The notes under the pieces: generated by a model
Told to the model about the DNA's origin: nothing
The model's database searches: none
What the model saw: only the letters and a program-made list of their open reading frames with translations
Part shown: in pieces, positions 1 to 64,000 of the stretch
Numbering within the stretch: position 1 is the first letter of the stretch
How the letters are laid out: the number at the start of each line of letters is the position of its first letter
Made by a program: the position numbers and the translations under genes
NCBI RefSeq assembly: GCF_900110115.1
Contig: NZ_FOCM01000003.1
Location: 248,001-312,000, forward strand
Reading direction: 5' to 3'
DNA: 64,000 nucleotides
From: Palleronia pelagia
Lineage (GTDB): Bacteria > Pseudomonadota > Alphaproteobacteria > Rhodobacterales > Rhodobacteraceae

Positions 1-343
1 CCAGCGCGCCGCCCGCCGAGTGTCCGACGATCCAGCGGGGCCGCGCGCCGAGCCAGTCCATGAGCCGCCACAGATCCTCGGCCATGGTGACCGGACGGCT
101 GCGTTGCCGTGTCCCGGGCCGGGTGAAGCCATGGCCCGGCAGGTCGGGCGCGATGACGCGGAAATCCTTGGCGAGGAGCGGCATGACCCCCGCCCAACCA
201 TGGCACGTGCCGCCCGTTCCGTGCAGCAACAACAGGTCCGGACCGTCGCCCATGACCTGCACGTGCCAGTCATGGGGTCGGCAGCGAACGCGGCGCGAGG
301 CCGCCCGGTTCGGCCAGTCCCGCGCGTCGCGCGCCCAATCCAC
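1..343 (-). CDS. bchO: BchO, alpha/beta hydrolase of the Mg-chelatase operon (partial, C-terminus off window)
   Basis: The first 114 codons are visible and the gene runs off the left edge. The protein starts MDWARDARDWPNRAASRRVR and shows an oxyanion-side HGTGGT motif and the nucleophile elbow GHSAGG near residue 109, as in the alpha/beta-hydrolase fold. The tryptophan-rich N-terminus and the position after bchI-bchD match BchO, an accessory protein of bacteriochlorophyll synthesis whose exact reaction is not established. The start is GTG at 343, two bases after the bchD stop, which suggests translational coupling. The family call is firm; the role is known only by genetic association with magnesium chelation. 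Confidence 0.9.
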   Translation of the reverse strand, partial: MDWARDARDWPNRAASRRVRCRPHDWHVQVMGDGPDLLLLHGTGGTCHGWAGVMPLLAKDFRVIAPDLPGHGFTRPGTRQRSRPVTMAEDLWRLMDWLGARPRWIVGHSAGGAL

Positions 344-345
344 GT

Positions 346-2010
346 TCAGCCGTCCAGAAGGGGCGCCACCGTTCGGGACAGGCTGGCGGCGTCGGCGCGG
401 GGCAACGGGACGTAGCTGGCCGCCGCGCGCTCGGCCAGCGTGGCGAGGGTGGGGCTGGGCCGCCGCCCGGTATCAATGACGATCCCGCCCGGCAGGCCGC
501 GCCCCGCGCGCGTGGCGGCGGTCAGGGCGTCGTCCTGGGCACGCTGCCGGTCGGGCCGCCCGTCGAGGTCTATATTGGCGCGCCCGTCCGTGAGCAGCGC
601 CAGCGACGGTGTCAGCCCGCGCCGCGCGGCTATCTGCGCAAGATCGCAGGCGGTGGAAACCCCGGCGGCCAGCGGGGTGCCACCGCCGCCCGGCAAGGCG
701 GCGAGCCGTTTCTTGGTCTGCACGAGCGAACGGGTGGGCGGCAGCAGCACCTCGGCCGCCTTGCCGCGGAAGGCCACCAGCGCCACGTGATCGCGCCGGG
801 CGTAGGCTTGTGCCAGCAACAGCTCGATCGCGCCCTTCGCCTCGGCCAGCCGCGCCACGGCCTGCGAGCCGGACGCGTCGACGCAGAAGATCAGCAGCCG
901 CTCGGTCCGCTCCTCGAAGCGCTGGATGCGGAAATCGGCGGGCCGCAGGTGAACCAAGCGGGGGACCTGCGCGGTGCGGGCGCGGATGGTCTGCCATGGG
1001 GCAGCCGCGCGGAGGGTGGCCACGAGATCCAGCCGCGCGGCATCGCCCGGCCGACCGGGTCGCGCGGGCAGGGGACGCCCCCGCCGGTGGCCGCGCTGGG
1101 CCGCGCCGGTGCCGCCGGAGCCCTTGGCGGCCCGCGCGCGGCGCCCCTCGGCAAGGCTGCGGAGCAGATCAGTCGGCAATTGCGCGCGGGCCGCGGCGAC
1201 GAGTAGCTCGGCCGGCAGGCTGTCGGATGGCGCGTCGGTGCTGTCATCCGCGGCGGCGCTGTCGCGCTCCTCGGGCGGCGGCGTGTCGTCCTCGGCCGTC
1301 TCGTCGGTGTCTTCCGTCTGGGGCAGCGGCGTGCCGCGATGGGCGAGGCACAACGCCACCGCCCGCGCGAGGTGATCCTCGGTGACCGTAGCCGCGCCGT
1401 CCAACGCCGCGAGGCCCCGCGCCGTGCGGGCGGCAAGAAGGGGGGCGCGCATCCCGTCGATGGCGAGGGCGGCTGCGGTTTCGACCAGCGCGCGGACCTG
1501 GTCGGGTGCGAGCGTCACGTCCGGCCCCTGCATCGCCGCGCCTCCGGGCGACACGGTGTCGAGATCGTCCAGCGCATCGTGGCGCATATCGTCGAGATAA
1601 AGGAACAGCCCCAACCGGTCGGCGAGCGCAGCCGGCAGGCCCTCGTCCTCGGCGGCGCCCTCGTCGAGGCAGACTAGCACCAGGCCGCCGTCATCGACCG
1701 CCTGCGCCAGCCGCGCGGCGCGGGCCGGGTCCAGGCGTTCGGCCCCCGTCACGATGACCAGCCCGCCGTCTTCAAGAATGCCGGGCCGGGACACGACCTG
1801 CCCCGCCGACAGGGTCGCGGCAAGGTCGATTCCACCGCTCAACGCGTCTTCCGGGGTTTGCGGACCGATGCGGCGGGCGCCGAGCGGTTCGAGCGCGGCC
1901 AGTACCGCGTCGCGCACCGGGCCCGGCCGCGCGCGAAGCCACAGACCGCCAAGCCCGGCACCGTCCAGCGCCAGCAGCCGCAGCGCATCGCGGATCCGTC
2001 GCGGTGTCAT
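346..2010 (-). CDS. bchD: Magnesium chelatase subunit D
   Basis: This 554-residue protein is the BchD subunit that, with BchI and BchH, inserts Mg2+ into protoporphyrin IX, the first committed step to bacteriochlorophyll. The N-terminal part is a degenerate AAA+ domain without a clear Walker A. A linker rich in Asp, Glu and Pro lies at about residues 225-265. The C-terminal integrin-I/von Willebrand A domain carries the MIDAS motif DASGS near residue 380. Length agrees with Rhodobacter BchD (about 560). The ATG at 2010 overlaps the bchI stop as ATGA, so the two are probably translationally coupled. It belongs to the leftward crtA-bchI-bchD-bchO operon. Confidence 0.95.
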   Translation of the reverse strand: MTPRRIRDALRLLALDGAGLGGLWLRARPGPVRDAVLAALEPLGARRIGPQTPEDALSGGIDLAATLSAGQVVSRPGILEDGGLVIVTGAERLDPARAARLAQAVDDGGLVLVCLDEGAAEDEGLPAALADRLGLFLYLDDMRHDALDDLDTVSPGGAAMQGPDVTLAPDQVRALVETAAALAIDGMRAPLLAARTARGLAALDGAATVTEDHLARAVALCLAHRGTPLPQTEDTDETAEDDTPPPEERDSAAADDSTDAPSDSLPAELLVAAARAQLPTDLLRSLAEGRRARAAKGSGGTGAAQRGHRRGRPLPARPGRPGDAARLDLVATLRAAAPWQTIRARTAQVPRLVHLRPADFRIQRFEERTERLLIFCVDASGSQAVARLAEAKGAIELLLAQAYARRDHVALVAFRGKAAEVLLPPTRSLVQTKKRLAALPGGGGTPLAAGVSTACDLAQIAARRGLTPSLALLTDGRANIDLDGRPDRQRAQDDALTAATRAGRGLPGGIVIDTGRRPSPTLATLAERAAASYVPLPRADAASLSRTVAPLLDG

Positions 2011-3032
2011 TCCGCCGCGACGCGGACCGGGCCCAGCGTGTCGGCTACGATACGTTCGACCCGGGCGGCGCTGCCCGATTCGTCCATGGGATCGCGGCGC
2101 AGGCGATGGCCCAGGGCCATGGCGGCGACCCGGCGCAGATGTTCGCGCTCGACGGTCCCGGCGCCCTCGAATGCGGCGGCGGCGCGGGCGGCCTTCAGCA
2201 GCGTGAGCTCGCCCCGCAGCCCGTCGGACCCGAGTGCGATGCAAAGGGCGGCGCAATCGGTCAGCGTGTTCTCGGGCGTCGACACCTTGGGCAATGCCTT
2301 GCGCGCGGCGAGGATATCCTGCCGCAGCTGGGCGTCCTGCGGCTTCCACAGCTTCAGGAACCCGCGCGGATCGCGATCGAAGGCGTCGCGGCGGCGCATG
2401 ACCTCGACCCGTGTGTCGATATCGTGGGGCGATGTCACCTCGACCGACAGGCCGAACCGGTCCAGAAGCTGCGGGCGCAGCTCGCCTTCCTCGGGGTTGC
2501 CCGAGCCCACGAGCACGAAGCGCGCGGGATGGCGGATCGAAAGACCCTCGCGCTCGACCAGGTTCTCGCCAGATTGCGCCACGTCGAGCAGCAGGTCGAC
2601 GATGTGATCCTCGAGCAGGTTCACCTCGTCGATATACAGGTATCCGCGGTTCGCCTTCGCCAGCAGGCCGGGCTGGAACGCCTTCTCGCCCTTGGTCAGC
2701 GCGCGTTCGATATCCAGCGCGCCGGTCACGCGGTCGTCCGAGACGCCCAGCGGCAGGTCGACCACCGGGGTCGGGCGGCTGACGATGCGGGTGTCTTCGA
2801 CCGCGGTCCAATCGGGGCAATCGGCCTTCCGGGGGCTATTCACCGGGCAGCCCGCCACGCATCGGATGGGTGGCAGCAGTGCGGCCAGCGCGCGCACGGC
2901 GGTGGACTTGCCGGTGCCCCGGTCGCCGAAGACCAGAACGCCGCCGATGGACGGATCAACCGCGGTCAGCACCATGGCGTGTTTCATGGCTTCCTGGCCG
3001 ACGATGGCGGAAAAGGGAAAGGGTTGGCTCAT
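2007..3032 (-). CDS. bchI: Magnesium chelatase AAA+ ATPase subunit I
   Basis: BchI is the ATPase motor of magnesium chelatase; its hexamer works with BchD and the porphyrin-binding BchH. The 341-residue product has Walker A GDRGTGKS at residues 36-43, Walker B LYIDEVNLLED near 140 and the family insert SGNPEEGELRPQLLDRFGL with sensor residues. Length matches the family (about 340-350). The ATG at 3032 overlaps the crtA stop (ATGA) and is preceded by AAGGACAG. BchH is not in the window, so the complex must be completed by a gene elsewhere. Assignment is very secure. Confidence 0.97.
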   Translation of the reverse strand: MSQPFPFSAIVGQEAMKHAMVLTAVDPSIGGVLVFGDRGTGKSTAVRALAALLPPIRCVAGCPVNSPRKADCPDWTAVEDTRIVSRPTPVVDLPLGVSDDRVTGALDIERALTKGEKAFQPGLLAKANRGYLYIDEVNLLEDHIVDLLLDVAQSGENLVEREGLSIRHPARFVLVGSGNPEEGELRPQLLDRFGLSVEVTSPHDIDTRVEVMRRRDAFDRDPRGFLKLWKPQDAQLRQDILAARKALPKVSTPENTLTDCAALCIALGSDGLRGELTLLKAARAAAAFEGAGTVEREHLRRVAAMALGHRLRRDPMDESGSAARVERIVADTLGPVRVAAE

Positions 3033-3724
3033 GCGGCCTGTCCTTCGGTTGGGAGGGGTCGGGCGGCCTGCCAGTGGCCGCATGTGTCGATGACGCGGAA
3101 CCGCGCGTAAAGCTCTTCCGCGAACCAGTCGCCGTCCCGCACCGCGCGGATGGCGCGGGCATGGGGCCCGTCCGCCCGGGCGAAGGCCGCCATCGAGGCG
3201 GCGTTGGGCCAGACGGAAAAGGTGATCTGGTGCAGGAACGGAATCTCGCCGATGCCGATCTTGAACGCCACGTTGGGATCGGCGCCGATCACGTCGGAGA
3301 TCGCGGGCGCCTGGTCCCAGAACCGCAGCAGGTGGCGCGGCCGGATCGTCGCCCGGGTCAGCGCGGCCAGCGGTCCACCCGGGTCGGGCGATGCGCTGAA
3401 GGGCGTGCGCCGCGACCATTCCCCCCGCACCGAGGTCGGGCGCAGGAACAGGGTCCAATCTTCCGAGGCGCGATCGCGCCAGCGCCGGAACACGGGCGTG
3501 TCGCGCAGGCGGATCCGCGCGGTGGCGGCATCGGGCCAGACCGCCAGAATCGCCCAGACGGCGGTTTCGGGGCGTGGCGTGAACCCTTCGCCGCTGCCCG
3601 ACCCGCAGAGCTTCCAGAACTGGCAGTCGGGAACACGGGACAGTGGCAGACGTGAGGCACCCATCTGCGCGAACGCCCAAAGGCGCGCGGAAACCGTGTC
3701 AAAACGGTGGATGGACAGGGTCAC
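3029..3724 (-). CDS. crtA: Spheroidene monooxygenase CrtA
   Basis: CrtA adds the keto group that turns spheroidene into spheroidenone under oxygen. The conserved stretches LWAFAQMGASRLPLSRVPD, FWKLCGSGSGEGFTP and GIGEIPFLHQITFSVWPN are present and total length fits (about 230-240 residues). The start is uncertain. The first canonical codon of the conserved domain is GTG at 3724, used here. A strong GGAGG at 3741-3745 is 16 bases from it but 7 bases from an in-frame ATC at 3733, at the position where I recall homologues starting MQTVTLS. GTG at 3757 has no ribosome site, and ATG at 3841 would place both operators inside the gene. First gene of the operon with bchI, bchD and bchO, divergent from crtI. 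Confidence 0.9.
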   Translation of the reverse strand: MTLSIHRFDTVSARLWAFAQMGASRLPLSRVPDCQFWKLCGSGSGEGFTPRPETAVWAILAVWPDAATARIRLRDTPVFRRWRDRASEDWTLFLRPTSVRGEWSRRTPFSASPDPGGPLAALTRATIRPRHLLRFWDQAPAISDVIGADPNVAFKIGIGEIPFLHQITFSVWPNAASMAAFARADGPHARAIRAVRDGDWFAEELYARFRVIDTCGHWQAARPLPTEGQAA

Positions 3725-3761
3725 GGTCTGGATGGGGCGCCCTCCGCAAGCGGCCACGAAG

Positions 3762-3779
3762 TGTAAATCTAGTCTGACA
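3762..3779. promoter_or_regulatory. PpsR/CrtJ operator, crtA-proximal
   Basis: TGT at 3762-3764 and ACA at 3777-3779 are separated by exactly 12 bases, the TGT-N12-ACA operator of the aerobic repressor PpsR (CrtJ). It lies just upstream of crtA in the crtA/crtI gap, 61 bp from a second copy. Paired sites allow cooperative binding in known PpsR systems; joint control of both divergent operons is inferred. Confidence 0.85.
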
Positions 3780-3822
3780 GATATCTGATCACTTGCAAAG
3801 CGCGCGGCGTGATACAGCTGAT

Positions 3823-3840
3823 TGTCAGGCAAAGTTGACA
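3823..3840. promoter_or_regulatory. PpsR/CrtJ operator, crtI-proximal
   Basis: The 18-mer TGTCAGGCAAAGTTGACA fits TGT-N12-ACA exactly and ends 16 bases before the crtI ATG. It contains TTGACA, so a bound repressor would cover any promoter using that hexamer. It also excludes the far-upstream ATG at 3841 as the crtA start. Confidence 0.87.
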
Positions 3841-3856
3841 TCTATAGGCTGTAACC

Positions 3857-5410
3857 ATGCGCAGTACATCGAAACCCAGTGATCCAAGCCACGCCGTCGT
3901 CATCGGCGCGGGTCTGGGCGGCCTGGCCGCGGCCATGCGGCTGGGGGCCAAGGGCTATCGTGTCACGGTGCTGGACCGGCTCGACAGCCCCGGGGGCCGC
4001 GGCTCGGCCCTGCACGAGGAAGGGCACCGATTCGATCTCGGGCCCACCATCGTCACCGTGCCGCAGCTGTTCCGCGAGCTCTGGTCCGATTGCGGACGCG
4101 ACTTCGACGCCGACGTCGATCTGCGCAGCCTCGATCCGTTCTACCAGATCCGCTGGCCCGACGGGTCGACCTTCACCGCGCGGCAGGACACCGACGCCAT
4201 GCGCGACGAGGTCGCCCGCCTGTCGCCCGGTGACGTCGCGGGCTACGAGCGATTCCTGGAAGACAGCGAGGCGCGGTACCAGTTCGGGTTCGAGGACCTT
4301 GGGCGCCGGTCGATGCACCGGCTGCGCGACCTGGTCGCGGTGCTGCCGAAATTCGCGTGGCTGCGCGCCGACCGCTCCGTCGCCGCCCACGCCAAGCGGC
4401 GGTTCCGCGACCCGCGGCTGCAGATGGCGTTCAGCTTTCACCCGCTGTTCATCGGGGGCGATCCGTTCAACGTGACCTCAATGTATATCCTGGTCAGCCA
4501 CCTCGAGAAGGAATTCGGGGTCCACTACGCCATCGGCGGTGTCGCCGCCATTGCCGAGGCGATGGTGCGGGTGATCGAGGACCAGGGCGGTCACGTGCGG
4601 CACGGGGCCGAGGTGGAAGAGATCGTGATCGAACGCGGCACGGCGAAGGGCGTGCGTCTGACCACGGGCGAAAGCATTGCGGCCGACCTCGTGATCTCGA
4701 ACGCCGACGCGGGGCACACCTATGACCGGCTGCTTCGCAACCATGCCAAGCGGCGCTGGACCCCGGCCAGGACGAAATCGCGCCGCTGGTCCATGGGGCT
4801 TTACGTCTGGTATTTCGGCACGCGCGGCACGGCGGAGATGTGGGGCGACGTGGGCCACCACACCATCCTGAACGGCCCGCGCTACCAGGGGCTGGTGCGC
4901 GACATCTTCATCAAGGGGCAGCTGTCGCAGGACATGAGCCTGTATATCCACCGCCCCTCGGTCACCGATCCGACCGTGGCGCCCGCGGGCGACGACACGT
5001 TCTATGCCCTGTCGCCGGTGCCCCACCTTGGGTTCGACCATGCGGCCGACTGGGAGGCCGAGGCGGACCGGTACCAGGACCTGGTCGCCGCGCAGCTGGA
5101 GACCGTGATTCCCGGTTTCCGCGACCGCATCAGCGCGAGCCACGTGATGACGCCCAACGATTTCCGCGACCGCTACCTGTCGCCGCACGGATCGGGTTTT
5201 TCCATCGAGCCGCGCATCCTGCAATCGGCCTGGTTCCGGCCCCACAATGTCAGCGAAGAGGCGCGCGGGCTTTACCTGGTCGGCGCGGGCACCCACCCGG
5301 GCGCGGGGCTGCCCGGGGTGATCTCGTCGGCCGAGGTTCTGGGCAAGCTGGTCCCCGACGCCGCGCGCCCCGTTTCGCCGCCGATCCCCCAGAAGGTTGC
5401 CGCCGAATGA
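3857..5410 (+). CDS. crtI: Phytoene desaturase CrtI
   Basis: CrtI is the FAD-dependent desaturase that converts phytoene to neurosporene (three steps) in the spheroidene pathway. The 517-residue protein has the N-terminal dinucleotide motif VVIGAGLGGLAAAMRLGAKG at residues 15-34 and the bacterial-type carotenoid desaturase signature GAGTHPGAGLPGVISSAEVL near the C-terminus. No good Shine-Dalgarno precedes the ATG and the leader is short. The stop overlaps the crtB start as ATGA. Divergent from crtA with two PpsR-type operators between them, so it should be repressed aerobically. Confidence 0.96.
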   Translation: MRSTSKPSDPSHAVVIGAGLGGLAAAMRLGAKGYRVTVLDRLDSPGGRGSALHEEGHRFDLGPTIVTVPQLFRELWSDCGRDFDADVDLRSLDPFYQIRWPDGSTFTARQDTDAMRDEVARLSPGDVAGYERFLEDSEARYQFGFEDLGRRSMHRLRDLVAVLPKFAWLRADRSVAAHAKRRFRDPRLQMAFSFHPLFIGGDPFNVTSMYILVSHLEKEFGVHYAIGGVAAIAEAMVRVIEDQGGHVRHGAEVEEIVIERGTAKGVRLTTGESIAADLVISNADAGHTYDRLLRNHAKRRWTPARTKSRRWSMGLYVWYFGTRGTAEMWGDVGHHTILNGPRYQGLVRDIFIKGQLSQDMSLYIHRPSVTDPTVAPAGDDTFYALSPVPHLGFDHAADWEAEADRYQDLVAAQLETVIPGFRDRISASHVMTPNDFRDRYLSPHGSGFSIEPRILQSAWFRPHNVSEEARGLYLVGAGTHPGAGLPGVISSAEVLGKLVPDAARPVSPPIPQKVAAE

Positions 5411-6441
5411 TCGACCCCGACGACATGCAGCATTGCCGCGACGCGATCCGCCACGGGTCGCTGTCGTTCCACACCGCGTCGCGCATCCTGCCGGCCAAGG
5501 TGCGCGACCCGGCGCTGGCGCTCTATGCCTTTTGCCGGCTGGCCGACGACGCGGTGGACCTGGTCGACGACAAGGCCGCGTCGGTCCTGCGGCTGCGCGA
5601 CCGGCTGGACCTGGCCTATGACGGGCGGCCGCTGAACGCGCCGGCCGACCGGGCCTTCGCCGCCGTCATCGCCGATTACGAGATGCCACGCGCCCTTCCC
5701 GATGCCCTGCTGGAAGGGCTGGCCTGGGACGCGCTGGGCCGGCGCTACGCGACCCTGTCCGAGCTGCATGACTACTGCGCCCGGGTGGCGGCGGCCGTGG
5801 GCGCGATGATGTGCGTGCTGATGCGGGTGCGCGATGCCGATGCGCTGGCCCGCGCCTGTGACCTGGGCGTGGCGATGCAGCTGACCAATATCGCCCGTGA
5901 CGTGGGCGAGGATGCGCGCGCGCGGCGGATGTATCTGCCGACCGACTGGCTGGACGCGGCGCGGATCGACGCGGACGCCTTCTTCGTCGAACCGCTGCCC
6001 ACCGACGCGGTGCGCGGCATGGTGCGGCGTCTGCTCGACCACGCCGACCGGCTGTACCTGCGGGCCGAGGCTGGCGTCGCCGCCCTGCCCATGGGCGCGC
6101 GCCCGGGCATCTTCGCGGCAAGGCACATCTACGCCGGCATCGGCACCGCCGTCCGGCGCAACGGGTGCGATTCGGTCAGTTGGCGCGGCCGCACGTCGCG
6201 GCGGCAGAAGGCGGGCTGGATGGGCCTGTCGATGTTGCGCGCGGGGATGACTGTGGCGATGCCGCGCTCGGCCGTGCTCTATGCCCGTCCCCTGCCCGAG
6301 GTGCAGTTCCTGGTCGATGCCGCTGCCCGGCAGCCGCGAGCAAGCGCGCCCTGGGGCGAAGGCCGCTCGGGCGCGCTGATCGGCGCATTCGCGCAGCTTG
6401 AACAGGTCGACCGCGTGCGATCCGGCCGCGCGGCAGGCTGA
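5407..6441 (+). CDS. crtB: Phytoene synthase CrtB
   Basis: CrtB condenses two geranylgeranyl diphosphates into phytoene, the first carotenoid-specific step. The 344-residue product has both aspartate-rich motifs of head-to-head prenyl synthases: DDAVD near residue 57 and [20 protein letters not shown] near residue 160-180. The ATG overlaps the crtI stop, so the genes form one translational unit. In Rhodobacter tspO and crtC follow directly; here a tRNA gene and a leu-containing block intervene. Assignment is secure. Confidence 0.96.
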
Positions 6442-6461
6442 AACAGGCATTTCCTGAAAAC

Positions 6462-6538
6462 TGGTCGGGCAGAGAGGATTCGAACCTCCGACCCCCTGCT
6501 CCCGAAGCAGGTGCGCTACCAGGCTGCGCTACTGCCCG
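6462..6538 (-). tRNA. tRNA-Pro (CGG)
   Basis: On the minus strand a 77-nt cloverleaf runs from CGGGCAG (acceptor 5' arm) to CTGCCCG, discriminator A and an encoded CCA. The anticodon stem is CCTGC/GCAGG with loop TTCGGGA, giving anticodon CGG (6502-6504). The T arm GGAGG-TTCGAAT-CCTC is intact. It reads CCG proline codons. It sits exactly at the point where the photosynthesis cluster gives way to the leu block. Confidence 0.96.
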
Positions 6539-6553
6539 ACCGTGGGGGGCGGA

Positions 6554-7564
6554 CTACTGCTTCGGCGGGCGCTTGGCAAGGGCCTGATAGCCGGGCGGCA
6601 CCCGGTTCGCCTGGTTTCGCAGAAGCATGGCGATCCGGGGCACCGCCACGTTGTCGGTGCGGTGGCGATAGGCGGTGGCGGGCGTGGTCTGCGACCGGCC
6701 GCCTAGGCTTTCGCGCAGCACGATGTAGACGCCCGACGCGATGATGATGGCCGCGCCGATCCAGGTGGGCGTGTCGGGACGTTCGCCGAACAGCAGCGCG
6801 CCGAAGATCGCGGCCCAGATGATCTGGCTGTACTGCATGGGGGCGACCACCGCGGCCTCGCCGTTGCGGAAGGCCGCGATCATCAGCAGGCCCGCAAGAA
6901 ACGCCAGGAGCGCGACACCCCCCGCCATACCCACGTGGAGCAGCGGCATGGGCTGGTAGACCAGCGGCATCATGGCGCCCGCCAGCACGAAGTTCGTCAT
7001 CATCGGATAGAGCAGCAGGACCACCGGACGTTCGTCCTTGCCGATCTTGCGCACCACGACCGACGCGGTGGCCGAGCCGCACGCGGTCAGCAGCGCGGCG
7101 GCGTGGCCCAGCGTCAGTTCGTCGGCGTTCCACGGCCGCAGCACCACCAGCACGCCGATCAGCCCGGCCACCACCGCCGCCCAGCGATGGGCCCCGACCC
7201 GTTCCCCGAGGATCGGGATCGACAGCACCGTGATGATCAGCGGCGCCGCGAAGATCAGCGCATAGACCTGCGCCAGCGGCAGGTTCGAGAACGCGTAGAA
7301 CGCGCCCATCAGGGCCGAGACACCCGCCAACGTGCGCAGCGCCGTCCACCAGGGGTGCACCGGGCGCAGCGTGCCCGAGACCGGGTCGCGCATCAGCATC
7401 ACGGTAACCAGCGGGAATCCCAGCAGCACCGAGAAGAAGATGATCTGGAAGGACGAGTAGGTCGCCCCCAGCGCCTTCACCAGCACGTCGTGGGTGGCGA
7501 AGATCGCGTAGGCCAGCAGGGCGAAAAGCGGGCCTTTGATGGCGTGGGGCAGCGTGAAGGTCAT
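6554..7564 (-). CDS. EamA/DMT-family transporter
   Basis: A 336-residue inner-membrane protein with about ten hydrophobic helices in two repeated EamA halves, typical of the drug/metabolite transporter superfamily. Conserved features are the N-terminal [20 protein letters not shown] and, in the second half, [22 protein letters not shown] polar tail of about 45 residues follows the last helix. Substrate cannot be inferred. It is transcribed toward tRNA-Pro and is probably monocistronic. It belongs to the block between crtB and tspO and shows no link to photosynthesis. Confidence 0.85.
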
Positions 7565-7655
7565 GTCGTCTCAGAACGCCTGAACGCGCCACAGGTCAAG
7601 GGGGAACCGCCGCGCCCGGCGAACGCTGTCCTGCCAGATCGGAAAGGGACCGCCC

Positions 7656-8143
7656 ATGGAAATCATCTACCTGCTGTTGCGCGCCGCCACGGGCGTCGCG
7701 CTTGTCGTGCTGCTCGCCCGCCTGAACGGCCTGCGCAGTTTCTCGAAGATGTCGGGCTTCGACTTCGCCATCACGGTTGCAACGGGCTCGGTCCTGGCGG
7801 CCGTCGTCACGGCGGACAAGATGCAGGCCTACCTGGTGGCCATGGGCGCACTGGTCGCCCTTTTCGTCGTTCAGCGCGCGTCGTCACAGGCGCGGTCGCG
7901 GAGCGATTCCTTCCACCAAGCCATCGACAACACGGCGCTTCTGTTGATGGAGAACGGCGAGATCCTGCAGCACAACATGCTGCGGGGCCGGGTCACCCAC
8001 GATGACCTGATGGGCAAGCTGCGCGAGGCGAATGCCCTGCGCCTGGCCGATGTCCGCGCCGTGGTGCTCGAGGACACCGGCGACGTCAGTGTCCTGCACG
8101 GCGCGGATCAGGTCGACGATTGCCTGCTCGAGAATGTGCGCCG

Positions 8144-8147
<4 letters not shown>
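7656..8147 (+). CDS. DUF421 (YetF-like) membrane protein
   Basis: A 163-residue protein with about three N-terminal transmembrane helices (residues 1-75) and a soluble C-terminal domain, the layout of DUF421/YetF proteins. The motif [20 protein letters not shown] near residue 22 and the segment [20 protein letters not shown] are characteristic. Function of the family is unknown. GGAAAGGGACCGCCC precedes the ATG. Its stop overlaps the convergent leuB stop by four bases. Confidence 0.82.
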
Positions 8148-9244
<1,097 letters not shown>

Positions 9245-9324
9245 GGGTTACGCTCCGTCGCTATGGGTCCAGCGCGGGGTATAGCGGGGGCGTTGGGCCG
9301 TCAAGCGCGGGGCCCCGGGCGTGG

Positions 9325-10341
9325 TTAGGGCAGGGTGATGTCCGCCCAGACCAGGCGATGGCGCGGCCAGTCTTCGGCCGGCCCCAGATCGGCCGCCAGG
9401 GGGGTGCCCGGGGCGGGCCAGAGCACGCCGGCATCGCGCACCGTGATGTCTGTCGAGGGCAGAAGCACGCTCAGCCGCAGGTTGCCCGGGCCGTCCAGGT
9501 CCGCAGTGTCGAGCGACGGATCGCCCCGGTGGTCGGGGTCCGCGGCGGCCATGCCGCCGGCGCTGCGCGGGGCGGAATCCTGCACGCGCGGATCATCCAG
9601 AAGCGCGTTCACCGCTTCGGCGCGCCCCTCGCCATCCATCGGGTCGATATTGCCGAGACCCAGGATCACGAAAGGCGCGGGCGGCGCAGGGACATCCAGC
9701 GCGCCGTCCAGCAGGCGCAGCCACAGCGCCGTCTCGTCATGGGCGCGGCGACCGTTCAGATCCTCGGGTCCATCGAAGACCGGGGGTGTCGCGGACCAGG
9801 TCATCAAGTGCAGAACGGAGTCCTCGACCGTGATCGGAACGATCCAGTGGCCGGTGGAGGACAGCCGCCTTTGCGCGGCGGTTTCGGGGTCGGGGAAGGG
9901 AGCGTCTGGGGGTATGGCGCCGGGAAGATCGTCCCACAGCAGATCGGACAGATCGGTGGCGGCGCGGGCGTCGATGGGGAATCGCGACAGCACCGCCATG
10001 CCGCCCTGCCCGGCGAAGCGTCCGTAGCCCATCGCGTCGCGCGGGCCGCCCAGGCGGCCGTCGCCGTCCAGGTCCAGCCCCGTTGCGCGGCCGGAATTCG
10101 GCGGCAGGGCGAAGCGGTAGGGGTAGCCAGGCGCGCCGGCGTCGGTCGCGGTATCGGCCAGGGCATTCAGCGTGGCGGCGCCCGCGTCGTAGTCGACCCC
10201 CTGCAGAACCAGGATGTCGGGTGCGGCCTCGGCGATCATGCGCGCGACGGCCTGCGGGCGTGGGGCATCCTCGAGAATGTCGCGCAGCATCAGGCCGGGG
10301 CCGCGCGCGAAGAGATCGGTGTTGAAGGTGGCGATCCGCAA
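9325..10341 (-). CDS. Endonuclease/exonuclease/phosphatase-fold protein, likely exported
   Basis: About 338 residues beginning RIATFNTDLFARGPG, with APDILVLQGVD, a Gly/Asp loop DLDGDGRLGGPRDAMGYGRF, FVILGLGNIDPMDG and AADPDHRGDPSLDT, features of the DNase-I-like EEP superfamily. Natural substrate unknown. The first canonical start is TTG at 10341, but the same frame continues upstream with [20 protein letters not shown], which looks like a Sec signal peptide with an AxA-type site. That would need a CTG start at 10407, overlapping the stop of the upstream gene. Coordinates use the canonical TTG; the true start is probably upstream. Confidence 0.7.
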   Translation of the reverse strand: MRIATFNTDLFARGPGLMLRDILEDAPRPQAVARMIAEAAPDILVLQGVDYDAGAATLNALADTATDAGAPGYPYRFALPPNSGRATGLDLDGDGRLGGPRDAMGYGRFAGQGGMAVLSRFPIDARAATDLSDLLWDDLPGAIPPDAPFPDPETAAQRRLSSTGHWIVPITVEDSVLHLMTWSATPPVFDGPEDLNGRRAHDETALWLRLLDGALDVPAPPAPFVILGLGNIDPMDGEGRAEAVNALLDDPRVQDSAPRSAGGMAAADPDHRGDPSLDTADLDGPGNLRLSVLLPSTDITVRDAGVLWPAPGTPLAADLGPAEDWPRHRLVWADITLP

Positions 10342-10403
10342 GTCGGTGGCGCCGGCCAGACCCGGCAGCGCGGCCAGCAGCAGCGCGGCGGACAGGTGGC
10401 CGA

Positions 10404-11237
10404 TCAGGCGGATACCACGCCGCCCGAGGTGAGGGAGGACTGGCGCCGCCGCTCGTCGATCATCGTGGCGATCCGGGTCATGGCGATGCCGCGCATGAAC
10501 AGCGAGGCCGGCAAGAAGGCCCAGGCCGAGATCACCCAGATCATCGTCTGCGGGTCCTGCAGGCTGATGCGGCCGAACTGGTCGGATGCTGTGCTGATGG
10601 CCACGGGCATGAGGAAGGGCAGCAGCAGGCCGAACAGCACGTTGATGCGTCCGTCGCGTTCCAGCCGGGTGACGACATCGCCGCCACGGGTCGGATCGAA
10701 GGTCGGAAGGTTGACCCAGACGTTGAAGCTGCCGCCTTTCAGCGGCCAGCTGCGACGCCCGAGGAGCAACACGAACACCGCCAGCGACAGCAGCGAGATC
10801 ACGTGCGCCAGGCCCACGGCGCTGCGCACGAGCAACAGTTCGCGGACCGTCGCGTCGTCGGGCATGATCAGCACCAGCAGGCGCACCGGCGAATAGGGGA
10901 AGTCCATGGCGCGGCCGATGACATGGCCCACGATTTCCAGAAGGACGGTCAGCGAGTTCGGGTCGCTCTGCCCGCGCGCGATCAGGCTGATGGAGGCCAC
11001 GGTCAGGAACAGCATGAGGAAGCGAATGCGATTGAACGGCGCAGCGTCGCGGAATTCGTAGAGGCAGGGATAGCGCGAGCCGTATTCGAACATGGTCAGG
11101 ACGCCGGCGCAGATGGCGATGAACGCCACCGCCTGTGTCGTGTCGGCGGACACGACAGGCAGGATCAGCGATGGCGTCGCGATCAGCAACGCAACCATGA
11201 CCCCGCGCAAAAGCGCGCCTGTTACCCGTGAGATCAC
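10404..11237 (-). CDS. Uncharacterised multi-span membrane protein
   Basis: A 277-residue protein with about six to seven hydrophobic segments (for example residues 13-30, 36-52, 72-87, 140-160, 200-216, 232-250) and a basic C-terminal tail. I do not recognise a named family. The start is GTG at 11237 with only a weak ribosome site. It lies upstream of the EEP-fold gene and the two probably form an operon, since its stop overlaps the candidate CTG start of that gene. Function unknown. Confidence 0.7.
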   Translation of the reverse strand: MISRVTGALLRGVMVALLIATPSLILPVVSADTTQAVAFIAICAGVLTMFEYGSRYPCLYEFRDAAPFNRIRFLMLFLTVASISLIARGQSDPNSLTVLLEIVGHVIGRAMDFPYSPVRLLVLIMPDDATVRELLLVRSAVGLAHVISLLSLAVFVLLLGRRSWPLKGGSFNVWVNLPTFDPTRGGDVVTRLERDGRINVLFGLLLPFLMPVAISTASDQFGRISLQDPQTMIWVISAWAFLPASLFMRGIAMTRIATMIDERRRQSSLTSGGVVSA

Positions 11238-11441
11238 TGTCTCATTACCCCATTCCGGACGCGACCGATACGATGCCGGGCGCTTGTTCCTACCATGGTC
11301 CGCATCTGCGTGCGGTATGCCTCAATCTTGCCCAATTTTTGCCCCACTTGCCGCTGGACGCGCAACGTCGGATCTTGGTTAACAGATCATTCGGGGCGGT
11401 TTCGTGGAATAACTGGTGCGACTTTGCATCAAATAAGGCAC

Positions 11442-11470
11442 AAAAAAGGGGCCGACCGTAAGCCGACCCC
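11442..11470 (-). terminator. Intrinsic terminator downstream of leuD
   Basis: On the minus strand GGGGTCGGC-TTACG-GTCGGCCCC forms a nine-pair stem (two G-T pairs) followed by six T residues. It begins 37 bases after the leuD stop and should end the leuC-leuD transcript, separating it from the downstream membrane-protein gene. Confidence 0.85.
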
Positions 11471-11506
11471 TGCATCTTGTGGTTGTGCCTTGCCGACCTA
11501 CAAGGG

Positions 11507-12112
11507 TCAGACCCAGGGACGCGCCTGCGACGCCTGCGCCTCGAACGTGTCGATCGCCGCGGCCTTTTCCAGGGTCAGGCCGATATCGTCCAGTCCCTCC
11601 ATCAGGCAGTGCTTGCGGAAGCTGTCGACCTCGAAGGAAATCTGCTCGCCATCGGATGTCGTGATGGTCTGGCTTTCCAGATCGACCGTCATCCGGGCGT
11701 TCGACCCCTTCTCGGCGTCCTTCATCAGCAGGTCCACCTGCTCCTGCGGAAGCGCGACGGGCAGGAGGCCGTTCTTGAAGCAGTTGTTGAAGAAGATGTC
11801 GGCGAAGCTGGTCGAGATCACGCAGCGGATGCCGAAATCCTTGATGGCCCATGGCGCGTGCTCGCGCGACGAGCCGCAGCCGAAATTATCGCCCGCGACC
11901 AGGATTTCCGCGTCGCGGTAAGCCGGCTGGTTCAGGACGAAATCGGGGTTTTCGCTGCCGTCGTCGTTATACCGCATCTCGTCGAACAGGTTCACGCCCA
12001 GCCCCGACCGTTTGATGGTCTTCAGGAACTGCTTGGGGATGATCATGTCGGTGTCGATGTTGATCAGCGGCAGAGGCGCGGCAATGCCGGTCAGCTTTTC
12101 GAATTTTTCCAT
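11507..12112 (-). CDS. leuD: Isopropylmalate isomerase small subunit LeuD
   Basis: LeuD pairs with LeuC to isomerise 2- to 3-isopropylmalate. The 201-residue protein has the family motifs [19 protein letters not shown] near residue 13-31 and [18 protein letters not shown] near residue 72-90. Length is standard. It lies 11 bases after leuC and is followed by a strong terminator. Leucine-dependent control is not evident beyond a possible small upstream ORF before leuC. Confidence 0.97.
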
Positions 12113-12123
12113 GGATTTGATCC

Positions 12124-13545
<1,422 letters not shown>

Positions 13546-13599
13546 GGCGTGTCCTCTGATTGGCGAATGTCTGTAGGTGGGTGCGGACGGGGCGCAGCC

Positions 13600-13686
13600 C
13601 TATAGGCGCGCCAGCACCGTCCGGGTGGCCCCGAAGAAACGTTCGCGCAGGCGGGTGCGGTCGCAAAGGTCGAAGACTCGGGTCAT
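13600..13686 (-). CDS. Possible 28-residue leader ORF upstream of leuC
   Basis: An ATG at 13686 opens a 28-codon frame (MTRVFDLCDRTRLRERFFGA and eight further residues) ending TAG, 54 bases before leuC on its strand. It has four leucine codons using three different triplets, spread rather than clustered, so it is not a classical leucine attenuator peptide. No clear ribosome site precedes it. It could be chance; retained because of its place directly ahead of an amino-acid operon. Confidence 0.3.
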   Translation of the reverse strand: MTRVFDLCDRTRLRERFFGATRTVLARL

Positions 13687-13777
13687 GGGCGCGGGTTTAG
13701 CCCAAGCCATGCGGCAAATAAAGCACCTCGCGCCCGGCCGGCTTGTCTTGTGATCGGGGCCTCGTCATTCTGCCGGG

Positions 13778-15106
13778 ATGGACCAGGAATTCGCGGCGCT
13801 CAGGACCGCCTTCGTCGAGCTGTGGGATCTTGCCCAGCTGCAGTTTCAGAGCCTGCTGCTGCCCTCGCGCCTGTGGCAGATCGCAATCATCGTCGGCATG
13901 GTGGTCGCCGCCTGGACGCTGAACGCATGGTGCAGGCCGCGCATGCACGAATGGATGCGCGGGCTCGAGGGGCGGCCGAAATGGCAGCTGCGTCTTCTGC
14001 TGACAGTGAACAAGCGTCTGAAGCTGATCTTCTTCGTGGTGCTGATCTGGCTCGCCGTGTGGACGGTCCGCGCCTACACGCCATTCCCGTCGCGCAGCTA
14101 TATCCTGGCACTGGCGGGGTCGCTCTCGCTGGCCTGGCTGGGGGTGGTCTTCGCCACGCGGCTGGTGCGCAACCCGGCCCTTCGCGTCGTTGTGCGCTGG
14201 GGCTTGTGGATCTACGTCACGCTTTACCTGCTGGGCGTCACCGAGGAGGTCGGCGCGGCGCTGGACGGCATTGCCTTCGGCTTCGGAGATTTTCGTCTGA
14301 GCCTGCTGACCCTGCTGAAGGCCGCCGTTCTTGTCAGCCTGCTGATGGTGGGCGCGCGGCTGGTGGCCACAAGCTCGGCCGAGCAGATCCGCCGCAACGA
14401 GAACATCAGCCCGTCCATGCGTGTGCTGATGGTCAAGGTCATGCAGATCCTGCTGTATGGCGCGGCGTTCTTCATCGCGCTGAAAGTCGTGGGCGTCGAC
14501 CTGACCGGACTTGCGGTCCTTTCCGGCGCCATCGGGGTGGGGTTGGGCTTCGGTCTTCAGAAAGTGGTGTCGAACCTCGTTTCGGGCGTCATCATCCTGC
14601 TGGACAAGTCGATCAAGCCCGGCGACGTGATCTCGCTGGGCGAGACGTTCGGCTGGATCAACACGCTGGGCGCGCGGTACGCCTCGATTACGACCCGCGA
14701 CGGCAAGGAATACCTGATTCCGAACGAGGACCTGATCACCGGACAGGTGGTGAACTGGTCGCATTCGAACAATTTCGTCCGGCTCGATATCTATTTCGGC
14801 ACGGCGTACGGAGACGATCCGCACAAGGTCCGGAAGATCGCGATCGAGGCGGCGTCCGAGGTGAACCGCGTGCTGACCACGAAGCCGCCAGTCTGTCATA
14901 TCGTCGGATTCGGCGACAGCTCGGTCGACTATATCCTGCGGTTCTGGATCACCGACCCGACCCAGGGCCTGACCAATATCCGCGGCAACGTCTACCTGGC
15001 GCTGTGGGATGCGTTCCAGGAGCACGGCATCTCGATCCCGTTCCCGCAGCGCGAGGTGAAAGTGCTGAACGACGCGGTGTCGATGGAGACGCGGGCCCTG
15101 GACTGA
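13778..15106 (+). CDS. MscS-family mechanosensitive channel
   Basis: A 442-residue inner-membrane protein with about five N-terminal helices and then the MscS pore/beta core: LTGLAVLSGAIGVGLGFGLQ near residue 245-265 followed by KVVSNLVSGVIILLDKSIKPGDVI. The C-terminal part matches the MscS vestibule domain and ends with IPFPQREVK. Such channels release solutes on hypo-osmotic shock. It begins 92 bases from the divergent leuC leader ORF and appears monocistronic. The precise MscS subfamily is not assigned. Confidence 0.9.
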   Translation: MDQEFAALRTAFVELWDLAQLQFQSLLLPSRLWQIAIIVGMVVAAWTLNAWCRPRMHEWMRGLEGRPKWQLRLLLTVNKRLKLIFFVVLIWLAVWTVRAYTPFPSRSYILALAGSLSLAWLGVVFATRLVRNPALRVVVRWGLWIYVTLYLLGVTEEVGAALDGIAFGFGDFRLSLLTLLKAAVLVSLLMVGARLVATSSAEQIRRNENISPSMRVLMVKVMQILLYGAAFFIALKVVGVDLTGLAVLSGAIGVGLGFGLQKVVSNLVSGVIILLDKSIKPGDVISLGETFGWINTLGARYASITTRDGKEYLIPNEDLITGQVVNWSHSNNFVRLDIYFGTAYGDDPHKVRKIAIEAASEVNRVLTTKPPVCHIVGFGDSSVDYILRFWITDPTQGLTNIRGNVYLALWDAFQEHGISIPFPQREVKVLNDAVSMETRALD

Positions 15107-15314
15107 CGGGCGCGGTGGGATCGATTACTTGTGGACCAGTGACGTTTTCGGCGCGAACGGCTTATCCAGTTGCCTCGCCGTGATCACGTCAGCCCGCGGG
15201 CTAACGTGGCTGGCAGGCGTCGCGCCAAGGTATTTCCGGACCAGTGATAGGGCGGGGCCGGGCGCGACAGGCTGGCGACTTGCAAGGGGGCGGCGCGGGC
15301 GCCATCTTCCGGTC

Positions 15315-15638
15315 ATGTCCTGGCTCACACGTATCGCCGAACGCCTGATCGAAGCCTCCCGCGACGCGGGGGACCTGTCGCAGCTCGAAGGGGAAGGCGC
15401 GCGCCTCGCGATCGAGGAAAGCGGGCTGGACCCGATGGAAGAGGCGGGCATGAAGGTCATGAAGTCCGAAGGCGTCGTGCCACCCGAGGTCACGCTGTAC
15501 CAGCGGGCGTCGCAGCAGCGCGCGGCCCTGGCCGCCGCCACGACCGAGGCCGAACGCCGCGCGGCCATGTCGGCCCTGTCGGAGACGCAGATGCGCCTGG
15601 CCATGATGTCCGAGCGGCGGCGCGGGCTGCGCTATTGA
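15315..15638 (+). CDS. DUF1992-like (DnaJC28-type) small protein
   Basis: A 107-residue protein starting MSWLTRIAERLIEASRDAGD and containing QLEGEGARLAIEESGLDPM. The pattern of an amphipathic helix followed by a G-x-G loop resembles DUF1992, found with J-domain proteins; the match is by eye. The rest is a charged helical region ending in RRRGLRY. Upstream in-frame codons look non-coding, so the ATG at 15315 was chosen. It lies just before tspO on the same strand and could share its transcript. Confidence 0.6.
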   Translation: MSWLTRIAERLIEASRDAGDLSQLEGEGARLAIEESGLDPMEEAGMKVMKSEGVVPPEVTLYQRASQQRAALAAATTEAERRAAMSALSETQMRLAMMSERRRGLRY

Positions 15639-15668
15639 TCCGGCGCGCCGGGCGCTAGGTTGCCGGGC

Positions 15669-16136
15669 ATGGACTGGATGCTTTTCCTCATCTTCCTCGT
15701 GGGCTGCGGCGCGGCCGCCACCACGGGTGCCATGTTCCAGCCGGGGCAGTGGTACGACGCGCTGGCCAAGCCGCGCTGGACGCCGCCCGACTGGGTGTTT
15801 CCGGTCACGTGGACGGTGCTTTACCTCTGCATTGCCGCCGCAGCCGCACGGGTCGTCGTGCTGGACGGCAATGCCTACGCCATGGCGTTCTTCGCGGTGC
15901 AGCTTGCGTTCAACGTGCTCTGGACGCCAATCTTTTTCGGGCTGCACAGGATGAAGGCGGCGCTTCTGGTGATCGCCCTGCTCTGGGCGTCGGTGGCGGC
16001 GACGCTCTGGCAGTTCTGGCAGCTCGACTGGATCGCCGGCCTGCTGTTCGTGCCCTACCTGGTCTGGGTCAGCATCGCGACGGCGCTGAATTTCGAGGTC
16101 TGGCGCCTGAACCGGCACAACGCTCTCAGGACCTGA
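15669..16136 (+). CDS. tspO: TspO/MBR tryptophan-rich sensory protein
   Basis: A 155-residue five-helix membrane protein of the TspO/peripheral benzodiazepine receptor family. The hallmark PGQWYDALAKPRWTPPDWVF lies near residue 25-45, with WTVLYLCIAAAAARV and FNVLWTPIFFGLHR further on. In Rhodobacter, outer-membrane TspO modulates photosynthesis gene expression in response to oxygen, apparently through tetrapyrrole export or metabolism. It occupies its normal place next to crtC; its stop overlaps the convergent crtC stop. In Rhodobacter crtB lies just upstream; here that junction is interrupted. Confidence 0.94.
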   Translation: MDWMLFLIFLVGCGAAATTGAMFQPGQWYDALAKPRWTPPDWVFPVTWTVLYLCIAAAAARVVVLDGNAYAMAFFAVQLAFNVLWTPIFFGLHRMKAALLVIALLWASVAATLWQFWQLDWIAGLLFVPYLVWVSIATALNFEVWRLNRHNALRT

Positions 16137-17010
16137 ACCGCCAGCCCGCGCGCCGCGGGACGCGCACCGCCAGCATGGGCATCAGCCAGGGTCCGCGGAA
16201 CCGGTCGAGGTCCAGCGCCTCGTGCACGCCGGTACTGGGTTCTCCCTCCACCACCGTTTCCACAGCCGCGCGCGTGTAGAACGGCGCGTCGAGCATCGGC
16301 AGCACCTGGCGCGGCGCCTGGCCTGCATCGCAGCGCGTTTCGCGCCGCACGGCCCAGAGAGACCGGGGCAGGCGCGCACGGGGCGGGGGCGTGTCCATCT
16401 CCACCACCGACCCATCCGCGCCGATCTTCAGGGCTGTGGCCCCGTGACTGCCATCGCGCAGCACCGCGTCGTAGAAGCAGGCGGCGCCGTCCTTCAGCGG
16501 ATAGCGGCCCCAGGTCCAGTAGCTGAAATCGGTCTCGAGCGCCCGGGTGCCGAAATTGGCGTCGAAATAGCCGTGGCCCGACCATTGCCCCCGTTTGCCT
16601 AGGTCGACCTCGACCCGGCCCGAGGGCGCGAACGGGCGCCAGACATGGGCGCCGTCGGGGGTCAGCGCCAGTTCGACACCCGTGACCGCGTCGGGGGTCA
16701 GCGTGATCGTCCCGCGCACACGGCTGACCAGCGGAAGCGAGCTGACCTCGTCCATCGTGATGACCAGCTTGCCGTCGGTCCAGCGCATGGACGAGGGCCC
16801 GACCTCGAAAGTATCGGGCGACTGGCGCAGCGCGGCCCGGCCCCGGTCGGTCATGGTGAAGCGGCCGCCGGGACCGTAGGTGGCCACGTTGATGCAGCAG
16901 TGGTTTGCCGGATCGCGCCGCCCCGACCAGCGATACCAGGGCGAGAAGACCGAGCCGATGAAGCCGATTACCGACAGCGCCCGCGTCCCGTCATCGCTGA
17001 GCGCGTCCAT
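16126..17010 (-). CDS. crtC: Hydroxyneurosporene synthase (carotenoid 1,2-hydratase) CrtC
   Basis: CrtC hydrates the psi end of neurosporene or spheroidene precursors. The conserved block FIGSVFSPWYRWSGRRDPAN and later FGTRALETDFSYWTWGRYPL identify the family. The first canonical start near the conserved region is ATG at 17010, giving 294 residues. The same frame reads FDLEVPPDGYAWWY just upstream, which resembles the N-terminus of longer CrtC proteins, but no ATG, GTG or TTG lies there, and further upstream the frame overlaps crtD. Probably translated from 17010 and co-transcribed with crtD. Confidence 0.93.
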   Translation of the reverse strand: MDALSDDGTRALSVIGFIGSVFSPWYRWSGRRDPANHCCINVATYGPGGRFTMTDRGRAALRQSPDTFEVGPSSMRWTDGKLVITMDEVSSLPLVSRVRGTITLTPDAVTGVELALTPDGAHVWRPFAPSGRVEVDLGKRGQWSGHGYFDANFGTRALETDFSYWTWGRYPLKDGAACFYDAVLRDGSHGATALKIGADGSVVEMDTPPPRARLPRSLWAVRRETRCDAGQAPRQVLPMLDAPFYTRAAVETVVEGEPSTGVHEALDLDRFRGPWLMPMLAVRVPRRAGWRFRS

Positions 17011-17042
17011 GTACCACCAGGCATAGCCGTCGGGCGGAACCT

Positions 17043-18512
17043 CTAGGTCGAAATTCGGTCGCTCAGAATCGTCTCGGCCGCGTGCCGACCGGAGAGCGTC
17101 GCCATCGGCACCCCCGCCCCCGGATGCGCCCCGCCCCCCGCCAGGTAGAGACCCGGCACCCGGCTGCGCGCCGTCGGTCGCGCGAAGGCCGCCATCATCC
17201 CCTCGGGGGATCGCCCGTAAAGAGCACCGCCGCTGCCCGGAAACAGGCTTTCGAACCCGGCCGGCGTCGTCAGGGCCTCGGGCCCCGGTGGCGGATCGAA
17301 GCTCAGCCTGCGGTCCTTCAGTGTTTGAAACGTCCTTCGGTGACATTCTTCGAACTCCTGTTCCGGGCTGTCAGGCGCGGCGTTCACGATGATCTCGAAC
17401 CGCTCGGGTGCGGGCGGCGCGGCACCCGTTCCGCGATCCTGTGCACAGACATAAAGGGTGGGGTCGCGGGGCGGCGCGCCGCGGGCGATGGCTTCGAACT
17501 CGGTGCGCGGGTCGCGCCCGAAGAACACGTTGTGATGGGCCAGGTCGCGACCGTGGGGCGTGGCGGCAAAGGACCAGACCTCGGCCGACAGGCTGCGCGG
17601 GGTGACGGCCTCGGGCGCGACGGCGTCCAGCACGCCGGTGCCCAGATGCCCGTGGGCCACCGCGCGCGGGTCGCCATTGAAGACGACCGCGTCGCATTTG
17701 AAGTGGTCGCCGTTCCCCATCGTTACGCCGCGCGCGCGCCCGCCGGATACGTCGATCTGGGCGACTTCGGCGTCATAGTGCAGCGCGACGCCTTGGTTTT
17801 GGGCGAGGTCTTCGATCGCGCGGGCCAGCGCGTGCATCCCGCCTTCGACGCGCCACACGCCCGCGGCCTCGGCCTGCCAGACCAGCGACAGAAGCGCGGG
17901 CGCGGTGTAGGGCGAGCCGCCGACATAGGTGGCGTAGCGCCCGAACAGCTGCCGCAGCCGGGGGTCGCTGAAATCGCGTGCCAGCCGCGCGGCGAGGCTC
18001 AGACCCGGCGCCATCGCCCCGATCAGGCGCGGGTTGCGCATGACCAGCCCGGTGACGGCCGCGCGATCGGGCACGGCGGTTTCGATCATCGGCGTCTCGA
18101 ACGCGTCATAGAGCGCGCGGGTTCGGGTGCAGAAGGCGCGGAACTGCCCTGCCGCCCGGGCGCCCGCGAAGGCGCCGACGGCCTCGGCGCTCTGGTCGAG
18201 ATCGGCGTGCAGATCCAGCTGGCTGCCATCGGGCCAGAAGTGCCGCGCCAAAAGCGGCTCGGGCACCAGCGTCACGTGGTCGTCCAGCCGCGCGCCGAGA
18301 TCCTCGAACAGCGCGTCGAACACGTGGCGCAGGGTCAGGACCGTGGGTCCGGCGTCGACCGGCCCGGCGTCCGAGGGCACCTGCCGCATCTTGCCGCCCG
18401 GCGTTCCGGCCCGTTCCAGCAGGGTGACGGCGTGCCCGGCATGGGCCAGCCGGGCGGCGGCCGCGAGGCCGCCCATGCCGGCGCCGATGACGATGATGCG
18501 AGCGGATGCCAT
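17043..18512 (-). CDS. crtD: Methoxyneurosporene (1-hydroxycarotenoid 3,4-) desaturase CrtD
   Basis: CrtD introduces the C-3,4 double bond after CrtC hydration, leading to demethylspheroidene. The 489-residue protein begins MASARIIVIGAGMGGLAAAA, an FAD-binding motif, and ends with the desaturase signature GGGAHPGAGVPMATLSGRHA. It is a paralogue of CrtI. The ATG at 18512 is the first before the dinucleotide motif; a strong ribosome site is not visible. Divergent from crtE across a gap with two PpsR-type operators; crtC follows 32 bases after the stop. Confidence 0.95.
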   Translation of the reverse strand: MASARIIVIGAGMGGLAAAARLAHAGHAVTLLERAGTPGGKMRQVPSDAGPVDAGPTVLTLRHVFDALFEDLGARLDDHVTLVPEPLLARHFWPDGSQLDLHADLDQSAEAVGAFAGARAAGQFRAFCTRTRALYDAFETPMIETAVPDRAAVTGLVMRNPRLIGAMAPGLSLAARLARDFSDPRLRQLFGRYATYVGGSPYTAPALLSLVWQAEAAGVWRVEGGMHALARAIEDLAQNQGVALHYDAEVAQIDVSGGRARGVTMGNGDHFKCDAVVFNGDPRAVAHGHLGTGVLDAVAPEAVTPRSLSAEVWSFAATPHGRDLAHHNVFFGRDPRTEFEAIARGAPPRDPTLYVCAQDRGTGAAPPAPERFEIIVNAAPDSPEQEFEECHRRTFQTLKDRRLSFDPPPGPEALTTPAGFESLFPGSGGALYGRSPEGMMAAFARPTARSRVPGLYLAGGGAHPGAGVPMATLSGRHAAETILSDRIST

Positions 18513-18541
18513 GTCCGAAACTTGACTCGGTTCCGCGCATG

Positions 18542-18559
18542 TGTCCAGATAAGTTGACA
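18542..18559. promoter_or_regulatory. PpsR/CrtJ operator 1 of the crtD/crtE gap
   Basis: TGTCCAGATAAGTTGACA is an exact TGT-N12-ACA operator and contains a TTGACA hexamer at 18554-18559 in the crtE direction. It starts 36 bp from the second copy. Confidence 0.87.
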
Positions 18560-18577
18560 GTTTGGGGTATGGGTTCA

Positions 18578-18595
18578 TGTCTCGAAATCCTGACA
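18578..18595. promoter_or_regulatory. PpsR/CrtJ operator 2 of the crtD/crtE gap
   Basis: TGTCTCGAAATCCTGACA is an exact TGT-N12-ACA site ending 14 bases before the crtE ATG. Together with the site at 18542 it brackets the region expected to hold the crtE promoter. Confidence 0.85.
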
Positions 18596-18609
18596 AGATA
18601 GGAGCCGTC

Positions 18610-19479
18610 ATGCCGCTCACCGCCCGTATCGAAGCCGCCATTGCCGGGGCCGTGGCCACGGGGCAGGGCGGCGATGCGCCGTCGCGCCTGTCGTCCGCGC
18701 TGCACTATGCGACCGCGCCCGGCGGGGCCCGGATCCGGCCGACGATCCTGACCAGCGTCGCCATGGCCTGCGGTGACGACAGGCCCGCGCTGACCGACGC
18801 GGCCGCCGCCGCGCTGGAGCTCATTCACTGTGCCAGCCTCGTCCATGACGACATGCCGTGCTTCGACGACGCCGACACGCGGCGCGGCAAGGCATCGGTG
18901 CACCGCGCGTATTCCGAACCGCTGGCCCTGCTGACCGGCGACAGCCTGATCGTCATGGCGTTCGACACGCTGGCGCGGGCCGCGCCCGACGCGCCGCTGC
19001 GTGGGATCGGCCTGATCCGGCTCCTGTCCACCCGCACCGGGATGCCGCACGGCATATGCGCCGGGCAGGGTTGGGAGAGCGAGGCGCGCATCGACCTCAG
19101 GGCTTACCACCGCGCCAAGACCGGTGCGCTGTTCATCGCCGCAACGCAGATGGGCGCGCTGGCCGCCGGGGAAGAGCCCGAGCCATGGGAAGAGCTTGGC
19201 GCCCGCATCGGCGAGGCGTTCCAGGTGGCCGACGACCTGCGCGACGCGGTGATGGATGCCGGCACCTGCGGCAAGCCCGTGGGTCAGGACGACCTGCACG
19301 GCCGCCCGAACGCAGTGGCGGAACTGGGCGTCGAAGGGGCCATCGCGCGGCTCGAGGACATCCTGGGTGGTGCGATCGCGTCGATCCCGTCCTGCCCGGG
19401 CGAGGCCGCGCTGGCGGCCCTCGTGCGCCGTTACGCCGACAAGCTGGTGCCGCTGACCCAAACCGCGCAGGCGCGCTGA
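18610..19479 (+). CDS. crtE: Geranylgeranyl diphosphate synthase CrtE
   Basis: CrtE makes geranylgeranyl diphosphate for both carotenoids and the bacteriochlorophyll tail. The 289-residue sequence has the first aspartate-rich motif DDMPCFDDADTRRGK near residue 80-95 and the second, DDLRD, near residue 207. The ATG at 18610 is preceded by TAGGAG; earlier in-frame starts would put a PpsR operator inside the gene. Chain-length prediction relies on context. It is followed by crtF and faces crtD divergently. Confidence 0.95.
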   Translation: MPLTARIEAAIAGAVATGQGGDAPSRLSSALHYATAPGGARIRPTILTSVAMACGDDRPALTDAAAAALELIHCASLVHDDMPCFDDADTRRGKASVHRAYSEPLALLTGDSLIVMAFDTLARAAPDAPLRGIGLIRLLSTRTGMPHGICAGQGWESEARIDLRAYHRAKTGALFIAATQMGALAAGEEPEPWEELGARIGEAFQVADDLRDAVMDAGTCGKPVGQDDLHGRPNAVAELGVEGAIARLEDILGGAIASIPSCPGEAALAALVRRYADKLVPLTQTAQAR

Positions 19480-19514
19480 GCCCGTGGGACCGCTGGCCGA
19501 CCCGCGCCGCGCCC

Positions 19515-20645
19515 GTGGCTGACCTGCCCTTGCCCGACAGCCCCCGCCGTGGATGGTTCGCGCCCGGATGGCGCAACCGGCTGATAGCCTCGCGCCCGTT
19601 CCAGCGCTGGGCGGCACGCTTTCCGCTCACGCGGTCGCATGTCAGGAACGAAGGCACCGCGATCTTCGACCTTGTTGCAGGATTCGCCACCAGTCAGGCC
19701 CTGCGTGCGCTGATCGAACTGCGCGTCCTGCACCTGCTGCGCGACGAGCCGCTGACGGCAGGGGACGCGGCAGCGCGCCTGTCGCTGCCGCCGCGCCGCG
19801 CCGAGGTCCTGCTGCGCGCCGGCGTGGCCATGGGGCTTTTGCGGCTGCGGCGCGGACGGTTCGTCACCGCTGCCCGTGGGGCCGCGCTGTTGGGCGTGCC
19901 GGGGCTGGAGGACATGATCCGCCACCACGACGTGCTTTACCGCGATCTCGCGGACCCCACGGCGTTCTTCCGGGGCGAGACCGAGCCCGAGCTGGCATCC
20001 TTCTGGCCCTATGTCTTCGGCGCGGGCGGCGATGTCAGCCCCGAGGACAGCGCGCGCTATTCCCGTCTCATGGCCGACAGCCAGGGGTTGGTGGCCGAGG
20101 ATACACTCTCGCAGGTGGCCCTGTGCGGTATCCGCTGCCTGATGGATGTCGGCGGCGGCACGGGGGTGTTCCTGAGCCACGTGGCCCGCCGCGCGCCCGA
20201 CCTGAAACTCATGCTCTTCGATCTGCCACCGGTATTGGAGGCGGCGCGGGAATCGCTGAGCCGGCAGGGCCTGTCGCAGCGGGTCGCCCTGCACCCCGGC
20301 AGCTTCAAGACCGACTCGCTTCCCGGGGAAGCGGACGCCATTTCGCTGGTGCGGGTGCTTTACGACCATGACGACGCGCAGGTGGCCGACCTGTTGTCGA
20401 AAGCGCGCGCCGCGCTGCCGTCCGGGGGGCGGCTGATCGTGTCCGAACCGATGACCGGGGGCGACCGGCCCCACGTGGCCGGCGACGTGTATTTCGCCCT
20501 CTATTGCATGGCGATGGGGACGGGGCGGGCGCGCTCGGGCGCCGAGATCGGGGCACTGATGGGGGCGGCGGGTTTCGTCGATATCCGGCCGGGCCGCGCC
20601 CATCGTCCTTTCGTCACGAGCACGATCACCGCACACCGCTCCTGA
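19515..20645 (+). CDS. crtF: Demethylspheroidene O-methyltransferase CrtF
   Basis: CrtF uses S-adenosylmethionine to methylate the 1-hydroxyl of demethylspheroidene, giving spheroidene. The protein (about 376 residues) has an N-terminal winged-helix-like dimerisation half and a C-terminal class I methyltransferase domain with the SAM motif [20 protein letters not shown] near residue 215-234. GTG at 19515 is the first canonical start after crtE, with TTG at 19530 as an alternative; neither has a clear ribosome site. It lies 35 bases after crtE and is probably co-transcribed with it. Confidence 0.93.
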
Positions 20646-20652
20646 ACAAACT

Positions 20653-20670
20653 GTCTAATTTATTTGACAG
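20653..20670. promoter_or_regulatory. PpsR/CrtJ operator 1 upstream of bchC
   Basis: TGTCTAATTTATTTGACA is an exact TGT-N12-ACA site whose right end is the -35-like TTGACA at 20665-20670. It starts 8 bases after the crtF stop. Confidence 0.88.
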
Positions 20671-20692
20671 TCTTGAGTGTAAAGATACACTG
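20665..20692 (+). promoter_or_regulatory. Predicted sigma-70-type promoter of the bchC operon
   Basis: TTGACA at 20665-20670 and TACACT at 20687-20692 are separated by 16 bases. Each element lies inside one of the two PpsR-type operators, so repressor binding would block polymerase directly. Prediction from sequence only; readthrough from crtF is also likely. Confidence 0.6.
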
Positions 20693-20696
20693 ACAG
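20679..20696. promoter_or_regulatory. PpsR/CrtJ operator 2 upstream of bchC
   Basis: TGTAAAGATACACTGACA fits TGT-N12-ACA exactly. It starts 26 bp after the first copy and covers the -10-like TACACT. Confidence 0.87.
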
Positions 20697-20752
20697 TCCA
20701 AGAGGTGTGGTCAATTCAGGCCGCAGTTTCAGGAAGACCGGGAGGGGTCAAC

Positions 20753-21694
20753 TTGATCGACACCGCCGCCATCATCCTAGAGGGACCGCAGGCCATCGGC
20801 CTTGGCAGCATCCCCATTTCCGACCCGCAGGACGGTGACGTGGTGGTGGATATCGACTGGTCCGGCATCTCGACCGGCACCGAAAAACTCTTCTTCACAG
20901 GCAAGATGCCCCCGTTCCCTGGCATGGGATACCCGCTGGTCCCCGGATACGAATCGGTGGGCCACGTGGTCGAGGCGCGGCCCGGATCGGGCCTGCGCGC
21001 CGGTCAGGCCGTGTTTGTGCCCGGGGCCAACTGCTTCGGCGCGATTCGCGGGCTTTTCGGTGGTGCCGCGCGGCGAATCGTGACGGGCGCCGACCGCGTG
21101 ACCCCGATCGATGAGTCGCTGGGGGCCGACGGGGCGCTCCTGGCGCTGGCCGCCACGGCGCGGCACGCGCTGGCTGGGCTTCGCACCGAACTGCCCGAGC
21201 TGATCGTGGGTCACGGCACCCTGGGCCGTCTGCTGGCACGCCTGACCATCGCCGCGGGCGGATGCCCGACGGTCTGGGAAATCGACGTAAGCCGCCGCGA
21301 TGGCGCATCGGACTATCCGGTCATCGACCCGGCCGAGGATGCCCGCCGCGACTACACCACGATCTACGACGCCACCGGCCGCGCGGACCTGCTGCCCGAG
21401 CTGATCGGCCGCATCGCCAAGGGCGGCGAGATCGTCCTCGCCGGGTTCTACACCGACCCTATCAGCTTCGCCTTTCCGCCCGCCTTCATGAAGGAGGCGC
21501 GGCTGCGCGTCGCGGCGGAATGGACGCCCGACGACATGCAGGTGACGCACCGGTTGGTGCGCTCGGGCGCGCTGTCGCTGGACGGTCTCATCACCCACAG
21601 GCGCCCGGCGGCCGATGCCGTCCGCGCCTACCCGCAGGCCTTCGACGACCCGGCCTGCCTGAAAATGATACTCGACTGGAAGGACGTGGCATGA
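20753..21694 (+). CDS. bchC: Bacteriochlorophyllide a dehydrogenase BchC
   Basis: BchC oxidises the 3-hydroxyethyl group to 3-acetyl in the last steps to bacteriochlorophyllide a. The 313-residue protein is a medium-chain dehydrogenase-like enzyme with [20 protein letters not shown] near residue 55-75 and a shortened Rossmann region around [19 protein letters not shown]. The start is TTG at 20753, five bases after a strong GGAGGGG. It is first in the long operon with bchXYZ and puf; its stop overlaps the bchX ATG (ATGA). Its promoter region carries two PpsR-type operators. Confidence 0.95.
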
Positions 21695-22695
21695 GCCTCG
21701 ACGACGTTCCGAACCTCAAGAGCTATGACGCCAAGCTGAAGGACGAGGCGGCCGAGCCCACGCTGGAAGTGCCGCAGGCCGAGCCGACCTCGAAAACCCA
21801 GATCATCGCGATCTACGGCAAGGGCGGGATCGGCAAGTCGTTCACGCTGGCCAACTTGAGCCACATGATGGCCGAGCAGGGCAAGCGCGTGCTGCTGATC
21901 GGCTGCGACCCGAAATCGGACACCACGTCGCTGCTGTTCGGCGGCAAGGCCTGCCCGACGATCATCGAGACGTCGACCAAGAAGAAACTGGCCGGCGAGG
22001 AAGTGAAGATCGGCGATGTCTGCTTCAAGCGCGGCGGCGTTTTCGCCATGGAACTCGGCGGCCCCGAGGTCGGCCGCGGCTGCGGTGGGCGCGGCATCAT
22101 CCACGGCTTCGAGCTGCTGGAGAAGCTGGGCTTCCACGACTGGGATTTCGACTACGTCCTGCTGGACTTCCTGGGCGACGTGGTCTGCGGCGGCTTCGGC
22201 CTGCCCATCGCGCGGGACATGGCACAGAAGGTGATCCTGGTCGGGTCCAACGATCTCCAGTCGCTTTACGTCGCCAACAACGTCTGCTCGGCGGTGGAGT
22301 ATTTCCGCAGGCTGGGCGGCAATGTGGGCGTCGCGGGTCTGGTCATCAACAAGGACGACGGCTCGGGCGAGGCGCAGGCCTTTGCCAAGGCGGTGGACAT
22401 CCCCGTGCTGGCCGCGATCCCGCAGGACGATGACCTGCGCAAGAAATCCGCGAACTACCAGATCGTCGGCACCGACAAGTCGCCCTGGGGCAGCCTGTTC
22501 GCCGAGCTGGCCGAGGCCGTGAGCGGCGCGCCCGGCTGTCGCCCCGCGCCCCTGGACCAGGACGGTCTGCTGGGCCTTTTCGACAGCAAGGACACCGGCG
22601 GCGACGTGGTGCTGGAGCCTGCGACCGACGCGGACATGCGCGGCAAGAAGGGCGCGGTGAAGCCGTCGCTCGAGGTGATCTACGACGAGGTCTGA
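21691..22695 (+). CDS. bchX: Chlorophyllide a reductase iron protein BchX
   Basis: BchX is the NifH-like ATPase that feeds electrons to BchYZ for reduction of the chlorin B ring. The 334-residue protein has the P-loop [16 protein letters not shown] near residue 43-58, [20 protein letters not shown], and two cluster-ligating cysteines in [10 protein letters not shown] and [11 protein letters not shown]. Length is typical. The ATG overlaps the bchC stop. A hairpin repeat separates it from bchY, whereas other junctions in this operon are overlaps. Confidence 0.96.
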
Positions 22696-22705
22696 CGGCC
22701 GCCGG

Positions 22706-22752
22706 CCGGGGGCCAGCCCCCGGACCCCCGAGGTACTTGAAGAAAGATGATG
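22706..22752 (+). repeat. GC hairpin plus conserved tail between bchX and bchY
   Basis: CCGGGGG-CCAG-CCCCCGG (22706-22723) forms a perfect seven-pair hairpin 10 bases after the bchX stop, followed by ACCCCCGAGGTACTTGAAGA and AAGATGATG. A closely similar tail, CCCCCGAGGTATTTTTGGGA then AAGATGAAG, occurs on the minus strand at about 52105-52134 after two hairpins. The two copies indicate an intergenic repeat family. Inside the operon it could lower downstream transcription or stabilise the upstream mRNA. Confidence 0.7.
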
Positions 22753-22757
22753 ACAGT

Positions 22758-24338
22758 TTGACGGACCAGAAAGTGACATATGACCGGTCGGACGAGGTCC
22801 AGGTGAGCGAGGGCACCGCACGCGGTGACGCGCCGGCCCTGGCCGTCGATCCCGGCGCGGGCGATGGCATGGGCTGTCACGCCGGTGCCGCCACGATGGA
22901 GGTCGCCGCGCGCGAGGCCGGGGCCAGCGACCTGCTGGACGGGTTCGCCGCCGACTATCCCAAGGGCCCCCACGACAAGCCGCAGAGCATGTGCCCCGCC
23001 TTCGGATCGCTGCGCGTGGGGCTGCGGATGCGCCGGGTCGCCACCGTGCTGTCGGGCTCGGCCTGCTGCGTCTACGGGCTGAGCTTCGTGAGCCATTTCT
23101 ACGGCGCGCGGCGATCGGTGGGCTACGTGCCGTTCAACTCGGAAAGCCTGGTCACCGGCAAGCTGTTCGAGGACATCCGCGAGAGCGTTCACGAGATGGC
23201 CGACCCGGACCGCTATGACGCGATCGTGGTCACAAATCTCTGCGTGCCGACCGCATCGGGCGTGCCGCTGCGCCTTTTGCCAAAGGAAATCAACGGCGTA
23301 CGCATCATCGGGATCGACGTGCCGGGCTTCGGCGTGCCCACCCATGCCGAGGCGAAGGATGTGCTGGCCGGCGCCATGCTGGACTATGCCCGGGCCGAGG
23401 TCGCGGCGGGGCCGGTGCCCGCGCCCGCAACGGGCCGCGACGACCGACCGACCGTGACGCTTCTGGGCGAGATGTTCCCGGCCGACCCGATGATGATCGG
23501 CGCGATGCTGGCCCCCATGGGCCTGGCCGCCGGACCCGTCGTGCCCTGCCGCGAGTGGCGCGAGCTTTACGCCGCGCTGGATTGTGGCGCGGTGGCCGCG
23601 GTGCACCCGTTCTACACCGCCGCGATGCGGTCGTTCGAGGCCGCCGGCCGCCCCATCGTGGGCAGCGCACCGGTGGGCCACGACGGCACCGCCCAGTGGC
23701 TGGCGTCCATCGGCGACGCTTTCGGGCTGCCCGCCGACCGGGTGGCCGCGGCGCAGAACGCTTTCCTGCCCGCGATCAAGGCGGCGCTGGAGGGCGCGAG
23801 AATTGACGGCACGATCACCCTGTCGGGCTACGAGGGCAGCGAGCTTCTGGTCGCGCGCCTGCTGATCGAGAGTGGCGCTCGGGTTCCATATGTCGGCACC
23901 GCCTGCGCCAAGACGGAACAGAGCCGCCAGGACCGCGAATGGCTTGAGGCCCATGGCGCGATGGTGAAATTCCGCGCCTCGCTCGAGGATGATCTCGCGG
24001 CGATGGAGGCGGTGCAGCCGGATCTCGCCATCGGCACGACGCCCGTGGTCCAGAAGGGCAAGGAACTGGGGATTCCCTCGCTTTACTTCACCAACCTGAT
24101 TTCGGCACGGCCCCTCATGGGTCCCGCCGGCGCCGGATCGCTGGCGCAGGTGGTGAATGCCGCCATGGACAACCGCGACCGCATGGCGACGATGAAGGCC
24201 TTCTTCGAGGGCGTGGGCGGCGGCGACACGGCCGGCGTCTGGGAAGGCACGCCGAATATCCGCAAGGATTTCCGCGCCCAGAATCTCAAGAAGCTGGAAA
24301 AACAGGCCCGCGCCCGCAAGGCGGAGCAGATGATATGA
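22758..24338 (+). CDS. bchY: Chlorophyllide a reductase subunit BchY
   Basis: BchY is the NifD-like half of the BchYZ catalytic component. The product (about 526 residues) has cysteine-bearing motifs [15 protein letters not shown] near residue 40-55, [11 protein letters not shown] and [18 protein letters not shown], which hold the [4Fe-4S] cluster with BchZ. The start is uncertain: TTG at 22758 gives LTDQKVTYD, similar to the Rhodobacter N-terminus, but lacks a strong ribosome site and overlaps the stop of a four-codon ORF (ATG at 22747). TTG at 22737 lies in the repeat. The stop lies in ATATGA shared with a small bridging ORF before bchZ. Confidence 0.93.
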
Positions 24339-24403
24339 CCCGGTGCCTGCTTTTCATGTCGCGCGTCCATCGCACCCGGATCGGGGGGACTGGCCCATGC
24401 TGA
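24335..24403 (+). CDS. 22-codon bridging ORF between bchY and bchZ
   Basis: ATG at 24335 overlaps the bchY stop (ATGA) and opens a 22-codon frame ([20 protein letters not shown], then Pro-Cys) whose TGA at 24401-24403 overlaps the start region of bchZ (ATG at 24397). Ribosomes finishing bchY could reinitiate here and deliver to the bchZ start across the 58-base gap. The peptide itself is probably unimportant. Seen directly; coupling is inferred. Confidence 0.4.
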
Positions 24404-25872
24404 TCCAGGACCATGACCGCGCCGGCGGCTACTGGGGCGCCGTCTATGCCTTCTGCGCCGTGAAGGGATTGCAGGTGGTGATCGACGGCCCCGTGGGCTG
24501 CGAGAACCTGCCGGTCACGTCGGTGCTGCACTATACCGACGCGCTGCCCCCGCATGAATTACCCATCGTCGTCACCGGTCTTGGCGAGGACGAGATGGGA
24601 TCGGGCACCGAAGACAGCATGAAACGGGCGTGGGATACGCTCGACCCGGCGCTTCCTGCGGTGGTCGTCACCGGCTCGATCGCCGAGATGATCGGCGGCG
24701 GCGTCACGCCCCAGGGCACCAACATCCAGCGGTTCCTGCCCCGCACCATCGACGAGGACCAGTGGGAAGCCGCCGACCGCGCGATGACGTGGCTGTTTAC
24801 CGAATTCGGCCAGACCAAGGGCCGGATGCCTCCCGAGAGGAAGCGCGAAGAGGGCGCCAAGCCGCGGGTCAACATCCTCGGGCCCATGTACGGCACCTTC
24901 AACATGCCATCGGACCTGGCCGAGATCCGGCGCCTGGTCGAAGGCATCGGCGCCGAGGTCAACATGGTCATGCCCTTGGGCGCGCACCTGGCCGAGATGC
25001 GCAACCTGGTGAACGCGGACGTCAATATCTGCATGTATCGCGAGTTCGGGCGCGGCCTGTGCGAGGCGCTGGACAAGCCCTACCTGCAGGCGCCGATCGG
25101 CGTGGACAGCACGACCCGGTTCCTGCGCTCGCTCGGCGATCTGCTGGGGCTGGATCCCGAGCCATTCATCGAGCGCGAGAAGCATTCGACCCTGAAGCCC
25201 GTCTGGGACCTGTGGCGGTCGGTGACGCAGGATTTCTTCGCCACGGCCGAGTTCGGCATCGTGGCGGGCGAAACCTACGCCCGCGGGATCCGCAATTACC
25301 TGGAAAACGACCTGGGCTTTCCCTGTGCCTTCGCGGTGGCGCGGGTCGCCGGCAAGAAGACCGACAACGACGACGTGCGCGCGATGATCCACCAGAAGCG
25401 GCCGCTGGTCGTGATGGGGTCGATCAACGAGAAGATGTACATGGCCGAGATGAAGGCGGGCCACGGACCGGCCCCGGCTTTCATCCCCGCAAGCTTCCCC
25501 GGCGCCGCCATCCGGCGGGCGACCGGAACGCCCTTCATGGGCTACGCGGGCGCGACCTACCTGCTGCAAGAGGTCTGCAACGGGCTGTTCGACGCGCTGT
25601 TCCACATCCTGCCGCTGGGCAGCGAGATGGACGCGGCCGAGGCGACGCCCGCCACGCTGAAGCACGATTTCCCATGGGACCCGGACGCGCAGGCCGAGCT
25701 TGACCGCATCGTCGCCGAACACCCGGTCCTGACCCGCATTTCCGCCGCCCGAACCCTGCGCGACGCCGCCGAACGCGCGGCGCTGAAGCAGGGGTCCGAC
25801 CGGGTGAAGCGCGAAACCGTCGCGGCGCTGTCGCCCGCGGCCAAGAGATCCAACACGGAGGACGCCACATGA
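24397..25872 (+). CDS. bchZ: Chlorophyllide a reductase subunit BchZ
   Basis: BchZ is the NifK-like half of chlorophyllide a reductase. The 491-residue protein begins [20 protein letters not shown] and has [20 protein letters not shown] with the cluster-ligating cysteine near residue 36, and [20 protein letters not shown]. The ATG at 24397 is seven bases after GGGGGGA and matches homologous N-termini. The stop overlaps the pufQ ATG, joining pigment synthesis to the puf operon. Assignment is secure. Confidence 0.96.
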
Positions 25873-26096
25873 GCGACATGACCACCCAGCTGAGCGCGAC
25901 CGCGCCGCCGAAAAGGGCGAACGCGCGGGCCGAGTTCTACGCCTATTTCGCGCTGATCTTCGCGGCGACCCTGCCCCTGGCGATCCTGACCTGGGCGCTG
26001 ACGGCCGCGCGGCAGATGACCCTGCCCGAGAAGGGCCCAGTCGCGCGGGCCTGGAGCCAGGCGCGCATCATCACGCCGATGATCTTCTCGGCGTGA
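25869..26096 (+). CDS. pufQ: PufQ, bacteriochlorophyll-associated regulator of the puf operon
   Basis: A 75-residue protein with one central transmembrane helix (about residues 25-47, [20 protein letters not shown]), a basic N-terminus and a C-terminal region containing [20 protein letters not shown]. This matches PufQ, needed for normal bacteriochlorophyll synthesis and pigment-protein assembly; its biochemical role remains debated. It overlaps bchZ by an ATGA junction and precedes pufB by 144 bases. Confidence 0.9.
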
Positions 26097-26240
26097 CGGA
26101 ACGATCCCGCGCCCGGTCCTGATCCGGGGCGGGGACCACAGAATTCCTCCGGTCGCGTGCGGCCGGGTGAAGTCCGGAAATCTCCGGAACCCGGCCGCGG
26201 GGTCCCGCGGCGTCAGCTTGACGATCCTAAGGAGAGTTAA

Positions 26241-26390
26241 ATGGCTGATAGAACCGACCTGTCGTTCACAGGTCTTACCGACGAGCAGGCGCAGGAATTG
26301 CACTCTGTCTACATGAGCGGGCTCTGGCTGTTCTCGGCCGTTGCCGTCGTCGCTCATCTGGCGGTGTTCATCTGGCGTCCCTGGTTCTGA
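26241..26390 (+). CDS. pufB: LH1 antenna beta polypeptide
   Basis: A 49-residue single-span protein starting [20 protein letters not shown]. His39 in [14 protein letters not shown] is the bacteriochlorophyll a ligand; a second conserved His is at position 21. The C-terminal WRPWF motif is typical of LH1 beta. A strong AAGGAGAG lies upstream of the ATG. With PufA it builds the LH1 ring around the reaction centre. Confidence 0.96.
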
Positions 26391-26404
26391 GGAAGGACTG
26401 AGAC

Positions 26405-26587
26405 ATGGCACAATTCTACAAGATCTGGCTGGTGTTCGACCCGCGTCGCGTTTTCGTGGCGCAGGGCGTGTTCCTGTTCCTGCTGGCGGCGATGATCCAT
26501 CTCGTCCTGCTCAGCACGGACCGGTACAACTGGTTCGAACAGTCCGCTGCCAAGTACGGCACCGGCGCTGTCGAGGCTGCCGAGTAA
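26405..26587 (+). CDS. pufA: LH1 antenna alpha polypeptide
   Basis: A 60-residue single-span protein with the conserved N-terminus [20 protein letters not shown] and the bacteriochlorophyll ligand His32 in [10 protein letters not shown]. The C-terminal region after DRYNWFE is short and ends in EAAE. It follows pufB by 14 bases with GGAAGGA as ribosome site. Precedes a GC-rich structured gap of the kind that stabilises pufBA mRNA in Rhodobacter. Confidence 0.96.
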
Positions 26588-26590
26588 GGC

Positions 26591-26640
26591 CCGGCCCCAC
26601 ATCAACGATGCGGGGCGGCGCCGGCCGTCGCCCCCATCAA
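26591..26640 (+). promoter_or_regulatory. GC-rich intercistronic structure between pufA and pufL
   Basis: GCCCC at 26594-26598 pairs with GGGGC at 26612-26616 inside a larger GC-rich region, just after the pufA stop. In Rhodobacter an intercistronic hairpin at this place protects the pufBA segment from decay and gives an excess of LH1 over reaction-centre subunits. The role here is by analogy. Confidence 0.5.
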
Positions 26641-26698
26641 CCCGATAAGGACCAAGACGGCCCGCCAGGCGGACGCCGCCAAAAAACGGAGTAAGAAG

Positions 26699-27529
26699 AT
26701 GGCATTGCTCAGCTTCGAACGAAAATATCGCGTGCCGGGCGGCACGCTCATCGGCGGCGACCTGTTCGATTTCTGGGTCGGGCCATTCTTCGTGGGATTC
26801 TTCGGCGTGGTGGGGACGTTCTTCATCGGGCTGGGAACGATCCTGATTTTCTATACCGCCGCGATCCAGGGAGTGTGGAACCCCTGGCTGATCTCGGTGA
26901 ACCCGCCGCCGATCTCCTACGGGCTCGGCGCCGCGCCTTTGCAAATGGGCGGGCTCTGGCAGATCATCACCATCTGCGCGCATGGCGCCTTCATCTGCTG
27001 GGCGCTGCGCGAGGTCGAGATCTGCCGCAAGCTGGGCATCGGCTATCACGTGCCCGTCGCCTTCGGTTTCGCGATCCTGGCGTATTTCACGCTGCAGGTG
27101 ATCCGGCCCGTCCTGATGGGCGCCTGGGGACACGCCTTTCCCTACGGCATCTGGAGCCACCTCGATTGGGTGAGCTACACCGGCTATCTCTACGGCAACT
27201 TCCACTACAACCCGGCGCACATGGTCGCGGTGACGTTCTTCTTCACCACCTGCCTGGCGCTGGCGCTGCATGGCTCGCTGATCCTGTCGGCCTCGAACCC
27301 CGAGAAGGGCAAGGTCATGCGCAACCCCGAGCACGAAGACACCTTCTTCCGTGACTTCATCGGCTATTCGATCGGGCCGCTCGGCATCCACCGGCTGGGC
27401 ACGCTGCTGGCGATCAATGCGGGCCTGTGGAGCGCGATCTGCATCGTGATCTCGGGGACCATCTGGTTCGACCAGTGGGTCGCCTGGTGGGATTGGTATC
27501 TGAACCTGCCCTGGTGGGCCGACCTGTAA
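26699..27529 (+). CDS. pufL: Photosynthetic reaction centre L subunit
   Basis: A 276-residue five-helix membrane protein starting [20 protein letters not shown]. It has the L-chain segments [27 protein letters not shown] with the special-pair histidine, and [20 protein letters not shown] with the iron-ligand histidine. It binds the pigments of the active electron-transfer branch. pufM follows 12 bases later. Slightly shorter than Rhodobacter sphaeroides PufL (about 282). Confidence 0.97.
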
Positions 27530-27541
27530 GGAGACCTGGAT

Positions 27542-28522
27542 ATGCCAGAGTATCAAAACATCTTCACGCAAGTGCAGGTCCAGGGCCCGCCCGAGATGGG
27601 CATGGTCGAGGACGCCGACCTGCGCGACCGCACCAAGGGCGCGAGCTTTTCCCAGCTGCTGGGCTGGTTCGGCAACGCGCAGCTGGGGCCGATCTACCTG
27701 GGACCCTTCGGCGTGGTGTCGTTCATCACCGGCGGTCTTTGGTTCTTCCTGGTAGGGATCAGCTTCTGGGTGCAGGTCGATTTCTCACCGGGGCTGTTCT
27801 TCCGCGACCTGTTCTACCTGGCGCTCGAGCCGCCCGCGCCGGAATACGGTCTGGGCATCGCGCCCCTGTGGGAAGGCGGGCTGTGGCTGATCGCGTCCTT
27901 CTTCCTGCTGATCGCGGTCATGTCCTGGCTGATCCGGTCATGGGTGCTGGCCAACCAGCTGGGCATGGGCAAGCACGTGTTCTGGGCCTTCTCCAGCGCG
28001 GTCTGGCTGTTCCTTGTGCTGGGCCTCATCCGACCGATCCTCATGGGATCGTGGTCCGAGGCGGTGCCCTACGGCATCTTCCCGCACCTGGATTGGACGA
28101 ACCTGTTCTCGCTCAGCTACGGCAACCTGTTCTACAACCCGTTCCACGCGCTTTCGATCGTGTTCCTTTACGGCTCGGCCCTGCTGTTCGCTATGCATGG
28201 CGGCACGATCCTGGCCGTCAGCCGCTACGGCGGCGACCGCGAGCTCGAGCAGATCGCCGACCGGGGCACGGCATCCGAACGGGCGGGCCTGTTCTGGCGC
28301 TGGACCATGGGCTTCAACGCCACGATGGAGGGGATCCACCGCTGGGCCTGGTGGTTCGCGGTCCTGACCACGCTCACGGGCGGGATCGGCATCCTTCTGA
28401 CCGGCACGGTCGTGGATAACTGGTTCATCTGGGCGCAGGAGCACGGCTACGGCGCGGCACAGAACTACGTCCCCGCCCGCACGCCGGAAGAGTTCATGAT
28501 CTACAGCCCCTATCAGGAGTGA
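27542..28522 (+). CDS. pufM: Photosynthetic reaction centre M subunit
   Basis: A 326-residue five-helix protein beginning [20 protein letters not shown], paired with Puf[34 protein letters not shown] and [20 protein letters not shown] hold the pigment and iron ligands. It is longer than R. sphaeroides PufM (about 308), mainly by a C-terminal tail ending [14 protein letters not shown] after the last helix. Extended tails usually occur in PufM that dock a PufC cytochrome, yet pufX follows here. Confidence 0.97.
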
Positions 28523-28527
28523 TCGAG

Positions 28528-28746
28528 ATGAGTGACAACAAGAAATGGTTCCTCGCCGATGACCTGCAACCATCGCTTTACATGTGGGTCTTCACCCAGA
28601 TGTGCCTGGGCGCGGTCTACGCGGCGGTGGTGTTCTTCGGGGTGATCGGGGTCATCCTGATCCTGCGGGCCATCAGCTTCCTGCTGCCCGAAGATCCCTA
28701 TGCAGCCCTCGAGACGATGGGCCAGGTCGCCACCGCGCTGGCCTGA
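28528..28746 (+). CDS. pufX: PufX-like protein
   Basis: A 72-residue single-span protein: polar N-terminus MSDNKKWFLADDLQPSLYMW, a hydrophobic helix with small residues (GAVYAAVVFFGVIGVILI), then RAISFLLPEDPYAALETM. Position after pufM, length and layout fit PufX, which opens the LH1 ring for quinone exchange. Similarity to known PufX is modest, as normal for this fast-evolving family. AGGAG at 28515-28519 supports ATG 28528 over GTG 28519. No pufC follows. Confidence 0.82.
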   Translation: MSDNKKWFLADDLQPSLYMWVFTQMCLGAVYAAVVFFGVIGVILILRAISFLLPEDPYAALETMGQVATALA

Positions 28747-28753
28747 CGAGATT

Positions 28754-28783
28754 GGGGGCGCGGGCCCTTCGCCCCGCGCCCCC
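28754..28783 (+). terminator. Strong hairpin after pufX
   Basis: GGGGGCGCGGG (28754-28764) pairs perfectly with CCCGCGCCCCC (28773-28783) across an eight-base loop, seven bases after the pufX stop. There is no T tract, so it may be a 3' stabilising or rho-assisted structure rather than a simple intrinsic terminator. Confidence 0.65.
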
Positions 28784-28864
28784 AGGCCAGGTCGCGCCCC
28801 TTGGCTTGGGGGTGTGACGTCGGGGTCTCCACACCCCGGTTCCCTTCCTGTTGGCTACAGGAGC

Positions 28865-28892
28865 GCACCCCGGTGGCATGCCACCGGGGTGC
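28865..28892. terminator. 28-bp perfect palindrome, possible puf terminator
   Basis: A fully symmetric 28-mer beginning GCACCCCGGTGG and ending CCACCGGGGTGC can fold as a 12-pair hairpin with tetraloop CATG, followed by AAATCTTT. It lies between the convergent pufX and muramidase-like genes. A smaller hairpin, CGGGGT-CTCCAC-ACCCCG, precedes it at about 28829-28847. Termination from the puf side is the simplest reading. Confidence 0.6.
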
Positions 28893-28936
28893 AAATCTTT
28901 CCGGGTCCTGTTGTTTTCGCCTGTCCAGGCTTGGCA

Positions 28937-29680
28937 TCAGCCGGGAAAGACCTTCGCCATCTCGGCGTCGAAGCGTGCCCAGCTCATGGTCGCCCTGTTC
29001 CCGGCATGGCCGTGGTAATAGGACCGTCCGGAGGCTGTGGGCAGGCCGGCCCAGATCTTGGCGAGGTTGTGCATGAAGGCGCGTCGGCCGAGACGGCCAG
29101 CCCGCGCTTGCGCCAGCCCGGCCTCCTCCAGCAGCATGTCGGCCAGCCTGTCCTGCACACGCTCCGAAAAGCGTGTTTGGTGCGACAGCCCCGCTTGCCG
29201 CACCAGCCGCCGCAGCGTCGCCGGGATGAACTGGTAGCGGCCGATGGCGTGGGGCTGGCCGGGGGTCGCGCGGATCCAGTCGAAGATCTGGCCCAGCGTC
29301 ATGTCCGTGGGTGCGTGGCGCGGCGGCACCCGCGTGCCGTGCTGGACGGCGTCGTAGCCCATGCCACCGGCCTCGGCCTGCGCGATTACGTGGCGGATAT
29401 GGGCGGCCGGCCCGCTTGCGGCTGGCGCAGAGGGGGTCGACAGTGCGGCGCGCCCCGATATCGGCGCGACGAGCGGGCCCGCGCCGGTTTCGTCGAAGAG
29501 GCTGGCCAGTCGCGGCCCGTCGGAACGGTTGTCATCCTCGCCCCGTTCGATCAGTGCCGGGCGATCGGAGAACAGGCCGTCTGCGCCGCCCAGAAGCGAT
29601 CCCGCCGGGGCTGCGGCGGCGGCAGACACCGCGTGGGCCGCCAGCGTGATGATCGTGATGAGGCCCGTCGTCCTGCCCAT
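28937..29680 (-). CDS. Exported muramidase (lysozyme-like) protein
   Basis: A 247-residue protein with a signal peptide (MGRTTGLITIITLAAHAVSA) and a low-complexity Ala/Pro stretch. The C-terminal domain has IAQAEAGGMGYDAVQHGTRV, HAIGRYQFIPATLRRLVRQA and LAKIWAGLPTASGRSYYHGH. The GRYQF and IWAGLP-type motifs resemble phage-type lysozymes, suggesting peptidoglycan cleavage. ATG at 29680 was preferred over 29722 because it starts the signal peptide. With the adjacent L,D-transpeptidase it forms a cell-wall pair between puf and idi. Confidence 0.62.
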   Translation of the reverse strand: MGRTTGLITIITLAAHAVSAAAAAPAGSLLGGADGLFSDRPALIERGEDDNRSDGPRLASLFDETGAGPLVAPISGRAALSTPSAPAASGPAAHIRHVIAQAEAGGMGYDAVQHGTRVPPRHAPTDMTLGQIFDWIRATPGQPHAIGRYQFIPATLRRLVRQAGLSHQTRFSERVQDRLADMLLEEAGLAQARAGRLGRRAFMHNLAKIWAGLPTASGRSYYHGHAGNRATMSWARFDAEMAKVFPG

Positions 29681-29763
29681 GGATCCTGTCCCCGCAAGCC
29701 TGTGTCCAGCGGGGCCGACCATGGGGTGGCGAGGTTAGGATTTGGTTTCCGCGCGCAGCGCGG

Positions 29764-30327
29764 TCAGCCGTAGGAGGTGACCCGCGTGCCGATCTGGACG
29801 TTGGGATAGAGCTCGATCACGTCCTCGTTGGTCAGGCGAATGCAGCCCGAGCTGACGGCCATGCCGATGGTCCAGGGCTGTGGCGTGCCGTGGATGCGGT
29901 AAAGCGTGTCACGGCCGCCGCGATAGAGATAAAGCGCCCGCGCGCCCAGCGGGTTGTCCCCGCCGCCGGGCATGCCGCCCGCGTACTTGCCGTAGATCTC
30001 GGGCTCACGCCGGATCATGTTCCGCGTCGGCGTCCAGCTGGGCCACTCTTCCTTGCGGCGGATGATGGTATTGCCGGAGAGGTTCCGGCCGTCATCGCCG
30101 ACCGCGATGTGATATTCCCGGGCCATTCCCGGCGCGCGGACATGGTAGAGCGAGAAATAGCTGGGGAAGATGTGGATCGTGTCCACGGCGATGTCGGGCC
30201 GCACCTCGACATCGCGGGCCGACATGGTCGCGCGATCGGTATGGGGCAGGCCCGCATGGCCCAGAACGGCGGTCGGGCTGGCGGCGAGGGCAAGCCCGGA
30301 GGCGATGAAATGGCGTCTTGTCAGCAT
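29764..30327 (-). CDS. L,D-transpeptidase (YkuD domain), exported
   Basis: A 187-residue protein starting MLTRRHFIASGLALAASPTA, a Tat-like twin-arginine signal. The YkuD catalytic motif is complete: HGTPQPWTIG then SSGCIRL with the nucleophilic Cys near residue 165. Such enzymes make 3-3 crosslinks or attach proteins to peptidoglycan. ATG at 30327 was chosen because it begins the signal. A cell-wall role is firm; the precise substrate is not. Confidence 0.88.
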   Translation of the reverse strand: MLTRRHFIASGLALAASPTAVLGHAGLPHTDRATMSARDVEVRPDIAVDTIHIFPSYFSLYHVRAPGMAREYHIAVGDDGRNLSGNTIIRRKEEWPSWTPTRNMIRREPEIYGKYAGGMPGGGDNPLGARALYLYRGGRDTLYRIHGTPQPWTIGMAVSSGCIRLTNEDVIELYPNVQIGTRVTSYG

Positions 30328-30443
30328 GTGCGATGGTCCGTGGCAGCGGAGATACACTTCGGATTACAGCCGAAATTCGATTCGGTAACGCAAAGGGTTG
30401 TGATTGGTTGCAACTGTGACCCGAAGGCCGCGCCGTGCCGGGG

Positions 30444-30977
30444 CTAATCCGCGGGCTGTCCGAAGATCGCGTTGGCGTGTTCATCCAGGTAGATGCGCAG
30501 CCACGGGGTGAACCGGTTGGGCGCCGCCGCGACCTCGGTGCGCAATTCGGACAAGGGGGCCCAGCGCACGGCGTCGACCTCGTCCGGGTTGGGCTCGACG
30601 CGCAGGCCCGGTCCGGCCTCGAAGCTGTAGATCTGGACGACCTCATGCTCGACCAGCCCGTCGCCCACGGGCGCGCGGTATTCGGCAGTCAGGCGGAATT
30701 CGGGCTGGACGCCGGTGATGCCCAGTTCCTCGTCCAGGCGCCGGACGGCACAGGTCAGGCCGTCCTCGCCCCAATGCGGGTGGGTGCAGCAGGTGTTCGT
30801 CCACAGGCCCGGCGTGTGATACTTGCCTGCCGCCCGGCGTTGCAGCAGCACCGAGTCGCCGTCCATGGCGAAGACCGACACCGCCTTGTGCCGCAGTCCG
30901 CGCAGATGCGCGTCGAGCTTCTCGACCGGCTGGAGCGTGCCGTCGACCCAGGCCGGGATCATCACCGGTTCAGCCAT
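30444..30977 (-). CDS. idi: Isopentenyl-diphosphate delta-isomerase (type I)
   Basis: Idi interconverts isopentenyl and dimethylallyl diphosphate, supplying carotenoid and phytyl synthesis. The 177-residue Nudix-fold protein has LWTNTCCTHPHWGED with the catalytic Cys near residue 68, the Nudix-like CAVRRLDEELGI, and the acidic VEHEVVQIYSFE. The start overlaps the 3' end of bchP by 8 bases. The order bchG - PucC-like - bchP - idi is the same as in Rhodobacter capsulatus. Confidence 0.96.
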   Translation of the reverse strand: MAEPVMIPAWVDGTLQPVEKLDAHLRGLRHKAVSVFAMDGDSVLLQRRAAGKYHTPGLWTNTCCTHPHWGEDGLTCAVRRLDEELGITGVQPEFRLTAEYRAPVGDGLVEHEVVQIYSFEAGPGLRVEPNPDEVDAVRWAPLSELRTEVAAAPNRFTPWLRIYLDEHANAIFGQPAD

Positions 30978-32148
30978 AGGTGGCCGGAACCAGCCGCAGA
31001 AGATGCGCCACGTTCTTCACCCCGATGCGCAGATGCGCCATGGGGCGGGCGCGGACCAGTTTCTTGTTCATGTAGGCCTCGAAAGTCAGGCGCTGGACGT
31101 CGATGTCGTGGCAGAGCGACACGAACCGTTCGCGCCGCTCGTCGGACTTGTAATAGGCGTCCTGCATGCTGCGTAAAACCTTGAAGACCATCTTGTGCTC
31201 TTTCATGAACAGCTTGCGGGCCAGTTTCAGGTCGCTGGCCTTGCCGCTGGCCAGCGCGGCCTGCGCGGCCGTCGCGGCCACCCTGCCGCCCGCCATGGCG
31301 TAGTAGATCCCCTCGCCGCTGGAGGGCGCGACGACGCCCGCCGCGTCACCGGCCAGCACTACGTCGCGGCCATTGTCCCACCGGTCGAGCGGCTTCAGCG
31401 GGATGGGCGCGCCTTCCTTGCGGATGGTCTCGCACTCCGACAGGCCCGAGGCGGCGCGCAGTGCGGCGGTCGCGGCCTTGAGGTCAACGCCGTCGATCCC
31501 GGTGCCCATGCCGACGCTGGCCTGCCCGCCATGTGGAAAGACCCAGCCGTAGAAATCCGGCGAAATCGTCCCGTCGTAGATCACGTCGCAGCGCAGGGGA
31601 TCGTAGCGGTCGTTGGCTTCGGGGCTGCGGATGATCTCGTGGTAGGCGATGACGTAGGGGATCGTGTCGCCGCCCGGCACCTCGCCCCGCGCCACGTTCG
31701 ACCGGGCGCCATCCGCGCCGATGATCAGGCGGGTGGGCAGATAGCGTTCCTCGCCCGTGGCCTTGTCGCGGTAGGCCACGGCGGTCGTGTCGCCCCGCTC
31801 GATCCGCAGGAAGGTGCCGGTCACCCGCTCGGCCCCCGCCTCGGCGGCGCGCTGGCGCAGGTATTCGTCGAAATGCTCGCGGTCGACCATGCCCACGAAG
31901 CCGTTCTCGATGGGGATGTCCACGGCGCGCCCCGTGGGCGAGATCATGCGCGCGGTGTTGACCTTGGCCACCAGCTGGCTGTCGGGAATGGCGAAATCGG
32001 CGATCAGGCGGGGCGGGATGGCGCCGCCACAGGGTTTGATGCGCCCGGCCTTGTCCAGCATGGCGACGCGCTTCCCGGCGCGGGCCAGATCCTCGGCGGC
32101 GGTGGCGCCCGACGGCCCTCCGCCCACGACGACGACATCGTAGATCAT
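30970..32148 (-). CDS. bchP: Geranylgeranyl diphosphate/bacteriochlorophyll reductase BchP
   Basis: BchP reduces the geranylgeranyl tail of bacteriochlorophyll to phytyl in three steps. The 392-residue flavoprotein begins MIYDVVVVGGGPSGATAAED and has RLIIGADGARSNVARGEVPG and DVVLAGDAAGVVAPSSGEGI, the three FAD-binding motifs. GGGAG lies seven bases before ATG 32148; another ATG at 32154 overlaps the upstream stop. Member of the leftward bchG-MFS-bchP-idi operon. Confidence 0.96.
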   Translation of the reverse strand: MIYDVVVVGGGPSGATAAEDLARAGKRVAMLDKAGRIKPCGGAIPPRLIADFAIPDSQLVAKVNTARMISPTGRAVDIPIENGFVGMVDREHFDEYLRQRAAEAGAERVTGTFLRIERGDTTAVAYRDKATGEERYLPTRLIIGADGARSNVARGEVPGGDTIPYVIAYHEIIRSPEANDRYDPLRCDVIYDGTISPDFYGWVFPHGGQASVGMGTGIDGVDLKAATAALRAASGLSECETIRKEGAPIPLKPLDRWDNGRDVVLAGDAAGVVAPSSGEGIYYAMAGGRVAATAAQAALASGKASDLKLARKLFMKEHKMVFKVLRSMQDAYYKSDERRERFVSLCHDIDVQRLTFEAYMNKKLVRARPMAHLRIGVKNVAHLLRLVPATYG

Positions 32149-32150
32149 GG

Positions 32151-33431
32151 TCATTCTCCCGGCACGAGGGACCGGGGCATCGCCCGCGTCCCGTCCATGA
32201 TGCGCGCGGCCATCAGGGCGGCGGCGATGAAGATGCAGGCCTCGCCCGCGAAGACGAGGCCGAAGGCCGGGGCGTCGGCGATCAGCCCGCGCAACAGGTC
32301 GACGCAGGCCGCGCCCACCAGCCCGCCGAACCCGGCGGCGATGGCCTGCGCCGCGCCCCACAGGCCCATGCGCGTGCCTTCGCGCGACGCGCGGCCCTCG
32401 CCCGCAAGGGCCATCATCGACCCGATGGCGGCGACGGCGAACATACCGTTGAAGAAGCCCAGCGCGACCGTGGCGGGCACCAGCAGCGCCAGTCCGGTCT
32501 GCCCCACCGCGGCGATGGCCAGCAGCGACAGCGCCGATCCGACACAGCCCGCGATGACCCAGTCGCGCAGCGCGCCCAGCCGCAGCCCGGTGGCCGCGAT
32601 ACCGACCAGCAGCATCCCCACGAAGACCCCGCCGTTCTGTGCGCCCGACAGCTGCGTGGACTGTCCGGGCGTGAAGGCGAAGACAAGGCCGGCATAGGGT
32701 TCGAGGATCAGCTCCTGCATGAAATAGGCGGTCATGCTGAGGAACACGAAGATGGTGAAGGCGCGGGCCTTGGGCTCGGCCCAGATCTCGGCCAGGCCCT
32801 CGCGGAAGGGCATCGGCGCGGGCTCGGCGCGGGCGACCACGCGGGATTCGATCCCCCAAGTGGCGACAACGCTCAGCACCACGGCCGCCCCGCAGACGAT
32901 GGCCACGATCCGCATGAGCAACGCGGGCGAATAGGGGTCGAGAAGGGTGCCCACCACGCCGGCCGTCACCGCGATGCCCGCGATCATCATCAGCCAGGTG
33001 ATGGTCGCCGCGGCCGCGCGCCGGTGCGGTGCCGTGGCGGTGGCCAGCAGCGCGAGCAGGGAGGTGCCCGAGGCGCCGACGCCAAGGCCGATCAGCGCGT
33101 AGGCCACGACCGAAACGGCCAGGCCCAGCGCGAACTGGCCTTCGAGCAGCACGACGCCCCACGCCGCCAGAAGACCGCCCAGCGCCAGCGCGACCATGCC
33201 GCCCACGATCCAGCGGGTGCGCTTGCCGCCCGTATCGCTGAGAAAACCCCAGTTGGGCCGCGTGATCTGGATGCCGTAATGCAGCGCGACCAGTGCGCCG
33301 GGCAGGATCGCCAGCAGCCCCAGCTCGACCACCATCAGGCGGTTGAGCGTGCTGGTGGTCAGCACGACGATGGCGCCCAGGGCCATCTGCACCAGTCCCA
33401 GCCGCGCGATGGAGAGCCAGGACAGCGTCAC
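32151..33431 (-). CDS. BCD/PucC-family MFS protein (ORF428-type)
   Basis: A 426-residue, roughly twelve-helix membrane protein of the PucC/LhaA family found only with photosynthesis genes. Marker stretches include LTTSTLNRLMVVELGL and HYGIQITRPNWGFLSDTGGK near residue 25-70. Its place between bchG and bchP equals ORF428 of R. capsulatus. Relatives help light-harvesting complex assembly, possibly by moving bacteriochlorophyll. Start and stop overlap its neighbours by a few bases, so translation is coupled. Confidence 0.9.
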   Translation of the reverse strand: MTLSWLSIARLGLVQMALGAIVVLTTSTLNRLMVVELGLLAILPGALVALHYGIQITRPNWGFLSDTGGKRTRWIVGGMVALALGGLLAAWGVVLLEGQFALGLAVSVVAYALIGLGVGASGTSLLALLATATAPHRRAAAATITWLMMIAGIAVTAGVVGTLLDPYSPALLMRIVAIVCGAAVVLSVVATWGIESRVVARAEPAPMPFREGLAEIWAEPKARAFTIFVFLSMTAYFMQELILEPYAGLVFAFTPGQSTQLSGAQNGGVFVGMLLVGIAATGLRLGALRDWVIAGCVGSALSLLAIAAVGQTGLALLVPATVALGFFNGMFAVAAIGSMMALAGEGRASREGTRMGLWGAAQAIAAGFGGLVGAACVDLLRGLIADAPAFGLVFAGEACIFIAAALMAARIMDGTRAMPRSLVPGE

Positions 33432-34333
33432 AGCGCCAGGCCGCGAATGGCCAGCGCCGCCACCATCATGCCGCCGACATAGAGCGTCACGCCGGTGGCG
33501 TTGTACCAGGGCGCGCGCGCCTCGGGATCACGCAGGAGAACCCGCATTGCCGCGAACTGGCCCAGCAGGGCGATGGCGATGGTCAGCGCGTGGATCGGCT
33601 GGCCCCAGACCAGCAGCAGCGCGATGACCAGCGCCTGCGGCAGCGCCATCACAACGCAGGCGATGCGCGCGGCCACGTCGGGTCCCTTGGTCACCGGCAG
33701 CGACCGGATGCCGGTCGCGCGATCCCCCTCGATGGCCTTGAAGTCGTTCAGTACCATGATGCCCTGTGCGCCCACGGCATAAAGCGCGGCGACGGTCACG
33801 ACGAAGAAGCCGGGCGCGCCGGCTGACAGCACGGCGGCGCCGGTGAACCAGGGCAGCCCTTCGTAGCAGAGCGCGACAAGGGCCGGGCCCCACCAGCCGG
33901 ATCGCTTCATCCGGACGGGCGGCGCGGAATAGGCCCAAGCGCAGGCCACGGCGACCAGCGTCGCGCCGAAGCCCCAGGGCCCCAGTTGCCAGCCCAGCAC
34001 CAGGGCCAGAAGGCTCAGACCAAGCGCGAAGACCAGCGCGGCGCCCGGTGCGACGCGGCCCGAGGGAATCGGGCGATCGGGCTGGTTGATGGCGTCCACG
34101 TGGCGGTCGAAGTAGTCATTGGCCGCCTGGCTCATCCCGCAGACGAGCGGACCGGCCAGCACGACGCCCAGCGCCACCAGCCACCATTGGCCCGCGGGCG
34201 CGACCCCCGCCGAGACGATCCCGCAGAGATAGGCCCACATGGGCGGAAACCACGTGACGGGTTTCAACAGCTCCAGCAGGTCGGCGGGGCGGGTCGTGCG
34301 GGTCGCGATGTGTAAGTCTGAATTGACACTCAT
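33428..34333 (-). CDS. bchG: Bacteriochlorophyll synthase BchG
   Basis: BchG esterifies bacteriochlorophyllide a with geranylgeranyl diphosphate in the membrane. The 301-residue UbiA-type prenyltransferase has KPVTWFPPMWAYLCGIVSAG, the first aspartate motif CGMSQAANDYFDRHVDAINQ and the second in GIMVLNDFKAIEGDRATGIR. The N-terminus MSVNSDLHIATRTTRPADLL matches other BchG, supporting ATG 34333. A PpsR-type operator covers codons 2-8 and an inverted repeat brackets the start. bchE and bchJ, which precede it in Rhodobacter, are absent. Confidence 0.96.
   Translation of the reverse strand: MSVNSDLHIATRTTRPADLLELLKPVTWFPPMWAYLCGIVSAGVAPAGQWWLVALGVVLAGPLVCGMSQAANDYFDRHVDAINQPDRPIPSGRVAPGAALVFALGLSLLALVLGWQLGPWGFGATLVAVACAWAYSAPPVRMKRSGWWGPALVALCYEGLPWFTGAAVLSAGAPGFFVVTVAALYAVGAQGIMVLNDFKAIEGDRATGIRSLPVTKGPDVAARIACVVMALPQALVIALLLVWGQPIHALTIAIALLGQFAAMRVLLRDPEARAPWYNATGVTLYVGGMMVAALAIRGLAL
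34311..34328. promoter_or_regulatory. PpsR/CrtJ operator inside the bchG 5' coding region
   Basis: TGTAAGTCTGAATTGACA fits TGT-N12-ACA exactly and covers codons 2-8 of bchG. The TTGACA half (34323-34328) also pairs as an inverted repeat with TGTCAA at 34335-34340 around the start codon. Repression of bchG by roadblock or start-site occlusion is inferred. Confidence 0.75.
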
Positions 34334-34526
34334 GTGTCAACCAAACACCAATAAGCCTTTTCTCGCAAGGAAAACGGCGGTTGGCGTGATCACGTTTTCC
34401 GCCGTCCCGACCGTCCGTCGATGCGCCCCGACAAGAAAATGCGCCGGTGCCCGACGGAAGATCGACGCTGCGCCGTATCAGCCCCGTCGCGACGTGAACG
34501 ATACGGTTTCATCAAGGAAAGACACC

Positions 34527-34994
34527 ATGAACAGCACCACCCTATTCGCAGGCCTCGTCGCCGCCATGTCCATCACGCTCGTCGCGCCCATGGCGTCGGC
34601 CCAGGGCGCGGATCGCCCGGGCGGCCGGATGCAGATGTTCGACCTGGACGGCGACGGCAGCATCACCCGGGCCGAGGCCGAGGGCGCCTTCGAGGCGCGC
34701 TTCGCCGAGGTCGACACCGATGGCAACGGCGCCCTGTCGCAGGACGAACTCGTCGCCGCGGCGCAATCCCGCGCCACCGACCGGGCGCAGGCGCGGTTCG
34801 ACCGGCTGGACACCAACGACGACGGCCAGATCGACCCGGCCGAGATGCCCGGGCCGCGCGGCGACCGGATCGCCCGCCTGTTCGACCGCGTCGACGCGAA
34901 CGGCGACGACGTGCTGACCCGTGACGAGCTGCAGGCCATGCGCGACCACCGCGGCGGTCGCGGCCACGGCGCAGGCCACAAGCGCGGCGGCTAA
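34527..34994 (+). CDS. Exported EF-hand calcium-binding protein
   Basis: A 155-residue protein with a signal peptide (MNSTTLFAGLVAAMSITLVA...ASA) and four EF-hand-like loops: DLDGDGSITRAE, DTDGNGALSQDE, DTNDDGQIDPAE and DANGDDVLTRDE. The tail is His/Gly-rich (DHRGGRGHGAGHKRGG), which might bind metal. It lies 56 bases upstream of the ECF sigma gene on the same strand. A calcium- or metal-sensing role in that module is inferred. Confidence 0.85.
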   Translation: MNSTTLFAGLVAAMSITLVAPMASAQGADRPGGRMQMFDLDGDGSITRAEAEGAFEARFAEVDTDGNGALSQDELVAAAQSRATDRAQARFDRLDTNDDGQIDPAEMPGPRGDRIARLFDRVDANGDDVLTRDELQAMRDHRGGRGHGAGHKRGG

Positions 34995-35050
34995 GCCGCC
35001 CCCGGCGGCGCGCGGCCCTTCCCGTTGCGCGTCGTCGGTGCAAGAAGAGC

Positions 35051-35623
35051 ATGATGGACGCCCCCGACCCCCGACACGACGACGCGCTGCTGGCGGCCTA
35101 TGCCGCCGGCGACGGTGACGCGGCCGCGCCATTGGCCAGCCGCCACGCACCGCGCGTGCTGGCGGTGGCGACCCGGATGCTGGGCGACCGGTTCGAGGCC
35201 GAGGACGTGACGCAGGAGGCGCTGTTGCGGTTGTGGAAGATCGCGCCCGACTGGCAGCCGGGGCGCGCGCGGGTGTCGACCTGGCTCTACCGCGTGGCGG
35301 CGAATCTCTGCACCGACCGCCTGCGCCAGCGGGCACGGTTGTCGCCGCTGTCGGACGCCGTTGATCCGCCCGACCCGACGCCGTCGGCCCTGGCGCGGAT
35401 CGAGGGCCAACAGAGGCACGCGGCGCTCGAGGCCGCGCTCATGGATCTGCCCGAGCGGCAGCGCCTTGCGGTGATCTTGCGTCATATCGAGGAATTGCCG
35501 AACCCGCAGATCGCCGAGGCCATGGAGATCTCGGTCGAGGCGGTGGAAAGCCTGACCGCGCGCGGCCGCGCCGCGCTGGCGCGCGCGATGGCCCCCCGGA
35601 AAGAGGCATTGGGTTATGACTGA
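35051..35623 (+). CDS. ECF-type RNA polymerase sigma factor
   Basis: A 190-residue sigma-70-family protein with only regions 2 and 4. Region 2 shows ATRMLGDRFEAEDVTQEALL and WLYRVAANLCTDRLRQRARL; region 4 shows ALMDLPERQRLAVILRHIEE followed by the helix-turn-helix SVEAVESLTARGRAAL. The start is ATG 35051 or 35054. Its 3' end overlaps the next gene by eight bases. The regulon is unknown; the linked small membrane protein and periplasmic sensor suggest an envelope or metal signal. Confidence 0.92.
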   Translation: MMDAPDPRHDDALLAAYAAGDGDAAAPLASRHAPRVLAVATRMLGDRFEAEDVTQEALLRLWKIAPDWQPGRARVSTWLYRVAANLCTDRLRQRARLSPLSDAVDPPDPTPSALARIEGQQRHAALEAALMDLPERQRLAVILRHIEELPNPQIAEAMEISVEAVESLTARGRAALARAMAPRKEALGYD

Positions 35624-35975
35624 GCGTGACGATACCGATCTCGACGCTGCCCTGCGCGGCCTGCGCCACACCCGCCCGTCCGGCGACCTGATGGACCGGA
35701 TCGCCGGTGACGCGACGCTGGAACAGGCGTTCCGCGCCGCCCGCCGGGACGCGCCCGTGCCCTCGGACATGCTGATGGCGCGTATCGCGCGGGATGCGCG
35801 GCGGCACCGTCCATCGGCCTGGTGGGACCGCGCCGCCTGGTCGGGGCTGGCGGTGGCGGGGATCGCGGGGTTGATGATCGGCCTGTCGGGCGGCGCTGAC
35901 GGTCTCGTCGGGTCCGAGGAAGATCTGGGCGCGCTTACGGTGGCCTACGACTTCCAGTTCGCGGCGTTGGAGTAG
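35616..35975 (+). CDS. Small single-span protein, candidate anti-sigma factor
   Basis: A 119-residue protein with a cytoplasmic-type charged N-terminus (about residues 1-68, DDTDLDAALRGLRHTRPSGD), one transmembrane helix near residues 74-88 and a short periplasmic tail. It overlaps the sigma gene in an ATGACTGA junction, the usual arrangement for a sigma/anti-sigma pair. No zinc-binding HxxxCxxC motif is present. The anti-sigma role rests on position and topology. Confidence 0.6.
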   Translation: MTERDDTDLDAALRGLRHTRPSGDLMDRIAGDATLEQAFRAARRDAPVPSDMLMARIARDARRHRPSAWWDRAAWSGLAVAGIAGLMIGLSGGADGLVGSEEDLGALTVAYDFQFAALE

Positions 35976-35978
35976 GCC

Positions 35979-36416
35979 ATGGGATTCAGGACCATCCCGC
36001 GCCGCTGGCGCATCGTGCTGCTGGCGTCGCTGGCGGTGAATCTGCTGGTCGTCGGGCTGGTGGCCGGTGCGCTCTTGGACCGGGACGACCGGGGGCCCGG
36101 GTTCCGGGGGCAGCCCCTGGTCTCGGCGCTGCCGGATGCGGACCGGGCGGCGCTGCGCGATGAGCTTGGCCGCCCCGACCGCGAGGACAGGCGCGCGCGG
36201 TTCCGCGCATTGCTGGACGCGATCCGGGCCGAGCCGTTCGACGCGGACGCGCTGCGCGATCTTCTGGCGGCCGAACGCGTGTGGGGGCAGGATCGGGCTG
36301 CGCGGTTCGAAACGGCCATCATCGCGCGGCTGTCCGGCATGGATGCCTCGGCCCGCGCGGATTACGCCCGGCGGCTGGAGCAGATGATACGCCGCGGGCC
36401 GGGCCGCCGCGACTGA
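35979..36416 (+). CDS. CnrX/CpxP-like periplasmic metal sensor
   Basis: A 145-residue protein with an N-terminal signal anchor (residues 9-32, WRIVLLASLAVNLLVVGLVA) and a helical, Arg/Glu/Asp-rich periplasmic domain, ending in ADYARRLEQMIRRGPGRRD. It resembles the heavy-metal-resistance sensor family (CnrX/Spy/CpxP group). It follows the candidate anti-sigma gene by three bases, echoing the cnrYXH arrangement. The ligand is unknown. Its stop is three bases from the convergent DUF2252 stop. Confidence 0.72.
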   Translation: MGFRTIPRRWRIVLLASLAVNLLVVGLVAGALLDRDDRGPGFRGQPLVSALPDADRAALRDELGRPDREDRRARFRALLDAIRAEPFDADALRDLLAAERVWGQDRAARFETAIIARLSGMDASARADYARRLEQMIRRGPGRRD

Positions 36417-36419
36417 GCT

Positions 36420-37832
36420 CTAGCGGTAGACGATCTCGATATTCTCGAACGCGCCGAGCTTGTGATCCTCGCGGAAGGCCTTGTGATCGGCGCGCAGGCG
36501 GTCGGCCGTCTCCTCGGCCCAGGACACGAGGTCCGACATGAACAGGTGGCGGGGGCTGGCGGCCTCGATGATCGAGGGTTCCACGTCGTAGTCGACCTGG
36601 CCCAGGTCGTCGGACAGCGCGTGGGCCTGCGCCAGGTTCGCACCGCAGGCGCGGGCATAGGCGCGCCAGGTCTTGTCCGAAAGCTCGTCCAGGTCGATAT
36701 CGTCGCGGAACGGCGCGCGTTCCCGGCTCATGAAGCTGTCGCCGTCGATCTCGACCGCACCGTAGAAGATATCGCCATGGGCCAGCTGCACCGCCTGCCC
36801 GTGGGCGATGCGGTCGGCCTTGTCGCCCGCGTGGAACTCGGTCGGCGGCGTCAGCCCTTCGAGCGCCGAGCGGCGCGCGGCCTTGAACTCGATGATGATG
36901 TCGTCGGTGGCGTCCTTGGACGGCCCCTCGATCAGGACGTAATAGCGCGGCAGTCCCAGGGACGCGGTACCCTGACCGTGGCGCACGCAGACATCCTTGA
37001 CCTTCAGCTCGCCCGCGCGGTCGGGCACGTCGATGCCGTTCTTCTTCGCCAGGTCGTTGATCGCCTTCTGGAACTTGTCGATATCATGCGAGATCGGCTG
37101 CAATTCGTCATCGGCGCGGAACCCGCGGCCGTTGGGCTTGAGGTAGTCGTCCCACAGCCACTCCTTACGCTCTTCCCAGGCCTCTTCGAACAGGCGGCGG
37201 ATGACCTTGGGCGAATTGTCCATGCGCCAGCTGTCGTTCTTCTCGGTCGCGTTCTCGGCATAGTCCTTCATCGCTTTCAGGTAGCCCTTGGCGAAGGCCT
37301 TCACCACGCGGCGACGCTTCTTGCGCTTCATGCCGGCGACCTCTTTCGCGGCGATCCAGAAGCCGACCGCGCCGCGTTTCATGTCCCATGTGAACGGGGC
37401 ATAGATCGCCTCGTCGAAGTCGTTCACGCCGAAGATCGGGTTACCGGCTTGGTCGGGCATGATGCCGAAATTCTCGGGGTGAACATCGCCAAGCGCCATC
37501 ACCGTGGGCATACCGGCGTCTTCGCCCACCATGTCCCGGTAAAACAGCAAGGCAGTGCCGCGGAAGAACTTGAAGAAATCATCGGCCAGCTGGTCGAATT
37601 TCTCCTTCGTGCCGTGATCGTCCTGCTCGATGCGGTTGGCGTGGTCCTCGCGCAGGGTGGAGCGGACATGCAGGCGTCGCGCGTGGCCGCTCAGGTGGGT
37701 GGGCGGAACGACCTGGCTGCCGCTCGCCAGGGCCTCGGCAAGGCTGCGGTATTGCTCGACCCGCGGATCGGCGGGTCGCGACACGTCCTTCTGTCCGTCG
37801 CCGGTGCTTGTATTGTCCGTCTCGTCTTTCAT
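36420..37832 (-). CDS. DUF2252 family protein
   Basis: A 470-residue soluble protein with the DUF2252 hallmarks VMALGDVHPENFGIM near residue 125 and GVNDFDEAIYAPFTWDMKRG near residue 150, reminiscent of the catalytic loop of aminoglycoside-phosphotransferase-like kinases. The biochemical role is unknown. ATG at 37832 preceded by AAGGGG was chosen over TTG 37865. It is probably monocistronic, downstream of the leftward pncB. Confidence 0.87.
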   Translation of the reverse strand: MKDETDNTSTGDGQKDVSRPADPRVEQYRSLAEALASGSQVVPPTHLSGHARRLHVRSTLREDHANRIEQDDHGTKEKFDQLADDFFKFFRGTALLFYRDMVGEDAGMPTVMALGDVHPENFGIMPDQAGNPIFGVNDFDEAIYAPFTWDMKRGAVGFWIAAKEVAGMKRKKRRRVVKAFAKGYLKAMKDYAENATEKNDSWRMDNSPKVIRRLFEEAWEERKEWLWDDYLKPNGRGFRADDELQPISHDIDKFQKAINDLAKKNGIDVPDRAGELKVKDVCVRHGQGTASLGLPRYYVLIEGPSKDATDDIIIEFKAARRSALEGLTPPTEFHAGDKADRIAHGQAVQLAHGDIFYGAVEIDGDSFMSRERAPFRDDIDLDELSDKTWRAYARACGANLAQAHALSDDLGQVDYDVEPSIIEAASPRHLFMSDLVSWAEETADRLRADHKAFREDHKLGAFENIEIVYR

Positions 37833-37930
37833 GGCGCGCGTCCCCTTGATCCCGTCGCCTGACAACGCGGATCGGGGCTCGGGCGTTCCGCTGGGTCAGC
37901 GCGCGGGTCCCTCGCCGGGATGCGATGGGG

Positions 37931-39223
37931 TCAGACCACGACTTCCAGCCGCTCCTGCTGTCCCACGTCGAAGACATCCTTGTAGCGCCGGATCTGGTCT
38001 GGCGGTCCCATAGCCTTTTCGGGGTTGTCGCTGAGCTTGACCGTCGGCCGCCCATCCGCCGCCACCGCCTTGCAGACCAGCGAGAACGGCGCCAGCGCGT
38101 CGCCTTCAGTCAGGCCACGGAAATCGTTGGTCAGCAGGGTGCCCCAACCGAAGCTGACCCGCACGCGGCCTGCGAACTGGCGGTGAAGCTCCTCGATCTT
38201 CGCCACGTCCAGCCCGTCGGAAAAGATGATGAGCTTCTCGGTCGGATCCTCGCCCCGCGCGCGCCACCAGTTGATGGCGATCTCGGCGCCCTTCGCCGGA
38301 TCGCCGCTGTCGATGCGGATGCCGGTCCAGCGGGCCAGCCAGTCGGGCGCGCGGTCCAGGAAGCCTTGAGTGCCGTAGGTATCGGGCAAGATGATGCGCA
38401 GGTTGCCGTCGTGTTCCTCGTGCCAGTCGCTCAGCACATCGTAGGGCGCGCGGGCCAGCGCCGCGTCGTCCTTGGCCAGCGCGGCATAGACCATGGGCAT
38501 CTCGTGGGCGTTGGTGCCGATGGCTTCCAGGTCGCGGTCCTTGGCGATCAGGCAGTTGGAGGTGCCGGAGAACGCGGTGCCCAGCCCCTCCTGCATGGCC
38601 TGTACGCACCAGTCCTGCCACAGGAAGCTGTGCCGCCGCCGCGTGCCGAAATCGGCGATGCGCAGACCGTCCAGCCCGCGCAGGCGTTTCACCTTTTCCC
38701 ACAGCTTGGTCATGGCGCGGGCATAGAGGACCTGAAGCTCGAACCGTCCCATGTCGTCGAGCACGGCACGCCCGCGCATCTCCATCAGGATGGCAAGGGC
38801 CGGGATCTCCCACAGCATCACCTCGGGCCACGAGCCTTCGAAGGTCAGCTCGTACTGCTCGCCCTTCTGTTCCAGGTGGTAGGGCGGCAGGCGCAACGCT
38901 TCGAACCAGTCCATGAACTCGGGCGTGAACATCTGGCGCTTGCCGTAGAAGGTGTTGCCGCGCATCCAGGTCGACTCGCCCCGGCTGAGGCTGAGCGATC
39001 GCACGTGGTCCAGCTGCTCGCGCAGTTCACCCGCGTCGATCAGGCGGGCCAGCGGAACGTCGGTGCTGCGGTTGATGAGGCTGAAGGTCACCTGCGTGTC
39101 GGGATGGTTGCGGAACACCGACTGGCACATGAGCAGCTTGTAGAAATCGGTGTCGATCAACGACCGCACTATCGGGTCGATCTTCCACTTGTGGTTCCAG
39201 ACGCGGGTGGCGATGTCGACCAT
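37931..39223 (-). CDS. pncB: Nicotinate phosphoribosyltransferase PncB
   Basis: PncB converts nicotinate and PRPP to nicotinate mononucleotide in NAD salvage. The 430-residue protein has SLIDTDFYKLLMCQSVF near residue 20, GTRRRHSFLWQDWCVQAMQE and GTSNCLIAKDRDLEAIGTNA with conserved active-site residues, and IRIDSGDPAKGAEIAINWW. ATG at 39223 with GAGG four bases upstream was preferred over 39241. Length matches proteobacterial PncB. Confidence 0.96.
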   Translation of the reverse strand: MVDIATRVWNHKWKIDPIVRSLIDTDFYKLLMCQSVFRNHPDTQVTFSLINRSTDVPLARLIDAGELREQLDHVRSLSLSRGESTWMRGNTFYGKRQMFTPEFMDWFEALRLPPYHLEQKGEQYELTFEGSWPEVMLWEIPALAILMEMRGRAVLDDMGRFELQVLYARAMTKLWEKVKRLRGLDGLRIADFGTRRRHSFLWQDWCVQAMQEGLGTAFSGTSNCLIAKDRDLEAIGTNAHEMPMVYAALAKDDAALARAPYDVLSDWHEEHDGNLRIILPDTYGTQGFLDRAPDWLARWTGIRIDSGDPAKGAEIAINWWRARGEDPTEKLIIFSDGLDVAKIEELHRQFAGRVRVSFGWGTLLTNDFRGLTEGDALAPFSLVCKAVAADGRPTVKLSDNPEKAMGPPDQIRRYKDVFDVGQQERLEVVV

Positions 39224-39382
39224 GGGGCCTCTTTCGATCATTTCGCCCGGATAAACGCATGGCCCGACGAAAGGGGCAAGGGCGCGACCGGGGCGGACTC
39301 TGCCACTGCGGCGTGGTGCAGTAAGGTTAACGCTGGGTCAACGGCCTCTGCTATCGTGGAAACACCAAGCGGGGAGGGCAGG

Positions 39383-40171
39383 ATGCAGGGATATTTTGGA
39401 AGCGCGCAGGTGCAGGCCCTGCAAAGGGCCCGCGATGCGGACGTCGCCGAGCTGTGGGACCGGCCAGGCGCGGTGGTCCACGCGCGGGCCTTCTCGTCGG
39501 ACGATCCCGAGGCGCTGGGCTGGGACAGGTTGCGCGACGTCATGGCGCGCGAAGGGATCGTCACCCTGCGCGGCGTCGGACCCGAGGTGGTCGAGCAGGC
39601 CACGCGCGAGCTCGCGGAGTTCTCGCCGAACCTGCATCACTGGGACATCTTCCGCGCCGATACGGACACCTTGCGCGCGGTGTGCGGACCCTTGGCCGCC
39701 GCGCCCTTGCCCGGGACGTTGACGCGGCTGCCCGTCGATGCACTGACGGACGACGTGGTGCACGCGGTGCAGGCCTTTCTCGACGGTCACGGCGTTTCTC
39801 CGTTTTCGCGCGATGCGCTGACGGGGCGGCTGTTCCCGGCGCGGCTGGTCGTCATCACCCATCGCGACGGCATGATCGCCGCAGCCGGGTTCGCGGCAAT
39901 GACGCACAACCGGTTCAGCCCGTTCCACCGCGACGCCTGGGTCGGACTGATCGCGGTCGATCCCGATCTGCGGGGGCTTGGCCTGGGACGGCAGGTGGAC
40001 GCCATCACCAATCTCGAGGCGGTCGACGCGCTGGGCGCGGACGGCAGCATCGAATTCGTGGCGCGGGATAACGCGCCGTCCCGCGCGATGCTGGAAAGCT
40101 GCGGGTTGCGCCAGATGCCGGACCGCGCGGTCGTCATGTTTTCGACGTCGACTGATCGCCTGTCGCGCTGA
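39383..40171 (+). CDS. GNAT-family acetyltransferase
   Basis: A 262-residue protein whose C-terminal half is a GNAT domain: WVGLIAVDPDLRGLGLGRQV carries the acetyl-CoA-binding R/Q-x-x-G-x-G/A loop near residue 200, followed by VDALGADGSIEFVARDNAPS. The N-terminal half is not recognised. The ATG at 39383 has GGGGAGGG upstream. It converges on arfB with a five-base gap. Substrate unknown. Confidence 0.8.
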   Translation: MQGYFGSAQVQALQRARDADVAELWDRPGAVVHARAFSSDDPEALGWDRLRDVMAREGIVTLRGVGPEVVEQATRELAEFSPNLHHWDIFRADTDTLRAVCGPLAAAPLPGTLTRLPVDALTDDVVHAVQAFLDGHGVSPFSRDALTGRLFPARLVVITHRDGMIAAAGFAAMTHNRFSPFHRDAWVGLIAVDPDLRGLGLGRQVDAITNLEAVDALGADGSIEFVARDNAPSRAMLESCGLRQMPDRAVVMFSTSTDRLSR

Positions 40172-40176
40172 CGCCT

Positions 40177-40599
40177 TCAGTCCGGATCGACCTGCCCGCG
40201 CAGGGCCTTGACCTCGCCGCGTTTGCGTTTGGAAGCGACGCGCTTGCGCTTCTGGTTGCGCGAGACCTTCGTGGGGATGCGGCGCTTGGGCTTCTGCGTG
40301 GCCGCGCGGATCAGCTCGACCAGTCGATCGCGGGCGATGTCGCGGTTGCGGGCCTGGTGGCGCGTCTCGGCCACCTGGATCAGGACGGCGCCGTCGCGGG
40401 TCCAGCGGCGGCCGGCCAGCCGTTTCAGCCGCGCCTTAACCGGTCCCGGCAGGTTGGGGGAGCGATCGGCCTCGAACCGCAGCTCGACCGCGGTTGCGAC
40501 CTTGTTGACGTTCTGCCCGCCAGGGCCGCCCGACTGGGTGAACTGCTCGGTCAGTTCCCAGTCCTCGATGCTGATGCTGTCGGTGATGCGCAGGGTCAT
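40177..40599 (-). CDS. arfB: Ribosome rescue peptidyl-tRNA hydrolase ArfB (YaeJ)
   Basis: ArfB frees stalled ribosomes by hydrolysing peptidyl-tRNA on non-stop complexes. The 140-residue protein has the catalytic GGQ in QSGGPGGQNVNKVATAVELR near residue 27-30 and a long basic tail (QKPKRRIPTKVSRNQKRKRV and beyond) that enters the empty mRNA channel. The ATG is preceded on the same strand by an intrinsic terminator (32 bases upstream) and a small ORF, so arfB may be expressed by terminator readthrough or a weak own promoter. Confidence 0.95.
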   Translation of the reverse strand: MTLRITDSISIEDWELTEQFTQSGGPGGQNVNKVATAVELRFEADRSPNLPGPVKARLKRLAGRRWTRDGAVLIQVAETRHQARNRDIARDRLVELIRAATQKPKRRIPTKVSRNQKRKRVASKRKRGEVKALRGQVDPD

Positions 40600-40629
40600 G
40601 GCACTGAGCTAGGGGCGGGCGGGCCGACG

Positions 40630-40659
40630 AAAAGGGCCGCTGATCGGATCAGCGGCCCT
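40630..40659 (-). terminator. Intrinsic terminator between leader ORF and arfB
   Basis: On the minus strand AGGGCCGCTGAT-CCG-ATCAGCGGCCCT is a perfect 12-pair hairpin followed by TTT then CG. It lies downstream of the micro-ORF at 40731-40787 and 31 bases upstream of the arfB ATG, in arfB orientation. The T tract is short, so partial readthrough is plausible. Confidence 0.75.
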
Positions 40660-40730
40660 ATCGAATGTTAAGGAGATGGGCCCGGTTAGAGCGGGTGCCC
40701 AATCACGCGGTGTCGCCCTCGGGGCTGCCC

Positions 40731-40787
40731 TCAGGCGCGAACCTCCATGACTGTTCCGACCTCGTTCTCCACCATCATTCTAGACAC
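40731..40787 (-). CDS. 18-codon micro-ORF with extended Shine-Dalgarno, upstream of arfB
   Basis: GTG at 40787 opens MSRMMVENEVGTVMEVRA and ends TGA at 40731. Seven bases upstream is AAAGGAGGTG, complementary over ten bases to the conserved 3' end of 16S rRNA. An adjacent frame after the stop reads APEGSPEGDTA, which could mark a frameshifted longer peptide or be chance. A terminator follows. The peptide family is not recognised. It could be a leader peptide for arfB or an independent tiny protein. Confidence 0.5.
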   Translation of the reverse strand: MSRMMVENEVGTVMEVRA

Positions 40788-40790
40788 TGG

Positions 40791-40851
40791 ACCACCTCCT
40801 TTCGTTGATTTCCGATATCTTGGAGCGTGGCACAGATTTTGCGTTTGTCAA
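40791..40851 (-). promoter_or_regulatory. Putative promoter and extended ribosome-binding site of the arfB leader
   Basis: A TTGACA hexamer (40846-40851, minus strand) directly follows the yhhQ stop. CGAAAGGAGGTGGTCC, about 40789-40804, is an unusually long Shine-Dalgarno sequence. No convincing -10 hexamer is seen at 16-18 bases, so the promoter is tentative; the ribosome site is clear. Confidence 0.55.
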
Positions 40852-40857
40852 AACTTT

Positions 40858-41478
40858 TTACGCAAGCTGTGGGCGATTCGCTTTGACGATGGCGCGGAAT
40901 GGCACAAGCGCGATCAGGGCCAGCCCCATTTTCACGCACCAGTCGGCCATGGCCAGGCTGACCCACAGGGGCACGGCCGGACCGACGCCCAGCAATGGCA
41001 GGACCTCGCCGACCCAGGACACGTCGTTGGCGGGCTCGATGAAGCTCAGCGCGCCGCTGAACGCCACGGTGAAGAAGATCGCCGTATCGACGGCCGATCC
41101 GACGATCGAGGACACCAGCGGCGCGCGCCACCATGCCCCGCCGCGCAGCCGGTCGAACACCGACACGTCCAGCAGTTGCGCCGTCAGGAAGGCCAGGCCC
41201 GATCCCAGCGCGATGCGCCACGTGACCAGCGGTCCGAACTCGCCCATGATCTGCGTGCCGATCAGCGAGCAGACGATGCCGACGACGAAGCCGACGAAGA
41301 CGACCTTGCGCGCGGCCGAGGGGCCATAAAGGCGGTTCATCAGGTCGGTGACCAGGAAGGCCAGCGGATAGGTGAAGGCGCCCCAGGTCAGCCATTGGCC
41401 GAACAGGAACTGCACGAGGATGTTCGAGGCCACCACGATGGCGGCCATGGCGATCACGCCGGGAAGAAGACGGGTCAT
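40858..41478 (-). CDS. yhhQ: Queuosine precursor transporter YhhQ
   Basis: A 206-residue membrane protein of the DUF165/QPTR family that imports preQ0/preQ1 for queuosine tRNA modification. It has about six helices with AFTYPLAFLVTDLMNRLYG near residue 33-51, MGEFGPLVTWRIALGSGLAF and DVSVFDRLRGGAWWRAPLVS. ATG at 41478 was chosen because upstream codons look non-coding. arfB and its leader follow on the same strand. Confidence 0.92.
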   Translation of the reverse strand: MTRLLPGVIAMAAIVVASNILVQFLFGQWLTWGAFTYPLAFLVTDLMNRLYGPSAARKVVFVGFVVGIVCSLIGTQIMGEFGPLVTWRIALGSGLAFLTAQLLDVSVFDRLRGGAWWRAPLVSSIVGSAVDTAIFFTVAFSGALSFIEPANDVSWVGEVLPLLGVGPAVPLWVSLAMADWCVKMGLALIALVPFRAIVKANRPQLA

Positions 41479-41575
41479 GGGTTTTTCCGTTTTGACAAGG
41501 TGGTCGGAGACTTGATCGCGCGGCCATAGACCCATCGCGCCATTCTGGCAAGGGGCCGGAGCGCCGCCGACCGGC

Positions 41576-42451
41576 CTAGTCCGGCAGGATGTAATCCACG
41601 AATTCGGTCCGCTGCACGGGCAGGAAATTGTCGTCCGAGACCATGGTGGCGCGCAGACGATCCCGGTCATCGCGCCAGATGGCGATGCCTTCCAGGTTGT
41701 CGTGCTGGAGCAGGTCGCTTGTCATCAGGATCTCGTCACTTGCGATCCCTTCGTCGTCCAGTGTCAGGCGACGGACCCGGGAGCGAAAGCCGATCCACCG
41801 GAAATCACGTTCAAGGATATATAGCCGGCCGCGATCGTCGAAATCGGCGCCGACGGGGCGGAAACCGTCCCGGATGTCTGGAATTCCTGCGATGTCCCAC
41901 GCGTTGTTCCGCAGGCGAAGAAGTGGGCTTGGCCCGCCGCCCGGCATTACCTCCGGCAAAGTGTAGAGCGTGCCGCTTTCATCAATGGCGAGCGCTTCGA
42001 GCCCACCATTGGTGGGCAGTGCCATGAAGCCAGGATAGAACGGCAGGGCGGTCGCCGCACCACGCGGATCATCATATGCGTAAATGCGTGGCAGGTTTTC
42101 GAAGGTCACGACCATGCGTCCTTCGGGATCGAAGGCAAGCCCCTCTGCATCTGCAAGATCGCCCTCGATCCTGTTGCCGCGGTTGTCGCGTAGTAGACCG
42201 TCGGACCTGAGACCTACGCCCTCCACTGCGCCGGACTCCCCGCGCTTCAATTCAAGGACCATCAGCCGGGAGCGATCATTCAGCACATGCGCCGTCAGGC
42301 CGTCCTCAGACATATCGAGGCCCGAGAATCCGCCGAACAGATCTCCGTCGCCGTCCCACTCCCACGCACCGACGAATTCGGCCGCCCCGATCGGGGCGGC
42401 CGTGAGCGCCAGAAGGGTGGCGAGGATCAGCGCGCCAGGACGGCCTGGCAT
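41576..42451 (-). CDS. Exported esterase-like phytase-family protein
   Basis: A 291-residue protein with a signal peptide (MPGRPGALILATLLALTAAP...GAA) and a beta-propeller-like body: EFVGAWEWDGDGDLFGGFSG, DLADAEGLAFDPEGRMVVTF, TNGGLEALAIDESGTLYTLP and QHDNLEGIAIWRDDRDRLRA. These resemble the esterase-like-activity-of-phytase domain. The substrate is uncertain. Its start lies 25 bases inside the end of mepA, implying coupling. Confidence 0.8.
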   Translation of the reverse strand: MPGRPGALILATLLALTAAPIGAAEFVGAWEWDGDGDLFGGFSGLDMSEDGLTAHVLNDRSRLMVLELKRGESGAVEGVGLRSDGLLRDNRGNRIEGDLADAEGLAFDPEGRMVVTFENLPRIYAYDDPRGAATALPFYPGFMALPTNGGLEALAIDESGTLYTLPEVMPGGGPSPLLRLRNNAWDIAGIPDIRDGFRPVGADFDDRGRLYILERDFRWIGFRSRVRRLTLDDEGIASDEILMTSDLLQHDNLEGIAIWRDDRDRLRATMVSDDNFLPVQRTEFVDYILPD

Positions 42452-43341
42452 GCCTGGGGCAGATCGGCGACGCGCAATTCGCGGCGGGGCTGCGGGGCCG
42501 GTGCGTTCGGGTCGCGGGGCTTCGGCGGCGGCGGGTTCAGGATGTTGTTGACCCATTGCTGCGCATCGGCGCAGCCGTCACCGGCCGGGATCGGATCCTG
42601 GTTCTCGCATCCCTGCGATCCGGAGGGGCAGTTCAGCCGCACGTGCATGTGGTAGTGGTGGCCCCACCACGGGCGCACCTTGCGCAGCCAGCTGCGGTCG
42701 CCGGTGGCGTCCCTGCACATCTGCACCTTCGCGCCAGGGAAGATGAAGATACGCGCCACGCGGGGATCGCTGGCCGCGGCCTTCACCAGCTCGTGCTGGT
42801 AGGCGGACCAGCGATTGTTGGTATAGGCCCCTTTCGCCCGCTGCATCGACACGGCCGAGATATCTTCGCGCTGCTGGCGCGACAGGCCCAGCGCGGCGGG
42901 CATCAGCCAGATATCGGCGTCCAGCCCGCTCTGGTGGCTGGCGTGGCCGGACAGCATGGGGCCGCCGCGCGGCTGGCTCATGTCGCCCACGTAGAGCCCG
43001 TTCGAGCCCGGCAGCGACGCCGCCTTGCGCGACAGGTCCTGCACGAAGTCGATCGTGGTCGGGTGCGCCCAGTTCCGGTTCCGGCTGAGCCGCATGGACT
43101 GCCAGGTGGGCCCCGTGTCGGCCAGCTGCTGACCGCCCGCGAGGCAGCCGCGGGAATAGCCGCCATAGGCGGCGGCGGGCAGTGGGGCGGCCAGGTTCTT
43201 GGCGCCGAACATCGTCTTCGCCAGCGCGCTCTGGTTCACTTCGACCCCTGCCATGCTGGGCAGGGGAACGGTCCGCTCGGTGCCACCGCCGCACGACGCA
43301 AGCGCCAGTGCGGCCGCGGCCAGAAGAAGAGAAAGTCTCAT
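42427..43341 (-). CDS. mepA: Penicillin-insensitive murein endopeptidase MepA
   Basis: MepA cleaves D-alanyl-meso-DAP crosslinks in periplasmic murein. The 304-residue protein has a lipoprotein-type signal (MRLSLLLAAAALALASCGGG, lipobox LASC) and the LAS-metallopeptidase zinc ligands in SGHASHQSGLDADIWL near residue 130 and WWGHHYHMHVRL near residue 230. Apparent lipidation differs from E. coli MepA. The ATG overlaps the upstream MFS stop (ATGA). Confidence 0.92.
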   Translation of the reverse strand: MRLSLLLAAAALALASCGGGTERTVPLPSMAGVEVNQSALAKTMFGAKNLAAPLPAAAYGGYSRGCLAGGQQLADTGPTWQSMRLSRNRNWAHPTTIDFVQDLSRKAASLPGSNGLYVGDMSQPRGGPMLSGHASHQSGLDADIWLMPAALGLSRQQREDISAVSMQRAKGAYTNNRWSAYQHELVKAAASDPRVARIFIFPGAKVQMCRDATGDRSWLRKVRPWWGHHYHMHVRLNCPSGSQGCENQDPIPAGDGCADAQQWVNNILNPPPPKPRDPNAPAPQPRRELRVADLPQACQAVLAR

Positions 43342-44702
43342 ACTGCTCGATCTCCGTCGGGTTTTACCCAGATTAGCAGGAACAACCCCAAGCCGAAAAG
43401 AAGAATGAGGGGCGAGATCCCCAATTGCTGGCTGCCTGTGACCTGCGTCGCGACCGCGATGGACAGGGGTGCGATGAAGGACGTGGCCTTGCCCGCCAGC
43501 GCATAAAGACCGAACGCCTCGGTCATGCGGTGGGGATTGCCCTGGTAGACCATCATGGTGCGGCTCGCGGCCTGCAACGCGCCACCGGCGGCCCCTATCA
43601 GGGCGCCGACGATCATGAAGGCGTTGTCCGGCGTGGTCGAACCCACGCCCTGCGCCACGCCCAGCACGCTTTCGCGCGAGATGAACATCGAGGCGACGAT
43701 CACCCCGATCAGCGTCACGCAGCAGACCACGATGACCGGCATGGGGCCGAAGCGCTGGTCGGCGCGACCGCCGACCCAGGCGAAGACCGCGCCGGTGACC
43801 ACGGCGAGGATGCCAAAGGTCCCGGTCTGCACCACCGACCAGTCCAGCACGCCGGCGGCGAAAATGGCGCCAAGCGCGTAGGTGCCGTTCAGCCCGTCGC
43901 GATAGAGCATGGACGCCACGAGAAAGCTGAACTGGCTGGGCGTCTCGGGCAGGCGGCGGATGGTGCGGCCCAGCCCCGAAAGCGCGCCGCGAATGTCCGA
44001 AAGGCTGGCGCGGCGGTGGCCGCGGGGTTCGCGGACCCACAGGAAGAACGGCACCATGAAGACGATGAACCACAAGGCCGTCAGCGGCCCGACGAAGCGC
44101 GTGCCCTCGCGCGCCTCGGGGTCGAGACCCAGGATCGGCTCGATCCCGACCAAGGTGACGCCGGTGGCCGGATCCTCGGCGAAGAGGGTCAGCATGATGA
44201 CTAGCGCCACCAGCCCGCCCAGGTAGCCGAAGGCCCAGCCCGAGCCCGAGATACGGCCCAGCCGGTCCCGGGGGGCGAGGTCGGGCAGCATCGAGTTCGT
44301 GAAGATCGTGCAGAACTCCATCCCGATCAGGCCGATCCCGAAGCCGAGCAGGATGAGCCCGAGATTGAAATCGCCGGGCGCGGCGAACCACAGCGACGCG
44401 GATCCGACCACGTAAAGGACCGAGAAAATGCAGATCCATCGCATCCGGCTGCCCGAATGGTCGGCCACGGCGCCGAGGATCGGCGCGAAGATCGCGATAA
44501 CGATGCCGGCCGCCGCGATACCGTAGCCCCAGACCGCCTGTGCCTGCGTGCCGTCGCCCAGAAGGTCCTTGATGTAGGGGCCGAAGATGAAGGTGATCAG
44601 CAGGGTGTTGTAGGGCTGGCTGGCCCAGTCGAAGAAGAACCAGCCCCAGATGCGCCTGCGCGCGCCGGTCGCGGCAGCGCTGCCGTCGTCGATGGATGCC
44701 AT
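43338..44702 (-). CDS. UMF1/Atg22-like MFS transporter
   Basis: A 454-residue, roughly twelve-helix transporter starting with a short polar tail and then GWFFFDWASQPYNTLLITFI, the signature of the UMF1 (Atg22-like) MFS family. FGIGLIGMEFCTIFTNSMLP and AGGALQAASRTMMVYQGNPH are further conserved blocks. Fungal Atg22 exports vacuolar amino acids; bacterial substrates are unknown. It leads an apparent operon with mepA and the phytase-like gene. Confidence 0.85.
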   Translation of the reverse strand: MASIDDGSAAATGARRRIWGWFFFDWASQPYNTLLITFIFGPYIKDLLGDGTQAQAVWGYGIAAAGIVIAIFAPILGAVADHSGSRMRWICIFSVLYVVGSASLWFAAPGDFNLGLILLGFGIGLIGMEFCTIFTNSMLPDLAPRDRLGRISGSGWAFGYLGGLVALVIMLTLFAEDPATGVTLVGIEPILGLDPEAREGTRFVGPLTALWFIVFMVPFFLWVREPRGHRRASLSDIRGALSGLGRTIRRLPETPSQFSFLVASMLYRDGLNGTYALGAIFAAGVLDWSVVQTGTFGILAVVTGAVFAWVGGRADQRFGPMPVIVVCCVTLIGVIVASMFISRESVLGVAQGVGSTTPDNAFMIVGALIGAAGGALQAASRTMMVYQGNPHRMTEAFGLYALAGKATSFIAPLSIAVATQVTGSQQLGISPLILLFGLGLFLLIWVKPDGDRAV

Positions 44703-44762
44703 TGTTGCCCGTTCTCCTGCCCGTCGCGGGCATTCAAACAGCCAAACCGGCGGTCGTGCAAT

Positions 44763-45323
44763 CTATCCCTGCGCGGCCAGCTTCGGCGCGGGCTGGTCCT
44801 GCATGGGCGGCCAGGGGCGCATGGCCTCGGCCCGGGCCCATTCGGCGATCCAGTCGGGCAGGGGCGGGCTTTGCATGCCGTCCATCACCTTGGCCACGTC
44901 GGCCATGGGCACCAGCCCCGCCTTCGACGTCACCGCCGTGCGCAGCAGCGCGTGCGAGGTGCAGGTCTCGCCCCGCCACATGCCCTGCTCGATATAAAAG
45001 AACCGGTCGTCCCAGCCGACGACGCGGGTGCGCATGTCGATCCGGTCGAACATCCGAACGCGGGCGCGATAGCGCACCGACGCCCCCGCGATGGTGCCCG
45101 CCCATTTCTCGCGTTTCATCACGTCGACGACGCCGGTCCGCATGAACAGGATCATCCGGCCGAGGTCATAGAGCGTCAGGGTGCGGCCGTTGTTCAGCTC
45201 CATCCACAGGTCGATGTCGTGCGGCCAGCAGACGTGGCGGCTTTCGTGGGTGTCGAACAGGCCGAGCCTCGGAGCGTTGCGGAATTTCGCGGCTTCCTTG
45301 GCCATGCGGATGACGGGATACAT
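44763..45323 (-). CDS. Acyl-CoA thioesterase-like (hot-dog fold) protein
   Basis: A 186-residue protein with the THEM6-like hot-dog pattern: ESRHVCWPHDIDLWMELNNG near residue 27-46, where a tyrosine or aspartate-asparagine pair is typical, RTLTLYDLGRMILFMR, and VRYRARVRMFDRIDMRTRVV. Thioesterase activity is inferred from family; the substrate is unknown. No signal peptide. Upstream lies the divergent yggT. Confidence 0.75.
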   Translation of the reverse strand: MYPVIRMAKEAAKFRNAPRLGLFDTHESRHVCWPHDIDLWMELNNGRTLTLYDLGRMILFMRTGVVDVMKREKWAGTIAGASVRYRARVRMFDRIDMRTRVVGWDDRFFYIEQGMWRGETCTSHALLRTAVTSKAGLVPMADVAKVMDGMQSPPLPDWIAEWARAEAMRPWPPMQDQPAPKLAAQG

Positions 45324-45438
45324 GCGGCAGCACTCCTTTGACGCGGCAGGTGTCGCGACGCCTGCCTCCCGTCAAGCCTTGTCGCTGCGTCCCGGTGCCA
45401 TTAGATCGGGCGGGATTGCAAGCGGTGGAGCCCCGGCC

Positions 45439-45726
45439 ATGACCTCGATCTTCCAGATCCTGATGCTGATCCTCGACGTGATCTGGTTCATCATGATCGC
45501 CCATATCATCATGTCGTGGCTCATCAATTTCCAGGTTCTGAACCTGCGCCAGCCGCTGGTCGCGCAGATCTGGGATGGCCTGAACCGCATGCTCGAGCCG
45601 ATTTACGGCCCCATCCGGCGCGTGCTGCCCAATACCGGCGGGCTGGACCTTGCGCCGCTGGTCGCGCTGATCGCGATCTACGCGCTGCGCATCATCCTGA
45701 TCAACAACGCCGCCGCCTTCTACTGA
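45439..45726 (+). CDS. YggT family membrane protein
   Basis: A 95-residue protein with two hydrophobic segments (residues 3-28 and 73-90) around PLVAQIWDGLNRMLEPIYGP and IRRVLPNTGGLDLAPLVALI, the YggT signature (RxxP, GxDxxP-like). The family is linked to envelope and osmotic functions but the mechanism is unknown. ATG at 45439 follows GGTGGAG. Located 80 bases before recQ. Confidence 0.88.
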   Translation: MTSIFQILMLILDVIWFIMIAHIIMSWLINFQVLNLRQPLVAQIWDGLNRMLEPIYGPIRRVLPNTGGLDLAPLVALIAIYALRIILINNAAAFY

Positions 45727-45806
45727 GGCGACCCGCCGCGCTTGTGCGCGATTCCGCGATGTGGGATCAGGGTGGCATCCCTGATTGACCCAGCCGCAGA
45801 TCGCCC

Positions 45807-47849
45807 ATGAATGACCCCCGTGCGATCCTGTCCGAGGTGTTCGGTTTTTCCGATTTCCGCCCCGGGCAGGAAGACATCGTGACCGCCGTGGCCGAGGGCC
45901 GCGACGTGCTGGCCATCATGCCCACGGGCGGGGGCAAGTCGTTGTGCTACCAGCTGCCCGCGCTGCTGGGTCATGGCGTGACGCTGGTGATCTCGCCGTT
46001 GATCGCGTTGATGCGCGACCAGGTGCGCGCGTTGCAGGAGGCGGGCGTCGCCGCCGGCGCGCTGACCTCAGGTAACACCGAGGCCGAGACCGACGCCGTC
46101 TGGCGCGGCCTGCATGACGGGTCGCTGCGCCTTCTCTACATGGCGCCCGAGCGGCTGGCCTCGGGCGGAATGGACCGGATGCTGAACGAGGCCGGTATCG
46201 CCCGCATCGCTGTGGACGAGGCGCATTGCGTCAGCCAGTGGGGCCACGATTTCCGCCCCGACTACCTTCGGATCGGCACGCTGCGGCAGGCGCTCGACGT
46301 GCCGCTGGCCGCCTTCACCGCCACCGCCGATGCCGAGACCCGGGCCGAGATCGTCGAGCGGCTATTCGCGGGTCGCGAGCCGGTCCAGTTCCTGCGCGGC
46401 TTCGACCGGCCCAACATCCATCTGGCCTTTCGGCCCAAGGACCAGCCCCGCCGCCAGATCCTGGACTTCGCCCGCGCCCGCAAGGGACAATCGGGCATCG
46501 TCTATTGCGGCACACGGGCCAAGACGGAAGGCCTGGCCCAGGCGCTCGCGCAGGACGGCCACCCGGCCTGCGCCTATCACGGCGGGATGGAAGCCGATCA
46601 GCGCCGCGCGGTGGAAGGCCGTTTCGCCCGCGAGGACGGTCTGATCGTCTGCGCGACGGTGGCCTTCGGCATGGGGGTCGACAAACCCGATATTCGCTGG
46701 GTCGCCCATGCCGACCTGCCGAAGTCGATCGAAGGCTACTACCAGGAGATCGGCCGCGCGGGCCGTGACGGTGCGCCGGCCGAGACGCTGACCCTCTACG
46801 GCCCCGACGATATCCGCCTGCGGCGCACCCAGATCGACGAGGGCTTGGCCCCGCCCGAGCGCAAGGACGCCGATCACGGGCGGCTGAACGCGCTTCTGGG
46901 GCTGGCCGAGGCACTGGGCTGCCGCCGAGTGCAGCTTCTGTCGTATTTCGGGGAAGAGGCCGCGCCCTGCGGTAATTGCGACCTCTGCGACCGCCCGCCC
47001 GAAACCTTCGACGGGACCGAGGCGGTGCGCATGGCGCTGTCGGCCATCCTGCGGACCGAGGAATACTTCGGCGCGGGCCACCTGATCGACATCCTGACCG
47101 GCACCATGACCGACAAGATCCGTCAGCGCGGGCATGACAGCCTGCCGACCTTCGGCGTCGGCAAGGCGCACGGCAAGAAACACTGGCAGGGGATCTTTCG
47201 CCAGATGATGGGCCACGACCTGGTGCGCCCGGATGCCGAGCGGCACGGCGCGCTGCGCATGACCCACGCCGCGCGGCCGATCCTGCGCGGCGAGGCCAGC
47301 ATCGATCTGCGGCGCGACGCTTTGCAGGCCCGCGACCGCCCGGCGGTGAAGACACTGGTCGATGACGAGGACGCGCCGCTCCTGTCGGCGCTGAAGGCCC
47401 AGCGCCGCGCGCTGGCCGAGGCGCAATCGGTGCCCGCCTACGTGATCTTCCCCGATCGCACCCTGATCGAGATGGCCGAGCGCAAACCCCAGACCATGGA
47501 CGACATGGCCGGGATCTCGGGCATCGGCGCGGTCAAGCTCGAGCGCTACGGCGCCACCTTCCTGAAGGTCATCACCGGCGCCGACGCGGGCGAGATGCAC
47601 CCGGCCCGCCGCAAGCTGGCCGGCCGGACGGCGGGCACGACCTTCGACCGACTGCAGGATGTCCAGGCCCGCCTGTCGCGCGGCGCCGACGGGACCGGCA
47701 AGCCGCTCAGCTGCAATGCCGCGACCCTGCGCTGGATCGCCGAACGCAAGCCAGCCACGCTGGACGACCTGTCGCGCGCGCCGGGCATCACCGCGCCCAA
47801 GCTCGACCGGTTCGGCGATGCTTTCCTCGCCGTTCTGGACGAAGGTTGA
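45807..47849 (+). CDS. recQ: ATP-dependent DNA helicase RecQ
   Basis: A 680-residue 3'-5' helicase for recombination and fork repair. Motifs: Q motif FGFSDFRPGQEDIV, Walker A MPTGGGKSLCYQLPAL near residue 47, DEAHCVSQWGHDFRP near residue 139, and motif VI GRAGRDGAP. The RQC zinc cysteines are in CGNCDLCDRPPETF. Two C-terminal HRDC-like repeats are visible: TLIEMAERKPQTMDDMAGIS and TLRWIAERKPATLDDLSRAP, whereas E. coli RecQ has one. Confidence 0.96.
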   Translation: MNDPRAILSEVFGFSDFRPGQEDIVTAVAEGRDVLAIMPTGGGKSLCYQLPALLGHGVTLVISPLIALMRDQVRALQEAGVAAGALTSGNTEAETDAVWRGLHDGSLRLLYMAPERLASGGMDRMLNEAGIARIAVDEAHCVSQWGHDFRPDYLRIGTLRQALDVPLAAFTATADAETRAEIVERLFAGREPVQFLRGFDRPNIHLAFRPKDQPRRQILDFARARKGQSGIVYCGTRAKTEGLAQALAQDGHPACAYHGGMEADQRRAVEGRFAREDGLIVCATVAFGMGVDKPDIRWVAHADLPKSIEGYYQEIGRAGRDGAPAETLTLYGPDDIRLRRTQIDEGLAPPERKDADHGRLNALLGLAEALGCRRVQLLSYFGEEAAPCGNCDLCDRPPETFDGTEAVRMALSAILRTEEYFGAGHLIDILTGTMTDKIRQRGHDSLPTFGVGKAHGKKHWQGIFRQMMGHDLVRPDAERHGALRMTHAARPILRGEASIDLRRDALQARDRPAVKTLVDDEDAPLLSALKAQRRALAEAQSVPAYVIFPDRTLIEMAERKPQTMDDMAGISGIGAVKLERYGATFLKVITGADAGEMHPARRKLAGRTAGTTFDRLQDVQARLSRGADGTGKPLSCNAATLRWIAERKPATLDDLSRAPGITAPKLDRFGDAFLAVLDEG

Positions 47850-47905
47850 GGCCTTCGGCCCTGGTGCTAGCATCAGTATCGAAGTGAAATCGCAAGGAGT
47901 TGCCG

Positions 47906-48691
47906 ATGCTGATCGTTCTGTCGCCCGCCAAACGCCTGGAGTGGGACGTGCCGCACGACGCGGTCCAGCGCCCCGAATTCCAGCGGGATGCCAACATCCT
48001 TGCGGGCCACGCGCGGCAACTGTCGTTGCAAGACCTGAAATCGCTCATGGATCTGTCGGACGACCTGGCGAAGCTGAACCGCGATCGGTTCCGCGCCATG
48101 GAGGATGCGCCCGATATCGACAATGCGCGGCCCGCGGTGCTGACCTTCGCCGGGGACACCTACCAGGGGCTCGAGGCCGAGACGCTGGACGACGCCGCGC
48201 TGGATTTCGCGGCCGGTCACCTGCGTATCCTTTCGGGGCTTTACGGTGTGCTGCGGCCCATGGATTCAATCCAAGCCTACCGGCTGGAAATGGGGTCGAA
48301 GCTGAAATCCCGGCGCGGAAAGGACCTCTACAATTTCTGGGGCGACACCATCGCGCAGGCGTTGAACGACCAGGCCGCGGACCTGGGCACCGACGTGCTG
48401 GTCAATTGCGCGAGCCAGGAATATTTCGGCGCAGTGGATCGCGATGCGCTCAAGCTGCGCGTCATTACGCCCAGGTTCCTGGAAGAGGGGCCCAAGGGTC
48501 CGCGCATCGTCAGCTTCCACGCCAAGCGGGCCCGCGGCGCCATGGCGCGGTTCATCTGCGAACACCGCCTGACCGATCCGGACGCGCTCAGCGATTTCGA
48601 CGCGGGCGGCTACGTCTATTCGGAAGAGCTGTCCGAGCCCGACGCGCCCGCCTTCTACCGGTCCGAGGCCGCGGCGGCCGACGCCGCCTGA
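47906..48691 (+). CDS. yaaA: YaaA peroxide-stress protein (DUF328)
   Basis: A 261-residue soluble protein starting MLIVLSPAKRLEWDVPHDAV and containing GLYGVLRPMDSIQAYRLEMG near residue 115 and a C-terminal HAKRARGAMARFICEHRLTD. YaaA limits iron-mediated damage under hydrogen peroxide in E. coli and binds DNA. AAGGAG at 47894-47899 supports ATG 47906. Monocistronic by spacing. Confidence 0.93.
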   Translation: MLIVLSPAKRLEWDVPHDAVQRPEFQRDANILAGHARQLSLQDLKSLMDLSDDLAKLNRDRFRAMEDAPDIDNARPAVLTFAGDTYQGLEAETLDDAALDFAAGHLRILSGLYGVLRPMDSIQAYRLEMGSKLKSRRGKDLYNFWGDTIAQALNDQAADLGTDVLVNCASQEYFGAVDRDALKLRVITPRFLEEGPKGPRIVSFHAKRARGAMARFICEHRLTDPDALSDFDAGGYVYSEELSEPDAPAFYRSEAAAADAA

Positions 48692-49071
48692 GTGTCCGCG
48701 CCCCAGACGTCCGGCCTGATCTTTGAAGACGCCTGCGTCCGATGTCGCGTGCTCGGAATCCCAGGCTCGCTATCCGGTCTGCTCCTCGGTCAGGCGCGAT
48801 TGGTTGCTGGCGCGGCAGGTACATCTCCGGCCGGCGCCTTCTGGCCCGTCTTCACCCAGTCGCGGTGGGTTTTCAGCATGCACCGGGACCGGGCCACCGG
48901 ATCAGGCTAATTCGTTACTGCCGTCCGATCCTACGGCTCCGGGCTCCTGAAACGGGGACGGGATACGAAAATCCGACCCGGAGTCGCCGGGCCGCGCGAT
49001 CTGCGCCGCGAGCGGGCCGATTTTGCGGATCCGTGCATCATAGGACCGGCCTAATCCGGCTGATCAGGCCG
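48692..49071. other. 380-bp stretch without a convincing gene
   Basis: No ORF here resembles a known protein. On the minus strand ATG 48879 to TGA 48790 encodes 29 residues starting MLKTHRDWVKTGQKAPAGDV; no clear ribosome site precedes it and it is only a weak candidate. Its leftward orientation would place it downstream of the histidine-kinase-like gene. No strong terminator hairpin was seen. Confidence 0.5.
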
Positions 49072-50760
49072 TCAGGGCGCCATGCCGTCTTCCGGCCCTC
49101 CGACGGGAGGCAGATCCAGTGTCGCGCGAATCACCGTGCCCCGATCCGAACTCTCATGCACGCCGAGGGTCCCGCCCATCATTTCGACCAGCGCGCGGGA
49201 TACCGAGAGCCTCAACTCCGCGCCCTGGTGGCCCCGTGCATCGCCGTCTTCGGCCCGGCGGGACGGTTCGAATGATGGCTCCCGCGCGCCGCGTGGGAAT
49301 CCGGGTCCGCCACTTGTGACCTCGATCCGGATACATCCCGTGGCGCCTTCGTCCGCTGGCACGCGAGAGATCGAGATAGCCACGTTCCCGCGTTTGGTCG
49401 ACCGGATCGCGTTTTCCAGCAGATTGACGAGAACCTGCCGGACCCGGTCCGCGTCGCCCGAAAGCCGCGGCGGCAGATCGGCATCCAGCGTCAGGCTGAT
49501 GTCGATGCCCCGCGCGGTGGCCGGGCCGCGCATGAGATCTACTGCTTCGCGCGTGCATTCGGCGAGATCGAAGGGCCCCGGGTTCAGGTCGAGACACCCC
49601 TCTTCGATCGCGGAGGTTTCCCGGATGTCGTCGATCAGGGTCAGCATGGACTCGGCCGAGTTCCGGATCTTCAGGACCATGTCGCGCTGCGCCAGCGCCA
49701 ACGGGTCGTCGTCCAGCAGTTCGCTCAGGCTCAAAATGGCGCTTATCGGTGCGCGAAGCTCATCGCTTATCCGGTCAATGGCGGCCCACTTTGCGCCGCT
49801 GGCCGCGTCGGCGGCGAACCGGGCCCGCTGCAGGGCTGCCTCCCGGTGTTTCAGCCGGGTGATATCGGTGCCCATCGCAGCCCGTCCGCCATCGGGGGTC
49901 GGCACCGCCGTCAGGCGCAGCCAGCGACCATCCTCGACGGCAACGTCTTCGGGCCGGTCGCCCGCCTCGCGAAACCGTCGCAGGCGGTGGTCATCCGCAG
50001 GGGCCGAATACTCGGCCGCGACATCCGGCGCATCGTCGGCCGCGACGCCCGACAACGCGCGGAAGGGTGCGTTGCAGGTGACCAATCGCTCGTCGCGATC
50101 AAAAAGCGCGAAGGGATCCGGGATGGCCTCGATCGCGCCGCGCAGGCGCAGGTCGTCGGTCTGGTCGACCGCGAGGTTGACGAAGCCGCCTCCGTGGATG
50201 GGCCGGTCCGACAGGGTGATGATCCGTCCCGACCACAGGTGGATCTGCATGTCCGGAACCGGCGAGCGATCATAGCGCCGGAACACCTGCGCGATCCAGT
50301 CGCGGCCCGGCATCCGCGGATCGACGATGCCCTCCTCGATCATCAGGCGGCATAGATCGCGCAGCGCTATACCGGGTTTGACCGCGTCCAGCCCGTCGAA
50401 GATCGACAGGTAGGCCGCGTTGGCGCAGACCAGCCGAAGGTCGGCGTCGAAGACGGCGAAACCGTCGCGCATGGTGTTCAGCACCTGCCACAGCCTGGTC
50501 TCGGCCCGCGCCCGGTCCGACACCGTGGCCTGCAACGATTGCTCGGTTTCCAGCGCCATAAGCTTGGCGCGATCGACGCGGGCCTGCATCTCGTCCAGCT
50601 GGGCGCGCTTTTCCAGGATGGCCTCGGTCAGCACGCGGCTGCGTCGCTCCATCCGCTCGGTGGCGGTGCGCATATCGCGCTGGCGTTGGCTCAGCTGATG
50701 TTCGGCGGCCAGACGGGCGCGGCGTTCCTGCGCGACAATACGGTCGAGTTGGGTGGGCAC
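49072..50760 (-). CDS. PAS-containing histidine kinase homologue lacking the phospho-accepting His
   Basis: A 562-residue cytoplasmic protein: N-terminal coiled coil (about 1-90), PAS domain from LWQVLNTMRDGFAVFDADLR (about 90-200), a second PAS (about 205-310), a HisKA-like helix pair (about 325-385) and a HATPase_c-like domain (about 425-555). In the H box the expected S-H-E-L-R-T-P reads SDELRAP, with Asp333 (codon GAT at 49762-49764) replacing His. The N box VLVNLLENAIRST is intact, but the D box reads TSGGPGFP, with Ser483 replacing the adenine-binding Asp. Autophosphorylation is unlikely. No response regulator is adjacent. Confidence 0.8.
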   Translation of the reverse strand: MPTQLDRIVAQERRARLAAEHQLSQRQRDMRTATERMERRSRVLTEAILEKRAQLDEMQARVDRAKLMALETEQSLQATVSDRARAETRLWQVLNTMRDGFAVFDADLRLVCANAAYLSIFDGLDAVKPGIALRDLCRLMIEEGIVDPRMPGRDWIAQVFRRYDRSPVPDMQIHLWSGRIITLSDRPIHGGGFVNLAVDQTDDLRLRGAIEAIPDPFALFDRDERLVTCNAPFRALSGVAADDAPDVAAEYSAPADDHRLRRFREAGDRPEDVAVEDGRWLRLTAVPTPDGGRAAMGTDITRLKHREAALQRARFAADAASGAKWAAIDRISDELRAPISAILSLSELLDDDPLALAQRDMVLKIRNSAESMLTLIDDIRETSAIEEGCLDLNPGPFDLAECTREAVDLMRGPATARGIDISLTLDADLPPRLSGDADRVRQVLVNLLENAIRSTKRGNVAISISRVPADEGATGCIRIEVTSGGPGFPRGAREPSFEPSRRAEDGDARGHQGAELRLSVSRALVEMMGGTLGVHESSDRGTVIRATLDLPPVGGPEDGMAP

Positions 50761-50825
50761 GGGCGGCAGTCCTCCTGCCGCCAGCCTTGCCTCACCAGGG
50801 TTAAGGCGCGGTTAAACGCGCCGGG

Positions 50826-52001
50826 TCAGAGCCGCTCGATGGCCAGCGCGATGCCCTGTCCGCCACCGATGCACATGGTGATCAGCGCGCGGCGCCCACC
50901 GGTCCGGTCAAGCTCGTACATCGCCTTCACGGTCAGGATCGCGCCGGTTGCGCCCACGGGGTGGCCCAGCGCGATGGCGCCGCCATTGGGGTTCACCGTG
51001 GCCGGATCGAGACCCAGCGCCCTGTTCACGGCGATGGCCTGGGCAGCGAACGCCTCGTTCGATTCGATCACGTCGAAATCGCCCCCCGACAGGCCCGTGC
51101 GCTCGAACAGCGATTCGCAGGCCGGGATGGGGCCGATCCCCATGACCTCGGGGCGCACGCCCGCGTGGGCATAGCCCAGGACGCGGAAACGGGGGGTCAT
51201 GCCGGCGGCCTCGGCCGCGTCGGCGCGGGCCATCACGATGGCCGCCGCACCGTCGTTGATACCGCTCGCATTGCCCGCGGTCACCGAGCCGTCCTTCTGG
51301 AACGCCGGGCGCAGGCCGGCGAGCTTCTCCATGGACGTGGCCTTCAGGTGCTCGTCCGTGTCGAAAGCCACGCTTTCGCGTTTCACCTGGACCTCGACCG
51401 GGACGATCTGGTCCTTGAACCGGCCCTCGTCCACGGCGCGGCGGGCGCGCGTCTGGCTTTCCAGCGCGAATTCGTCCTGCGCCGCGCGGCTGATGTCGCG
51501 TTCGGCCGCCACGTTCTCGGCCGTCACGCCCATGTGGCCGGTGCCGAACGGGCAGTTCAGCGCGCCCAGCATCATGTCCAGCGCGCGCACGTCGCCCATC
51601 TTCTGGCCGAACCGCGCGGGGGGCAGGATATAGGGCGACCGGCTCATGGACTCGGCACCGCCGGCCAGCGCCACGTCGCAATCGCCGAGCGCGAGGTTCT
51701 GGATCGCCGAGACGATGGCCTGCGCCCCCGAGCCGCACAGCCGGTTCACGTTCATGGCGGGCGTTGTGTCGGGGATGCCCGCCTCGATGGCGGCGGCGCG
51801 CGACAGGTACATGTCGCGCGGCTCGGTGTTGATGACATGGCCGAAGACCACGTGGCCCACCTGGCCGCCCTCGACGCCCGCGCGTTCCATCGCCGCACTG
51901 GCGACGGTGGCGCCCAGCGTGATGGGCGGCGTGCCGGCCAGCGTGCCGCCGAACGTGCCGATGGCGGTCCGCGCGCCGCCGAGGATTACGATATCGTCCA
52001 T
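50826..52001 (-). CDS. Acetyl-CoA acetyltransferase / beta-ketothiolase
   Basis: A 391-residue thiolase starting MDDIVILGGARTAIGTFGGT. Catalytic residues are all visible: the nucleophilic Cys in NRLCGSGAQAIVSAIQNLAL near residue 90, GGAIALGHPVGATGAI near 345 and the second Cys in MCIGGGQGIALA near the end. It may serve polyhydroxybutyrate synthesis or short-chain beta-oxidation; phaB is not adjacent, so the symbol is left blank. ATG 52001 was chosen as the conserved N-terminus. Confidence 0.93.
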   Translation of the reverse strand: MDDIVILGGARTAIGTFGGTLAGTPPITLGATVASAAMERAGVEGGQVGHVVFGHVINTEPRDMYLSRAAAIEAGIPDTTPAMNVNRLCGSGAQAIVSAIQNLALGDCDVALAGGAESMSRSPYILPPARFGQKMGDVRALDMMLGALNCPFGTGHMGVTAENVAAERDISRAAQDEFALESQTRARRAVDEGRFKDQIVPVEVQVKRESVAFDTDEHLKATSMEKLAGLRPAFQKDGSVTAGNASGINDGAAAIVMARADAAEAAGMTPRFRVLGYAHAGVRPEVMGIGPIPACESLFERTGLSGGDFDVIESNEAFAAQAIAVNRALGLDPATVNPNGGAIALGHPVGATGAILTVKAMYELDRTGGRRALITMCIGGGQGIALAIERL

Positions 52002-52102
52002 GGTAAACTCCTCCCGATCCGTTGGCCGCACCCTAAGGCCGCGCCAAAGCCGGGTCACCCGCCAAAACGCCGCCGCGACGCGTGACGTCCGGGCACGCGC
52101 CC

Positions 52103-52165
52103 GGCTTCATCTTTCCCAAAAATACCTCGGGGGAGTCCGCGTCAGCGGACGGGGGCAGCGCCCCC
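52103..52165 (-). repeat. Double-hairpin intergenic repeat downstream of creA
   Basis: Reading leftward after the creA stop: GGGGGC-GCT-GCCCCC, GTCCGC-TGAC-GCGGAC, then TCCCCCGAGGTATTTTTGGG and AAAGATGAAG. The tail matches the element between bchX and bchY (22706-22752). Here it probably acts as the creA terminator, since a T-rich run follows the stems. Confidence 0.7.
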
Positions 52166-52183
52166 GACCACGCCGGCCGTCCT

Positions 52184-52657
52184 TCACATCCCCGGATGCC
52201 AGAGCGGGACCGTGGACATGGACATCTTCGCCGAGCCTTCCGTGATCTCGGCCGCGTGGGCAAGGTAGATTAGCGTGCGGTTCGCCTCGTCGTATATCCG
52301 CTTGATCCGCAGCGATTTCAGGACGATCGAGCGGCGTTCGCGGAACACTTGCTCGCCGCCTTCGCTTCGGTCGATCTCGTCCAGATCGGCCATGTCGATC
52401 GGGCCGGTCTGGCGGCAGGCGATGGACGCGTTGGACGGGTCCTCGAACCAGTTGCCCTGGCTTAGCCGGTCCAGCAGGCCGCGCTCGAAATAGGCGATGT
52501 GACAGGTGACACCGGCGATGTCGGGGTCGGCGATCGCCTCGATGATGATATCGTTGCCGACCCAGTCGACGCCGACCTCGCCCACCTGTTCGGCGGTGGC
52601 GGGCGGCGCGGCGAATGCCGCGGTCAGGGCAAGGGCGGGGAGGATGGAACGTGGCAT
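52184..52657 (-). CDS. CreA family protein
   Basis: A 157-residue exported protein with a signal peptide (MPRSILPALALTAAFAAPPA) and the CreA signature: EVGVDWVGNDIIIEAIADPD, VTCHIAYFERG, DPSNASIACRQTGPI and RIKRIYDEANRTLIYLAHAA. Two cysteines may form a disulfide. CreA proteins are conserved in proteobacteria with unknown function. A repeat-type terminator follows. Confidence 0.9.
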   Translation of the reverse strand: MPRSILPALALTAAFAAPPATAEQVGEVGVDWVGNDIIIEAIADPDIAGVTCHIAYFERGLLDRLSQGNWFEDPSNASIACRQTGPIDMADLDEIDRSEGGEQVFRERRSIVLKSLRIKRIYDEANRTLIYLAHAAEITEGSAKMSMSTVPLWHPGM

Positions 52658-52843
52658 TGCGGTCTCCTTTCCGGGATGTTCTTCTTCCCGGGCAAGTGGT
52701 GTGGCTCATGCGGCAGGATCACGCCGGGGCGCGAAATTGTCATCCCCGCAAACGGTTTCCGGCGTTCTCATCCCGGCCATGCTAGTCTAGCCAAGGGCAA
52801 TCACCGGCGGCACGGCCCCGGTTTCCAGAGCGGATGATCGATC

Positions 52844-54157
52844 ATGGCACCTGTTCTTCGTATCGCGATTCTCACCGGCCTGCTGTCCGGCGCGGCCGCC
52901 GCGCAGGACAGCGCGCCGCCGCCGCGCGTCTCGGCGTCGCCGCCGACGGCGGACGAGGTGGCGCAGCGCCCGCAGGCCCGGCCCGACGGGCTGAACGATG
53001 CCCGCGCGGCCGAGATCCGGGCGCGCGACGCGGCCTTCGACGACTGGGTCGCGGCGTTCCGGGGGCGCGCGCTGGTGCAGGGCGTCAGCGGGGCGACCTT
53101 CGACGCGGCGTTCGAGGACGTGGGATACCTCGACGACGTGATCGAACGGGACCGCAACCAGGCCGAGTTCACCATGCCGATCTGGCGCTACCTTGACCGG
53201 GCCGTGTCAGACAGCCGCGTCGAGAACGGCCGCGCCGCGCTGGAGGAGCGCGCGCGCCTTCTGGACGCGATCGAGCTGCGTTACGGCGTCGAGAAGGAAA
53301 TCGTCACCGCCGTGTGGGGCATGGAGTCCGCCTATGGCAGCCACCGGGGCGATATCGACACCATCGCGGCCCTGGCCACGCTGGCCCATGACGGTCGGCG
53401 CGGCAGCTTTTTCGAGGCGCAGCTCATCGCCGCGCTGAAGATCCTGCAATCCGGCGACGTGGCCCCGCGCGACATGCAGGGGTCTTGGGCCGGGGCCATG
53501 GGGCACACCCAGTTCATCCCGACTTCCTACCTGGCCTACGCGGTGGACTTCACCGGCGACGGCCGGCGCGACATCTGGGACGACAACCCGGCGGACGCCC
53601 TGGCCTCGACCGCGTCCTACCTGTCGTCCTTCGGCTGGGTCACCGGGCAGCCCTGGGGGGTCGAGGTGACGCTGCCCGAAGGCTTCGACTACTCCCTGGC
53701 GTCGCGCGACGTGAAGCGGCAGCCATCGGACTGGGCGGCGCTGGGCGTCACCCGCCCGGATGGCGAGGCCGTCGACGATTTCGGCGCCGCGTCGATCCTG
53801 CTGCCCGCGGGCGCGCAGGGCGCGGCCTTCATGATCTTCAAGAATTTCGAGGTGATCGAGCGCTACAACACCGCCGATGCCTACGTGATCGGGGTGGGGC
53901 ACCTGGCCGACCGCCTGGCGGGGCAGGGGCCGCTTTCGACCGAGTGGCCGCGCGAGGACCGCACGCTGACCTTCGACGAGCGGGTGGAATTGCAGCGCCT
54001 TCTGACGCGGGCGGGCTTCGACACCCAGGGCGCGGATGGCCGTGTCGGGCCGCTGACAATCCGGGCCATTCGCGGCTACCAGCGGCAGACCGGTGCGGTG
54101 CCCGACGGCTACGCGTCTCTCATGCTGCTGGACGACTTGCGGGATGACGCGGGCTGA
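52844..54157 (+). CDS. MltB-type lytic murein transglycosylase with peptidoglycan-binding domain
   Basis: A 437-residue exported protein (signal MAPVLRIAILTGLLSGAAAA). The catalytic glutamate lies in TAVWGMESAYGSHRGDIDTI near residue 164, followed by MQGSWAGAMGHTQFIPTSYL, the SLT_2/MltB motif. The C-terminal 60 residues form a PG_binding_1 domain (LQRLLTRAGFDTQGADGRVG). It cleaves glycan strands with 1,6-anhydroMurNAc formation. Confidence 0.93.
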   Translation: MAPVLRIAILTGLLSGAAAAQDSAPPPRVSASPPTADEVAQRPQARPDGLNDARAAEIRARDAAFDDWVAAFRGRALVQGVSGATFDAAFEDVGYLDDVIERDRNQAEFTMPIWRYLDRAVSDSRVENGRAALEERARLLDAIELRYGVEKEIVTAVWGMESAYGSHRGDIDTIAALATLAHDGRRGSFFEAQLIAALKILQSGDVAPRDMQGSWAGAMGHTQFIPTSYLAYAVDFTGDGRRDIWDDNPADALASTASYLSSFGWVTGQPWGVEVTLPEGFDYSLASRDVKRQPSDWAALGVTRPDGEAVDDFGAASILLPAGAQGAAFMIFKNFEVIERYNTADAYVIGVGHLADRLAGQGPLSTEWPREDRTLTFDERVELQRLLTRAGFDTQGADGRVGPLTIRAIRGYQRQTGAVPDGYASLMLLDDLRDDAG

Positions 54158-54160
54158 ACC

Positions 54161-54547
54161 TCAGCCGGCGAGCCCGCGCAGCCAGTTGGAATGCACCCAC
54201 CCCTTCTGGCTATCGCGCACCCGGCGTGCAGGTCCGTTGTTGCCACAGGAATCGGGCCAGCCATCGGCGATATTGCCATAGGTGACGCCGACCCACTGCC
54301 CGACGCCTTCGAAGATGTAGACCACGTCGCCGTTGTGCAGCTCGTCGATCTTGCGGTGGTTCGATCCTGGGCCCGTTCGCACGGCGAGGAAGCCGTCCCC
54401 GTTGGGATCCAATCCGACCACGGTGGCGCTGGAGCATGTGGCGGCTTGGCCATCCCCCGCCATCTCGGTGATCGGCACGTCGAGATCCGCACCGTGGGCG
54501 GTGGAGGCAAACAGGGCGGCAACGACGAGAATGCTCGGTCGGATCAT
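54161..54547 (-). CDS. Exported SH3-domain protein
   Basis: A 128-residue protein with a signal peptide (MIRPSILVVAALFASTAHGA) and one bacterial SH3-like domain: FLAVRTGPGSNHRKIDELHN, GDVVYIFEGVGQWVGVTYG and KGWVHSNWLRGL. Four cysteines may form disulfides. Such domains usually bind peptidoglycan peptides. The stop is three bases from the convergent transglycosylase stop, a suggestive but unproven link. Confidence 0.82.
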   Translation of the reverse strand: MIRPSILVVAALFASTAHGADLDVPITEMAGDGQAATCSSATVVGLDPNGDGFLAVRTGPGSNHRKIDELHNGDVVYIFEGVGQWVGVTYGNIADGWPDSCGNNGPARRVRDSQKGWVHSNWLRGLAG

Positions 54548-54661
54548 GCAAATGCCTTCCTTTCTGGAAATAGCCGAGAGGCGCGTTGCCGCCTCCGGCT
54601 GATCTGCAATGGGGAAGGATGTCTTCTGCCGCTCGATTCGGTCAAGCGTCGCCCGGTCGTC

Positions 54662-55765
54662 TCAGCCGATGGCGCCGCGCGGCCCGTCTCCGACCTGACC
54701 GCGATGGAGCAGCAGGTGGTCGAGCATGACCGCCGCCGCCATCGCCTCGGCCACGGGGACGGCGCGGATGCCGACGCAGGGGTCGTGACGGCCCTTGGTC
54801 ACGATCTCGGCCGCCTCGCCCGACTTGGTGATCGTGCGCCGGGTCTGCAGGATCGACGACGTGGGCTTCACCGCGAACCGCAGCACGATGTCCTGCCCGG
54901 TGGAGATACCTCCGAGGATCCCGCCGGCGTGGTTCGAGCCGAAATAATGCCCGTCGTCGCCCATGAAGATCTCGTCGGCATTGTCGGTGCCGGTCAGGCC
55001 GGCGGCCGCCATCCCCTCGCCAATTTCGACGCCCTTAACGGCGTTGATGCTCATCATCGCGGCGGCCAGGTCGGTGTCGAGCTTGCCGTAGACCGGCGCA
55101 CCCAGCCCGGCGGGCGCGCCCGAGACGCACAGCTCGATCATGGCGCCGACGCTCTGGCCATCCTTGCGCAAACCGTCGAGGTAGGTGCCCCAGTCCTCGG
55201 CCGCCACGGCGTCGGGCACCCAGAACGGGTTTTTGTCGATCTGGTCCCAGTCGAAGCGGTCGCGGTCGATATGCTTGGCGCCCATCTGCACCATGTAGCC
55301 GGTGATCTTCATGTCCGGCGCCAGGGCCGCCAGCGCCGCGCGTGCCACGCCGCCTGCCGCCACCCGGGCCGCCGTTTCGCGCGCGCTGGAGCGGCCCCCG
55401 CCGCGCGGGTCGCGGATGCCGTATTTCTGCCAGTAGGTGATGTCGGCGTGACCGGGGCGGAATTTCTCGGCGATGTCGCCGTAATCCTTCGACCGCTGGT
55501 CGGTGTTCTCGATCATCAGCTGGATGGGCGTGCCCGTCGTCTGCCCCTCGTAGGTGCCCGACAGGATACGCACGGCGTCGGCCTCGCGCCGCTGGGTGGT
55601 ATAGCGCGACGTGCCGGGCTTGCGCTTGTCCATCCACACCTGCAGCGCGGCCTCGTCGATGGGCACGCCCGGGGGGCAGCCGTCCACCGTGGCGCCCAGC
55701 GCGGGCCCGTGGCTTTCGCCCCAGGTGGTGACGCGGAAAAGGTGTCCGTAGGTGTTCAGGCTCAT
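54662..55765 (-). CDS. aroC: Chorismate synthase AroC
   Basis: AroC makes chorismate from EPSP, the last step of the shikimate pathway, using reduced FMN. The 367-residue protein starts [20 protein letters not shown] and contains the signatures [34 protein letters not shown] and [20 protein letters not shown] 55765 was chosen from the conserved N-terminus. Divergent from the riboswitch-controlled thi operon. Confidence 0.97.
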
Positions 55766-55866
55766 GCGGTACGCTCCGTTGACGCCAAGGGTGTTAGCGG
55801 TGGCCCTGACGTGTCTCAAGCGGTTTCGCCTTGATGCCGGGCCGGTGGAGCCTTAGCTCTTGTCCC

Positions 55867-55947
55867 ACCTCGGGGTGCCCTTGGCGGGGCTGAGACGCGT
55901 GATGCGGACCCGTTGAACCTGAACCGGTTGATACCGGCGGAGGGAAG
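55867..55947 (+). promoter_or_regulatory. TPP riboswitch (THI element)
   Basis: The conserved TPP aptamer core is present: CTCGGGGTGCCC, then GGGGCTGAGA, ACCCGTTGAACCTGAACCGG and ATACCGGCGGAGGGAAGG. It lies about 47 bases upstream of the thiB start, whose GGAGG would be the expected control target. High thiamin diphosphate should lower thiBPQ expression. Confidence 0.95.
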
Positions 55948-55993
55948 GTCGGTATCCGCTGCGCCACCCCCCGTTCGGCTTGGAGGATACGAA

Positions 55994-56977
55994 ATGAAAC
56001 CCCACGCTTTGCTTGCATTGGGCCTGATGGCCGCGCCCGTGATGGCGCAGGACCGCCCCGTGCTGACCGTCTATACCTACGACAGCTTCGTTGCCGAATG
56101 GGGGCCGGGCCCACAGATCGAGGAGGCGTTCGAGGCCGGGTGCGGCTGCGACCTGCAATTCACCGCCGCGGGCGACGGTGCCGAGCTGCTGGCCCGTATC
56201 CGTCTGGAAGGCGAACGGTCCGAGGCCGACGTGGTGCTGGGCCTCGACACCAACCTGACGGCGGCGGCGAAGGAGACCGGGTTGTTCACCGACAGCGGCG
56301 TGACAGACGTGGCGTGGGACCTGCCCATCGCGTGGGACGACCCCACCTTCGTGCCCTACGACTGGGGCTATTTCGCCTTCGTGCACGACGCGGGCTTCGA
56401 CGCGCCGGGCAGCTTTCGCGCGCTGGCCGACAGCGACACCTCGATCCTGATCCAGGACCCCCGGTCCTCGACGCCCGGGCTGGGCCTGCTGCTGTGGGTC
56501 GAAGCCGCCTATGGCGACGAGGCGGGCGCGATCTGGGACGGTCTGGGCGACAACATCGTCACCGTGACCAAGGGCTGGTCCGAAGCCTATGGCCTGTTCC
56601 TGGAAGGCGAGGCCGACATGGTGCTGAGCTATACCACCTCGCCCGCCTACCACCTGATCGCCGAGGACGACGACAGCAAGAAGGCCGCCCGGTTCGAGGA
56701 AGGACACTACCTGCAGATCGAGGTCGCGGGCGCGCTCGCGGCGTCCGACCAGCCGGACCTAGCGCAGGATTTCCTGGCGTTCCTCGCGACGGACGCGGCG
56801 CAGTCGGTGCTGCCCACGACCAACTGGATGTATCCCGCCAAGACGCCCGAGGGCGGTCTGCCCGAAGGGTTCGAGACCCTGATCCAGCCCGACGAGGCCC
56901 TGCTGATCCCCGAGGCCGAGGTTCCTGCCGTGCGCGATGCGGCGCTTGAGACGTGGCGGTCCGCGCTCAGCCAATGA
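55994..56977 (+). CDS. thiB: Thiamin ABC transporter, periplasmic binding protein
   Basis: ThiB captures thiamin or its phosphates in the periplasm. The 327-residue protein has a signal peptide (MKPHALLALGLMAAPVMAQD) and family stretches LTVYTYDSFVAEWGPG, WDLPIAWDDPTFVPYDWGYF and LYTTSPAYH-like SYTTSPAYHLIAEDD. The GGAGG before the ATG follows a TPP riboswitch, which confirms the substrate class. First gene of thiB-thiP-thiQ; the stop overlaps the thiP start. Confidence 0.96.
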   Translation: MKPHALLALGLMAAPVMAQDRPVLTVYTYDSFVAEWGPGPQIEEAFEAGCGCDLQFTAAGDGAELLARIRLEGERSEADVVLGLDTNLTAAAKETGLFTDSGVTDVAWDLPIAWDDPTFVPYDWGYFAFVHDAGFDAPGSFRALADSDTSILIQDPRSSTPGLGLLLWVEAAYGDEAGAIWDGLGDNIVTVTKGWSEAYGLFLEGEADMVLSYTTSPAYHLIAEDDDSKKAARFEEGHYLQIEVAGALAASDQPDLAQDFLAFLATDAAQSVLPTTNWMYPAKTPEGGLPEGFETLIQPDEALLIPEAEVPAVRDAALETWRSALSQ

Positions 56978-58518
56978 AGCAGCCGCTGACGCTGGCGGGG
57001 ATCGCGGCGGGCGCGCTCGTCGTCCTGCTGATCCTCGGCAGTGTCGTGGCGGTCGCCCTGCGTGCCGAGCGGGGCGCGGGGCTGGGGGCTGCCGATTGGG
57101 CCGCGCTGCGGTTCACCCTGTGGCAGGCGGCGCTGTCGGCGGTGTTCAGCGTCGCTCTGGCCATTCCCGTGGCCCGCGCGCTGGCGCGACGCCGGTTTCG
57201 CGGGCGGGCGCTGCTCATCACGCTTTTGGGGGCGCCCTTCATCCTGCCCGTCATCGTCGCCGTGCTGGGCCTGATCATGGTCTTCGGGCGCGCGGGCCTG
57301 CTGAACGACGGGCTTGCCGCGCTGGGCCTGCCGGCGGTGTCGATCTACGGTGCCTGGGGCGTGGTGCTGGCGCATGTCTTTTTCAACCTGCCGCTGGCCA
57401 CGCGGATGATCCTGCAGGGCTGGGTCGACATCCCGGCCGAGCGGTTCCGCCTCGCCGCCGCGCTGGGCATGGAGTCTGCGGCGCAGTTCCGGCTGATCGA
57501 GCTGCCGATGCTGGCGCGGGTGGTGCCGGGCGCGGCATTGGTGGTGTTCCTCATTTGCACGACCTCCTTCGCCGTGGCGCTGACCCTGGGCGGCGGCCCG
57601 CGCGCCACGACGATCGAGCTGGCGATCTACCAGGCGTTTCGCTTCGATTTCGACCTGGGCCGCGCGGCGCTGCTGGCGTTGCTGCAACTGGGCGTGACGC
57701 TGGCCGCGGCGCTGGTGGCGTTGCGGGTCGCGGCGCCCGAGGCCATGGGCGCGGGGCTCGACCGCCCGGTGCAGCGCTGGGGCCTGCCGGGACCGGTGGT
57801 CGATACGCTGGCCATCACCCTCGCGACCCTGTTCCTCGTGCTCCCGATGGTGGCGCTGGCGGCGCGGGGACTGCCGCACCTGGCGAACATGCCGCCCGAG
57901 GTCTGGGCCGCTGCGTGGCGGTCGGTGGTCGTGGCGCTGGGGTCGGCCGTGCTGACTATCGCGCTGGCGCTACCGCTGGCCGTGGCGGTGGGACGGCTGC
58001 GCCCGAGGGCCGCCCGGGGGCTCGAGGTGGCGGGCATGCTGGGGATCGCGGCGTCGCCCCTGGTGATCGGCACCGGCCTGTTCATCGTGAGCTATCCGTT
58101 CATCGCGCCCGACCGGCTCGCCCTGCCGGTCACGGCGCTGGTGAACGCGGTCATGGCGCTGCCCTTCGCGCTGCGGCTGCTGGTCCCGGCGGTGGCGCGG
58201 GTGGAATCCGACTACGGACGTCTCGCCGCGTCGTTGGGGCTGAGCGGTTTCGCCCGGCTCCGCCTGGTCCTGCTGCCGCGCATCACCCGGCCGCTGGGCT
58301 TCGCCACGGGCCTAGCGGCGGCCTTGTCCATGGGCGACCTCGGGGTCGTCGCGCTTTTCGCCGATGCCGAGGCGGCGACGTTACCCCTGCAGATGTATCG
58401 CCTGATGGGCGCCTACCGGATGCAGGACGCAGCGGCGGCGGCGCTTCTGCTGTTGACGCTCAGCCTCGCCGCTTTCTGGATTTTCGACCGCGGGGGACGC
58501 GCCGATGCTGACGCTTGA
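56974..58518 (+). CDS. thiP: Thiamin ABC transporter, permease
   Basis: A 514-residue inner-membrane permease with about twelve helices and two binding-protein-dependent transport domains. EAA-type loops are seen in AAALGMESAAQFRLIELPML near residue 170 and RLAASLGLSGFARLRLVLLP near residue 420. The internal duplication is typical of ThiP/FbpB permeases. ATG 56974 overlaps thiB, and the thiQ start lies inside its last codons. Confidence 0.95.
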   Translation: MKQPLTLAGIAAGALVVLLILGSVVAVALRAERGAGLGAADWAALRFTLWQAALSAVFSVALAIPVARALARRRFRGRALLITLLGAPFILPVIVAVLGLIMVFGRAGLLNDGLAALGLPAVSIYGAWGVVLAHVFFNLPLATRMILQGWVDIPAERFRLAAALGMESAAQFRLIELPMLARVVPGAALVVFLICTTSFAVALTLGGGPRATTIELAIYQAFRFDFDLGRAALLALLQLGVTLAAALVALRVAAPEAMGAGLDRPVQRWGLPGPVVDTLAITLATLFLVLPMVALAARGLPHLANMPPEVWAAAWRSVVVALGSAVLTIALALPLAVAVGRLRPRAARGLEVAGMLGIAASPLVIGTGLFIVSYPFIAPDRLALPVTALVNAVMALPFALRLLVPAVARVESDYGRLAASLGLSGFARLRLVLLPRITRPLGFATGLAAALSMGDLGVVALFADAEAATLPLQMYRLMGAYRMQDAAAAALLLLTLSLAAFWIFDRGGRADADA

Positions 58519-59200
58519 ACGGCTGCGCCTCACCCGCGAGGATTTCGCGCTCGACGCGGATCTTGCTATTCCGCAAGGCGCCCGCGTGGCGATCCTCGGT
58601 CCGTCGGGTGCGGGGAAGTCCACGCTGCTGGCGGCCATCGGCGGCTTCCTGTCCCCGCGATCGGGCCGCATCCTGTGGGACGGTCGGGATATCACGCGGG
58701 CCGAGCCCGCCGCGCGGCCGGTGGCCACGATCTTCCAGGACAACAACCTGTTCCCGCACCTGACCGCGCTGCGCAACGTGGCGCTGGGGCTTGATCCGAC
58801 CGGGCGGTTGTCCGCGACGACCCGCGATCGCGCGCTGGCCGCGCTGCGCGACGTGGGGCTGGACGGGTTCGCCGACCGCAAACCCGGTGCGCTGTCGGGC
58901 GGGCAACAGAGCCGTGTGACCCTGGCCCGCGCCATGTTGCAGGACAAGCCGATCCTGCTGCTGGACGAGCCGTTCTCGGCGCTGGGTCCGGCCATGAAGG
59001 CCGAGATGATCGACCTCGTCCTTCGCGTGGCCGAAGAGCGCGGTCTGACGGTTCTTATGATCACCCACGATCCCGCCGACGCGCTGCGGCTGGGCGGGCT
59101 GTCCCTGGTGGTGGCCGATGGCGTGGCGCATCCGCCCCGGCCCACGACCGAACTGATGGACGATCCGCCACCCGCACTGCGGGACTACCTGGCGCGCTAG
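58505..59200 (+). CDS. thiQ: Thiamin ABC transporter, ATPase
   Basis: A 231-residue ABC ATPase with Walker A GPSGAGKST near residue 37, the signature LSGGQQSRVTLARAML near residue 131 and Walker B PILLLDEPFSALGP. Small size is typical of ThiQ. It overlaps thiP by 14 bases. A shared bidirectional terminator follows, separating it from the convergent petC. Confidence 0.95.
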   Translation: MLTLERLRLTREDFALDADLAIPQGARVAILGPSGAGKSTLLAAIGGFLSPRSGRILWDGRDITRAEPAARPVATIFQDNNLFPHLTALRNVALGLDPTGRLSATTRDRALAALRDVGLDGFADRKPGALSGGQQSRVTLARAMLQDKPILLLDEPFSALGPAMKAEMIDLVLRVAEERGLTVLMITHDPADALRLGGLSLVVADGVAHPPRPTTELMDDPPPALRDYLAR

Positions 59201-59221
59201 GGTGCGTCCGGACCGCGCAAG

Positions 59222-59249
59222 AAAAAAGCCGCCCCAAGGGGCGGCTTTC
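59222..59249. terminator. Bidirectional intrinsic terminator between thiQ and petC
   Basis: GCCGCCCC-AA-GGGGCGGC (59228-59245) is a perfect eight-pair stem with six A on the left and TTT on the right, so it can end both the rightward thi and the leftward pet transcripts. The leftward T tract is stronger. Confidence 0.9.
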
Positions 59250-59271
59250 GGTGTTTCGCGGTGTGGCCGGA

Positions 59272-60081
59272 TCACTCGGCCGGGGCAGCTTTCTTGGCCT
59301 TCCGCTTATAGGGCGCCCAGATCCGCTTGTTGGTCAGGTAAAGAAGGGCTGCCAGCACGGCCAGCATCAGCACGCCGGTGAAGCCCGCCTGCTTGCGCGC
59401 GCCCAGCTTGGGCTCGGCCGCCCACATCAGGAAGGCAGCGACGTCCTGCGCTTCCTGCTGCATGCTCGCCTCGGTGCCGTCGGCATAGACCACGTCGTCA
59501 CCGTAGAGCGGGGGCGCCATGGCGATCCAGCCGCCGGGAAAGGCCGTGTTCTCGTAGAGGATCGCGCCGGCCTCTTCCTTGTCTTCGCCTGTATAGCCGT
59601 TCAGCAGCGACGCGATGTATTCCGGGCCGCCCATCCCCTTGAAGAACTGATTGATGCCCAGGCCGTAGGGACCGTGGAAACCGGCGCGGGCCTTGGCCAT
59701 CAGCGACAGGTCGGGCGCGTTTTCAAGCGACGATTCGGGGAAGTGGTCGACGGGCCTGCGCGGGCGGTAATCGTCGATGTCCTCGTCGTAGATCTCGTAG
59801 AATTCCGCATAGGCGCGCACCTGATCCTCGGGCAGGCCCGGCCCGCCCTCGTCGCTCAGCGAGCGGATCGGCACGAACTTCATGCCGTGGCAGGCCGAGC
59901 AGATCTCGGTATAGACCTGCAGGCCGCGCTGCAGCTGCATCTGGTCGTAGCTGCCGAACGGCCCCTCGAACGAGAAGTCGTAGTCGGTGACGTGCGAGTC
60001 TTCGCTGCCCGCGGCCAGGACCGGACCGGTGGCGAGCGCCAGGGCCAGCGCCACGCCGGTGGTGAGTTTCTTAAGCATCAT
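59272..60081 (-). CDS. petC: Cytochrome c1 of the bc1 complex
   Basis: A 269-residue periplasmic c-type cytochrome anchored by a C-terminal helix. It has a signal peptide ([20 protein letters not shown]), the haem-binding CSACH near residue 60, and the axial Met in the [11 protein letters not shown] region. The helix before [12 protein letters not shown] anchors it. Third gene of petABC; its electron acceptors serve both respiration and cyclic photosynthetic flow. Confidence 0.96.
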
Positions 60082-60090
60082 TCTTCCTTC

Positions 60091-61434
60091 TCACTCGGCC
60101 GGGTTCACGATGGTTTTCGTTCCGCCCGTGGCCGGTGCGTAGTGGCTGGCATAGTCTTCCTCGATCGTCTGCGGCTGCGGCAGCGGTTTCTCGATCAGGC
60201 CCAGCAGCGGCAGGATGACCAGGAAATACGCGAACCAGTAGGCCGACGCGACCAGTGAAATCGTGGCATAGGGTTCTTCCGCGGGCATGGCGCCCACCCA
60301 CATCAGCACGAAGAAGTCGACGACCAGCAGGGCGAACCACCACTTGAACATGGGGCGGTAGCGGCCCGAACGCACGCTCGACGTGTCCAGCCAGGGCGCC
60401 AGAGCCATGACCAGGATCGCGCCGAACATGGCCAGCACGCCGAAGAACTTGGCGTCGACGATGCCGCCGGTCACGAAGCTGGCGATCTGGACGACCCAGA
60501 CCTCGGCGGTGAAGGCGCGCAGGATCGCGTAGAACGGCAGGAAGTACCATTCGGGCACAATGTGCGCCGGCGTCGCCAGGGCGTTCGCTTCGATGTAGTT
60601 GTCGGGGTGGCCCAGGTAGTTCGGCATGAAGCCCACGATGGCGAAGAAGATCGCCAGGATCAGGGCCAGCGCGAACAGGTCCTTGATCACGAAGTAGGGC
60701 CAGAAGGGCAGGGTGTCCTTCTGCGCGTCCTCCTTGCTGGTGCGCCGCACCTCGACCCCGGTGGGGTTGTTGTTGCCGGTGGTGTGGAAGGCCCAGATGT
60801 GCACCGCCGTCAGGCCGACCAGGATCATCGGCATCAGGTAATGCAGCGAGAAGAAGCGCGTCAGGGTGTATTCGCCCACCGCCGGTCCGCCCAGCAGCCA
60901 GGTCTGCAGCGACTCGCCCACGAAGGGAATCGCGCCGAACAGGCCGGTGATCACGGTGGCGCCCCAGAACGACATCTGGCCCCACGGCAGCACGTAGCCC
61001 ATGAAGGCGGTGCCCATCATCAGCAGGTACATGAGGATGCCGATGATCCACGTCACTTCGCGCGGTTCCTTGTAGGAGCCGTAGTAGAGCGAGCGGAAGA
61101 TGTGCAGATACACGGCCACGAAGAACAGCGATGCGCCGTTCGCGTGCATGTAGCGCAGCATGAAGCCGCCGTTCACGTCCCGCATGATGTGCTCGACCGA
61201 GGCGAAGGCCTGATCGACCGACGGGATGTAGTGCATCACCAGCACGATGCCGGTGACGATTTGCAGGACCAGGGTAAAGGTCAGGACGATGCCCCAGATC
61301 CACATCCAGTTCAGGTTCTTGGGCGTGGGGATCATGATCGTGTCATAGGCGAGGCCCAGCACCGGCAGGCGCTTGTGCAGCCAGCGCTCGCCGGAGGAAT
61401 TGGGCTCGTAATGGTCGTGCGGGATACCGGCCAT
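60091..61434 (-). CDS. petB: Cytochrome b of the bc1 complex
   Basis: A 447-residue membrane protein of eight helices carrying haems bL and bH. The histidine ligands lie in [20 protein letters not shown] and [20 protein letters not shown]; the Qo-site PEWY motif is in [18 protein letters not shown]. Length matches Rhodobacter cytochrome b (about 445). It lies 12 bases after petA and 9 before petC. Confidence 0.97.
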
Positions 61435-61446
61435 GTCAGTCTCTCC

Positions 61447-62025
61447 TTATCCCAGAACGATGGTGGATTCGTCGGCGAATTCCGCAACGGGGATGTGCAG
61501 GTTCTCGGGGGCGGGGCCTTTGCGAATGCGGCCCGCCGCGTCGTAATGGCTGCCGTGGCAGGGACAGAACCAACCGTTGAAATCGCCGGCGCCGTCGCCC
61601 AGCGGCACGCAGCCCAGATGGGTGCATACGCCGATCTGAACCAGCCATTCGCCGGTATCGTCCAGCGCGCGGTTGTCGTCCGTGGCCGGTGCGCCGTCCT
61701 CGATGTTGGGGTTGCGCGCCTCGGGGTCGGGCAGCGACGACACGTCGACGCCGGTGGCCGCTTCGATCTCTTCCTGCGTGCGGCGGCGAACGAAGACCGG
61801 CTTGCCCAGATACTGCACGGTCAGTTGCGTGCCGGGCTGGACGCCACTCACATCGACCCGAATCGTCGAGAGGGCCTGGACGTCGGCCGAGGGGTTCATC
61901 TGGTTCACCAGCGGCCAGACAGCGGCGCCGGTGACGACGGCACCTGCGCCTGCGGTCGCATAGTAAAGGAAATCGCGGCGTGTTTCGCCGTGGTCGTCTG
62001 CGTGGGACACCGGGTGCTTCTCCAT
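61447..62025 (-). CDS. petA: Rieske iron-sulfur protein of the bc1 complex
   Basis: A 192-residue protein with a Tat signal anchor ([20 protein letters not shown]) and the Rieske [2Fe-2S] ligands in CTHLGC and CPCHGSHYD near residues 130-155. It takes electrons from quinol at the Qo site. ATG 62025 is the start giving the conserved N-terminus [20 protein letters not shown]; a strong ribosome site is not obvious. First gene of petABC. Confidence 0.96.
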
Positions 62026-62189
62026 CTTTGATTTGCCCGCACCATAGCGTTGCACGGGCGATTCGCGCAAAGTCGGTCGCCTTCGACCTTTCGCGGGTGG
62101 TCTATAGCCGTTTTTTGCATCGGTCCAGCCGACAAACTGGCGCAGTTTCGCCAATTTCGTCCGGTCAAGGGCCGAAAAACGGCGACCGG

Positions 62190-62786
62190 CTACTCCGGTT
62201 TCGTCGTTTGCATGGACGTCCGCTCTCCGAATTTCGCGAACCAGTCCGCCAGCGCCGGGCGCGCGCTGCGCCAGTCCCGTGCGCCGTGGCGCAGGTCCAG
62301 GTATCCCAGCGCGCAGGCCACGGCGATCTGCGCCATGTTCAGCGGACCGGCCAGATGGCTCATCCACTGCGCCTCGATCGCGTCGAGCGCGCGGGTGATC
62401 TTGGCCCACTGGCCCTCGATATAGTCCGGGAACTGCTTGTCCTCGGGTCGGACACGGATCTCGTAGACCATGAGGATCCCGGCATCCATCACGCCGTCGG
62501 CCAGCGCCTCGAGCGTCTGGATCTCCCACTGCCGGGCGGCGGGGATCAGGTCGGCGCCCGCGCGGTCGGCCAGGTAGCGGCAGATCACGCGGCTGTCGAA
62601 CAGGGCCGGACCGTCGGGACGGGTCAGGCAGGGGATCTTGCCCAGCGGGTTCTGGTTGGCGGGGTTGGGCGACAGCGGCGTCTGCGCCGATTCGACCAGC
62701 GTCACGTCCTCGGCCTGGCCTGTTTCATGCAGGACGACCTTGACCTTGCGGACATAGGGCGAGGCTGCGGCGTGAAAAAGCTCCAT
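62190..62786 (-). CDS. Glutathione S-transferase-like protein
   Basis: A 198-residue protein with an N-terminal thioredoxin-like GST domain ([20 protein letters not shown], then [20 protein letters not shown]) and an all-helical C-terminal domain ending [20 protein letters not shown]. The catalytic residue is probably Ser8 or a nearby polar residue. ATG 62786 with AAAGGA upstream was chosen. Substrate unknown. Confidence 0.88.
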
Positions 62787-62901
62787 CGACGATCCTTTCG
62801 CAAGGCACGGCACCGCGCCGCGCCGAAACGGAAAACTGCCGAAGTGGTAGCGGATGGACGGTCTCGCCCGCAATGGCGTTCGCGTGCCTTCGCCCGGCGG
62901 G

Positions 62902-64000
62902 TCAGGCCGCGGTCAGGTGCGCGCCGTCGTGCCCGGTGATGGTCGTGCGCACGACCTGGCCCTCGGGGCGGTCGCTGGCGAAATGCACCTCGGCGAATTG
63001 CGCGGTGCGGCCCATGCGAGGGCTTTCCATCAGCACGTCGTGGCTGCGGCCCGATTGCGCGGCCAGGTGCCGCTGCACCGCGCTGTCGCCGGCGGCGCGC
63101 AGCCGCGCGGCGCGGTCCTTGATCGCGGCGCCGTCCACGGCGGGCATCCGGGCGGCGGGCGTGCCCTTTCGGGCCGAGTAGGGAAAGACGTGCAGCCAGG
63201 TCAGGTCGCAATCCTCCACCAGCCGCAGGCTGTCGGCGAAATGCGTCTCGGTCTCGGTCGGAAAGCCGGCGATGATGTCGGCCCCGAAGGTCATGTCGGG
63301 CCGCAGGCGCCGCGCCTCGGTGCAGAAGGCGATGGCGTCGCCGCGCAGGTGACGCCGCTTCATCCGCTTCAGGATCAGGTCGGAGCCGTGCTGCAACGAC
63401 AGGTGAAGATGCGGCATCAGCCGGTCCTCGTCGGCGATCGCGTCCATCAACGCCGGATCAGCCTCGATCGAGTCGATCGAGCTGATGCGCAGGCGGGGCA
63501 CGGCCGTCAGCTTCAGGATCCGCCGCACCAGGTCGCCCAGGCGCGGCTCGCCCGGCAGGTCGGCGCCCCAGCTGGTCAGGTCCACGCCGGTCAGCACCAC
63601 CTCGTTATAGCCCTGGCCCACCAGCCGCGCGATCTGTTCGACCACCACGCCGGCGGGGACCGAGCGGGAATTGCCCCGCCCGAAGGGGATGATGCAGAAG
63701 GTGCAGCGGTGGTCGCAGCCGTTCTGCACCTGGACGTAGGCGCGGGACCGGGTGCCGAAACCGTCGATCAGGTGGCCCGCGGTTTCGCGCACGGACATGA
63801 TGTCGTCCACCTGCACCCGCTCGGTCGCGCCGATCAGGTCCGGCGCCATGCCGGCCCATGTCTCCGGCTGCATTTTTTCCGAGTTGCCGATGACGCGGGT
63901 GACCTCGGGCATGGCGGCGAAGGTCTCGGGCTCGGTCTGGGCGGCGCAGCCGGTGACGATGACCGGCTTGCCCGGGTTTTCGCGCGCCAGGCGGCGAATG
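62902..64000 (-). CDS. mtaB: tRNA t6A37 methylthiotransferase MtaB (partial, N-terminus off window)
   Basis: The visible 366 residues hold part of the UPF0004 domain (VTGCAAQTEPETFAAMPEV), the radical-SAM cysteines in NGCDHRCTFCIIPFGRGNSR, and a C-terminal TRAM-like region. MtaB converts t6A to ms2t6A at position 37 of tRNAs reading ANN codons. The first 70-90 residues lie beyond the right edge. The choice of MtaB over MiaB rests on the CxxxCxxC context and overall pattern. Confidence 0.88.
   Translation of the reverse strand, partial: IRRLARENPGKPVIVTGCAAQTEPETFAAMPEVTRVIGNSEKMQPETWAGMAPDLIGATERVQVDDIMSVRETAGHLIDGFGTRSRAYVQVQNGCDHRCTFCIIPFGRGNSRSVPAGVVVEQIARLVGQGYNEVVLTGVDLTSWGADLPGEPRLGDLVRRILKLTAVPRLRISSIDSIEADPALMDAIADEDRLMPHLHLSLQHGSDLILKRMKRRHLRGDAIAFCTEARRLRPDMTFGADIIAGFPTETETHFADSLRLVEDCDLTWLHVFPYSARKGTPAARMPAVDGAAIKDRAARLRAAGDSAVQRHLAAQSGRSHDVLMESPRMGRTAQFAEVHFASDRPEGQVVRTTITGHDGAHLTAA

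Follow-up and report, generated by a model that had tools for sequence, protein, structure and literature searches.

The window, as we call the whole stretch of 64,000 nucleotides of Palleronia pelagia DNA analysed here, carries between yaaA and a thiolase gene an open reading frame whose product combines a long N-terminal helix, two PAS domains and the HisKA (DHp) and HATPase_c (CA) domains of a histidine kinase (Table 1). The frame is open throughout, as had been stated in an earlier reading made from the letters alone (the sequence-only reading), and it follows a likely ribosome-binding site. PAS_7 (91 bits), a second PAS, HisKA (39.4 bits; cut-off 26.9) and HATPase_c (74 bits; cut-off 26.4) are the only Pfam domains seen in the protein, all of them over cut-off, and the DHp and CA domains are likewise recognisable in the orthologue from the sister species Palleronia salina DSM 26892 (G013; HisKA 36.9 and HATPase_c 48 bits). 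The "intact fold" assumed in that reading stands as far as the Pfam matches go, but the AlphaFold model (two sequences), which predicts an N-terminal helix at residues 4-100, is poor (mean pLDDT 50.4, pTM 0.24), and the kinase half is changed at 14 of the 35 DHp and CA positions that are invariant across 37 active relatives.

Table 1. Positions in the window of the kinase-like gene, its domains and altered codons, its neighbours and the block diverged from P. salina.
Feature	Position	Strand	Remark
Putative pseudo-histidine kinase gene	49072..50760	-	562 codons, GTG start
AGGAGGA, likely ribosome-binding site	50770..50776	-	9 nt before GTG
Residues 1-90, long N-terminal helix	50491..50760	-	3/3 family-invariant positions kept
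Residues 91-203, PAS1 (PAS_7)	50152..50490	-	9/9 family-invariant positions kept
Residues 204-320, PAS2	49801..50151	-	7/7 family-invariant positions kept
Residues 321-390, HisKA (DHp)	49591..49800	-	6/14 family-invariant positions kept
Residues 391-556, HATPase_c (CA)	49093..49590	-	15/21 family-invariant positions kept
Codon 333	49762..49764	-	Asp (GAT) replacing phospho-accepting His
Codon 337 (H+4)	49750..49752	-	Ala replacing Thr, HisKA phosphatase position
Codon 450, N-box Asn	49411..49413	-	retained; Asp in P. salina
Codon 483	49312..49314	-	Ser (AGT) replacing D-box Asp
Residues 513-518, G2 box	49207..49224	-	degenerate, GAELRL
Thiolase gene, upstream neighbour	50826..52058	-	same strand, 65 bp from kinase start
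yaaA gene, convergent neighbour	47900..48691	+	
Block ~65% identical to P. salina, in collinear surroundings of ~96%	48692..50225		right edge approximate

A search at E <= 1e-60 found relatives of the protein in 9 of the 14 genus genomes, and one at E <= 1e-75 in 72 of 394 evenly sampled family genomes. It is 35-41% identical to the proteins of loci L003-L013 over nearly the full length, the recQ-yaaA-kinase-thiolase neighbourhood recurs in five other genus members (L005, L006, L010, L012 and L013), and the Rhodobacterales PAS hybrid kinases encoded beside yaaA and thiolase (for example L005 and L006) have the same order of PAS_7, HisKA and HATPase_c. Judged by identity, shared neighbours and trees, the window gene is thus a derivative of the Rhodobacterales PAS hybrid histidine kinase family. 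Elsewhere in the genus the kinase is missing from G001, where yaaA and thiolase are 21 bp apart (L107), and the regions fetched from G006, G007 and G011 (L108, L109, L110) contain recQ, yaaA and a transglycosylase gene, with neither kinase nor thiolase. Our motif survey covered 39 homologues (32 of the 72 matches plus 7 from another search), and the His, the N-box Asn, the D-box Asp and the G2 glycines are all present in 37 of them, the window gene and its P. salina orthologue being the two exceptions; seven further, more distant homologues all have the His. A C-terminal receiver was called by a short motif string in 35 of these 37, with Pfam confirmation in three proteins (PAS_7, HisKA, HATPase_c, Response_reg), and the other two of the 37 (L032 and L041) end at contig edges. 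The receiver region of another homologue (L028, G026) seems to be out of frame in the C-terminal part, by frameshift or sequencing error. The nearest relative in the N-terminal tree (L004, G004) has all kinase motifs and the receiver; in the tree of the kinase halves its branch is long (2.49).

The window protein departs from these hybrid kinases, which retain the His, the D box, the G2 box and the receiver, in residues needed for kinase function. Both substitutions claimed in the sequence-only reading, those of the phospho-accepting His333 and of the D-box Asp483, are confirmed at the codon level, and so is the good preservation of the N box and the PAS domains; the D-box glycines 485 and 487 are retained as well. 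Three further defects had escaped that reading: the G2 box, GTGLGL in relatives, has lost two glycines, the Thr at H+4, reported as the HisKA phosphatase position (PMC3510030), has become Ala, and the receiver typical of the family is absent, no significant trace of a decayed one having been found 3' of the stop codon (E 0.11 for the best tblastn match and 0.44 for the best HMM match). Since the His is gone and both the D box and the G2 box of the ATP site are broken, the window protein very probably no longer phosphorylates itself and, given the change of the H+4 Thr to Ala, it is probably not a phosphatase.

Among the HisKA matches of the same genome, 16 of 17 have the His, the window gene being the sole exception, and the residue is missing from 0.9% of HisKA domains (722 of 76,471) in the survey reported in PMC12632262; given both figures, the loss is more than chance would bring. 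No active copy of the same family was found elsewhere in the genome at E <= 1e-60 (26 of 26 candidates scored), nor at E <= 1e-30 (23 of 26 scored), the best other match to the C-terminal half being 26% identical (E 2e-18). It also holds that no partner regulator is adjacent: Response_reg has 32 matches genome-wide, 31 of them above cut-off, none of the 32 lies inside the 64 kb window, and the closest ones on the contig precede it by ~25 kb and follow it by ~69 kb. A literature search on Palleronia histidine kinases gave a sole match, which concerned gut microbes of an animal.

Degeneration is shared with the sister species. The P. salina kinase has Ser333, Arg483 and Asp450 (the N-box Asn is gone), Ala at H+4 and no receiver. 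Because this orthologue is also degenerate, the state of the window gene is neither a sequencing error at 49762-49764 nor a single recent mutation; a normal His does occur in the wider family (37 of 39) but not in the sister species. Alignment also shows that Asp333 and Ser483 as such are not conserved, which disposes of Asp333 as a conserved phospho-mimic, and we regard the two residues themselves as incidental. With reference to the 35 invariant DHp and CA positions, the P. salina protein has lost 15 and shares 11 losses with the window protein, including His333, Asp483, the G2 glycine 517 and Thr337, an overlap (hypergeometric P = 0.0007) whose test assumes that every invariant position is equally easy to lose and hence makes a common origin of the losses look better supported than it is. 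At 6 of the 11 positions the replacement is the same in both (N330R, T337A, G341A, F454S, Q502R, F544I), and all invariant positions of PAS1 (9/9), PAS2 (7/7) and the N-terminal helix (3/3) are kept in both species. These common losses and replacements suggest that the ancestor of both alleles was already degenerate, with or without its His, as residue 333 now differs between the species (Asp and Ser) and the His could have been lost twice. Some other chemistry, such as a different phospho-acceptor or nucleotide hydrolysis, might be read into Asn450 and the D-box glycines of the window protein, but it is highly unlikely in view of the missing D-box Asp and G2 glycines, the loss of the N-box Asn in P. 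salina and the different replacement residues of the two species.

The comparison with P. salina further revealed that the gene is a mosaic. The two genomes are collinear at ~96% DNA identity around a block of ~65% that spans the domains PAS2, DHp and CA together with noncoding DNA adjoining yaaA, the latter stretch having no significant similarity between the two, whereas residues 91-178, outside the block, are identical. By pairwise codon maximum likelihood, dS is 0.17 for residues 1-178, 0.19-0.32 for the neighbours recQ, yaaA and thiolase, and 1.84 for residues 179-562, a value close to saturation and therefore imprecise; simple counting shows the same synonymous jump, from 0.12 to 0.85. 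Over 400 kb of the contig, 98% of it aligned to P. salina, this block alone aligns at ~65% for more than 1 kb, other low-identity blocks (0.64-0.79) being shorter or milder and a few stretches unaligned. One of the low-identity blocks, at 41701-42501 (0.64-0.76), lies inside an ORF at 41576-42556 on the minus strand with a Phytase-like domain (PF13449) and is possibly another imported allele, and a short stretch at 54370-54580 is unaligned amid ~96% collinear DNA. In trees built by a quick method the two C-terminal halves group as sisters with a support of 100; they share a long stem, and their tips measure 0.97 and 1.53. The corresponding N-terminal halves are separated by 0.08. There are thus two alleles of the PAS2-DHp-CA half, which differ deeply from each other and are both degenerate. 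Since synonymous divergence jumps with sharp edges, a diverged allele was probably imported by homologous recombination into one of the two sister species. The two genomes share many long stretches of identical sequence, in keeping with frequent recombination; one of 262 bp in the PAS1 region, initially a candidate for recent exchange, was dropped because 393 kb of alignment contain 116 runs of at least 250 bp. No donor genome for the block was found among 394 family genomes, genome contigs and viral contigs. The scan of genome contigs for further alleles gave seven loci, namely the P. salina orthologue and six kinases at 28-31%, and that of viral contigs gave none. This missing donor and the raised omega within the block would be compatible with fast local evolution in place, an account that we hold to be quite improbable considering the roughly tenfold rise of dS (0.17 to 1.84) at sharp edges and the equally unrelated noncoding stretch beside the gene. 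It is tempting to go beyond a single import and to speculate that two old kinase-dead PAS2-DHp-CA alleles, under diversifying or balancing selection, are passed around within Palleronia through recombination and serve as interchangeable modules of partner specificity attached to a PAS1 sensor that does not vary, but we consider this extension rather doubtful.

Nonetheless, the half that has lost catalysis shows the marks of constraint. Pairwise codon maximum likelihood between the window gene and P. salina gave the dN/dS estimate that the sequence-only reading had called for: omega is 0.19 over residues 179-562 (2dlnL 104 against omega = 1), with 0.16 for DHp (2dlnL 28) and 0.20 for CA (2dlnL 40). 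Purifying selection has therefore acted on the kinase half ever since the two alleles diverged, though part of that period may predate the loss of the His; recQ, yaaA and thiolase have omega values of 0.02-0.04, lower by a factor of 5 to 10, which points to weaker constraint on the kinase half than on these neighbours. Across the diverged block all gaps relative to P. salina are in-frame and there is no stop. Neutral simulation of both lineages predicted 8 stops at dS 0.85, where the frame stayed clean in a single run of 1000, and 13 at dS 1.84, where it did so in none of 1000; at the ordinary species divergence (dS 0.17) 131 of 1000 neutral runs kept a clean frame, which would be unsurprising by chance. 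The low dN/dS together with the clean frame argues that the gene is maintained, and the loss itself has been maintained in both sister species, although these are two genomes only. A decaying pseudogene without function could be proposed from the loss of catalytic residues and receiver and from the absence of the gene elsewhere in the genus, yet it is very improbable: the frame is open behind a good ribosome-binding site, omega is well under 1 in every part tested, zero stops stand against the 8 to 13 neutrally expected and the N-terminal part is conserved like its neighbours. The sequence-only preference for a pseudokinase over a decaying gene is hence supported, also by the degenerate P. salina orthologue.

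A more serious competitor confines the function to the N-terminal helix and PAS1 and regards the kinase half as vestigial and on its way to loss; it deserves attention because DivL is reported to have shrunk to PAS only in most Rhodobacterales (PMC9430884). In the average of 666 active pairs the conservation of PAS1 falls 0.21 below that of the kinase core (single pairs vary from -0.51 to +0.19), whereas between the window protein and five active relatives (L003, L004, L005, L006 and L010) PAS1 is the better conserved of the two, by ~+0.13 to +0.20. We based the argument on these active relatives because the difference of +0.48 between the window protein and P. salina is confounded by the mosaic. 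Judging from the comparisons with active relatives, constraint has shifted toward PAS1 relative to the active family members. The identity of residues 91-178 in both species and the retention of 9/9 invariant positions in PAS1 versus 21/35 in DHp and CA would fit a vestigial kinase half too, but the PAS1 identity partly reflects its position outside the diverged block, and the low omega of DHp and CA, each with its own support against neutrality, and a block with in-frame gaps only and no stop speak against this reading. We take a role for helix and PAS1 alone to be unlikely, although the least unlikely of the alternatives.

The reading that we favour, with moderate confidence, is that of a binding-only PAS pseudokinase, descended from a Rhodobacterales PAS hybrid kinase, which acts on another kinase or on a regulator. 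Since the protein lacks the acceptor, the phosphatase residue and the receiver and its ATP site is broken, it is very unlikely to take part in phosphotransfer. The sequences show the residue losses, the parallel loss in the sister species, the mosaic and the purifying selection after the split of the alleles; the absence of activity, the binding role, the partner, the signal and the species that received the block are inferred. A cytoplasmic cue would be perceived by the N-terminal helix and PAS1, which would also promote dimerisation, and the pseudo DHp/CA module would be kept as a docking surface. Docking might then change the activity of another histidine kinase in a mixed dimer, as in RetS and GacS, or alternatively the surface might recognise a response regulator in the way that DivL binds DivK. 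The scaffold role put forward in the sequence-only reading would be plausible.

Known systems offer partial parallels. Against solved structures, the kinase core matches RetS of Pseudomonas best (E 1e-32), followed by an unnamed histidine kinase (7n0e, E 7e-32) and, more weakly, DivL (E 7e-14). RetS retains its His and has a sensor architecture of its own with tandem receivers, unlike the window protein, in which Pfam shows only PAS, HisKA and HATPase_c. It has been described as acting on another kinase, GacS. DivL of Caulobacter is, like the window protein, a HisKA protein without the His; it is reported to lack kinase and phosphatase activity, to bind DivK~P through its DHp and, with Tyr at the His position, to bind an ATP analogue weakly (PMC4211667). 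The window protein has Asp and P. salina Ser where DivL has Tyr, and DivL matches the kinase core only, whereas the window gene descends from a hybrid kinase and its relatives are canonical hybrid kinases. As for ChrS of Corynebacterium glutamicum, its pseudokinase version is said to be a product of laboratory evolution, whereas the Palleronia form is natural and occurs in two species. That kinase-dead ChrS version has a reported effect (PMC9491836).

Taken as a whole, the window gene looks like a maintained pseudo-histidine kinase, of an already known kind, rather than a dying gene. What is new here is the block diverged from P. salina, an unusual allele difference in the dead half. A HisKA domain lacking the His is an uncommon find (0.9% in the survey of PMC12632262), and few proteins of this sort have been characterised. 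Because there are active relatives, a second and very different degenerate version in a sister species and a mapped swap boundary, one can read directly from this case what is kept by selection after the loss of catalysis. Should the dead kinase half indeed be a binding module that can be swapped, the Palleronia alleles would amount to an experiment made by nature on how partners are told apart in the absence of phosphotransfer.
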